Shown here: positions 1 to 41,095 of the stretch, one piece after another
How positions within the stretch are numbered: the stretch's first letter is position 1
Layout of the letters: every line of letters begins with the position of its first letter
Assembly (NCBI GenBank): GCA_021803945.1
Contig: JAJZKW010000011.1
Location: 1-41,095, forward strand
Origin: Microcaldota archaeon
GTDB lineage: Archaea > Micrarchaeota > Micrarchaeia > Micrarchaeales > CABMGC01
Length of the DNA stretch: 41,095 nucleotides
Reading direction: 5' to 3'
Position numbers and translations under genes: made by a program
Notes under the pieces: generated by a model
What the model saw: the letters and a program-made list of their open reading frames with translations, nothing else
The model's database searches: none
Told to the model about the DNA's origin: nothing

Positions 1-2003
1 CAGGTCCCGAGTTGGGACAGTGGAAGAATCGTTACGCCCTTCATGCAAGTCACCTATTAAGTGACGAGGTATTACGCTACCTAAAGAGAGTCAGAGTTAC
101 TCCCGCTCTTTGCTAGGGCTTAGTCCCATTGAATTGGGTTTTCGCTGACTAGCGGTGAGCAGGCGTCACCCACTGTACAAAGCCTTACGGCTGTGCGGTG
201 AGTTGTGTTTTTGATAAACAGTCGTTCTTCCCTTGATAATGCTATCTGCGCTTACTAAGCGCAGACATGGCTTGTAGATAACATACGCCACTATTTTGCC
301 GATTTCCCTAACCCGGGTTCCCCTGACACCCCTTGGCTTTTTCAGCCAGCAGCACCTGTACTGGATCTAGGTACGGATCAATGCGATCGTTGCGGATTCC
401 CTTTTCACTGGCTCAAGAATTCAGGCATTGTCAGTTCATTTAGCTGCTTCTCCTCATAATGAGACTCCGCAGCCATTTGTACCTGTTTGCAGCCCTATCC
501 TCAAGCTTCAGAAATCCGCCTTGTGTTGCCACGCCTACGCACTGAGTGTCTGGATATTAACAGACTTCCCTTTTGCGCACGAGTAATTGGCTGTGCGCTT
601 AGGATCGACTAACTCCCAGCTGACGATCATTGCAAGGAAAACCTTGTGCTTCCGGGGAATGGGATTCTCACCCATTTATGCTGTTACTAATACCAGGATT
701 TTCTCTGCTGCACAGTCCACTTGAGCGCAGGCCCAAGCTTCTAGCCGTGCAGCACGCCCCCCTACCCACTATTTGATAGTGCCGAGGTTTCGGTACTTGG
801 TTTAGCCCCGTCCATCTTCGGAGAGCAATATCTCAATCGGTACGCTATGACGCGTTTTTTAAAGGGTGGCTGCTTCTGAGCCTACCTCCCGACTGTCTAA
901 GACACTGCCGTCCTTTGATACACTCAACCAAAATTTAGGGACCTTAACCTCGGATACTGCCTTTACAGCATCGCGACGCTAGCTTACCCAACGTCGCCGA
1001 CTCCCAGAGTCTACGCAGAACACGCATTCGGAGTTTGAGAGGAAAGCAGCCCCTTTCGGAGCTAGACTTCCCAATCGGTAGCTCTACCTCGTGTTCGAGC
1101 TCGTCTGAGGCTATCCTAAAGATACTTCGGAGGGGACCCGCTATTGCCATGTTCGAATGGTCTATCGCCCCTACCCGCAGCTCACCCAACAGGACATGCC
1201 ATGACAGGTTGCGGACCTCCATCGAGTGTAAACCCGACTTCGTCCTAGCCGCGCGTAGATCACAATGGCTTCGGGTCGAATTGCAGTGACTTGAGGCATT
1301 TTCATGCCCAGCACCTCATTGCTTGCGTGCTCTCGCTTTCACTTCGCTGTTAAGCTCGCCACTGCAATGCACTCCCTGGCTCTTGCTTCGAGAAGAATGA
1401 TGAAACACTGGTCCAAGTCCATCGCTCATGGCTTACGCCATTTCGCTTCTGGTCCCTTCATTCCTTTCATGCCTCACCTTCTCGTAACCACCTAGTTTCA
1501 GATCTATTTCAATCCCACGCGTGTGGGTTCTTTTCAGCTTTCGTTCGCACTACTTGTTCGCTATCGGTCTCTAGTCAATATTTAGGGTTGGGGTTTAATG
1601 CCCCGTATTCGTCCGGCATAATAAAGTCGGACTACTCTCATGCTACAAGACTCACTCTGCTTAGCCTACGAGGCTGTCACTCTCTTTGGCAATTCTTTCC
1701 AGAACATTCGGCAGGCATCATGAGTTCTAAAGTAGCCCCACATCTCATTCATTTCGCAATGAATGATTCAGTTCGCCCTCTTCCGGTTTCACTCGTGTTA
1801 CTTACGGAATCGCATAAGCTTTCTTCTCCTGCGTGTACTAAGATATTTCAATTCCACGCGTGCGCTCACGCCTCTATTCAAGGCGTACATCTCGGAAATC
1901 CCAAGTTCAAAGGCTGACTTGCGCCTACCTTGGGCTTATCGCAGCTTGCCACGTCCTTCTTCGCTACCAGAGCCAAGCCATCCCCTAGGTGGCTTAAAAA
2001 ATT
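1..2003 (-). rRNA. 23S ribosomal RNA, 3' part cut by the window edge
   Basis: Reverse complement contains archaeal/eukaryal-type LSU signatures (GAGTAACTCTGACTCTCTTTAGGTAGCG...CCTCGTCACTTAATAGGTGAC near the window start; CCTAGGGGATGGCTTGGCTC...GAAGGACGTGGCAAGCTGCGATAAGCCC at the 5' end near 2000). The 5' boundary is approximate. Confidence 0.95.
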
Positions 2004-2379
2004 ACAAACTTGCTTCTCCTCAAATCAATTGCAATACATGCAATATCACTAGTTTTCATGACCATCGCGTATAGGGGTGGGATAGCCTAAGCTATCGTAT
2101 ATGACATCATCAAGCAGAAAAAAGACCGCTCTCAATACATAAGCTCCTATAAGCTCATGCTGGCCATAAATGCACCGAAAGAGATTAGTAAATAAGGTTT
2201 ATAAATCTGACCTATTTTTATGTTTCCCAGCTTCAAACCCGGCAAACGGCAGAATGGAGGGTTAAGCCGTGCATTTTGCACGGATTCTGGCTGGGTTTCA
2301 GGCCAGCGTTGCGCGATTAAGAATAAGGTACTGCGGTTCTGAAAAAATAAAAAAGAAAAAGAAAGAAGAAAAGAAGGTT

Positions 2380-2622
2380 CTATCTCCTTGATCTCCTTGA
2401 CATCCTGCCCTTCCTGTTCATCTTGGTCCTCGCCACATATCCACTCTTGTCTATGAAGTAGAGGAACCCTTCCTGCCTCTTTACTGTCTCGTTGGTTACC
2501 TTCGCCTTCCTGCCCCTTGGGTTGTTCTTCATTGGCGTCTTCCACACGTGTCCATCTTTACCAAGGAAGTAAAGATATCCGTCTTCCCTGCGTACTTTTT
2601 CTTGTCCGATTCTTTCAGCCAT
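2380..2622 (-). CDS. small basic protein with two copies of a G-Y/F-L-Y-F-x-x-K/D motif; conserved hypothetical
   Basis: 80-aa ORF; repeats RREDGYLYFLGKDGHVWKTPMK and KRQEGFLYFIDKSGYVARTKMN. Confidence 0.7.
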   Translation of the reverse strand: MAERIGQEKVRREDGYLYFLGKDGHVWKTPMKNNPRGRKAKVTNETVKRQEGFLYFIDKSGYVARTKMNRKGRMSRRSRR

Positions 2623-2684
2623 TTAATCACGATATTACTACGACATAAACGTTTTTATATTCATCGTCGTATTTACGAGAGTAA

Positions 2685-2696
2685 AATACATGTATT
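2685..2696. promoter_or_regulatory. 12-bp perfect palindrome AATACATGTATT, candidate operator
   Basis: Perfect self-complementarity, about 50 bp upstream of the metal-binding ORF and just after a TATA-like tttttatatt. Confidence 0.4.
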
Positions 2697-2742
2697 CCGC
2701 CCGAGAGCTACGCCTTTAATAGTTTTCTTGCAATGGCATATT

Positions 2743-2856
2743 ATGGAATACACATGCCCCATGCACCCGGAAATACGGTCCAAAAAGAAAGGCAGGTGCC
2801 AGAAATGCGGCATGACCCTGGTCCAAGACAACAGCAAGCAACAGGCAAAAAAGTAG
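2743..2856 (+). CDS. standalone heavy-metal-binding (HMBD-type) mini-protein, 37 aa
   Basis: MEYTCPMHPEIRSKKKGRCQKCGMTLVQDNSKQQAKK; CPMHPE...CxKCGM is the metal-binding motif usually fused to the N-terminus of Cu P-type ATPases. Confidence 0.75.
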   Translation: MEYTCPMHPEIRSKKKGRCQKCGMTLVQDNSKQQAKK

Positions 2857-2953
2857 GATGGACGGCGGCAGGCGAGAATGTGCATGCCTGGCCAAAACCG
2901 CAATTAGACACATAGCATATGATCTTTGCGTGCGCTGCATCTACTGATTGCTG

Positions 2954-2987
2954 ATATGCGGAATTTCACATCCGCATATTATAAAAG
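2954..2987 (+). promoter_or_regulatory. 9-bp inverted repeat abutting a TATA box upstream of the Cu-ATPase
   Basis: ATATGCGGA-8nt-TCCGCATAT followed by TTATAAAAG; TATA lies about 26-30 bp before the ATG at 3013. Confidence 0.6.
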
Positions 2988-3012
2988 CCAGACACCCTGT
3001 ATTAATGATTGC

Positions 3013-5082
3013 ATGGCAACAGACCCGATATGCGGCATGTATGTCAATGTGAACGAGTCCCGCCTAGTTTCTGAAAGATACGGGAAGAAGTACTATTTCT
3101 GCAGCGGGACGTGCAAGGACCAGTTCGAAAAGCCCGAAAGGGAGATGCAGAGTCTGCGCGCAGCTCTTTTGGTGGCATGGCCTCTTACTGCAGCTGTAGT
3201 TGTGCTGACGTATGTCTTTCACCTGGCTTATGGAGGCTATGTGATATTTCTACTTGCGAGCATAGTGCAGTTTTATGCAGGGCGGAGGTTCTATGCCGGA
3301 ACCCTTGATGCGATCAGGAACAGGTCAGGCAATATGGATATGCTGATAGGCATAGGCACTACTGCAGCGTGGGCATACAGCACGGTCGTAGTTTTTGCAC
3401 CTTCGATATTCTCTACAGGCAGCATATACTTCGACACTTCAACAATAATAATATCACTTATACTGACTGGAACATACATGCAGAGGCTTAGCGAGTCAAG
3501 AGCTGCAGGAGCAGTATCTGCACTGATTGGCATGCAGATTAAGATTGCGCATGTGATAAGAGGCGGCAGTATAACAGACATGCAGATAGAGAAGGTTAAA
3601 GTAGGCGATATGCTGCTTGTGAAAGCAGGAGAAAGGATACCTACAGACTCTGTTGTTGTTGGCGGGAGCGGATCTGTTGATGAATCGATGATCACTGGAG
3701 AGAGCATGCTTTCCCAAAAGAGAGTGGGAGATAAGGTCATTGGAGGTACAATAAACGCTGAAGGGACGCTGAGGGTAAAGGCCACTAGGGTCGGAGCGGA
3801 CACAGAGCTGTCCCAGATAATAAAGATAGTAGAGGATGCAGCATCAAGCAAGGTGCCTGTACAGGAACTTGCAGACAGAATATCATCATATTTCGTTCCG
3901 ATAGTAGTGCTCGCAGGAATAATGTCTTCTGCAGCATGGTACCTGATAGGGGGAGTCGGATTTAACTTCGCTGTGCTCATATTCGTTAGCGTGCTTATAA
4001 TAGCGTGCCCGTGCGCACTGGGCATAGCAACTCCTGCAGCCCTTCTTGTAGCTTCAGGTAGGGCAGCTAAAGAAGGCATACTGGTCAAGGACGGGGAAGC
4101 TCTCCAGATGGCAAGCCGCATCGACACCGTGGTAATGGACAAAACAGGCACATTGACAAGAGGAAGACCTGAAGTAACTGACATAATTCAGGTATCCACA
4201 TATGGCAAGAAAGATATGCTGAGGCTAGCAGCTACAGCGGAAACAAACTCAGAGCATGTTGTTGGGAAGGCCATAGTGGAAAAGGCAAGGAGCAGCAGGA
4301 TAGATATTGAGTTGCCAGCCAGGTTCTCGTACCGACAGGGGAACGGAGTGACAGCCTTCGACAAGAAAGGCACGAAGATCATGGTAGGGAACAGAGATAT
4401 GTTCAGCAGAAAGCAGGTTGAAATATTGGAAGGCAAGCTCAGAGACCTTGAACGTGGTGGAAAGACTGCTCTTATCCTGAGCGTTGGAGGGAGAGTCGTA
4501 GGAATAATAGCGCTTGCAGACGTGCTCAAGGAAGACAGCAGAAAGGCAGTAAACGCATTCGTGGAGTCGGGAAGGGAGGTATGGATGATTACCGGGGACA
4601 ATGAAACAGCGGCAGGCGCAGCAGCGAAAAGCCTGGGCATAAGGAACGTCATTGCCCATGCGAAGCCTAAGGACAAGATGAGGAAGATAGAGCAGCTGCA
4701 AGGAATGGGAAAGACTGTTGCTATGATAGGCGACGGTATAAACGACGCGCCTGCCCTTGCAAAAGCAGATCTCGGAATAGCAATAGGCGCAGGCTCAGAA
4801 GTGGCAGAGCAGGCAGGAGGCATAATACTGATCAAGGACAGCGTATATGATGCTTTCGTCGCGCTGGAGCTTGGCAAGCTCACTATGAGGAAGATAAGGC
4901 AGAACCTCTTCTGGGCTTTCAGTTACAATATGGTGCTGATACCCATAGCCGCAGGGGCGCTGATTCCATTCTATACTGCAAGCATATACAATGTACTGCC
5001 GATGGCAGCGGCGCTTGCGATGGCATTCAGCTCTGTCGCTGTTGTCTCCAATTCACTGCTTATTGCCAGGTTCAGGTCCTGA
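3013..5082 (+). CDS. copA: copper-translocating P1B-type ATPase with N-terminal YHS domain
   Basis: MATDPICGMYVNV...YFCSGTCKDQF (YHS), CPCALGIATPAA, DKTGTLTRG, MIGDGINDAPALAKADLG. The track ORF begins at 2926; 3013 is the better start given the promoter position. Confidence 0.93.
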   Translation: MATDPICGMYVNVNESRLVSERYGKKYYFCSGTCKDQFEKPEREMQSLRAALLVAWPLTAAVVVLTYVFHLAYGGYVIFLLASIVQFYAGRRFYAGTLDAIRNRSGNMDMLIGIGTTAAWAYSTVVVFAPSIFSTGSIYFDTSTIIISLILTGTYMQRLSESRAAGAVSALIGMQIKIAHVIRGGSITDMQIEKVKVGDMLLVKAGERIPTDSVVVGGSGSVDESMITGESMLSQKRVGDKVIGGTINAEGTLRVKATRVGADTELSQIIKIVEDAASSKVPVQELADRISSYFVPIVVLAGIMSSAAWYLIGGVGFNFAVLIFVSVLIIACPCALGIATPAALLVASGRAAKEGILVKDGEALQMASRIDTVVMDKTGTLTRGRPEVTDIIQVSTYGKKDMLRLAATAETNSEHVVGKAIVEKARSSRIDIELPARFSYRQGNGVTAFDKKGTKIMVGNRDMFSRKQVEILEGKLRDLERGGKTALILSVGGRVVGIIALADVLKEDSRKAVNAFVESGREVWMITGDNETAAGAAAKSLGIRNVIAHAKPKDKMRKIEQLQGMGKTVAMIGDGINDAPALAKADLGIAIGAGSEVAEQAGGIILIKDSVYDAFVALELGKLTMRKIRQNLFWAFSYNMVLIPIAAGALIPFYTASIYNVLPMAAALAMAFSSVAVVSNSLLIARFRS

Positions 5083-5152
5083 TTGGTCGGATGGCGAGCT
5101 TCAGATGGGCACTCTTTAAATATATACGCATCTTAATTCTATTTATGATTTT

Positions 5153-5887
5153 ATGATAGAAATAAAACTTTTCAAAAATTATGAGCTCAAGGGATATACC
5201 TTGATAGATGCGTTCCCTGGAGTCGGGCTGGTTGGGCCGATGACCGGAAGCTACATCATAGAGAAGCTCAGGATGGAGAACATCGGATATATTGACAGTG
5301 ACCAGTTCCCGCCAATTGCGGCGATACACGGCGGAATGCCCATGTTCCCTGCACGGATCTACAAGGATGACAGATACAAGATAGTAATAGTTATATCAGA
5401 ATTCGTAATACCTGCCATGGTTGTGTACCAGCTATCAAGGGAGTTGCTTGCCTTCACGAGGAAAATGGGGATATCAAAAATCGTGTCTATAAGCGGTATG
5501 CCATCGAATAAGCCATCCGAAACAGCATACGTTACGTCCCCTGACGCTGCAACCCTGAAGAAAGCAACGAAGCAGGGGATCAAGACCATAAACGAGGGAG
5601 TGGTTGCGGGGGTCGGCGCGCTTCTCATGGCAAATTCAGGCCAGTTCAAGATAGAGTCTATGAACATACTAGTTGAGGTCAATCCTCAGGTCATGGATCC
5701 TAAGTACGCAGAGATAGCCATACGCGCGCTGAACAAGATAACAGACATCAACATAGACCTGAAGGATCTCGAAGAGGAGGCCAAGGTGGTCGAGGCCAGG
5801 ATGAGGGAACTCATGAAGAAGACAAAGGAGACTCCAGAACATTACAACAATGCCGCGGAGGCTACCGGCCCGTCTATGTACGCGTGA
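5153..5887 (+). CDS. PAC2 family (proteasome assembly chaperone-like) protein
   Basis: 244 aa; LIDAFPGVGLVGPMTGSYIIEKL and SISGMPSNKPSETAYVTSPD typical of archaeal PAC2 proteins. Confidence 0.8.
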   Translation: MIEIKLFKNYELKGYTLIDAFPGVGLVGPMTGSYIIEKLRMENIGYIDSDQFPPIAAIHGGMPMFPARIYKDDRYKIVIVISEFVIPAMVVYQLSRELLAFTRKMGISKIVSISGMPSNKPSETAYVTSPDAATLKKATKQGIKTINEGVVAGVGALLMANSGQFKIESMNILVEVNPQVMDPKYAEIAIRALNKITDINIDLKDLEEEAKVVEARMRELMKKTKETPEHYNNAAEATGPSMYA

Positions 5888-5894
5888 TACTTTT

Positions 5895-6001
5895 GCAGGG
5901 GTGGCAGAGTCTGGTCTGGCTGGTATCGGCCACGGAAAAACGCGCGGGACTTAAGATCCCGTGGCTTAGCGCCTTCGAGAGTTCAAATCTCTCCCCCTGC
6001 A
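5895..6001 (+). tRNA. tRNA-Leu(UAA) with a putative D-loop intron (about 5916-5938)
   Basis: Acceptor GCAGGGG/CCCCTGC, anticodon arm CGGGA-CTTAAGA-TCCCG, T-arm GAGAG-TTCAAAT-CTCTC, long variable arm; extra hairpin in the D-loop. Confidence 0.9.
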
Positions 6002-6071
6002 AATTCAAATCGCGAACTCAGAAGCTATTCCATTTGTTGCAATTGTCCCAATGGGCAGTATAGTGCCGGAG

Positions 6072-6680
6072 TTATGGTCTCTGTCTTGATCCGTCGCTCA
6101 TGGCATTACGGATGGCTTCAAAGACTGCAACAGGGCCTTTCGGAACGACTATTGAGCCTTCTCCTTGGGACACAAACACCGCCAACTGTGCTACATCTGG
6201 CTTCTGGCTCGTGTCTACTATGCGCCAGTCGGCAAGGCCTCCTGACCTGACTACAGCATGAATACCTGAATCTGCACGCCAAAGGTACCTTGCCTGCCTT
6301 TCAGATGTGTCAGCCATGCTTCCGTGTGGAATTCCTGTGCTTTCATCAATCTGATAGCATCCAAACTCAACTGGAAAATCAGTAACAACGCGTATGTTTT
6401 TTCCCATTATAACGCCGTCTTTTATCGAAGGGCTTTCAAGTACCAATGCGGCATTTGAAAGCTTCTGGAATTCTTGGGGAACATTGAAGGCTATGCCTTC
6501 GTATACGATGCGCTCTCCAAAAGGCGTATTTGGGGACTGATAAACAGAAATTGTTCCGGTCAATATTGACCGTCCTGTGAGATGCGACAGACCAGACATT
6601 AGAATATTATCCACTTCGTTGTTTGAGGCCAGCCGTTCCCCGTTTCTTGAGGCGTGCTTCAAGGCCTCCTGTAAGTTCAT
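6072..6680 (-). CDS. hypothetical protein (202 aa)
   Basis: Long ORF; likely start MNLQEALKHASRNGERLAS overlaps the stop of an upstream 30-aa ORF by ATGA. Confidence 0.65.
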   Translation of the reverse strand: MNLQEALKHASRNGERLASNNEVDNILMSGLSHLTGRSILTGTISVYQSPNTPFGERIVYEGIAFNVPQEFQKLSNAALVLESPSIKDGVIMGKNIRVVTDFPVEFGCYQIDESTGIPHGSMADTSERQARYLWRADSGIHAVVRSGGLADWRIVDTSQKPDVAQLAVFVSQGEGSIVVPKGPVAVFEAIRNAMSDGSRQRP

Positions 6681-6769
6681 GCGCCTGTCTGATAGAGTAA
6701 TCTCATGTACGATATGGGCAACTTTGATTCTTCCCAGATAATTACCAGATTCTTTGGATCGATTTTCAT
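6677..6769 (-). CDS. 30-aa small ORF, possibly translationally coupled to the downstream gene
   Basis: MKIDPKNLVIIWEESKLPISYMRLLYQTGA; preceded by AGGTT-N5-ATG; ATGA overlap with the next CDS. Confidence 0.4.
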   Translation of the reverse strand: MKIDPKNLVIIWEESKLPISYMRLLYQTGA

Positions 6770-6881
6770 ACTTAAACCTTCCTTTTTGAATGCGATCCGA
6801 AGAAGACTTTGAGATGCAGAGGTTAGGAAGGATCATGCAGCTTTTCAGGCAAACCTGCTACAGCCAGTCTGTTCTTATTTG

Positions 6882-7778
6882 TCAGTACATCTGCTCCAGT
6901 CGTTTAATCCTTTCTGCTGTGGGAGGGTGGGTGGAGAACAGGTTTGATAGCGACTGTTTCTTGAGCGGGCTTGAAAAATAAAGCGATGCTGTCACATCGT
7001 TTGCATTCTTTACCTGAGGCGCATCTGGCCTGCTTGTGTACGCCTCGATCTTCTTCAGCGCATTTGCGAGAGACTGAGGATTCCTTGTGATCCTCGCGCC
7101 ATTGGCATCTGCCATATACTCCCGCTTCCTTGAAATCGCAAGCCTGACCATATATGCCATTATTGGCGCTATTATGCTAAGTGCAAGGGCGATTAAGAGG
7201 AATATCCCGCCGCTGTTGCGGTTGTTTCCTCCGAAGCCGAAGAAGAATGACATGCGTATGGCGGCTGCAGCTAGTCCTATGGCCCCTGCAAACACTATCG
7301 CAAGCATCATGAACTGTATGTCATTGTCTGATATGTGTGAGATTTCATGAGATACAACCCCCTGGAGCTCTTCCCTATTCATCATTGAGAGCAGTCCCGA
7401 AGTGACAGCTATACATGCGTGCTTCTTGTTCCTCCCTGTAGCGAATGCGTTTGGATTGGGGTCGTTTATTATATATATGTCGGGCTTAGGCACCTGCGAT
7501 GCGGCAGCCAGACCATCTACAGCATCAAAAAGCGTAGGGTATTGCGCAGGATCGGCCTTTTTGGCCCCCGACATCTTGAGAATTACCTTGTCCCCTTCGA
7601 AATAGGAGAATGCAGCATACAGAAGTATCACTGCTGCTCCTATGGCAATTGCAAACGGGCCTCCGCCTAGGAATATCACGAATACATACATTATGATGAA
7701 GAATATTGCGCAGAATATGGCCATTAGCAGTATTGATTTGGCCTTATTCCGTGCTATCTCATCGAAGAAGCTTGCCAT
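6882..7778 (-). CDS. htpX: M48 family zinc metalloprotease HtpX
   Basis: VVSHEISHISDND (HExxH), transmembrane segments, FSTHPPTAERIKRL. Confidence 0.93.
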   Translation of the reverse strand: MASFFDEIARNKAKSILLMAIFCAIFFIIMYVFVIFLGGGPFAIAIGAAVILLYAAFSYFEGDKVILKMSGAKKADPAQYPTLFDAVDGLAAASQVPKPDIYIINDPNPNAFATGRNKKHACIAVTSGLLSMMNREELQGVVSHEISHISDNDIQFMMLAIVFAGAIGLAAAAIRMSFFFGFGGNNRNSGGIFLLIALALSIIAPIMAYMVRLAISRKREYMADANGARITRNPQSLANALKKIEAYTSRPDAPQVKNANDVTASLYFSSPLKKQSLSNLFSTHPPTAERIKRLEQMY

Positions 7779-7790
7779 TGTTAAGACCCT

Positions 7791-8405
7791 TTATTTCTTT
7801 CCTGGTTTCCCTTGCTGTTTCTGCGCTGCTCCCTGTCCGTCCTGTCCGATGGAATCGCCAAAATTGACATTTACAGGAGCCCTTTCTGCATCGTCAGGCG
7901 CCTGGAAGAAGTCCTGCTTTGAAAAGTGGAAGAGCGGAGCGAAGATGTTTCCAGGGAACTCCATTATAGCATTGTTGTAATCGAGGACATAGTCGTTGTA
8001 GGATGTCCTGACGAAGGCTATCTTGTCTTCGGTGTCAGCTAACTGCTGCTGCAGCATCTTGAAGTTGTCTGATGCCTTGAGGTCGGGGTAGTTCTCGGCC
8101 ACTGCGAATATGCTTTTGAGGGCCTGGCTGAGCTGGTTGTTTGCTGCAGCCTTATCCTGCACAGACCCTGATATTATCGATGTCCTAAGCTGCGTTATCT
8201 TAGTGAGCACCCCCTGCTCGTAATTCTTGTATCCTTTTACTGTGCTTACGAGATTTGGTATCAGGTCATACCTTCTCTTGAGCTGCACGTCTATCTGAGC
8301 CCAGGCTGTCTGGACCCTGTTCCTCTTTGTTACAAAACCGTTGTAGATTACTATTACAGCTATTATGATTACAGCTACGACTGCAGCTAAAATAAACCCT
8401 ATCAC
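7791..8405 (-). CDS. LemA family protein
   Basis: IYNGFVTKRNRVQTAWAQIDVQLKRRYDLIPNLVSTVKGY; adjacent to htpX as often seen. Confidence 0.93.
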   Translation of the reverse strand: MIGFILAAVVAVIIIAVIVIYNGFVTKRNRVQTAWAQIDVQLKRRYDLIPNLVSTVKGYKNYEQGVLTKITQLRTSIISGSVQDKAAANNQLSQALKSIFAVAENYPDLKASDNFKMLQQQLADTEDKIAFVRTSYNDYVLDYNNAIMEFPGNIFAPLFHFSKQDFFQAPDDAERAPVNVNFGDSIGQDGQGAAQKQQGKPGKK

Positions 8406-8472
8406 GCTATCCTATCTATTATGCTGGTGAAGGCTTAAAAACGTTTAGAACAGTCTTGCGCTTAAAAGCGTC

Positions 8473-9168
8473 CTAGCCCCATCTTTTTATTATGCCTTTT
8501 GCCAGTGATACCGGATCTTCTGAATCAAGCACTGCTGAAATGACTGCGATGCCATAAATATCTAGGCTCTTGAGGCGCATCATGTTCCCATAGTTTATTC
8601 CGCCTATCGCATATATGGGCAGCGATACCTTATCCCTTATCCTCCTGAGCTCCTCGAGTCCTATGATTTCGCTGTCTGCCTTTGTGCCGGTAGGGAACAC
8701 TGAGCCGACACCTAGATAGTCTGCTCCTGAGGCCTGGGCGCTTAATGCCTCTTTGAGGCTTGACGCTGATGCTCCTATTATGCCTTTGAACTGCTTCCTT
8801 GCAAGCTCTAAAGGCATATCGTCTGTGCCAAGGTGCAGCCCGTCTGCCCCTGCTGCAACTGCTATGTCGACCCTGTCATTTACTATGAAAAGGGCCCCGT
8901 ATTCTGTGCACGTATCCTTTATCTCCACTGCACTCTTCAGCATCTCACCTGCAGGCTTTTCCTTGTGCTCTTCTCTATACTGTATTATCTTCGCTCCTGC
9001 TTCAAGGAAGATCCTTGCACTCTGGGCGTGAGTCTGCCCGAAGCTGCTGGATGTTAGGCCATAGAGCCCTTTTGGCAGTGTCCTGGACGCGTGCACCGCG
9101 TCCTTCAGCCTGGCCGTAAGCTCCTTACTGCCTTGGCTTGAATTGGAAATGCCATGAGAAGCTCCCAT
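8473..9168 (-). CDS. thiE: thiamine-phosphate synthase
   Basis: LYGLTS...IIQYREE...FIVNDRVDIAVAAGADGLHLGTDDMP...YLGVGSVFPTGTK...IYAIGGI. Confidence 0.9.
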   Translation of the reverse strand: MGASHGISNSSQGSKELTARLKDAVHASRTLPKGLYGLTSSSFGQTHAQSARIFLEAGAKIIQYREEHKEKPAGEMLKSAVEIKDTCTEYGALFIVNDRVDIAVAAGADGLHLGTDDMPLELARKQFKGIIGASASSLKEALSAQASGADYLGVGSVFPTGTKADSEIIGLEELRRIRDKVSLPIYAIGGINYGNMMRLKSLDIYGIAVISAVLDSEDPVSLAKGIIKRWG

Positions 9169-9223
9169 GTCAGCATATCTGCATTTGGAATTAAAATAGG
9201 TTTCGTATCTGCGTTGGCATTGG

Positions 9224-10183
9224 CTAATCTTTCACGAAATGCTCATATCCACGTTTAGTTATCCTTTCCCTTTTTGTCCCTTTAACCAGGAAGTTATCAG
9301 TTCCGGTTACAGTGCCTATCCTGGTTATCCTGATCCTCTTTCTTTTTGCGTTTCTCATAAGCGCATTGAGCATGGATTCCTTTATTGAGAAAAAGAGCTC
9401 GTAGTCCCCACCGAAATTCAGGCACATCTGCTCAAGGCTTGTGCCGTATCTTAAGCTCAGCTTCCTTGCAAGCTTATCTACAGGCACATTGTCATAATAT
9501 ATCTCAAACCCGAGGCCTGTGGCATCTTTAAGCTGGCTTATTGCGGAATACACGCCGTCTGAAAGGTCGATTGACGCCCTGACGCCATTCTCTGATAGGA
9601 ACTTGCCTTCATTTATCCTTGGGTGCACGTCAAGCAGCTTCCTTGCTCCCTCTTTTGAGCCTCGCTTCCATAGATAATATCCTGCAGCGTTTCCCCCCAG
9701 GCTTCCTGTGACGCATATTGCATCGCCGTCTCTTACTCTTAGCCTCTGCATCATTTTCAACTTGTCAACCTCGCCGATTGCAATGCCAGTCATTGAAAGC
9801 TCCCTCCCTTCCTTCAGGTCTCCTCCTATCATCTTCACGTGATATCTGCTTAGGCATCTCCTGATCCCAGCTTCCAATGATACAAGGTAGTCCGAGTCAA
9901 GGCTGTCTGGAAGTATGAAAGACGACATGAAATACTTTGGCGTGCCTCCCATGGCAGCTATGTCGCTCAGGTTTATCGCTGCGAAGAAATAGCCAACGTC
10001 TTCCGGCATGGCGCAATTTGGTATGTGGGAGTGTCGCGTTATGGAATCCGTAGTTATAAGTATGCGTTTCTTGCCGAAATCAATGTATGCTGCATCGCTA
10101 TCAGGCCACTTGTATCTGTACACTGACCTTATCAGCCTTATTATCTTCCTTTCGCCAAGTTTGCCGATCTCCATAGACAGCAT
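9224..10183 (-). CDS. thiL: thiamine-monophosphate kinase
   Basis: GERKIIRLI, ITTDSITRHSHIP, AINLSDIAAMGGTPKYF, ASIDLSDG, NFGGDYELFF. Confidence 0.9.
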   Translation of the reverse strand: MLSMEIGKLGERKIIRLIRSVYRYKWPDSDAAYIDFGKKRILITTDSITRHSHIPNCAMPEDVGYFFAAINLSDIAAMGGTPKYFMSSFILPDSLDSDYLVSLEAGIRRCLSRYHVKMIGGDLKEGRELSMTGIAIGEVDKLKMMQRLRVRDGDAICVTGSLGGNAAGYYLWKRGSKEGARKLLDVHPRINEGKFLSENGVRASIDLSDGVYSAISQLKDATGLGFEIYYDNVPVDKLARKLSLRYGTSLEQMCLNFGGDYELFFSIKESMLNALMRNAKRKRIRITRIGTVTGTDNFLVKGTKRERITKRGYEHFVKD

Positions 10184-10231
10184 TAACTATGCAATTGGGA
10201 TTTATATGTTTCTGCACAGAAGCACTATTGT

Positions 10232-10303
<72 letters not shown>

Positions 10304-10314
10304 GATGAGATACC

Positions 10315-10647
10315 ATGGATAATCTTGACAACGCAATGGAGAACCTGAAGGCGTGGGAAGAGAAGGAGAAGGGCAGCGATGCGCAGAGCAAAGGCAGGGA
10401 GAGGATACTTGTAGGAGCCGTGGATAAATTCTTTGACAGGATAAGCGTTGCTGCAATAACCCTGAGCGGGGACTTAAAGGTAGGAGACGTTATTGAAATA
10501 GGAGGGGCTGACGAAGCCATAAGGCAGAAAGTGTCTAGTATGCAGATAGACAGGGTTGACGTGGAAGAGGCTCATGAAGGTGACTCGATAGGCATAAAGG
10601 TCGCCCACCAGGTGCAAGAAGGGGAAGAAGTATACAAGGTTGTCTGA
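10315..10647 (+). CDS. translation elongation factor domain-2-like small protein
   Basis: AVDKFFDRISVAAITLSGDLKVGDVIEIGG...VSSMQIDRVDVEEAHEGDSIGIKV resembles the EF-Tu/EF-1A domain 2 barrel. Confidence 0.75.
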   Translation: MDNLDNAMENLKAWEEKEKGSDAQSKGRERILVGAVDKFFDRISVAAITLSGDLKVGDVIEIGGADEAIRQKVSSMQIDRVDVEEAHEGDSIGIKVAHQVQEGEEVYKVV

Positions 10648-10694
10648 TTAAGGCCCTGTTGATTGCGCTGCAGATAAACCCCAGTCCCGGTTCT

Positions 10695-12164
10695 CTATCC
10701 TTCCTTACGCTGGTCCTTGGCCTGGTTTTTCTCCGGCCTGACGGATGGAAATAGCAGGATTTCCTTTATTGATACGTTGTCCGTGAGCAGCATTACGAGC
10801 CTGTCTATGCCTATACCTATGCCAGCTGTAGGAGGCATTCCGTATTCCATGGCGTCAAGGAAATCCTCGTCGAATGGAGGCATCTCGTCATCTCCCTTTC
10901 TCTTCTCCGCAACCTGGTCGTTGAATTTTTCCCTTTGCTCTATCGGGTCTGTCAGCTCGGAATATGAATTGCATATCTCCTTGTTGCAGATGAAAAGCTC
11001 GAATCTCTCGCTCAGTTTTGGATTGCCTCGCTTGTCCTTTGTAAGATGGCACATGTATGCGGGGTAGTCAAGTAGGAACGATGGATTCCAGAGATCCGAC
11101 TTTATGTATTTGTCAAACAAGGCATCTGCCACGTGGTAGTTGTTCTTCACAGGTATCTTAAGATGCTCCTTGTCTGCTATCTCCTCCGCCTGCCTGTCGC
11201 TCATCTCAGATATATCTATGCCTGTCTTCTTCTTTATCTCTTCTACGAAATAGATCCTCTTGAATGGCGGTTTGAAGTTTACTGGCTTTCCCTGGTACTC
11301 GAATTCATATCCCCCTTTCATCTTCTTTGCCAGGCCGCTCAGCAGCTCTTCTGTGAGTCCCATGAAGGTGTTGTAATCTCCGTATGCTTCATAGAACTCC
11401 AGGAGGGTGAATTCTGGGTTGTGGGTCGAGTCGACATCCTCGTTCCTGAAGTCTCTGGAGAACTCGTATACGCGCTCTATGCCTCCTATTATCAGCCTCT
11501 TCAGGTAAAGCTCGTCCGATATCCTGAGGAATAGGTCGGCATCCAGGGCATTGTGGTGTGTCTTGAACGGCTTGGCGTTCGCGCCGCCATAGACGCTCTG
11601 GAGCACTGGAGTCTCGACCTCAAGATAGCCGCGCCTGTCCAGAAAATCCCTTATATATGATATTATGTCTCTTCTGTCCCTGAAGACCTTGCGCACGTCT
11701 GGATTTATTATAAGGTCTAGATGCCTCTTCCTGTATCTTGTCTCGATGTCTGATAAGCCGTGGAATTTTTCAGGAAGGGTGGAGAGTGATTTTGAGAGCA
11801 TTGTTATCTCTTTTGCCTCTATGCTTATCTCGCCCTTCTGCGTCTTCGTGACTGTGCCGTTGACTCCTATTATGTCGCCTATGTCACTGAACTTGAGTAT
11901 CTGCATTGCGGAAGGATTTACTCTGTCTTCCCTTGCAAGCACCTGTATCTTTCCGCTTCCGTCAAGGATATCAATGAAGTAGAGCTTTCCCATGCTCCTC
12001 ATCCTTATCATGCGACCTGCTGCCGATACAGACTTTCCTTCCAGCTTCGCGTATCCGTTCCTTATCTCTTCTGCATGGTGAGTCTGGTTGAATGAGTAGG
12101 GGTACGGGTTTATTCCAAGCTCCCTTAGTTTCTTGAGTTTGTCAAGCTTCGATTGGTCTGCCAT
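10695..12164 (-). CDS. lysS: class II lysyl-tRNA synthetase
   Basis: FLDRRGYLEVETPVLQSVYGGANAKPF, RISDELYLKRLIIGG, RVYEFSRDFRNED, GIGIGIDRLVMLLTD. Track ORF starts at 12299; MADQSKLDKLKKLRELGINPYPY at 12164 is the likely true start. Confidence 0.93.
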   Translation of the reverse strand: MADQSKLDKLKKLRELGINPYPYSFNQTHHAEEIRNGYAKLEGKSVSAAGRMIRMRSMGKLYFIDILDGSGKIQVLAREDRVNPSAMQILKFSDIGDIIGVNGTVTKTQKGEISIEAKEITMLSKSLSTLPEKFHGLSDIETRYRKRHLDLIINPDVRKVFRDRRDIISYIRDFLDRRGYLEVETPVLQSVYGGANAKPFKTHHNALDADLFLRISDELYLKRLIIGGIERVYEFSRDFRNEDVDSTHNPEFTLLEFYEAYGDYNTFMGLTEELLSGLAKKMKGGYEFEYQGKPVNFKPPFKRIYFVEEIKKKTGIDISEMSDRQAEEIADKEHLKIPVKNNYHVADALFDKYIKSDLWNPSFLLDYPAYMCHLTKDKRGNPKLSERFELFICNKEICNSYSELTDPIEQREKFNDQVAEKRKGDDEMPPFDEDFLDAMEYGMPPTAGIGIGIDRLVMLLTDNVSIKEILLFPSVRPEKNQAKDQRKEG

Positions 12165-12200
12165 ACTAACCAGGACACTTATCATTGAACGATTAGATTG

Positions 12201-12330
12201 GTGACATCCTCCCACGATTGAAATTCGTGGGCTTCCAATGGTGTCTTTTTGATATTTATCATGTCGAAGCACCATGTTTAGTTCCTGATTCAGCGACATC
12301 TGCTTCCATGTGCGGAAGTCTTACAATGTC
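12201..12330 (-). ncRNA. putative reRNA/omegaRNA scaffold covering the tnpB 3' end and right end
   Basis: Position by analogy with TnpB systems plus the conserved right-end hairpin; boundaries inferred. Confidence 0.4.
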
Positions 12331-13467
12331 TCCAGAGGCGTGACTTCCCGAATGTCCTTCGGTAGTTCGGTCTTTTTCAAGACCAAGTCTCAGTATGTTC
12401 TTAGATGCGTTCAGGTCTCGGTCAATCTGCAATCCGCATTTTTCGCAGTTGAAGATTCTGTTTTCTAGAGATATTTCCTGAACTTTGCCACATTCATGGC
12501 ATGTCTGCGAGGTGTATTGTGGGGGCACATCAACAACTCTGCAACCAGCACTTTCAGCCTTGTAGCAGAGGAATTGCGTGAATCTTGCCCACGATACGTC
12601 GTTTATGGATTTAGCGAGTTTATGGTTCTTCACCATGTTCTGAATCTGTAAGTTTTCGTATGCGATGAAGGAATATGAGTTTACGAGATTGTGAGAAAGT
12701 TTATGTGTAAAGTCCTCACGTTTGTTTGTTATTTTGTCATAGACCTTTGAAAGTAATATCACAGTCTTCCTTCGATTTCTTGAGCCTTTTATCCTTCGGG
12801 AAACCTTCTGATGCGACTTTATCAGCCTCTTTTCGTATTCTTTGCCGAACCGCATGTTGGCAATTTTTACATTGTCGGACAGTGTGGCATATTCCTTTAG
12901 ACCTAAATCTAAACCTATCTGCGGTTTGCCGTTTGGAGCAAATGATTTGTCTCCTTTTTCGACTGAGATTGTGACGAACCATTCCTGAGATTTAGTCCTC
13001 TTTATCGTAAGCGTGTTTATTTCGCCTTCAATTTCCCTGTGGTTTACGAAGTTTACATTGCCGATTGTTGAAAGATAGATATTCTTTTTATTGAGTCTGA
13101 ATCCGGAATCAGGGTAAGTCAATGAGGAAGTAAATTTCCTGAAACGAGGGAAACCGACATGCTGATGTTTTCCATTGTGATTCCTCTTTACTCTCCTGAA
13201 GAAATTTTTGTATGCGCCATGAAGCCTCTGGGATACGTTCTGTAATACTTGTGAATGGATGTCTTGATATTGCGGATATTCCTTTTTGAATTTTGTTATC
13301 CATTTGTTCATGTCGTATTGGGTGAAGGTCTTTCCTGTATCTTTGAAATACTCCTTTGATTTTACAAGAAGGAAATTGTAGAGTTCCTTGCAGAGAAACA
13401 TCTGATGATTTAGATTAGATTTCTGCTCTTTTGAAGGATATGCTCTAAATTTGTATGCGCTTTTCAT
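12259..13467 (-). CDS. tnpB: TnpB RNA-guided nuclease/transposon protein
   Basis: IGLDLGLKEYATLSD, FIAYENLQIQNM, CHECG...CEKCG zinc finger, DRDLNASKNIL; apparently full length (402 aa). Confidence 0.93.
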   Translation of the reverse strand: MKSAYKFRAYPSKEQKSNLNHQMFLCKELYNFLLVKSKEYFKDTGKTFTQYDMNKWITKFKKEYPQYQDIHSQVLQNVSQRLHGAYKNFFRRVKRNHNGKHQHVGFPRFRKFTSSLTYPDSGFRLNKKNIYLSTIGNVNFVNHREIEGEINTLTIKRTKSQEWFVTISVEKGDKSFAPNGKPQIGLDLGLKEYATLSDNVKIANMRFGKEYEKRLIKSHQKVSRRIKGSRNRRKTVILLSKVYDKITNKREDFTHKLSHNLVNSYSFIAYENLQIQNMVKNHKLAKSINDVSWARFTQFLCYKAESAGCRVVDVPPQYTSQTCHECGKVQEISLENRIFNCEKCGLQIDRDLNASKNILRLGLEKDRTTEGHSGSHASGDIVRLPHMEADVAESGTKHGAST

Positions 13468-13524
13468 AGGTTATCCCATCATGATTTATCCTTACCAATA
13501 TTTATATTGCATGCCGCCATTCAT

Positions 13525-13545
13525 CCCACCACTGAGGGTGATGGG
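13525..13545 (-). repeat. left-end hairpin of the IS605-type element
   Basis: 8-bp stem (one G-T wobble) with a 5-nt loop. Confidence 0.6.
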
Positions 13546-13656
13546 TTTTCTGGCTAACCGTTTATAATATTTTGTGGTGCAGCCTTTTCGTGATTAGTGC
13601 GGTCTGGCTTGCAAAGATCTTGTTTTGTTGTCTTTTTACTGCAGGGGTTTCCTATC

Positions 13657-14232
13657 TCAGGTCCTTTTTGCCTCTTTCAGGGCTGCCGAATCATGTGGAT
13701 AAACCAGATGAATTGCAATTATTGCATCTGGAGGCACCTTGCGCGCTCGCACTTCGGCCTCTTGTATATTCAAGGGACACTCCTCGCCATTTGAGTAATC
13801 TACTGGGCGATAGAAGATTTTGGCTGCGTCTATCTCAAAAACGACCCCAAATCCAGAGGACGTTGTAGCGAAAGATGAAGAAATGCAGAAAAGAGCGCTG
13901 AGGGGAACCCCGTTGTAGCATTGCGTATCTCTCGTGGAATTGGATTCAGTAAGCCCTTCTTTTTCCGCCATTCCTATGAAGGCGTCCCTTTCTTTTATTG
14001 TCTTGAAATTGCATCCTCTATAAACTTTTCCGGTTGCCGCTATATACTCTCCAATTAATTTATATGCCTGTTTCTGAGCATCTTTCTCTGACTTTTTGGT
14101 ATGTAAGCAGTATAGAAGTCCATCAACGATATCTAGAAGTTGGTCGATTAGGGAAGCTTCAGCCTTATTGTTGATCCCTACAGCTGGCTGTGCGCGTTTG
14201 ACTATGGTCTTCGCGAAGCTTGGTGCTGCCAT
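13657..14232 (-). CDS. hypothetical protein (191 aa)
   Basis: Open frame MAAPSFAKTIVKRAQPAVGINNK...; no family recognised. Confidence 0.55.
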   Translation of the reverse strand: MAAPSFAKTIVKRAQPAVGINNKAEASLIDQLLDIVDGLLYCLHTKKSEKDAQKQAYKLIGEYIAATGKVYRGCNFKTIKERDAFIGMAEKEGLTESNSTRDTQCYNGVPLSALFCISSSFATTSSGFGVVFEIDAAKIFYRPVDYSNGEECPLNIQEAEVRARKVPPDAIIAIHLVYPHDSAALKEAKRT

Positions 14233-14427
14233 ATGTAACCCTTGCTAACGCGTTTATTCGGTGTTTTCTTATATTTATGTATATTGGATTTGCACAATTT
14301 CTATGAAAGGTCCTGTTGTTTTGGCTTCTGAATGTCATTGTTCTTGAACCTGGGATATGGTGCTTGTTCACTGCGCGTCTCTTCTGGTAATTCATGATCT
14401 AGGATTTTTGAGGCGCGAAGAAGCAGG

Positions 14428-14502
14428 CGGGCCTGGAGGGATTTGAACCCCCGACTTAAAGGTTAAAAGCCTTCCACTCTAGCCAAGCTGAGTTACAGAC
14501 CC
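14428..14502 (-). tRNA. tRNA-Lys(UUU)
   Basis: GGGTCTG...CAGGCCC acceptor, ACTC/GAGT D-stem, GAAGG-CTTTTAA-CCTTT anticodon arm, GGGGG-TTCAAAT-CCCTC T-arm. Confidence 0.9.
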
Positions 14503-14560
14503 ATAGTAATTATGAATTACTCTGCTAAATTTATTAAGGCTTCATCATATACTATCGTTT

Positions 14561-15436
14561 ATGGAGTGTGAAAGAATAGGCAAGTATGGAAGCGTGGTAA
14601 AATTCAGAACGGACGACGGGATAATGCTTAAAGGAGTGCTGTTCAGGAACGTGATAAAACCTATGGCCTGCATGATATTCGTGCATGGAATGTCAGGCGG
14701 AGCTCTTTCTGGCGTGTCATTGGCCATTGCAAAGGGTCTTGGCGATGACTGCGCACTCTTCTCGTTCGGCAACAGGGGATGCGGGCTTGTATCATCATTC
14801 ACGAAGTATTCCAGGGGGAAGAAGATGAGGTTTGTGGCAGGAACCAACCTTGAGCGGTTTGAAGACTGTATATATGACATAAAAAGTGCCGTTGACTCCA
14901 TGTCTAGACTAGGCTACTCCAGGTTCATACTTATAGGACATAGTACAGGATGTCAGAAGGCAGCCTATTACCAGTACGCTACTAGGGACAGGAGGATTGC
15001 TGGGATTGTCCTTGTCGCACCGTGTGATGATTACAACCTGAACAAGGAAAGACTTGGAAGGGATTACAAAAGGATGAGGGAAATCTGCTCGAAGATGATA
15101 AAGGCAGGCAGGGGAGGAGATGCTGCGCCAGGCGCGTTCGGCTTATCTGCACAGAGGCTTGACTCTTTGATAAATGATGGGAAGGTTGAAGCCAGGATGT
15201 TCGATTATGACGGGAGGCTTAAGGAGTTCGGAACTATAGATACGCCGATGCTGGCGATATTCGGCTCTGAAGAGGAGAATGCAACAAAGCCTGTCGGCAT
15301 GTGCCTCGGCATCCTTGAATCGAGGACTTCGTCTGAAAAGTTCGATAAGCTCATAATACGAGGAGCGGACCATGCATTCGAAGGGAAGGAAAGAGCGCTT
15401 GTGAGAGGTATAAAAAAATGGATAGACGGACTTTAG
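14561..15436 (+). CDS. alpha/beta hydrolase
   Basis: MIFVHGMSGG, FILIGHSTGCQKAAYY (GxSxG), C-terminal RGADHAFEG His. Confidence 0.8.
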   Translation: MECERIGKYGSVVKFRTDDGIMLKGVLFRNVIKPMACMIFVHGMSGGALSGVSLAIAKGLGDDCALFSFGNRGCGLVSSFTKYSRGKKMRFVAGTNLERFEDCIYDIKSAVDSMSRLGYSRFILIGHSTGCQKAAYYQYATRDRRIAGIVLVAPCDDYNLNKERLGRDYKRMREICSKMIKAGRGGDAAPGAFGLSAQRLDSLINDGKVEARMFDYDGRLKEFGTIDTPMLAIFGSEEENATKPVGMCLGILESRTSSEKFDKLIIRGADHAFEGKERALVRGIKKWIDGL

Positions 15437-15591
15437 TTCCGTTTGCCGGACCTGTCCAATCTCTACTGGAAGAAACTTGGGCAGTTGTGCTTTCTTGCGC
15501 CGATTACATATGCTGTGATATCCGGAGAGATGAATGCTTAGCCGGAGAATGAGAAGTTTGAGAGCTGGATTGCCTGTTTCTCTTCTGAAAC

Positions 15592-16350
15592 TTATCTCCT
15601 CTTCCTTGAAGAGGGCTTATGAAAATTCCTGCTCCTTGTGTCAGTTAGTATCATGTGGAAATTGTTGTCGAATCCCAGGGCCTGCCTGAATGCATCATGG
15701 TCAAGCGTTATTGTGCTGTCTGAGTACGGGTCGTTTATGTAGAAGGCGTCCTTGTCATAGCCCTTCACCACTATCCAATGTGGAGAAGACTCTACATACG
15801 GGTTTAGGGCGTTCGCATCTATCAGGACTATTGGTATCTGGTTTGTTGAAAGGGCCCTCTTAACTGAGTTTAGCGAGAAATCGCTTGTGTATTCCTCCTG
15901 TATGCCTATACTCTCCGACTTCTGCTTTGTCTCGTTGTACGATGCTGTAAGCGTATCTAGGTTTACATTCTCGTACACAGCCAGCTTACGGTCATATCCC
16001 TCGTCCTTGGTGTTGCTCTGTATCTTTACCTTTGCTCCCCTCTTGGCTATTGAATATGCTAGGCCGTATTTGGAACCGTGCCATACGCTGCCGTTTACGG
16101 CTTCCTGCCATATGCTGTACTCCTCCTCCTTCTTCATCTTGAAGTCGCTGTTTACGTGCTTCAGCACCATCATTGCACATGCTGCAGAGCTTGTGAACTC
16201 TTCTGTCTGCGGATAGTGCTCTATCTCAAAAAGCACCTTGTCCTTGATCTTTGCCTTTGCAGGCCTCCTCTTAGGCGCTGCCGGCCTGGAGCGCTTGCTC
16301 GCATGCCTCCTTGAAGGAGCTGTTTTTTGCTTTTTGGAGCGTTTCGCCAT
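15592..16350 (-). CDS. C39-like peptidase-fold protein with Lys/Arg-rich N-terminus; catalytic Cys apparently replaced
   Basis: YPQTEEFTSSAACAMMVLKHV aligns with the QxxxxTCGPAALMM type motif; SPHWIVVKGYDKDAFYINDP retains His and Asp. Confidence 0.65.
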   Translation of the reverse strand: MAKRSKKQKTAPSRRHASKRSRPAAPKRRPAKAKIKDKVLFEIEHYPQTEEFTSSAACAMMVLKHVNSDFKMKKEEEYSIWQEAVNGSVWHGSKYGLAYSIAKRGAKVKIQSNTKDEGYDRKLAVYENVNLDTLTASYNETKQKSESIGIQEEYTSDFSLNSVKRALSTNQIPIVLIDANALNPYVESSPHWIVVKGYDKDAFYINDPYSDSTITLDHDAFRQALGFDNNFHMILTDTRSRNFHKPSSRKRR

Positions 16351-16370
16351 GTTATTACCTTTTAAAGTGG

Positions 16371-16468
16371 TGCAGGGAGAGAGATTTGTTCAGATTTTTT
16401 GAACTCCCGCAGGCCTAAGCCAACAGATCTTGAGTCTGCCGCGTTTGACCGGGCTCCGCCATCCCTGC
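16371..16468 (-). tRNA. tRNA-Leu(CAA) with a 13-nt intron in the T-loop (16386-16398)
   Basis: GCAGGGA/TCCCTGC acceptor, GCAGA-CTCAAGA-TCTGT anticodon arm, long variable arm; T-arm read as GGGAGTTCAA[AAAATCTGAACAA]ATCTCTC. Confidence 0.93.
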
Positions 16469-16578
16469 AACACGTAGTAATTATAAACCATTATATTTAA
16501 AGTTTGATGCCGTATAACAACGGCGCATACTTATAGAATGTTATCTCATATATAATACTTACTATAGAGATTTAGCTG

Positions 16579-18024
16579 ATGCTGATGGAAATTGAGAGAA
16601 TTAACGACAACAGATTCGCTGTGCGGAAGGGCGCAGTGCCAGGCATGAAAACCGGCATAACTATATACACAGACAGCAATATGCTTGAAAAGATGTCATC
16701 GGATAGGACATTGCAGCAGGCGGCCAATGCGACTACCCTACCCGGGCTGGTAGGAGATGTGATGTTGATGCCTGACGCTCACGAGGGCTATGGGTTCCCG
16801 ATAGGCGGAGTGATGGCATCGGACTCCGAAACAGGGATAATATCTCCTGGAAGCGTGGGGTTTGACATCGGATGCGGAGTCAGGTTGATAAAAACAAACC
16901 TTGACGAGGCAGAAGTTAGGAAAAGTATGACGCAGCTATCGGATTCGCTGTTCAAGAACATACCCAGCGGGGTGGGAAGCAGGATGCAGATTGGTCTTAC
17001 GCAAAGTGATCTTGAGAGAGTCGCTGAAGAAGGCGCTGATTATATCATAGGTAAAGGATTCGGAGTTGAAGGAGATGCAGAAAGGACAGAGGAACTCGGA
17101 GCGATGGAAGGGGCCGACTTTTCTAAGATAAGCAAGGAGGCTAAATCAAGAGGCCTACACGAGCTAGGCACGCTTGGGGCAGGTAACCATTTCCTTGAAG
17201 TACAGAAAGTCGAAGAGATATTTGAAAAGAAGACCGCTGAATCTTACGGGCTGTACAAAGGGCAGATAGTAGTGATGGTGCACACTGGGTCAAGGGGATT
17301 CGGACACCAGATATGCAGCGATTATCTAAGAGGCCTTGCAGAGTACCAGAAGAGGAATGATATAACGCTTGTTGACAGGGAGCTGAGCTATGCAAATATA
17401 GGAAGCAAGGAAGCCGACGATTATCTCTGCGCGATGAAATGCGCAGTTAATTTTGCATTTACGAACAGGCAGATAATAACAAACTCTATAAGGAAGAGTT
17501 TCGAGGAGGTCTTTGGGAAGGGTTCCGACGAGATGGGTATGGATATGCTGTACGACCTGTCGCACAACATAGTCAAGCTGGAGGAGCATGTGGTGGAGGG
17601 CATGAAAAAGGCAGTATATGTGCATAGGAAGGGAGCCACGAGGGCATTTGCAAAAGGCAGAGGGGAGATACCAAAGACCTACCGCTCTGTAGGCCAGCCT
17701 GTATTGATACCGGGAAGCATGGGGACGGCGAGCTATGTACTTTGTGGCGAAGAGGGAGCGATGAAGGAGACGTTCGGAAGCGCATGCCATGGAGCAGGCA
17801 GGGTCATGTCTAGACATCAGGCACTTAGAGACATACCGGCAGAAAGGACCTTTGAGTCTCTCAGGGAGAAGGGCATTGAGATAAGGATAAGGACAAGGAG
17901 GCTAGTAAGCGAAGAGGCAGAGTGGACTTACAAAGACATCGACAGAGTGATAGCAGTTGTAAACAACTGCAATATAGCCAAATCTGTATCAAGGAATGTG
18001 CCGATATCGGTTATAAAGGGCTAA
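16579..18024 (+). CDS. rtcB: RNA-splicing ligase RtcB
   Basis: MPDAHEGYGFPIGGVMASD, GSVGFDIGCGVRLIKT, GTLGAGNHFLEVQ, VHTGSRGFGHQI, GSMGTASYVL, SACHGAGRVMSR. Confidence 0.96.
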   Translation: MLMEIERINDNRFAVRKGAVPGMKTGITIYTDSNMLEKMSSDRTLQQAANATTLPGLVGDVMLMPDAHEGYGFPIGGVMASDSETGIISPGSVGFDIGCGVRLIKTNLDEAEVRKSMTQLSDSLFKNIPSGVGSRMQIGLTQSDLERVAEEGADYIIGKGFGVEGDAERTEELGAMEGADFSKISKEAKSRGLHELGTLGAGNHFLEVQKVEEIFEKKTAESYGLYKGQIVVMVHTGSRGFGHQICSDYLRGLAEYQKRNDITLVDRELSYANIGSKEADDYLCAMKCAVNFAFTNRQIITNSIRKSFEEVFGKGSDEMGMDMLYDLSHNIVKLEEHVVEGMKKAVYVHRKGATRAFAKGRGEIPKTYRSVGQPVLIPGSMGTASYVLCGEEGAMKETFGSACHGAGRVMSRHQALRDIPAERTFESLREKGIEIRIRTRRLVSEEAEWTYKDIDRVIAVVNNCNIAKSVSRNVPISVIKG

Positions 18025-18063
18025 TCCGGGTCCTCAGCCTGCTCTGTGCAGGAGGCCAGCGCG

Positions 18064-18915
18064 TCATCTGTAGGAAGCGGCTTTTGTGTCCTTTAGCCTG
18101 TAGCGTAATGATACCGCGGATGGCATGCCAGTCTTTGCTATAAGCACGTCAAGAAGGGATATGGCTTCGTCCAGCCTCCTTTTCATTGCTGTGTGCATTG
18201 CAAGGTAGTATATGGAATTGGATATGCCGTATGACAATGACGACTCTATAAACTTCTCCGCGCCTCTGCTTTTTTCCTCTGTTCCGAAGACCATGTTGGC
18301 ATAGCTTCTTATCTCCTCGTTCGCCTGGACTGCGTTTATTACTGAGAGCGCTTTCTGCGCGTTCACGGTCCTCTTTAATCTCATGTTAGCCATGAAGCCC
18401 AGGAACGACGCTGAGTCATCTGGATGCGGATTTGTGCCTAGGACCTTCAGTGCCTTGAACAAGTATTCCTTTGATTTTGAGATAAGGGCTACAGCATTGT
18501 ACTTGTTCTTCTGGAACTCGTCGCTGCGCCTCTGCGCATTGCTGTACATGAATCCTTCAAGAGTATAGTCCACTCCAAAATAAGTATAATCTGAGAAGAA
18601 CCTGTAGAAGCTTGATGCGCCGAAGAGGAAGTATGGGTCCTTTGTTGTTGCAAGGGCGTCGGCATACACGGTACCTTCGGCCCATCTTGCCTGGGCAGCG
18701 CATTCCTGCATTCCTGCAAGATTTTTCTCTGTTGTGCTGTTGCCGTGCACTATGTCCTTGTCCTGAAGGCTGACGTGCGCTTCGCAGAAATTGCACATGG
18801 ATTCTGCTACTGCTGACATGACATAGACATTTGCGCCACAGCACCTGCACATCAGCTTTGACTTGGTTATCGAATCCGCTTTTTTCTTTGCTGCATTAAT
18901 GTCCATGGTTAGCAC
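18064..18915 (-). CDS. zinc-ribbon protein with helical-repeat (TPR-like) body; hypothetical
   Basis: CRCCGANVYVMSAVAESMCNFCEAHV followed by an alpha-helical region. Confidence 0.6.
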   Translation of the reverse strand: MLTMDINAAKKKADSITKSKLMCRCCGANVYVMSAVAESMCNFCEAHVSLQDKDIVHGNSTTEKNLAGMQECAAQARWAEGTVYADALATTKDPYFLFGASSFYRFFSDYTYFGVDYTLEGFMYSNAQRRSDEFQKNKYNAVALISKSKEYLFKALKVLGTNPHPDDSASFLGFMANMRLKRTVNAQKALSVINAVQANEEIRSYANMVFGTEEKSRGAEKFIESSLSYGISNSIYYLAMHTAMKRRLDEAISLLDVLIAKTGMPSAVSLRYRLKDTKAASYR

Positions 18916-18947
18916 TTGAATGAACCATAATTTAATTGTTATTATTT

Positions 18948-19607
18948 CTACCGCTTCCTGAGTACCACGAAGAGGTGCATCCTGTCATAAGGCTCGATGT
19001 CTATCTTCTCCATGACATCGAATCTTGACGAGACCGAATCGAGGAAGCCCTTGAATACGTCTTCAGGTCTCTTTCCCACGTCTATGCTCTGGGACTTTAT
19101 TGCCACATATGCATATCCACCTTTCTTAAGGAGTTCGGCGTTCCTAAGCAATATTGCATCCTGATCCTTTGCTGCGACGTCCTGATATATCACGTCTGCG
19201 ACTCCTACGTCCTCTGCGTAGTCGCCTGCATTCCTTGCATCCTTGAGTATTGGCAGGATATTATGGCGCTTGTCGCATATCTTTATCAGGTCCCTCATGC
19301 TCCTTTCCGATATCTCTATGCAGTACACTGAACCGCTGGCTCCTACTATGTCGCTGACGTGGCTTGCCGTTGTCCCTGTAGATGCGCCAAGGTAGAGCAC
19401 GTTTGAGCCCTTCTTTATGGCCATTGTCTTTAAGCCATTGAGTATTGCGGCTGCCAGCTTGCTCCTGTATGGGTTCCACGATCTGTACTCTGTCCCGTCA
19501 TCAGGCATGAGGTCCTCGCCGTAGACCCTCGATCCGGGCGCGAGGTTCACTGTGGCTAACCTGCCGTCTATCTGGTAAATGCCTGCAAAAAGCCTCTTCA
19601 CTTTCAT
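18948..19607 (-). CDS. flpA: fibrillarin-like rRNA/tRNA 2'-O-methyltransferase
   Basis: EYRSWNPYRSKLAAAILNGL, VLYLGASTGTTASHVSDIVG, VYCIEISERSMRDL, VIYQDVA, YVAIKSQSID. Confidence 0.95.
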   Translation of the reverse strand: MKVKRLFAGIYQIDGRLATVNLAPGSRVYGEDLMPDDGTEYRSWNPYRSKLAAAILNGLKTMAIKKGSNVLYLGASTGTTASHVSDIVGASGSVYCIEISERSMRDLIKICDKRHNILPILKDARNAGDYAEDVGVADVIYQDVAAKDQDAILLRNAELLKKGGYAYVAIKSQSIDVGKRPEDVFKGFLDSVSSRFDVMEKIDIEPYDRMHLFVVLRKR

Positions 19608-19672
19608 TCCTACCTTAGATAATTCATTAGGCTAAATTTTATAACGTTTGCAGCATAATCATATATGATTGG

Positions 19673-21925
19673 ATGCGACCTCCACTTCCTGCAGACAGGT
19701 TTGTCATGGAACTACTGCAGCTCAGCAGGGAATCGCAGGGCTACAAGGAGCTCCTTGCGAAGTTCGCAGATTATCTGAAAGTGAAGCTCGAAGTCGACGA
19801 GGCGGTTATAAAGGATTTTCAGGGCTCGGCTTTCGCCTCGTCTGACGAAGTCACATTGAACACGGGCAAGCCGTACATTGACAATGGGCTCAGCGGCTAT
19901 TCCGCTTTCCCAGAACTTATAGAGTACAGCAACAGGGGATTCAAGTGCTGCGCCATACTCCCTATAGTCAGGGGCGGCAAGCAGTTCGGCACTATCACGT
20001 TGCTGTCGAGGGACGAAAAGGGGTTTGTCCCGGAGAACGTAAACCTCATTTCCGTGGCCTCTACAGTCATCAGCAGCGAGATAGGATCCAAATACGAGAT
20101 AGACAAGAGCCTCAATGTTGCAAAATATTTCGACGCTTCGTTCAACAACCTGATGCCGCAGCTGCTTGTGGGCACGGACGGCAGGATAGTGAAAGCCAAC
20201 AAGACTGCGCTCAACTACTTCGACAAGAGCCAGAAGGAGCTCTCCAACATAAACCTGTCCGACATATTCGACATCGACAACGTATCCATTGAAAGGCTGA
20301 ATAGGGGATTGGTTGTTGAAACATTCGGAAAGAGCTACCGGAACAGGTCATTCGAGATATCTCCTAGCAGGGTTAACGACAGCCTTATCCATCTCATGAT
20401 AAACGATGTCAGCGAGGCTAAGGATGCAGAGGAGAGGGCAAGGATGCTAGATAGAAGCGGGGATGACGCCTTCCTTGTGACTGATAAGGATTTTGAGGTG
20501 TTGTGGGCAAGCAAGGGCACTTACCCGCTTTTCGGGATACAGAGGGAGATGATGGTGGGCAGAAAGTTCACAGACTTTGTAGTTGTACCGAATACCATGA
20601 AGGACATATTGCAGAAGCTTTCGGCAAATGTATACTCTGGGGATGTGAAGCTAGATTTCGGCAATGATACATACTTCTACGGCAGGCTTGCGGCATACAG
20701 AGAGGGCAGCGAATTCTACTGCATAGTATCGAGAGATTACATGCGCTACATTAAATCAGCGGAGGAACTGTCCAGGAGTATAGTGAAAATCTCGAATGAT
20801 CCAATAATAGAGGTGGATGGCTCAGGCTACATGCTTTCGTACAACAAATCCGCAGAGAGCCTGTTCAAACTTGACAATAGCCGCATAGGAACTCCAATAT
20901 ACGGCATATGCGCAGACAGCGAGAGCCAGAACAAGATAGCTGCATCGCTGGCCATAGCCAAAAAAAATGGGTACATAGAAGATGTGTATGTCAGCCTGAT
21001 AGAATCGAAAAACAGGTCAAGCATACCCTGCGTGCAGAAAATAAAGGCTGTGGCAGACAAGAATGGAAGCGCAGCATCTTTCATAATAGTGAACAGGGAG
21101 CTCCTCACAAAGAAGAACATTGAAGAGCTTGGAGAGCAGTTGCAGGCCGCGCAGAAGGAGGCGGAGAAGCTCAAGACCGAGAGCGACCTGAAGTCGCAGT
21201 TCATATACAACATATCACACGACCTGAAAACGCCAATAACCAACATAATGGGCTTCTCGAAGCTCCTGTTGACTGACAATGCAGAGACACTGACAAAGGA
21301 GCAGATGGATTACATACAGATAATATATGATGAATCTGAAAGGTTCCTGGAGCTCGTGAAGCAGATACTGGATGTGGCAAAGCTGCAGTCAGGCATAGTC
21401 AAGCTTGATACGCAACAGGTAAATTTCAATGAAATAAGGAACAACCCAAGCATAAAGTCCCTTGCTGAGGCATGCGAAAACAAGGGGTTAGGGTTTGTCT
21501 GGGATGTAGACTATGACGTGCCTGAGATACCGGCAGATCCTAACAGGCTCATACAGGTCTTCTCAAACCTGATAGGGAATGCGATAAAGTTCACCGACAG
21601 GGGAGAGATACGGGTAAGGGTAATGAAGAAGAAGGGCAGCGTGAGGGTCGAGGTCTCTGACACCGGGATAGGCATAAGCAAGGCAGACATACCGAAGATA
21701 TTCAAGAAGTTCTATCAGCTCAGGAGAGGGCTCGTGAAACAGGAGGGATCTGGAACCGGGCTTGGGCTCTCGATTGCCAAGGAGGTCGTTAATCTGCACG
21801 GCGGAAGGATAGGGGTGGAATCAGAAGTTGGGAAGGGTAGTACGTTCTGGTTCACCATACCGCCTCTGGCAAGGATAAAGAAGAGAGCCTTGAAGTACAA
21901 CAGGGCTGAACATCAGACACCGTAG
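19673..21925 (+). CDS. GAF/PAS-domain sensor histidine kinase
   Basis: ISHDLKTPITNIMGFSKLLL (H-box), NLIGNAIKFTD (N-box), VSDTGIGISKADIPKIF, GTGLGLSIAKEVVNLHGG. Confidence 0.93.
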   Translation: MRPPLPADRFVMELLQLSRESQGYKELLAKFADYLKVKLEVDEAVIKDFQGSAFASSDEVTLNTGKPYIDNGLSGYSAFPELIEYSNRGFKCCAILPIVRGGKQFGTITLLSRDEKGFVPENVNLISVASTVISSEIGSKYEIDKSLNVAKYFDASFNNLMPQLLVGTDGRIVKANKTALNYFDKSQKELSNINLSDIFDIDNVSIERLNRGLVVETFGKSYRNRSFEISPSRVNDSLIHLMINDVSEAKDAEERARMLDRSGDDAFLVTDKDFEVLWASKGTYPLFGIQREMMVGRKFTDFVVVPNTMKDILQKLSANVYSGDVKLDFGNDTYFYGRLAAYREGSEFYCIVSRDYMRYIKSAEELSRSIVKISNDPIIEVDGSGYMLSYNKSAESLFKLDNSRIGTPIYGICADSESQNKIAASLAIAKKNGYIEDVYVSLIESKNRSSIPCVQKIKAVADKNGSAASFIIVNRELLTKKNIEELGEQLQAAQKEAEKLKTESDLKSQFIYNISHDLKTPITNIMGFSKLLLTDNAETLTKEQMDYIQIIYDESERFLELVKQILDVAKLQSGIVKLDTQQVNFNEIRNNPSIKSLAEACENKGLGFVWDVDYDVPEIPADPNRLIQVFSNLIGNAIKFTDRGEIRVRVMKKKGSVRVEVSDTGIGISKADIPKIFKKFYQLRRGLVKQEGSGTGLGLSIAKEVVNLHGGRIGVESEVGKGSTFWFTIPPLARIKKRALKYNRAEHQTP

Positions 21926-22887
21926 GCTGCGCACGGATCGGATGTCGTGTTTAAGGTGGTGTAGTTCATGAAAACCGCATTGTAGTTTGATCCGAAGTCG
22001 CCCTTGAACACTGAAGACACAAGGCTCTGTCCTGTGAAGTTGTATTCTACTAAAGCAAAAAGTCTGTTTCCAGATGCCACCGACTCTGAGTATGTGACAT
22101 TGTATATGCCTGTACTTACTGCAGCAGCACTTGAAATGATGCCCTGGGGAGTGACAAGGCTTGTGTTCTGGAATGTCGTGGGCCCTGAAGGGACAGAGCT
22201 GAATGTTTTTGCGAATTCGTTGTCGTATATTGATTGGGTGCATGCAACGTGTTCCTTCTGGAACACCCTGTTGAATCCAATCGCAAGCTGGCCTATATCT
22301 GTCTTATTTACATATACCATCACCTGCGCAGTGTTGTTCAATGCCTGGACTGTTGTAGTGACTGGGGTTGTAACCTGCTTGGTCGTCGCTGGGCTCTGTA
22401 CAGTAGTCGGAGAGGTAGGAGTTGTTGAAAGGGATCCGGCAGACGCGCTGAACGAGCCTGCGCTGAGAATCTTTATGTTTGGACTCTGCGTTACCATGAA
22501 ACTCTTTGGTATGTATGTCAGCGTTATGGTAGCTGACTTTGGCGTTGAAGAGACAAGCGCTACGCCAAGATCTGCGCTTCCGGAACCGCTCAGGCTGAGG
22601 CTTACGCCCTGGCCTGCTGAGAGATTTATAATCGCTATGCTGTTAAGTAGAAGCGGGGACTTTCCGATGTATATCGTGGCACCGGAATTCGACGACTGAA
22701 CCAGGTATGCCGAAGAGACATTAGAATCTGAAGGGATGAAGAAGTCATAACTTGCATTCTTCAAGATGGTAACTGTGCTGGTCGTTGATATGGTCGGCGC
22801 GCTCTCCGAGAATCCTAGGACAAGCCCTATTGCAACCACTAATGCTACAGCGGCTATAACTATGGTCCCAAACCCTATCTTCATCAT
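21913..22887 (-). CDS. secreted/membrane-anchored Ser/Thr-rich protein, hypothetical
   Basis: N-terminal hydrophobic segment FGTIVIAAVALVVAIGLVLGF followed by a Ser/Thr-rich extracellular-type sequence; 3' end overlaps the kinase gene by 13 bp. Confidence 0.65.
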   Translation of the reverse strand: MMKIGFGTIVIAAVALVVAIGLVLGFSESAPTISTTSTVTILKNASYDFFIPSDSNVSSAYLVQSSNSGATIYIGKSPLLLNSIAIINLSAGQGVSLSLSGSGSADLGVALVSSTPKSATITLTYIPKSFMVTQSPNIKILSAGSFSASAGSLSTTPTSPTTVQSPATTKQVTTPVTTTVQALNNTAQVMVYVNKTDIGQLAIGFNRVFQKEHVACTQSIYDNEFAKTFSSVPSGPTTFQNTSLVTPQGIISSAAAVSTGIYNVTYSESVASGNRLFALVEYNFTGQSLVSSVFKGDFGSNYNAVFMNYTTLNTTSDPCAAYGV

Positions 22888-23000
22888 ATCGTCCCGTACG
22901 ATGAAAGATATTGGATTGCCATAGCTTTTATAGTTTGCGTAAAGACCGTAGGCGAAGAGCTTATTTATTCCTTTCTTGCTTATTAATATTGGCGATAGTT

Positions 23001-24200
23001 ATGGATCAGGATGTCAATGACATAAAACCAGACATAGTATCAATGATAAACGACAGGCAGGAAGTTACATTCAACGAGCTCAGGAGCTTCGCGGCCTCCT
23101 TGAACATAACTGAGGATATGCTCAGGAGGAACCTCAAGGAGCTTGAGGCAGCCAACACCATAGCGTCGAGGAGCAGCGGGGGCATAATGACGTATTACGT
23201 GCTGCAGAACGAGAATGTGCTCAGGAGGATAGTGATAGTGGAAGACGACAAGAACATAAACAAGCTCATGGCGCTGAGCATAGGGAAAGGATTTGACATA
23301 ACCCAGATGTACGATGGAAAGGAGGCCCTTGATAAGATAAAGTTCGAAAAGCCGGACCTGGTGATATTGGACCTCATGCTGCCCGGGTTGGATGGACTTG
23401 AGATATGCCAGAGCATAAAGAGGACCGCAAGTCTGAGCGACATCATAGTGATAATCGTTAGTGCTATGGACGCTACGATGAACAGGTTCAAAGGGATAAA
23501 GTACGGCGCGGACTACTACATAAAGAAGCCTTTCGACCCTGTTGAGCTGAGGAGTCTTGTGACCATCTTCCTGAAGAAGAAGGGCAAAAAATTCGACCCT
23601 CTTGTGGATCTTCCGAATGAAGGTAAGATATCAGACGCTGTGGAGAAGGCAGTAAAGGGGAATGATGACAATTATGAACTTGGGAAGGTGCATGTTGAAG
23701 GGCTTGCTGAGTTTGCCCAGAGGTTCGGGACCGACTCCGGCATCACGATATTAAGGCTTGTGTCGCAACTCCTCCAGGACAAGGTGCGGGAGAGAGGTAC
23801 GGACATATTCGTGGGTTTCCTCAACGGCGACGACTTCGTCATAGCCGGCAGCCAGAACAAGATAGAGAAGCTGGTGCCTGACATAAAGGGCGAATTTACC
23901 GCCGTGTTGCCTTTCATATACCAGAGCGAGGGCTATAAGCCGATTGAGCTTGGAATAGACGACATATATGGAGCCGATACGCCGAAGCTCAACCTGATTT
24001 ATACTCCAATAGAAAAGGACTTCCTGATGGCGAAGAGGAGCGAGATACTGAAGAGCAAGGGAGACAAGAGCTACATAGGCTCGTATACTTACGATGAGCT
24101 CAGGCGCATGTTCGGTAGCGAGAACCTTGACATAACAATAACAAGAGGCCAGGGAGGAGTAAGGCTTTCCATAGGAAAAGGGTCAAGACAGGAAGAGTAA
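23001..24200 (+). CDS. response regulator: N-terminal winged-helix-like, receiver, C-terminal degenerate GGDEF-like domain
   Basis: IVIVEDDKNINKL...PDLVILDLMLPGLDG...YIKKPFD (receiver); FDPLVDLPNEGKISDAV...DIFVGFLNGDDFVIAG resembles DxLTxLPN/GGDEF. Start at 23001 rather than 22911. Confidence 0.8.
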   Translation: MDQDVNDIKPDIVSMINDRQEVTFNELRSFAASLNITEDMLRRNLKELEAANTIASRSSGGIMTYYVLQNENVLRRIVIVEDDKNINKLMALSIGKGFDITQMYDGKEALDKIKFEKPDLVILDLMLPGLDGLEICQSIKRTASLSDIIVIIVSAMDATMNRFKGIKYGADYYIKKPFDPVELRSLVTIFLKKKGKKFDPLVDLPNEGKISDAVEKAVKGNDDNYELGKVHVEGLAEFAQRFGTDSGITILRLVSQLLQDKVRERGTDIFVGFLNGDDFVIAGSQNKIEKLVPDIKGEFTAVLPFIYQSEGYKPIELGIDDIYGADTPKLNLIYTPIEKDFLMAKRSEILKSKGDKSYIGSYTYDELRRMFGSENLDITITRGQGGVRLSIGKGSRQEE

Positions 24201-24201
24201 A

Positions 24202-24498
24202 TTATCTCTTCTTCCTTTTCTTTGTTGACTTTGCTGCACGCTTTGCGGCATGCTTTGCATGTCGGGCTGCGGCCTGGCGGCTCGCTCGCCTTGAAGCTCG
24301 GGGTGCCGACCCATCGCCACCTACATCGCTTAGGAGGTCGTTGATGTGCGCGTCGTCCTGAGGCCTGTCTGCCGCTGTACTGAGGAGTGCCTCGCTCTCG
24401 ATTATCCCCTTCTCTAAAAGCTTATATATTTCCTGTGTCCTATTAAAGGATTCGAGCTTCTTCGAAGTCTGCCCTTTTGATGACTTTTTAGTTGCCAT
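24202..24498 (-). CDS. small protein with Ala/Arg/Lys-rich basic C-terminal tail
   Basis: MATKKSSKGQTSKKLESFNRTQEIYKLLEKG...RRASRQAAARHAKHAAKRAAKSTKKRKKR. Confidence 0.55.
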   Translation of the reverse strand: MATKKSSKGQTSKKLESFNRTQEIYKLLEKGIIESEALLSTAADRPQDDAHINDLLSDVGGDGSAPRASRRASRQAAARHAKHAAKRAAKSTKKRKKR

Positions 24499-24566
24499 TG
24501 AATCATTGACGAATTTATGACTTAGCGTTGCATAGATATTTATACATTGTTTTTTGGTGGGACCAG

Positions 24567-27218
24567 ATGATAAGCTACGCGAAGGAGCCATTCAGCACGG
24601 AGGAGAGCCTTGGCGGCCTGAATATCTTCATAAGGAGATGGTTTGAGTCCAGATACAAGGAGCTTACCCCTCCGCAGAGGTACTCGCTCAAGCTTATAAC
24701 AGAAAGGAAGAACGTCCTGATAACTGCGCCGACCGGGAGCGGCAAGACTTTCTCGGCGTTCACTTCGATACTTAGCGAACTGATGAATATATCGCTTGCC
24801 GGAAAGCTTGAAGACAAGGTTTACTGCATATATGTGTCGCCGCTGCGCGCACTTAACAATGACATATACCGCAACCTGACAGTTCCGATAGAGGAGATCT
24901 ACTCTGATATAAGCATACCGATAAAGAAGATAACTGTCGGGATAAGGACAGGGGACACAACAGTAAAGGAGAGACAGCAGATGCTCAGGACTCCGCCAAA
25001 CATACTTGTGACAACCCCCGAGAGCCTAGCGATACTTATAAATTCTGAGAAGTTCGCAGAGCACCTGAAATACGTGAAGTATGTAGTGGTGGATGAGCTC
25101 CACGAACTGGCCAACAATAAGCGCGGTGTCCACCTGTCGCTCTCTATAGAGAGGCTTCAGGACCGCATCGGGCACGGATTCACAAGGATAGGGCTTGGGG
25201 CAACGCTCTCTCCTCTTGAAAGGGCAGCCAAGTTCCTTGTCGGATATGAGGGCGGCAAGGAGAGGGACTGCATAATAATAGACGCGACATGGGACAAGAA
25301 GATGGAGTTTGTTACGATATGCCCGGTCAGGGACATAATAAACGAGGCCGATAATGTTGTGGAAGAGTCAATATACAGGATGATAAACAGGATAATAAAT
25401 GAGAACAAGACAACATTAGTATTCACCAATACAAGAAGCGGGACGGAAAGAGTCGTGTACAACCTGATCAAGAAATTCAAGTTCAATGAGGACATAGCCG
25501 CACATCACGGCTCCCTATCCAGGGAGAAGCGGCTGGATGTCGAGGACTTACTGAAGCGAGGCAAGCTCAGGTGCGCGGTGTCGTCCACTAGCCTTGAGCT
25601 AGGAATAGATATAGGTGCTATAGACAACGTAGTGCAGATAGGGTCTCCGAAAAGCGTTGCGCGCGCAGTGCAGAGGATAGGGCGAAGCGGACATAGCTTC
25701 AATGACATCGCCAAGGGAGAGGTAATAGTGACAAACAGAGATGACCTGATAGAATGCGCAGTCATGCTTGATGCAGCGAAAAAGAGGCACATGGACACCT
25801 TCACGACTCCGATGAATGCACTTGACGTCCTTTCGCAGCACATAGTGGGGATGAGCCAGAACAAGACATGGAGCATTGACGATGCATATAATCTCGTGAG
25901 AGGTGCATATGCATACCATACGCTCGCTAAGGAGGACTTCATTGCTGTAGTAAGATATCTTGCAGGCATGTATGTTGGCCTGGAGAGCAGGAGGGTCTAT
26001 GGTAAGATAGTCTATGATGAGAAGAAAGGACAGTTGCAGAGGCGAGGTATGTACCCTCGGGTGATATATTACCTCAACCTTGGCACGATACCGGATGAGG
26101 TATCTGTGGCAGTAATGGCTCCGGGGAAGAAATGGATAGGCAGCATACAGGAGGAATTCCTCTCAAGGCTGAAGCCGGGGGACATATTCGTGCTTGGCGG
26201 CAAGCAGTACAGGTTCGAGTATGCCAGGATGATGGTGTGCCATGTCACCGAGGCTCCCGGACAGGTTCCTACCATACCGCCGTGGTTTTCTGAGCAGCTT
26301 CCGCTCACATACGAAACGGCGATAGAGATAGGCAAGTTCAGGGAATCGTTTGCTGATGAGGTTGGCAAGAAGCTCAGAACCAAGAAACCAACGGCGATTT
26401 ACAAGAGCACTTTTGCAAGGAAAACTTGGGAAGGCAGTATTCTGAAGGATATGCCAATGGACGACTACGCAAGGAATTCGGCATTCAATTATTTCGCTGA
26501 GCAGCTCCTGTTTGTCGGTTTTGTCCCAAACCACAAGTCAATTCTGATAGAGAGGACGTTTGACTCGGAAAGAGGCAGAGACCTGCTGATATTCCATTCG
26601 CTGTACGGGCGCAGGGTGAACGATGCGCTATCCAGGATAATAGCCATAATGATTGCAGACAGATGTGGAATAGAGATAGGTATTAACATAAATGACAATG
26701 GATTTGTCCTGGCTACAGACTCCGGAACGGCCATACGGAAGGAGGACCTGGAGATGATTTTCACCGGTCTTGGGAGGACTGATGTTGATGCACTCCTGAA
26801 GGACAACATAAAAAGGACGGAGATGATGAAGAGGAGGTTCAGGTACAATGCTGCGAGGTCTTTCATGGTGCTCAGGAACTACAAGGGATTCCAGGTAAGC
26901 GTGAAGAAGCAGCAGATAAGCGCGCAGATACTGCTTAAGGCTGTGGAAGAGATGGACCCAGGCTTCCCGATACTGAAGGAGACTTACAGGGAGATATTTG
27001 AGGATGTGATGGATCTTCCGCGCGCAAAGAAGGTGATAGAGGGCATACTCAGCAAGGAGATAGCCTACAGGATAATTGATACTGCAGTGCCTTCGCCGTT
27101 CTCCCACAATATGATAACATTCGGGGAGGCCGACATAATAATGATGAAAGATAGGAGGAGACACATAAAGGAACTACATAAGCAGGTACTCGACAGGATA
27201 AGGAGGATGAAGAGATGA
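24567..27218 (+). CDS. lhr: Lhr-like ATP-dependent helicase
   Basis: LITAPTGSGKTFSAF, VVDELHEL, LGATLSPLERAAKFLVG, SSTSLELGIDIGAIDNVVQIGSPKSVARAVQRIGRSGH; start MISYAKEPFS. Confidence 0.93.
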   Translation: MISYAKEPFSTEESLGGLNIFIRRWFESRYKELTPPQRYSLKLITERKNVLITAPTGSGKTFSAFTSILSELMNISLAGKLEDKVYCIYVSPLRALNNDIYRNLTVPIEEIYSDISIPIKKITVGIRTGDTTVKERQQMLRTPPNILVTTPESLAILINSEKFAEHLKYVKYVVVDELHELANNKRGVHLSLSIERLQDRIGHGFTRIGLGATLSPLERAAKFLVGYEGGKERDCIIIDATWDKKMEFVTICPVRDIINEADNVVEESIYRMINRIINENKTTLVFTNTRSGTERVVYNLIKKFKFNEDIAAHHGSLSREKRLDVEDLLKRGKLRCAVSSTSLELGIDIGAIDNVVQIGSPKSVARAVQRIGRSGHSFNDIAKGEVIVTNRDDLIECAVMLDAAKKRHMDTFTTPMNALDVLSQHIVGMSQNKTWSIDDAYNLVRGAYAYHTLAKEDFIAVVRYLAGMYVGLESRRVYGKIVYDEKKGQLQRRGMYPRVIYYLNLGTIPDEVSVAVMAPGKKWIGSIQEEFLSRLKPGDIFVLGGKQYRFEYARMMVCHVTEAPGQVPTIPPWFSEQLPLTYETAIEIGKFRESFADEVGKKLRTKKPTAIYKSTFARKTWEGSILKDMPMDDYARNSAFNYFAEQLLFVGFVPNHKSILIERTFDSERGRDLLIFHSLYGRRVNDALSRIIAIMIADRCGIEIGININDNGFVLATDSGTAIRKEDLEMIFTGLGRTDVDALLKDNIKRTEMMKRRFRYNAARSFMVLRNYKGFQVSVKKQQISAQILLKAVEEMDPGFPILKETYREIFEDVMDLPRAKKVIEGILSKEIAYRIIDTAVPSPFSHNMITFGEADIIMMKDRRRHIKELHKQVLDRIRRMKR

Positions 27219-27964
27219 AGCTTGGGAAGGATTTTGAGATTGTTGGCGGGCTGCCGATCCTTTACGTGAAGAGGTTGGACGCCATCGTATGCTCTGACCT
27301 CCACCTGGGATATGAGGGCGTGATGGCTGGAAGAGGAGCTTTCCTGCCAAAGGTGAACCTGAGTAGAATAAAGGGTATGCTCAAGCAAGCTGTTGAAAAG
27401 ACAGGAGCAGGGCGCATAATAATAGACGGCGACATAAAGAATGAGTTTTCAAAAGTGCATCTCGAAGAGTTCAATGAGCTAAGGGAGATGGTGGACTTCG
27501 TGCGCGAAGAGTTGGATGTGAAAAGGATAACCTTGGTGAAGGGGAATCACGATAACTTCGTTGACAGGATAAAAGGCAGGCTCGGAATAGAAATATTCGA
27601 GTCCGAAGCGCTGCTTGGTGGCATGCTCTTCTTCCATGGGGAGGGATTGCCTGAGGCCAAGGGATATAGCTCGATGGTAATGGGGCATGTTCACCCCGCC
27701 ATAGCGATTTATAATGGGCTGGGAGTCAAGGAGAAGTTTCATTGCTTCCTGTACGGGAAGACAAGGAAGGGCTCGGCTGAAGCTATAGTCCTTCCTGCAA
27801 TGAACTATTTTGCAGAAGGAGTGGCTGTGAACCTGGAGGATGTGAAAGGGATGGCTCCGGTATTCAGGTCTATTATTGACATTAGGAGGATGAGAGCCAT
27901 ATGCATTGGAGAAGGCGAGGCGCTTGATTTCGGCACCGTAGAGCAGCTCTCGAAGCTGAAATAA
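27215..27964 (+). CDS. Lhr-linked metallophosphoesterase
   Basis: CSDLHLGYEG, IIDGDIKNEF, LVKGNHDNF, MVMGHVHPAI; ATGA overlap with lhr. Confidence 0.88.
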   Translation: MKLGKDFEIVGGLPILYVKRLDAIVCSDLHLGYEGVMAGRGAFLPKVNLSRIKGMLKQAVEKTGAGRIIIDGDIKNEFSKVHLEEFNELREMVDFVREELDVKRITLVKGNHDNFVDRIKGRLGIEIFESEALLGGMLFFHGEGLPEAKGYSSMVMGHVHPAIAIYNGLGVKEKFHCFLYGKTRKGSAEAIVLPAMNYFAEGVAVNLEDVKGMAPVFRSIIDIRRMRAICIGEGEALDFGTVEQLSKLK

Positions 27965-27976
27965 TGCTCCGGGCAG

Positions 27977-28693
27977 TCATTCTAGCCTTATCTCCATTCT
28001 CTTGCTGTGCGCGCCGTTGTTCTTGAAGCCGTTCAGGCATATCTTGCCTATCTCATTCGTGTTGGATACGTGAAGCCCCCCGTCTGCCTGCATATCAAGA
28101 CCCAATATCTCAACCACCCTTATCACATCAAGCTTGCTTATCAACTCCCTGCCTGGAACTGTCCTTGCAAGGTTTGGTATTGCCAGCGCATCTGCCTTAG
28201 TCAGGTTCCTCGAAACAACGGCCCTGCCGATCTCTGTCTCCTTATTCGAATCGTCGATGATCTTCTGGCATAGCTCCTTGTTCAGAGTAGGCATGTCAAA
28301 ATCCATCCTTGCCCTGTCCAAATATATCTGACTGCCTGTTATGAGACCCTTATCGGAATATGCTTTTGTTACTACACCGTCTATCAGGTGTATTGCGGTG
28401 TGGTGGCGCATGTATGACAGCCGCTTCTCCCAATCTATCGTGCAATGTACCTGGATGCCTTCATTCAATCCGCTTGCGTCGCTTACAACATGCGCGATTT
28501 CATCCCCTTCCTTTATAACATCTGTAACAGAGATATCTGTCTCTGCAATAATCCTCCCAGTATCGTTTGGCTGGCCTCCACCCGTAGGATAGAATGCGGT
28601 CCTGTCAAGATAGATCTTGCTCCCGTCAACCCTTACGACTTTCGCCTCAAATTCCTTCAGATAAGAGTCTTTGAGGTATAGCTTTTCGGTCAT
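27977..28693 (-). CDS. alaX: alanyl-tRNA editing protein AlaX-type
   Basis: DRTAFYPTGGGQPNDTG, MRHHTAIHLIDG, QADGGLHVSNTNEIG. Confidence 0.88.
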   Translation of the reverse strand: MTEKLYLKDSYLKEFEAKVVRVDGSKIYLDRTAFYPTGGGQPNDTGRIIAETDISVTDVIKEGDEIAHVVSDASGLNEGIQVHCTIDWEKRLSYMRHHTAIHLIDGVVTKAYSDKGLITGSQIYLDRARMDFDMPTLNKELCQKIIDDSNKETEIGRAVVSRNLTKADALAIPNLARTVPGRELISKLDVIRVVEILGLDMQADGGLHVSNTNEIGKICLNGFKNNGAHSKRMEIRLE

Positions 28694-28758
28694 GGCTAAC
28701 ACATAACATCCTTTATGCAGCAAATGTATTTAATTGTTTGAATGGAATGCATAACCGT

Positions 28759-28831
28759 AGTCCCATCGTCTAGCGGCCAAGGACCACGGGCTTTGGACCC
28801 GTGTACGCCAGTTCGAATCTGGCTGGGACTA
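28759..28831 (+). tRNA. tRNA-Gln(UUG)
   Basis: AGTCCCA/TGGGACT acceptor, ACGGG-CTTTGGA-CCCGT anticodon arm, GCCAG-TTCGAAT-CTGGC T-arm. Confidence 0.95.
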
Positions 28832-28886
28832 ATACCATATCATTGCTCTGCAGGCATACGATTTAATACTGTTGGGCTCAAATTGA

Positions 28887-28945
28887 GCTGTATGATGAGA
28901 TGAGGTATTTCTGAATAGTGATGAAAAAGAGAGTCTCTGACACCT
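28887..28945 (+). ncRNA. box C/D sRNA, dual guide predicted to target 23S rRNA
   Basis: C ATGATGA (28892-28898), 12-nt guide, D' CTGA (28911-28914), 3 nt, C' GTGATGA (28918-28924), 12-nt guide, D CTGA (28937-28940); both guides complementary to 23S in this window. Confidence 0.93.
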
Positions 28946-28955
28946 TTGTTTGCGC

Positions 28956-30386
28956 TTAGTATGACCTTGCGAAGTTTGCGGAAAACTCGGATTCCTTTCC
29001 GCAATAGATGCACTTGGCGCTGCGCTTCTCCTGGTCAAAAGGCATATTTGTTATCTTTGTTCCGTTCTCTTCCTTTATCCTGCGTTCACATTCGGAGTTT
29101 CCGCACCACGGGGCGGTTATCATCCCCCCTTTTTCATTTATGGCTTTCTTGAATTCGTCGTATGTATTGACAACGGTAATATGCGAGTTCATGAAGTCAA
29201 GCGCCTTGTTATACAGGTTCTGGTGTATCTGCTCCATTAGCGAGCTTACTTCTGATACGACTCTTTCGATGCTTGCCTGCGATTTCTCTCCGGTGTCCCT
29301 CCTTGCGATCGTCACGGAATTTGCCGCAATGTCCCTCTCGCCTATCTCTATCCTTATAGGGATCCCCTTCATCTCCCATTCATTGAACTTGAAACCTGGC
29401 GAATGGCCCTGCCTTCCGTCCAGTTTGACCCTGAAGGTGCCCTTCAAGCTATCAAAAACGTTCTTTGAATAGGCATCGACCTTCTCCTGGTTATCCTTTT
29501 TGTATATGGGGATTATCACTACCTGTATATACGCAACCTTTGGCGGTATGACTAATCCTTTGTCGTCTCCGTGAGTCGCGACCATGACTCCTATCTCCCT
29601 GGTTGTTATCGCGAACGTATTCTGGTAGACGTGCCTTACCTTGCCTTCAGTATCGAGGAATTTTATATCGAACGCCTTTGCAAAATTCTGCCCGTCATTG
29701 TGGAAGTCCGGACCTTGGATAGCCCAGCCGTCAGGCATGATGTGTTCTATGCTGTAGCTTGCAACTGCTCCAGCAAACTTCTCATTGTCGCTCTTCCGCC
29801 CAGGTATCCCAGGAAGCGCAAGGTAGTCCTTCAGGAAGCTTTTGTATATTCCGAGTATCTGGTCCCTTTCGGCAATGGCTTCCTCCTCTGTTGCAAATGC
29901 CGTATGCCCCTCGTTCCATAGGAACTCCCTTGACCGGATAAATGGCGTTGGGTGCTTGAACTCCCATCTCAGCACGTTGTTCCACTGATTGTACCTCAGT
30001 GGCAGGTCCCTCCACGACCTTATCCACTTTGAATAACTCTTGTACATTATGGTTTCCGATGTGGGTCTTATTGCGAGCCTTTCCTCGAGCTTTGTATTGC
30101 CCGTTTCGGTGACCCATGCGACTTCAGGGGTAAATCCCTCGAAGTGCTCTTCTTCCTTCTTGAGGAGCTTTTCCGGTATGAGAAGCGGGAAGTACGTGTC
30201 TTCTATGCCTATCTTCTTGAATTCTGCATCTATTATGGCCATTGTCCTCTGCCATATGAAGTAGGACTGGGGGAGGAAGACTATAGAGCCGGATACATCG
30301 CTGTAATCAACGAATCCGGTCCTTATAATGACCTGTGTGTACCATTCTGAGAAATTTTCCGCCTTCTTCGCATCTATCTGCTCCAC
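28956..30386 (-). CDS. proS: prolyl-tRNA synthetase (archaeal/eukaryal type)
   Basis: FSEWYTQVIIRTGFVDYSDVSGSIVFLPQSYFIWQ, RPTSETIMYKSYSKWIRSWRDLPLRYNQWNNVLRWE, TAPWCGNSECERRIKEE. Confidence 0.96.
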   Translation of the reverse strand: MEQIDAKKAENFSEWYTQVIIRTGFVDYSDVSGSIVFLPQSYFIWQRTMAIIDAEFKKIGIEDTYFPLLIPEKLLKKEEEHFEGFTPEVAWVTETGNTKLEERLAIRPTSETIMYKSYSKWIRSWRDLPLRYNQWNNVLRWEFKHPTPFIRSREFLWNEGHTAFATEEEAIAERDQILGIYKSFLKDYLALPGIPGRKSDNEKFAGAVASYSIEHIMPDGWAIQGPDFHNDGQNFAKAFDIKFLDTEGKVRHVYQNTFAITTREIGVMVATHGDDKGLVIPPKVAYIQVVIIPIYKKDNQEKVDAYSKNVFDSLKGTFRVKLDGRQGHSPGFKFNEWEMKGIPIRIEIGERDIAANSVTIARRDTGEKSQASIERVVSEVSSLMEQIHQNLYNKALDFMNSHITVVNTYDEFKKAINEKGGMITAPWCGNSECERRIKEENGTKITNMPFDQEKRSAKCIYCGKESEFSANFARSY

Positions 30387-30406
30387 TTTGTCTTCTTCTG
30401 CCAGTT

Positions 30407-31018
30407 TTACACCTTATTGAATTTTATCCCGAGTCTTGCCAGGTCCGATTCAAGCTTCTTTATGCCTGTAAATATTATTGAATTTATGCCTACGGCTCTT
30501 GCTCCTGAAACGTTTTTGGCTATGTTGTCTATGAATATCACTTCTGAGGGCTTAAGCTTGAGTTTCGAAAGTACTTTCTTGTAGATTGGGGAATATGGCT
30601 TTACGCATCCTAGCTTGAATGACACAAATTTGTAATCAAAAAGGTCTGCAAATCCCCTTATGACGTGGTTTCTCACGTGCTCGTATCTCCACCTGTCAGC
30701 ATTTGAGAGATACGCTACGGTATAATTCCTCTTTAGTTCAGTTACAAGTTCTACCATGGCATTGTCTGGTTTTGCCGTCTTCTTGAAGAACTGCAGCCAC
30801 CGTACTTCACTTGGCTTTATCCCTAGAATCCCAGCTACTCTTTTCTCGAATTCTTTCAATGTTATCTTACCGCTTTCAAATGGCTCTGCCTCTTCTTTTA
30901 CTACGCGCTCTGCATACGCAGGCGAAGTTCCGCTTATCTTCCCCAGCCTTTTGTAGTTTTCATCATCTGGTACTTTGATTATTACGCCTCCAAGGTCGAA
31001 AAGGACCAATTTTATCAT
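30407..31018 (-). CDS. HAD-family hydrolase
   Basis: KLVLFDLGGVI, VAYLSNAD, VIFIDNIAKNVSGARAVGINSIIF; start at 31018. Confidence 0.85.
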   Translation of the reverse strand: MIKLVLFDLGGVIIKVPDDENYKRLGKISGTSPAYAERVVKEEAEPFESGKITLKEFEKRVAGILGIKPSEVRWLQFFKKTAKPDNAMVELVTELKRNYTVAYLSNADRWRYEHVRNHVIRGFADLFDYKFVSFKLGCVKPYSPIYKKVLSKLKLKPSEVIFIDNIAKNVSGARAVGINSIIFTGIKKLESDLARLGIKFNKV

Positions 31019-31020
31019 GT

Positions 31021-31869
31021 TCAAACACCGATTATTGATCTTGCTATTAGAAGTGAGTGCTCCAGCTCTTTTAACCTTCTTATAGAGTAGCTTAGCCATT
31101 CCTCTCCGAATGGCACATATATGTAGACAGCCTCCCCTCTTGAAGCAAGGCTAGACGCCAGATCTGTGCGTATCCCTTTGAGCATCCCGAACATTGCCCT
31201 AGTGCCACACTTCCTTTCGAGCGATGTCGCTTCATCTATTATCCTGCCATCGTGGGTTGCTACCATGAATCTCTTAGATTTGTTGAACAGGTAATCCATG
31301 CATATCAGGTAGTTGGAATCAACCTCTGACTTGGTCATATATGCTATACCACGCCTTGCCTTATACGCTCCCTTTACAAGCCTGATTATGCCCCCATCCT
31401 TTGTTATGGATTTTACATCTTTAAGGCTTCTCCTGAGCCTTGACTGTATACATATTCCTGCGCCCTTGTATTTTTTAAACAGTTTTGTATAGGCTTTTAT
31501 AGTGGCCCCCACTGTAGTGTAATCCTCCATATCGAGCCACACGAAAATCCCGTATTTCTTGGCATGGTTTAGTATCCTTTCATAATTCGTGATAAACATC
31601 GCATAGCTCATGCGAAGCCCTAGCTGCGTGGGCTTGACAGCTATGCTTCCGTTTATCCTGTGCCTGTGCATTTCGATGATGATTTGGTAGTATACGTTGA
31701 CGTCCCTGTCTACTCTTGGCTTTTCTAGTATATCCTCTCCGAGATAATTGATTATTGCTTTTTGTCCTCTTGAGTTTAGCTCTTTTGATGCCTTGATCGC
31801 GTCTGATATTGTTATTCCTCCTATCCATTTCCTGGCGAAGATTATGCCAGCTCTGCTTATAATAGACAT
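31021..31869 (-). CDS. proline dehydrogenase-family protein
   Basis: IAVKPTQLGL, VWLDMEDYTTVGAT, GICIQSRLRRS, IIRLVKGAYK, FMVATHDGRIIDEA, YVPFGEEWLSYSIRRLKE. Confidence 0.85.
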   Translation of the reverse strand: MSIISRAGIIFARKWIGGITISDAIKASKELNSRGQKAIINYLGEDILEKPRVDRDVNVYYQIIIEMHRHRINGSIAVKPTQLGLRMSYAMFITNYERILNHAKKYGIFVWLDMEDYTTVGATIKAYTKLFKKYKGAGICIQSRLRRSLKDVKSITKDGGIIRLVKGAYKARRGIAYMTKSEVDSNYLICMDYLFNKSKRFMVATHDGRIIDEATSLERKCGTRAMFGMLKGIRTDLASSLASRGEAVYIYVPFGEEWLSYSIRRLKELEHSLLIARSIIGV

Positions 31870-31942
31870 GGCCACACGACAATAGCAGGTTGGGATATGT
31901 GTCTTAATGTATAAAAATTGGTAACACCAATACGATAGTGCA

Positions 31943-32086
31943 GGGGTTGTGGCGTAACTTGGCAGCGCGGCAGGCTCCAGATGTTTAACCAAATAAATGA
32001 GCATTGTGCGATGATTAGGATTTGGAGCTATGATTTTGTGAAATGGGCGTTACCTGCATGTCCGGGTTCAAATCCCGGCAACCCCA
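31943..32086 (+). tRNA. tRNA-Trp(CCA) with a 71-nt intron at 37/38 (31981-32051)
   Basis: GGGGTTG/CAACCCC acceptor, GCAGG-CTCCAG...A-CCTGC anticodon arm, CCGGG-TTCAAAT-CCCGG T-arm. Confidence 0.92.
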
Positions 32087-32180
32087 AAGCAGTTCTAATA
32101 AAAGGTTATTGAAACCGCTGAATGCAAACCAACAGCAGATATAGGAAAAAGGTATTAAATGCTATTTCCCAATAAGTATT

Positions 32181-32369
32181 ATGGGATTTGCTAAGGATGA
32201 TGCAGAGGGGATAATGGTTATTCTGGTCCTGGCCGTTGTTTTTGGATGGATGTTTGCAATATATCTGCGTTTGTATGTGATAGGTGTTATACTTACCGTA
32301 TTGGCCATAGTATGCCTGTTTATCTCGCAGGAGTTGAGGGAGATATTCAGAACGAAGATAAAAGGATAA
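32181..32369 (+). CDS. small membrane protein (62 aa)
   Basis: Two hydrophobic segments IMVILVLAVVFGWMFAIYL and LYVIGVILTVLAIVCLFI. Confidence 0.55.
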   Translation: MGFAKDDAEGIMVILVLAVVFGWMFAIYLRLYVIGVILTVLAIVCLFISQELREIFRTKIKG

Positions 32370-32511
32370 ATATAAAAATTTGGAGTGTTTTTACGCAATC
32401 TGTGAGCTTATTGTCTCAGCTAATCCTTCGTGGTTCTGTTTGAAGTGGGAAGACATACATGTTTAAAGGTTAAGTATTTAAAATAAGAATTGGCAGATAT
32501 GTATTGGTTGC

Positions 32512-33048
32512 ATGACCTCTGATTGGGTATACAAAAACAGGATCAAACTGAAGACAGCAATGCGCGTTGTCTTTGGGATAGTATGGCTCATAGACGGATC
32601 CCTCAAGTTCCAGCCTGGCACAGTTGCTGTATTCGCGCAGCTTGTGCAGCAGGCAGGGCAGGGACAGCCGCTCTGGATTCAGCCTTGGTTTGCTTTCTGG
32701 TTTAACATAGTTTCGCAGAACCCGGGGTTTTGGGCCTATTCTGTTGGAATTGGGGAGATTGCGCTTGGCATAGGGCTTGTTTTCGGGCTTCTCAGGAAAC
32801 TCACGTATGTGGTTGGCTTCTTCATGAGCCTGATGATATGGGCTGTGCCTGAGGGGCTTGGAGGCCCTTACGGACCAGGATCCACTGATATAGGAACAGG
32901 GATAATATACAGCTTTGTCTTCCTTGCTCTTATGATCATAAGCGCCAGCTATGGGACAAGCAGATATTCCATGGACAGATGGATAGAAAAAAGGATATCA
33001 TGGTGGCACGTCTTGTCTGAATTCGGGAATCCGGGCGTTACCAAGTAA
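32512..33048 (+). CDS. DoxX/DoxD-like membrane protein
   Basis: AMRVVFGIVWLIDGSLKFQPG...VGIGEIALGIGLVFGLLRKLTYVVGFFMSLMIW. Confidence 0.75.
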   Translation: MTSDWVYKNRIKLKTAMRVVFGIVWLIDGSLKFQPGTVAVFAQLVQQAGQGQPLWIQPWFAFWFNIVSQNPGFWAYSVGIGEIALGIGLVFGLLRKLTYVVGFFMSLMIWAVPEGLGGPYGPGSTDIGTGIIYSFVFLALMIISASYGTSRYSMDRWIEKRISWWHVLSEFGNPGVTK

Positions 33049-33090
33049 GATTGCAATCTGATGAATGCAGTCTGTTTGGCACTCGCGCTG

Positions 33091-33750
33091 CTAACCCTTA
33101 TCGGTCTTTGCGCGCATGTCTAGATTTGTGTTATTTATTCTTTCGAACTCAAGGTCTAGCCTTTCAACACTCCTCCTTCCCGCTTCGATCATCCTTTTGA
33201 GGCGTTTTATCCTTCCCTTCCTGAAGAACCTCAGGAGGCTTCTTTGGTGTATCTTGACTGCGGCAGACAGTCGCTCCACTCTTCTCTTCCTATTATCTAT
33301 CATAGTGCTGCACCTATCCAGTCTTGATTCTATGTCATTTGACAGGTCATTGTAATGCTTTTCGATCCTGCCTGCATCCTTTGCCTTTGAAGTGAGGCCT
33401 ATGATGGCTAGGCTTGCTACATCTCTGCCCAATGTTGAAGTGTAGCCTATTGCCATAGATTCTATCAGCCTGAGATAGCGGCGGAGCTCTTCCTTCTGCA
33501 TGTGCTTGGAATGGGAGATTATGTTTGGAACGCAGAAAACCTCATAATCTATGATGTTTATCAAGGGGCGCATGTTCGCAAGGTGGGCATCGATCTCCTC
33601 TGCAAGCTGTTTGCCACTTTTTTTGTGTGCGGCGTCCAGCTGGCCGTGCCAGTTCTGCCTTATTATCCCTTTAAGGAGGTCCTCGCTTGCGGCTTCCTTG
33701 AGCGAACTATCGGATCTCTCTGCAATTACTTTATCCGTTATCGTATTCAA
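33091..33750 (-). CDS. alpha-helical hypothetical protein
   Basis: 219-aa ORF rich in charged helical sequence. Confidence 0.6.
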   Translation of the reverse strand: MNTITDKVIAERSDSSLKEAASEDLLKGIIRQNWHGQLDAAHKKSGKQLAEEIDAHLANMRPLINIIDYEVFCVPNIISHSKHMQKEELRRYLRLIESMAIGYTSTLGRDVASLAIIGLTSKAKDAGRIEKHYNDLSNDIESRLDRCSTMIDNRKRRVERLSAAVKIHQRSLLRFFRKGRIKRLKRMIEAGRRSVERLDLEFERINNTNLDMRAKTDKG

Positions 33751-33827
33751 AATACCGCCTCTGGAGTGGAGTTATTATGGTGTCGCCTAAATAACAAGAA
33801 GGTTTTTGGCAGCAGGTTAATTTAAAG

Positions 33828-34184
33828 CTATCTGGTCTTTGCCCACTTTGAGAACTCGTTGTGCGGAGAGAACTTGGATGCGTCAATTACCCTTATCTTT
33901 GCTCCCTTGAACTCGCCTTCGTCTATCTCCATCGTCCCTTTGTAGTCCTTCAGCCTTGAATAGTAGACCTCGGACCAGTGGTCCTTTCCTTTTACAAAAT
34001 CTGCCTCTATGTTCATGTTCATTATAGGCGGTATCTGCTCGTAGAAGAAGAGTATGCCTTCTGACCAGTAGAGCGTAGGGGAGCTGTGGGATTTTGTTAT
34101 GCAGAACCGTACTACGTCATCGATGCTGACCTCATAGGCATGGTGCACTATTACGTCTGCCTTCTCTATGTATGATATTCCCAT
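33828..34184 (-). CDS. hypothetical protein (118 aa) downstream of the AAA ATPase
   Basis: Start preceded by AGGTC-N6-ATG; 11 bp from the AAA gene. Confidence 0.6.
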   Translation of the reverse strand: MGISYIEKADVIVHHAYEVSIDDVVRFCITKSHSSPTLYWSEGILFFYEQIPPIMNMNIEADFVKGKDHWSEVYYSRLKDYKGTMEIDEGEFKGAKIRVIDASKFSPHNEFSKWAKTR

Positions 34185-34195
34185 AAATACGACCT

Positions 34196-35683
34196 CTAGG
34201 CTATGTAAAGCGAGACAAATCTCACTATCTTCTTTATCATTATATATACTGGATTGGCGTTCTTCTTGACGTCCTTTATGAGCGACTTGTATTTCTGCTT
34301 CTCCTCAGGGCCCAGCTTGCCTTCCTTGACTATGACCTGTTTCTTCCCGTCGACTATCTGTGTCTCTGTCTTGCTGATCACATCCTTCTTCACCATTCCG
34401 TACCACTCATCCAATGTGTTGCCGTGGGTCTTTATCATGTTCAGGAAGTCGCTCATCAGCACTTTGCGCCTCTTTCCGGTCCTGTCTTCTTCCACAGCAG
34501 GTATCAATGACGCCTTGTCACATATCTCCTCTATGTCAGCTGACGAGAATCCCATGGTGCACCTTGCGAGTCTGCTGAAATTTATCCTCGCCAATGGCAT
34601 GTTTCTCGTGTGGTACTTGAAGGCGCCCTTCCTTGTCTTGTAGTCCGGAGGCGGCATGTATACTGACTCTCCGAATCTCTTGCTCCTTTTCAGCGCAGGA
34701 TCTATGTCCCATGGTGCATTGGTAGCCCCAATCACGAATATACCCTCTGGGTTCTTCTCCACCCCGTCCATTTCCTGCAGGAACTGGTTCACGGCCATGC
34801 GCATGAAGCTCTGCCCTTCGCCTCCTCCGCCGTCTCCACCCCTCTTCACCCCTAGGGCGTCTAGTTCATCGAAAAATATTATGCATGGCGTGGCTTTTCT
34901 CGCCTGCTCGAATACAGCATGCATGTTCTTCTCTGTATTACCTGCATACATGTCGACTATCTGGTTTATCGCGGCTATGATTACGTTTGAGCCAGTCTCG
35001 CCGCCTATGGCATTCACCAGATAGGTTTTCCCGTTGCCTGGCGGACCGTAGAATATGACACCTAGGCCGAGTTTTTTCCCATATGCCTTTAATAGCTCAG
35101 GCTTCCTTATTGCCAGGATTATGTTGTCGTGAATGATCTTCTTCTGCTTGTCCATCCCTACGACATCCTTGAAGGTTATGCTTGACTTGTGGAACCTTAT
35201 CTTCTTCAGCTGTCCCTCCTCTATTACTGTTTCGTCCTCGCCCTTGCTCTTTGTGATTGAAGGTATCTCGAGGTGCTTGCTGGATTTCTGCTTCAGCTGC
35301 TCGAGTCTCTGCTTGGCCTGCTCATAATTGGGATTCTTTGCAATCGCCTTCTCATACCACTCCTTGGCGCCCTGGAAGTCGTTCTGGTATTCTGCTATTA
35401 TGCCCATCACGTACGGGGCATCAAATGATTCAGGCTCGATGTCCAAGACCTTCTCAGCGTCCCTTGTGGCCTCTTCGTACTTGTTCAGTATTGCGTATGC
35501 GAGAGCCCTGTTGAAGTATGCGCTTGCGTATCCGGGGTCCTCTGCTATTGCCTGTCCGTATGCAGCTATGGCCTCGTCAAACTTGTTCTCCTCAAAGAGA
35601 CTTCCGGCCTTCTTGTATATCTCCTTTGCTTTTGGATTGAGAGTGTCGCTCTTGGGCTTTGATACTCCTTCGTGTGATGCCAT
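34196..35683 (-). CDS. AAA ATPase with N-terminal TPR repeats
   Basis: EAIAAYGQAIAEDPGYASAYFNRALAY (TPR), VIFYGPPGNGKTYLVNAIGGE (Walker A), CIIFFDELDALG (Walker B), MGFSSADIEEICDKA. Confidence 0.9.
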   Translation of the reverse strand: MASHEGVSKPKSDTLNPKAKEIYKKAGSLFEENKFDEAIAAYGQAIAEDPGYASAYFNRALAYAILNKYEEATRDAEKVLDIEPESFDAPYVMGIIAEYQNDFQGAKEWYEKAIAKNPNYEQAKQRLEQLKQKSSKHLEIPSITKSKGEDETVIEEGQLKKIRFHKSSITFKDVVGMDKQKKIIHDNIILAIRKPELLKAYGKKLGLGVIFYGPPGNGKTYLVNAIGGETGSNVIIAAINQIVDMYAGNTEKNMHAVFEQARKATPCIIFFDELDALGVKRGGDGGGGEGQSFMRMAVNQFLQEMDGVEKNPEGIFVIGATNAPWDIDPALKRSKRFGESVYMPPPDYKTRKGAFKYHTRNMPLARINFSRLARCTMGFSSADIEEICDKASLIPAVEEDRTGKRRKVLMSDFLNMIKTHGNTLDEWYGMVKKDVISKTETQIVDGKKQVIVKEGKLGPEEKQKYKSLIKDVKKNANPVYIMIKKIVRFVSLYIA

Positions 35684-35718
35684 CTACATACCTTTCGCAA
35701 CTATTTCGCTTTCCTGCT

Positions 35719-36141
35719 TTATATACCTTTTTCATGATTGTCAAGAAGGAGATTCAGCTCTGCATCCACTTCTGTTATGTGGGGCGTCTCCCTCGGCACG
35801 CTGGTTATCGAATACGAATTGAACTTTTTGAGAAGGGACAGTGCCTCTTCGTTCAGCTTCTTGAGCTCCCTGCTCTTCACCTTGTAGCTTCCTTTGAGCT
35901 GGCTGACCACCAGCTGGCTGTCTGAATATATGCTTAGATCGATTCCGTATCCGAATTCGTGCGCTGCAGCCTGCAGGGCCATTATTATTGCCAGGTATTC
36001 CGCCTCATTGTTGGTCTTTATTCCATTATAGGCTGAGCTCCTTGCCAGGAGGTTCCCGCCTTCGTCAAATATCCTGTATCCTGATGCGCTGTTGCCGGGA
36101 TTGTTCCTTGAAGCCCCATCGGTGTATATACTGAAGGTCAT
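35719..36141 (-). CDS. rnhA: ribonuclease HI-family protein
   Basis: FSIYTDGASRNNPGNSASGY, TNNEAEYLAIIMAL, SDSQLVVSQLKGSYKVK. Confidence 0.9.
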   Translation of the reverse strand: MTFSIYTDGASRNNPGNSASGYRIFDEGGNLLARSSAYNGIKTNNEAEYLAIIMALQAAAHEFGYGIDLSIYSDSQLVVSQLKGSYKVKSRELKKLNEEALSLLKKFNSYSITSVPRETPHITEVDAELNLLLDNHEKGI

Positions 36142-36224
36142 ATATGGCACCAACCCATGGTATACGGCAATGATTAAATATATTACTCATTCCTTATTTA
36201 TAGGCGACGGCATTAGGTGCGTGT

Positions 36225-36638
36225 ATGGGAATATTTGATTTGTTCGGGAAAAAGGATGTTGCGACTGACTTGAGGAAGCAGATGCCTTACAATGTGGTCA
36301 CGGAATTCGTGCCGTACAAGCTGAAGGCAAACAGCAGAGGCTCGTCCACGCTTGCAATAACACTGAAGAACACCACTCAGGAACCGGTGATGGGATCTGT
36401 TGTGGTCGAAGTGCCGGAAAGGATCAGCCTTGACACCACAGGCATATCAAGGGAGAAGGAAGTACGGCTGGGGATGATTGGTCCGGATGAGAACAAGGAG
36501 GCAAAGATAGAGATATTCAGCGGCGCAGGGACGGATAAGGGCGAGTATACAGTTACCATAACCGCATTCATACATTACAGGGATTATGCCCATGTGCTAA
36601 ACGCTATGAAGAAGAGGACTACTATAGAGGCTGTCTGA
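36225..36638 (+). CDS. conserved hypothetical protein
   Basis: 137 aa, beta-rich; clear AGGTG-N5-ATG start. Confidence 0.65.
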   Translation: MGIFDLFGKKDVATDLRKQMPYNVVTEFVPYKLKANSRGSSTLAITLKNTTQEPVMGSVVVEVPERISLDTTGISREKEVRLGMIGPDENKEAKIEIFSGAGTDKGEYTVTITAFIHYRDYAHVLNAMKKRTTIEAV

Positions 36639-36941
36639 TCATTTCTGCGGCTGCTCTGTAGCTGGAACCTCAGGTGCTATGCCTTGAAGTATGCCTGCGA
36701 CGTTCTTCGCTATCTCCTCGCCCTTCTTTGTGAGCAGGAGCTTTTTTGTGCGGCCATGCTTCTCTGATGCCACTATGCCATGCTCCTCGCAGATACCTAT
36801 GAATTTGCTTGTGTGGACATATGTAGCGCCGGCCTCGCCCGCCAGGTCCGCTATGTGCCATTCCCTTGACTGGTCGTATAGGGCCATTATTATCTTCGCC
36901 TGCTTTTCCTTCAGAAAGAGCATGCCTACGGTGTCATCCAT
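36639..36941 (-). CDS. winged-helix transcriptional regulator-like protein
   Basis: KIIMALYDQSREWHIADLAGEAGATYVHTSKFIGICEEHGIVASEKHGRTKKLLLTKKGEEIA. Confidence 0.75.
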   Translation of the reverse strand: MDDTVGMLFLKEKQAKIIMALYDQSREWHIADLAGEAGATYVHTSKFIGICEEHGIVASEKHGRTKKLLLTKKGEEIAKNVAGILQGIAPEVPATEQPQK

Positions 36942-37016
36942 AAACGAAGCTTGGAATACTATACATATATAAATATTACATCGACAAGTATACTAGTGTA
37001 GAACTAAGGTGTGTAT

Positions 37017-37268
37017 ATGGTAAAATATGTTATAGCGGAGCAGCTCGTAGGGAAGGAAGTCGTGACCAGCGACGGATTCGACCTAGGAAAGTTCGTCGAT
37101 GCAGAAGTCCTTGAATCGACAGGGAAGCTTAATGCATTGATAATAGAGCCTAATGTCGACAGCGAATTCGTTAACAAGCTCGGAATCAAGGGAGGGAAAC
37201 TGCAGGTACCTTACACTAGCGTAATGTCAGTGAATGACTTCATAGTGGTAGACAAGAAAGGATTGTAA
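37017..37268 (+). CDS. PRC-barrel domain protein
   Basis: AEQLVGKEVVTSDGFDLGKFVDAEVLESTGKLNALIIEP...QVPYTSVMSVNDFIVVD; AGGTG-N5-ATG. Confidence 0.8.
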   Translation: MVKYVIAEQLVGKEVVTSDGFDLGKFVDAEVLESTGKLNALIIEPNVDSEFVNKLGIKGGKLQVPYTSVMSVNDFIVVDKKGL

Positions 37269-37279
37269 AAGGTGTTCTC

Positions 37280-37990
37280 ATTATCATAGCAGGCGGCGAT
37301 GAGGCAGGCCGCGGAGCGGTGATAGGCCCGCTCGTCGTAAGCTTAATATCTATAAGCAAGGGGAAGGAAGGAAGGCTCTCAAAAATAGGCGTCAGGGATT
37401 CGAAGATGCTAAGCAGGAAGAAGAGGGAGTTCCTCTTCGATGAAATCACGTCCTTGGCGGAGCAGGTAAAGGTATACAAGATATCCAATATTGAGATTGA
37501 CAGGGCCATGACCGCCGGAGTGTCCCTGAACGGGCTTGAGGCACTTAACTTCGCCAGGATGATAGACTCGCTCGAAGGGCATCCTAAGAAGATCTTCCTT
37601 GACTCGCCTGACGTAGTCCAGAATAAATTTGGCATACGGGTGTGCCTCTTCTCGAAAAGGACTATGACTGTGGAGGGCTCGCCTGGAGTCAGCAATCCAG
37701 GTATGAATGACAGCGAGATTATCACACTTGTATCTGAGCATAAGGCGGATTCCAGATATCCTGTTGTCTCTGGGGCGAGCATAATAGCGAAGGTCACGCG
37801 GGACTATGAAATAGATAGGATATCGGACGAGATAGGGATAGACGTAGGCTCTGGATACCCTTCAGATTCGAAGACAGTAAACGCCATAAAGAACAACCTC
37901 AAGCACGAGAAGCTGGGAAAATACATACGGAACAGGTGGAAGACCATGGAGATTATTCGGCAGAGCCGTATCGAAGAGTTCTTTTCCTGA
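37280..37990 (+). CDS. rnhB: ribonuclease HII, predicted to start at ATT
   Basis: (M)IIAGGDEAGRGAVIGPLVVSLISI...GVRDSKML...VSGASIIAKVTRDYEI...GSGYPSD. The track ORF starts at GTG 37319, inside the catalytic motif; upstream frame contains AGGTG-N5-ATT. Confidence 0.88.
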   Translation: MIIAGGDEAGRGAVIGPLVVSLISISKGKEGRLSKIGVRDSKMLSRKKREFLFDEITSLAEQVKVYKISNIEIDRAMTAGVSLNGLEALNFARMIDSLEGHPKKIFLDSPDVVQNKFGIRVCLFSKRTMTVEGSPGVSNPGMNDSEIITLVSEHKADSRYPVVSGASIIAKVTRDYEIDRISDEIGIDVGSGYPSDSKTVNAIKNNLKHEKLGKYIRNRWKTMEIIRQSRIEEFFS

Positions 37991-37996
37991 TTACAG

Positions 37997-38488
37997 TCAT
38001 CTTTTTTTGAACTTCGCCAATAGCGCCTTGAAAACTACCGGAGGCACGTATTTCTTAACTGCATCCTCCCATCCTTTCGGCCCTACCAGCCCCTTCACGA
38101 AGCTAGAGCTGACTTTGGACACATCCACTGATGGCATAAGGAAAACGGTGAGTATCCCTTCGTCAATATCCTCGTTGACCTGCCTCAGCCCGTTCTCATA
38201 TTCGTAGTCCTTGTAGCTCCTTATGCCTCTCAGCATGTAGTCTGCATTTATTGACTTTGAATAGCGGACGAGGTACTGGTTATTGAATGATGTGACTTTG
38301 ACGTTTTTGTAGCCTTTTGTCATCTCCTTGAGCATCCTCTCCCTCTCCTGAACCGAGAACATGCTTTTCTTCGAAGGGTTCACGCCTATTGCAAGCACCA
38401 GTTCGTCAAACATGGCTGCGCCGTGCCTGATCATCCACATATGCCCATTCGTTGGGGGGTCGAAGCTCCCAGCATATACTCCTTTCAT
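37997..38488 (-). CDS. coaD: phosphopantetheine adenylyltransferase, bacterial CoaD type
   Basis: MKGVYAGSFDPPTNGHMWMIRHG, LRGIRSYKDYEYE, VSSSFVKGLVG, YVPPVVFKAL; an upstream ATG at 38494 is also possible. Confidence 0.85.
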   Translation of the reverse strand: MKGVYAGSFDPPTNGHMWMIRHGAAMFDELVLAIGVNPSKKSMFSVQERERMLKEMTKGYKNVKVTSFNNQYLVRYSKSINADYMLRGIRSYKDYEYENGLRQVNEDIDEGILTVFLMPSVDVSKVSSSFVKGLVGPKGWEDAVKKYVPPVVFKALLAKFKKR

Positions 38489-38623
38489 AAACATCAATAT
38501 GTCTTGCACACAAAAATATATAATCCGTGGGCCTTTTGCTGCAAGCACGGGTGCCGCATTCCTGCTGCGTGGGTTTGAGGGCACTTTATATACTGTTTCT
38601 CAGTAATAACAAGAGGTATCTTC

Positions 38624-39145
38624 ATGTCGGATGAATTGGCCAGGCTGCTTTTAAGCAGGGGCGCAATAAAATATGGCGACTTTGTGCTGCCATTCGGGAA
38701 CAGGACGACCTATTTTGTTGATGTGAAAGAGGTCTCTACAGATCCGTGGTTCCTGGAAACCGTAGCTACTGAGATATCGAAGGAGGTCAGGGAAAAGGTA
38801 ATAGCAGGTATTGAGCTTGGGGCGGTGCCTTTGCTTGTTGCAACATCCATTAAACTCAAGGTTCCGTACATAATAGTGAGGAAGAAGCATGAGCACGGCA
38901 CCAAGGAGATCCTAATAGGAAAGCTGGAGAGAGGGACAAGGATAGACATAATAGATGATGTTGTGAGCACTGGAGGATCCATCCTGCTGACTGCGAAGAT
39001 CCTCAGGGAAGGGGGTGCTGTGGTGTCTAGGGCCATTGCTGTGGTAGACAGGGAGGAGGGAGGGGCAGAACTGCTAAAGAAGAACGGCATAGAGCTTGTA
39101 GCATTGATAAAAGGCATCTCTGGGTTGAATGCACAAAAAAGTTGA
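38624..39145 (+). CDS. pyrE: orotate phosphoribosyltransferase
   Basis: GDFVLPFGNRTTYFVDVKEVSTDPWFLETVA, RIDIIDDVVSTGGSIL; AGGTA-N5-ATG. Confidence 0.88.
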   Translation: MSDELARLLLSRGAIKYGDFVLPFGNRTTYFVDVKEVSTDPWFLETVATEISKEVREKVIAGIELGAVPLLVATSIKLKVPYIIVRKKHEHGTKEILIGKLERGTRIDIIDDVVSTGGSILLTAKILREGGAVVSRAIAVVDREEGGAELLKKNGIELVALIKGISGLNAQKS

Positions 39146-39168
39146 GGCGCATTGAATCTTTCCTAGTT

Positions 39169-39882
39169 CTATTGCACAAGAATGTATCCGTACATGCCCA
39201 TCTGTGCGTGGCCTGGATACATGCAGAGATACCAGAACGTGCCGGCAGAATTGAAAGAGGCGTTATATGAATATTCGTAGGCCTGCTCCTGCTGGTAATC
39301 GGCGTGCTGCACGAAAGGCATCATTGACATCAAGCCCCCCATGGCTGACATTGGCATATATTGGTATGGCGGGCCGGTTGATGTAATTATCACGTCATGG
39401 TACGCGCTAGAATCAAGGTTTACGAAGGTAATATGCACAGTCGAGCCTTTCTGTAAGACTAAAGTAGGGTCTATCAGCCCATCTATTACGAATGCATCGT
39501 TGGCGGCATATGCTGGCGGCGTGCTACCAGTAAGGTTCGCCGCCCTATCAACTCCCATTGCCAAAACAACTATGCTTACGTTTTTTGATTCAAAGACTAT
39601 GCTGTCGTTCTTGGAAGATACAACTGCGTAAGACGGAGTAACCTTCGCGTCTTGCACCGCCGTCTGGATCGCAAGAGGCGTGCCCACCTGGCCAGTCATT
39701 CCTACCATAATCGAGGACATTCCCGATGCTCCGCTCCCGCCATTCATCATGCCGAATGGTATAGAATATCCGTTATAAATTCCGTACGTTCGAATCGCTA
39801 TATACACCAGCGAGATAGCAATGATAACCAGTGTGGTTGCTATAACGTACGTAGCCGCTGTATGCTGTCGCTTTCCCCTAAT
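39169..39882 (-). CDS. membrane-anchored cupredoxin (sulfocyanin/rusticyanin-like), predicted to start at ATT
   Basis: C-terminal GTFWYLCMYPGHAQMGMYGYILV (type-1 Cu Cys-His-Met) and YHDVIIT His; upstream extension RGKRQHTAATYVIATTLVIIAISLVYIAIR gives a basic N-terminus plus TM helix; AGGTG-N5-ATT. Confidence 0.8.
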   Translation of the reverse strand: MRGKRQHTAATYVIATTLVIIAISLVYIAIRTYGIYNGYSIPFGMMNGGSGASGMSSIMVGMTGQVGTPLAIQTAVQDAKVTPSYAVVSSKNDSIVFESKNVSIVVLAMGVDRAANLTGSTPPAYAANDAFVIDGLIDPTLVLQKGSTVHITFVNLDSSAYHDVIITSTGPPYQYMPMSAMGGLMSMMPFVQHADYQQEQAYEYSYNASFNSAGTFWYLCMYPGHAQMGMYGYILVQ

Positions 39883-40053
39883 TCAAACACCTGTATAGTA
39901 TATTTTAAGTTCGTCAAATTGTTCAACTTCATTGTCAACCAAGATTGCTATATCTATATCCCTATAGCCTTTTTCCTTCCTTGCATAGCTCCCGAATAAG
40001 AGAATAGCAATAACGTGCCTGTCTTTCCCTGCGAGTTCTACTAATTTTTGCAT
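39883..40053 (-). pseudogene. truncated minimal nucleotidyltransferase (MNT) domain
   Basis: MQKLVELAGKDRHVIAILLFGSYARKEKGYRDIDIAILVDNEVEQFDELKIYYTGV: GSxAR...DID motif but only 56 aa. Confidence 0.6.
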
Positions 40054-40071
40054 TTCTTTCTTTATTGCGTA

Positions 40072-40209
40072 TTATTTATTCAGCCATTGCACTATCGCTT
40101 CTTCTACAGCACTGCTTATCGAACCTCTGCCATAGCCAAAGCGCTCCATTGCAAGTTCCCTAAGTTTCATGTCGATGTCGTCTGCAATGTAAATCTTCGT
40201 CTCTGCCAT
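40072..40209 (-). CDS. small antitoxin-like protein (45 aa)
   Basis: MAETKIYIADDIDMKLRELAMERFGYGRGSISSAVEEAIVQWLNK; ribbon-helix-helix-like pattern; not in the ORF track (under 60 aa). Confidence 0.6.
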   Translation of the reverse strand: MAETKIYIADDIDMKLRELAMERFGYGRGSISSAVEEAIVQWLNK

Positions 40210-40390
40210 ATTAATCCCTTTAGGGATAAAGATATTTGTATGTTCCTATTTGCCAAATAGCACGAAAATGGGCATATCTCAGCATTACCTATGCCAAAAA
40301 GCAAACGGGGAGTCCGTACGTCCTAATTAAAGTTCGACGTATGAACAATAGTATTTAATGGTATTTGATATCGTTCGATGGCACAGGTTT

Positions 40391-40660
40391 TTAGAAACCC
40401 TGCATATACCATTTCTCATACTCTTTATGGTCGCCAACAAAAAAGAATCTTACGTGCTGATTTTCTTCAAAAACCATGTAAACAATTCTATACTGCCCCA
40501 CTTCGTCTACAAAAAATGAACTTTTTTTCAGATGTTTTTTTGTAGGGTATGTTAGTATTTTTCCTACTTTCTTTGCAATCCTTTCTTTTATACTTTCATC
40601 TAATAATTGAAAATATTTAGACCACTCTTGGTCGTATTCTGCTTCGTACGTGTTTATCAC
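40391..40660 (-). CDS. RelE/ParE-type toxin
   Basis: ERIAKKVGKILTYPTKKHLKKSSFFVDEVGQYRIVYMVFEENQHVRFFFVGDHKEYEKWY. Confidence 0.8.
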   Translation of the reverse strand: MINTYEAEYDQEWSKYFQLLDESIKERIAKKVGKILTYPTKKHLKKSSFFVDEVGQYRIVYMVFEENQHVRFFFVGDHKEYEKWYMQGF

Positions 40661-40899
40661 TTCACATATTTAGCATAAACACCTAAAGCTTCTTTTGAAC
40701 TCAATAATTTTCGCTTACCTTCCTTTATTTCTTTATTGATTTTGTCAAGCTTTGCCTTCACCATAACCTCCTCTTCAATATGCTCCTCTCCAAAATTGAG
40801 TATTGCAAGTCGTATTGCCTCAGATTTTGTATTAGCATATCCCTCCTGAACCATATTATCAAGGATTTGTCTAACTCTACCTCGCAAAGTAACATTCAT
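40657..40899 (-). CDS. ribbon-helix-helix antitoxin partner
   Basis: MNVTLRGRVRQILDNMVQEGYANTKSEAIRLAILNFGEEH; 4-bp overlap with the toxin ORF. Confidence 0.78.
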   Translation of the reverse strand: MNVTLRGRVRQILDNMVQEGYANTKSEAIRLAILNFGEEHIEEEVMVKAKLDKINKEIKEGKRKLLSSKEALGVYAKYVK

Positions 40900-41095
40900 T
40901 CCATCACGTCAATAAGATTATGTAACTTATAATTTAAATATGTTCTGTTTATGTATTATTTTGAATCATATTATTAAACTGAATATTTTAAAGGGACCTG
41001 TTCTCCGTTCAGATACTATAAGTAACTCGAGGTTAAGGACCATTCTTTCATGTTCAAATCCCAACAAAGTTGTCACTCTGTCATCGAGAATCGGG

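Follow-up and report, generated by a model that had tools for sequence, protein, structure and literature searches.

A putative 13-nt intron in the T-loop of tRNA-Leu(CAA) and its retention across an order of Micrarchaeota

The tRNA-Leu(CAA) gene and its surroundings

The window considered here, the whole analysed stretch of 41,095 nt from a Microcaldota archaeon (contig JAJZKW010000011.1), carries on its minus strand a tRNA-Leu(CAA) gene (16371..16468) that is 98 nt long, would measure 85 nt once spliced, and reads UUG codons. Direct reading of the minus strand from 16468 to 16371 gives GCAGGGA..CTCAAGA..GGGAG-TTCAAAAAATCTGAACAAAT-CTCTC-TCCCTGC-A, in which all four stems (acceptor, D, anticodon, and T) are sound. 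The Rfam tRNA model (RF00005) finds a match with identical coordinates that scores 42.2 bits, against a cut-off of 29 bits, and treats the additional sequence as a T-loop insertion, whereas ARAGORN reports no tRNA-Leu(CAA) gene at 16371-16468. The expectation of the sequence-only reading that standard tRNA finders might miss or mis-score the gene is therefore borne out for ARAGORN but not for the Rfam model, and tRNA sets compiled with ARAGORN for these genomes may wrongly seem to be without tRNA-Leu(CAA).

Several lines of evidence support the view that this is a working gene, the expression of which is predicted. Orthologues were collected with the gene as BLAST query in 60 genomes (the window's own included; 43 genera and two families of one order), and no insert motif was used in their selection. 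Compensatory stem changes are seen across 55 of these orthologues in the acceptor stem (pair 7), the D-stem (pair 3), the anticodon stem (pairs 2 and 3), and the T-stem (pairs 1 and 2), and the tRNA is therefore under selection as a tRNA; the sole non-standard pair is an A-C at the first anticodon-stem pair (7 of 55). UUG accounts for 39 of 507 leucine codons (7.7%) in 14 window genes, and a possible TATA box, TTTAAATA (16494..16501, minus strand), can be read approximately 26-33 bases upstream of the tRNA. Another intact copy had been named beforehand as an observation that would count against an intron in this one; BLAST and pattern searches of the assembly, which is ~94% complete, found no second tRNA-Leu(CAA). 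The tRNA inventory given by a genome-wide tRNA search is incomplete, as the tRNA-Trp gene of the window is missing from it. That the locus is instead a decaying pseudogene or an assembly error is extremely improbable. The silence of ARAGORN would suit either case, and tRNA-Leu(UAA) could read UUG by wobble, so that the gene might be non-essential; nevertheless, the recurrence of an insert at this site in well over 100 separately assembled genomes, the compensated stems with their single A-C exception, and the use of UUG codons all argue for a functional gene.

A gene with a lysine-rich N-terminus (15592-16350, minus strand) begins 20 bases past tRNA-Leu(CAA) on the same strand, and in many relatives a start codon and lysine-rich codons likewise lie 3' of this tRNA, suggesting a conserved neighbourhood. 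Elsewhere in the window, a tRNA-Leu(UAA) gene (5895-6001, plus strand) contains a D-loop insert of about GTCTGG..GGCCACGG..AAAAACGC, because of which the ARAGORN call for this gene (5919-6001) has the wrong 5' end; of 12 genomes from the genus, 9 have a comparable D-loop insert, conserved at its flanks and variable in its middle. The tRNA-Trp(CCA) gene (31943-32086, plus strand) is interrupted in its anticodon loop by a long intron, within which lie ATTTGGAGC, a stretch complementary to the anticodon region, and a box-C-like GATGAT; the intron is reminiscent of the C/D guide introns carried by other archaeal tRNA-Trp genes. A 402-aa reading frame (12259-13467, minus strand), with CxxC motifs near its C-terminus and by eye resembling a TnpB-type transposon protein, overlaps the start of a lysyl-tRNA synthetase-like gene.

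Fold and predicted splice sites of the T-loop insert

The T-loop of tRNA-Leu(CAA), TTCAAAAAATCTGAACAAAT (plus-strand 16403-16384), is 20 nt long rather than the usual 7. Removal of the 13 nt AAAATCTGAACAA (16386..16398, minus strand), which lie between tRNA positions 58 and 59, would leave TTCAAAT, and the spliced 85-nt form is computed to fold with a 5-bp T-stem and a 7-nt loop of that sequence. These limits had been proposed from the sequence alone and prove exact to the base. The T-arm fold proposed with them, GGGA/TCTC and GTTC/GAAC helices with AAA on both sides and no inner helix, was likewise reproduced by folding: an outer helix GGGA:UCUC is separated by 3-nt AAA segments on either side from a central helix in which exonic GUUC (G53, U54, U55, and C56; 16401..16404, minus strand) pairs with intronic GAAC (16388..16391, minus strand) at pair probabilities of 0.95-0.99, and the interior is unpaired. 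In the minimum-energy fold, the central helix gains one A-U pair. The 5' bulge or loop AA|A (16398..16400, minus strand) and the 3' bulge AA|A (16385..16387, minus strand) would each be cut after the second base, at 16399/16398 and 16386/16385, respectively. The arm thus possesses the 4-bp exon-intron central helix expected of an archaeal bulge-helix-bulge (BHB) or bulge-helix-loop (BHL) intron and, having no inner helix, falls outside the strict BHB definition and is filed as BHL. The hairpin is modestly more stable than its shuffled counterparts (z = -1.9), as expected for a piece so short, and the whole pre-tRNA is computed to have competing folds at 37 C; the argument accordingly rests on comparison between species and not on energy.

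All 60 genomes gave a BLAST match, with an insert at the same place in 56 and precisely none in four (G013, G040, G048, and G050). The 56 inserts range from 10 to 21 nt and their interiors vary in both length and sequence, whereas the four bases before the 3' bulge read GAAC in 38, GAAU in 8, GAGC in 7, and GGAC in 3. All of these conform to GRRY and all pair with GUUC, such that the helix is broken in 0 of 56. Given the bases of which the interiors are composed, chance alone would put GRRY at a given place with a frequency of ~0.014, a figure that serves as a guide rather than a test since the sequences are related. An inner helix can be formed in a few of the longer orthologues (L089 and, weakly, L062), and the description of the element as bulge-helix-loop consequently holds for the short members of the group but not for these longer ones.

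By the standard rule for bulge-helix-bulge elements, the cut in either bulge follows the second base. In the window, the repeats within TTCAAA and AACAAA allow four cut registers that yield the same product, and it is on this account that a true intron cut one or more bases away from 58/59 can be entertained at all. Over the 56 orthologues, A57 and A58 (before the 5' cut) and A59 (after the 3' cut) are invariant, the last base of the 5' bulge varies between A (41) and T (15), and the first two bases of the 3' bulge are AA, AC, or TA. This conservation, AA|N on the 5' side and NN|A on the 3' side, matches 3-nt bulges with predicted cuts after the second base. In the relatives with ACA or TAA as 3' bulge (5 of 56), some of the shifted registers would alter the near-universal A58, and the 58/59 register fits as the only one predicted to keep every retained base constant while obeying the second-base rule. 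A displaced cut is thus very unlikely.

Distribution and probable gain and loss

When 301 genomes of the phylum were scanned with a pattern describing the intron-bearing gene, 135 matched, every one of them from the two families of the window's order (164 genomes), and none of the 137 genomes outside that order did; the pattern contains GRRY and hence gauges the spread of the intron without being independent evidence for its helix. One match (G179) proved to be an intron-free tRNA with a chance match downstream, which leaves 134 of 164, and one further intron-bearing case was recognized by eye in a gene split at a contig end (L101, genome G021). Candidatus Micrarchaeum sp. A_DKE, for which a complete genome is available (NZ_CP060530.1), is among the named matches. 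The intron-free gene, sought with a second pattern, is present in eight genomes of the order, in genera g3 (five genomes), g30, g37, and g38, and also in roughly a dozen genomes from other families. Within the order, the insert is precisely absent from G013, G040, G048, and G050 and from four further genomes of the genus of G013. Genera g3, g30, and g38 contain intron-bearing species as well. The rest of the order's genomes, many of them incomplete, were assigned by neither pattern. This distribution, judged without a tree, is most simply explained by a single gain at the base of the order and at least four precise losses thereafter. The placement of an intron at 58/59, first put forward on the sequence of a single gene, is therefore upheld by the helix retained in 56 of 56 orthologues, the scrambled interior, and the eight genomes of the order from which the insert is precisely absent. 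The intron-free genes of genus g3 (L097; G174, G176, G177, and G179) have a U-U mismatch at T-stem 50-64 (GTGAG/CTCTC) that is absent from the intron-bearing orthologues examined.

A generic T-loop-intron pattern gave 76 matches in the window's own genome against 78 in a reversed control, and by eye tRNA-Leu(CAA) was the only tRNA with a T-loop insert among the former. Pattern matches in Archaeoglobi, Bacteroidetes, Chloroflexi, and others were not tRNA-like and were discarded, as were those in Halobacteriales, which were intron-free tRNAs with a chance match downstream; only one of the off-phylum matches examined, from Lokiarchaeota, looked real.

In these ultrasmall archaea, a very short T-loop intron (10-21 nt) would thus have been fixed in a single tRNA throughout an order, and the losses, at least four of them clean, provide a natural set for studying the way in which tRNA introns disappear and whether their presence is of consequence. 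It is unlikely that the intron has been kept by selection, for example as a splicing check or regulatory device or as a barrier to integrating elements, rather than by inertia. Retention in most of the order, set against at least four losses, is suggestive of selective keeping and does not decide the question. If selection were responsible, splicing could be a check or regulatory step for the single-copy tRNA-Leu(CAA), or the intron may interrupt 3' tRNA sequence that is targeted by integrating elements. Disrupted tRNA genes have been proposed to block the integration of mobile elements (Randau and Soll, as cited in PMC4390854), and the T-loop position would fit such a role.

The splicing endonuclease and comparison with known systems

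The genome has a single reading frame in which tRNA intron endonuclease domains are recognized. Its product, EndA, taken to begin at a probable internal start, comprises 384 aa and can be aligned over its full length with 4fz2 (also 9w2k), the epsilon2 endonuclease of ARMAN-2, with 58% identity (E 4e-150), as a single-chain, three-unit enzyme should. The catalytic residues Tyr236, His251, and Lys282 and the ASL residues Tyr160 and Lys161 are identical at the aligned positions, and the equivalents of Y160, K161, Y236, H251, S252, R275, and K282 are all kept. A structural study published in 2025 tied the Tyr160 and Lys161 loop residues to cleavage of both BHB and BHL elements, and ARMAN-2 EndA cleaves a BHL substrate in vitro (PMC12397907). 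Judged by its predicted sequence, the EndA of this genome is of the type that is known to cut both kinds of substrate, and the statement in the sequence-only reading that ARMAN-type archaea possess a broad-specificity endonuclease is thereby matched by an actual gene.

The T-arm sequence, the conservation of the helix and of the splice-site pattern, the genomes that precisely lack the insert, and an endonuclease gene with the key residues in place together indicate that the insert is very probably a noncanonical archaeal tRNA intron at 58/59, of bulge-helix-loop form, that would be removed by the epsilon2 EndA. In the precursor, G53-U54-U55-C56 would pair with the GAAC of the intron to give a 4-bp helix flanked by unpaired 3-nt AAA segments above the remaining T-stem, forming the bulge-helix-loop substrate; a few longer homologues may form a bulge-helix-bulge instead. 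The epsilon2 endonuclease would cut each AAA segment behind its second A, the exons would be joined by a tRNA ligase to produce TTCAAAT, and the T-arm and elbow could then fold. In this scheme, the steps of cleavage and ligation are predicted, as are the expression of the gene and the functioning of the mature tRNA. An enlarged T-loop is expected to spoil the elbow formed by the D-loop and T-loop. It is thus highly improbable that the insert is retained in a mature tRNA that works with a 20-nt T-loop and a small extra hairpin, as its shortness and its ability to form a hairpin might allow. In addition to the expected damage to the elbow, the inserts vary from 10 to 21 nt with scrambled interiors and only their splicing-relevant bases are conserved, eight genomes of the order have a normal 7-nt loop, and an EndA of the broad-specificity type is encoded in the genome. 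If the inserts are introns, the ~135 natural variants define what an epsilon2 endonuclease probably accepts, namely the helix, the bulges, and a hairpin loop of down to 6 nt.

Archaeal T-loop introns have already been described (PMC6379350, PMC12397907), which makes the intron less surprising than it first seemed. In the part of the literature covered, a search for an archaeal tRNA-Leu(CAA) intron returned nothing relevant, one for the shortest archaeal tRNA intron on record gave nothing usable, and no prior report was found of a single T-loop intron of such small size that persists through an order and has been cleanly lost several times. The intron is of a known kind, and no paper was found that describes it or its order-wide retention. 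The closest known system is that of ARMAN-1 and ARMAN-2, the noncanonical tRNA introns and epsilon2 EndA of which (Fujishima 2011; Hirata 2012) are reviewed in PMC6379350, PMC4033280, and PMC12397907, and which are among the species with multiple-intron tRNAs (PMC4033280). They belong to a related lineage (the window's order includes Candidatus Micrarchaeum sp. A_DKE) and share the same type of endonuclease with its ASL Tyr-Lys pair and with BHL substrates cut in vitro; however, the ARMAN-2 substrates of the 2025 paper were pre-tRNA-Ile(UAU) and pre-tRNA-Cys(GCA), not the T-loop intron considered here (PMC12397907).

A second occurrence of the 58/59 site, albeit a weaker case, is found in the Lokiarchaeota tRNA-Leu(CAA) gene L143 (contig SHMW01000035.1, 5270-5090), which has the same 3-nt bulges and a GTTC:GAGC complementarity. 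It differs in the length of its T-loop insert (31 nt), in an 8-bp inner helix, in a separate D-loop insert, and in its distant lineage, and its predicted fold does not favour the central helix. Because the lineage is distant, the Lokiarchaeota insert is probably an independent gain, in which case the site has been used more than once. Canonical archaeal introns at 37/38 follow the same BHB logic and involve the same enzyme but differ in position and in size, the 13 nt here contrasting with longer anticodon-loop introns such as that of the window's tRNA-Trp. Intron-rich archaea likewise carry BHB or BHL introns beyond 37/38, the T-arm included; they belong to other phyla, whereas here one T-loop intron appears to have been stable through a whole order of the Micrarchaeota.

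Follow-up and report, generated by a model that had tools for sequence, protein, structure and literature searches.

A predicted dual-guide box C/D sRNA for the helix 69-71 region of 23S rRNA, retained across an order of Micrarchaeota-type archaea

The window analysed here, a stretch of 41,095 nt, possesses at 28892-28940 on the forward strand a 49-nt element (C box to D box) which is very probably a genuine dual-guide box C/D sRNA of the archaeal type, its predicted function being the 2′-O-methylation of 23S rRNA at the equivalents of E. coli nucleotides 1940 and 1921. This kind of sRNA is well known, but the evolutionary support for the present member is unusually strong: it is retained throughout an order of Micrarchaeota-type archaea, and changes in its target are compensated in its guide. 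No papers mentioning fibrillarin in such archaea were found in the literature searched.

The sRNA locus and its 23S rRNA targets

The ordered boxes C (RUGAUGA), D′ (CUGA), C′ and D (CUGA) that define archaeal box C/D sRNAs can be read directly at this locus. Box C (ATGATGA, 28892-28898), of which only the first base varies among orthologs, is followed by guide 1, the D′ guide (GATGAGGTATTT, 28899-28910), an invariant D′ box (CTGA, 28911-28914), a spacer (ATA, 28915-28917), a near-invariant C′ box (GTGATGA, 28918-28924), guide 2, the D guide (AAAAGAGAGTCT, 28925-28936) and an invariant D box (CTGA, 28937-28940), all on the forward strand. The resulting spacing of 12/3/12 nt agrees with the guides of ~10-12 nt and short spacer of archaeal box C/D sRNAs. 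An earlier sequence-only reading had described these perfect boxes and both 12-nt intervals (C to D′ and C′ to D) correctly, while the span it gave to the sRNA, 28887-28945, encloses the core with five further nucleotides on each side. The same 28892-28940 is the single match in the window (54.8 bits) to R1, a sequence-only model built from 59 orthologs whose scores are biased towards its own members. No terminal stem is apparent, and the free sRNA folds no better than its shuffles (z +1.1), as is expected for a C/D sRNA lacking such a stem. The upstream neighbour is tRNA-Gln(TTG) (28758-28832, forward strand), and on the other side a prolyl-tRNA synthetase gene (28956-30386, reverse strand) faces the sRNA with its 3′ end.

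Beside D′ and D, where a guide of this class has complementarity to rRNA or tRNA, both guides form 10-11 pairs with the archaeal 23S (LSU) rRNA encoded at 1-2009 on the reverse strand. Guide 1 pairs with window positions 63-73 (11 pairs, one of them G-U) and guide 2 with 83-92 (10 pairs), and in each duplex the nucleotide touching the D′ or D box is unpaired. Both matches had been proposed before, as had the sites predicted from them by the N+5 rule, and all were recovered: an rRNA A opposite window position 70 for guide 1 and an rRNA U opposite 89 for guide 2, 19 nt apart and corresponding to nucleotides 1940 and 1921, respectively, of E. coli 23S rRNA. These equivalences come from aligning the two rRNAs across the helix 69-71 region, where no gaps were needed, the numbering being anchored on the known modified uridines 1911, 1915 and 1917 of E. 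coli; a raw count was not used, since the E. coli copy is annotated in shortened form. Both predicted sites fall in the segment around helix 69-71, which is part of the subunit interface and has been described as a predicted methylation and guide hotspot (PMC4644070). The lengths of both duplexes fit the 8-10 bp at which the highest methylation was reported for an archaeal enzyme (PMC7089733).

Conservation and covariation across the order

BLAST found the sRNA in most genomes of the order, and orthologs scored by R1, with the bias mentioned, were detected in about 117 of its 165 genomes (E-value ≤ 1e-8). A number of genomes of the order have no R1 match, many of these being incomplete assemblies, and there are a few matches in other families of the class. 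When named genomes were scanned with the exact pattern, matches fell almost only in Micrarchaeota, including Ca. Micrarchaeum sp. A_DKE (ortholog at about 27903-27951 of NZ_CP060530) and Ca. Mancarchaeum, which places the host among Micrarchaeota-type archaea; a match in Macrococcus was taken as chance.

Among orthologs, guide 1 is 12-14 nt long, the spacer mostly 3 nt and guide 2 10-14 nt. The two guides differ in constraint, with the reservation that the 109 distinct sequences compared were gathered via guide 1, so that counts made on them favour it. The 3′ end of guide 1 is AGGTATTT in 101 of the 109, and almost every genome keeps its exact register with respect to D′. The spacer between D′ and C′ is 3 nt in 99, its sequence being variable. 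Guide 2 retains AGAGTC in 84, in 21 of which the D box lies a single nucleotide farther from it, and in about 25 of the 109 guide 2 is changed or replaced. Ca. Micrarchaeum sp. A_DKE has the shifted register, so that under the N+5 rule its second predicted site would be the adjoining C. In a few sequences, genus g7 among them, it reads (T/A)ATTACGC, which matches 23S rRNA at window positions 70-78 and so overlaps the target of guide 1. Since guide 1 is near-invariant while guide 2 is shifted or replaced, the former is taken, on this sequence comparison, as the core, constrained function of the sRNA, and guide 2 as one that may shift or be exchanged; the second predicted methylation site is therefore safer for the genus than for the order. 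Loss of the boxes or guides in close relatives, named earlier as an outcome that would speak against an sRNA, was not seen, the boxes and guide 1 being near-invariant throughout the order.

Guide and target also covary. The sRNA and its 23S target were retrieved together for 43 genomes, although for one of these (G012) the target segment was a wrong one. Two genomes, G060 of genus g30 and G137 of genus g50, have ACCUUGUC in place of ACCUCGUC in the rRNA and ACAAGG in place of ACGAGG in the guide. Because G055, which is congeneric with G060, keeps the usual guide-target pair, these two compensated changes in separate genera look independent.

One competing explanation would be that boxes and short complementary stretches have met by chance in intergenic DNA without any gene. 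The window holds a single instance of the C/D′/C′/D pattern, against none in 300 windows simulated with a Markov-1 model. When 20,000 random pairs of 12-mers were drawn from the window, the first member had a 10-bp match to 23S rRNA in 250 cases, and in a single case did both members match within 40 nt of one another. Absence from the simulated windows and the many orthologs found by R1 contradict a chance origin; near-zero matches to reversed patterns in the strict C/D scans, conservation with compensatory changes across the order and an upstream TATA-like peak leave it only a very small probability. A different proposal, that the sRNA is chiefly an rRNA folding chaperone, with both guides holding on to helix 69-71 while assembly proceeds and with methylation secondary or limited to a single site, would account for the binding of two guides within 30 nt on one stretch of rRNA and for the behaviour of guide 2, which by shifting one nucleotide or moving to an adjacent 23S segment keeps regional pairing and not the exact nucleotide. 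Such a role has been proposed for some archaeal C/D sRNAs (PMC4644070). The published cases, however, join distant sequences and not neighbouring ones, and the near-universal exactness of the guide 1 register is what site-specific methylation requires, so the chaperone proposal is considered improbable and a methylation guide remains the preferred interpretation.

Expression and protein machinery

The upstream regions of 113 distinct orthologs show a peak in A+T content of 0.80-0.91 at positions -29 to -24 from the C box. In the window a TATA-like element (TTTAATA, 28862-28868, forward strand) lies 24-30 nt before the C box, its putative function being based on this peak. The peak suggests that the sRNA has a promoter of its own, from which transcription would begin at the C box or immediately ahead of it. 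In six model archaea, a TATA-like motif was reported at only ~20% of C/D sRNA genes (PMC7994747). The tRNA-Gln and the sRNA are often on the same strand, with the sRNA downstream by a few nucleotides to several kb (e.g., loci L021, L049, and L104), and several of the same 8-kb loci also contain tRNA-Trp. In genus g2 the sRNA begins a few nucleotides past the end of the tRNA-Gln, probably as a dicistron, an arrangement like the tRNA-sRNA dicistrons of Nanoarchaeum equitans (PMC3491384). A compulsory dicistron as the general case was rejected, as in most relatives the two genes are hundreds to thousands of nucleotides apart and the TATA-like peak is present.

The proteins required, L7Ae, Nop5 and fibrillarin, are all encoded in the host genome. 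The fibrillarin gene flpA, the RNP methyltransferase, lies within the window as had been noted before (18948-19607, reverse strand; PF01269, 263.7 bits, E-value about 1e-78), while the Nop5 gene is on contig C5 and two L7Ae-family genes are on contig C19. In the mechanism proposed, the gene's own promoter would account for most transcription of an sRNA of about 50-60 nt, L7Ae would bind the C/D and C′/D′ motifs of this sRNA, and Nop5 and fibrillarin would join. The fifth guide nucleotide before D′ would face the A corresponding to 1940, and that before D the U corresponding to 1921, and this A and this U would be 2′-O-methylated.

An apparently small guide set and the closest known sRNAs

Strict scanning of the 0.9 Mb host genome for the C/D pattern gave two loci, relatives having mostly one or two, and reversed-pattern controls gave near zero. 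Only these two among the 77 host C...D stretches listed have proper internal boxes, in a scan whose scope was genes with intact terminal C and D boxes. Within that scope the idea that the host conceals a larger set was rejected, the next candidates needing three box mismatches.

In the second canonical C/D sRNA, L178 (G000:C23:4696-4744, reverse strand, strict pattern), the D guide GATCTTGAGTG does not vary between relatives, and the D′ guide drifts. The D guide can form a 10-nt pairing with the tRNA-Leu(CAA) anticodon loop which puts C34 at N+5, and C34 is its predicted target; a C/D guide for this nucleotide has already been predicted in other archaea (PMC7668247; PMC7994747). The exact C′-guide-D motif of L178 is present in 125 of 303 genomes of the phylum, with no control matches. 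The sRNA ends a few nucleotides short of the start codon (ATG) of a small ORF, for which histone-fold matches were weak and below cut-off. At the tRNA-Leu(CAA) guide locus of G065 (C11:417316-417368) and G035 (C31:95122-95174), two overlapping tandem strict matches share a box and may be alternative D′/C′ readings of one RNA. The tRNA-Leu(CAA) gene itself (16371-16468, reverse strand) was missed by ARAGORN; in the Rfam alignment its T arm carries an insertion of ~14 nt, perhaps a small non-canonical intron.

A third guide could be borne by the 71-nt intron of tRNA-Trp (31943-32086, forward strand), in which the C/D-like boxes are degenerate and the anticodon is faced by TTTGGAGC, features conserved in several relatives. 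This could be an intron-borne C34 guide, as in other archaea, or simply an exon-intron helix at the splice site, and because of it the two host C/D sRNAs are a lower bound. We lean slightly towards the view that the whole order keeps a full C/D machinery for a near-minimal set of guides, namely those for helix 69-71 and C34 of tRNA-Leu(CAA) and perhaps that of the tRNA-Trp intron. If true, this set would mark the few 2′-O-methyl sites still worth guiding in a reduced genome. The findings raise the question of which guided methylations of rRNA and of tRNA are indispensable.

No Rfam family matched the helix 69-71 sRNA at its gathering score, and in that sense its earlier description as unannotated stands. 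The top-ranked, weak matches are archaeal C/D families. The best of these, sR2 (RF01139), matches over the full length through its boxes, with 37.4 bits against a cut-off of 42; its guides, and so its targets, differ, and membership was rejected, as it was for snoPyro_CD (RF00095; 27.3 against 45 bits) and for sR9 (below cut-off). Box order and spacing are thus like those of the archaeal dual-guide sRNAs of the sR families and snoPyro_CD, whereas the guides are its own. Double-guide sRNAs commonly target nearby sites (PMC7994747), and likewise the two 23S sites predicted here are close together. Like the C/D sRNAs of N. equitans, which also has a reduced DPANN-type genome, the sRNA is compact and without a terminal stem, and some of the N. 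equitans genes similarly lie directly downstream of a tRNA (PMC3491384). That archaeon, however, is hyperthermophilic and has 26 C/D sRNAs, Methanococcus maripaludis having seven (PMC7994747), whereas strict scans here mostly gave one or two per genome, and the one to three guides apparent here are fewer than in either.
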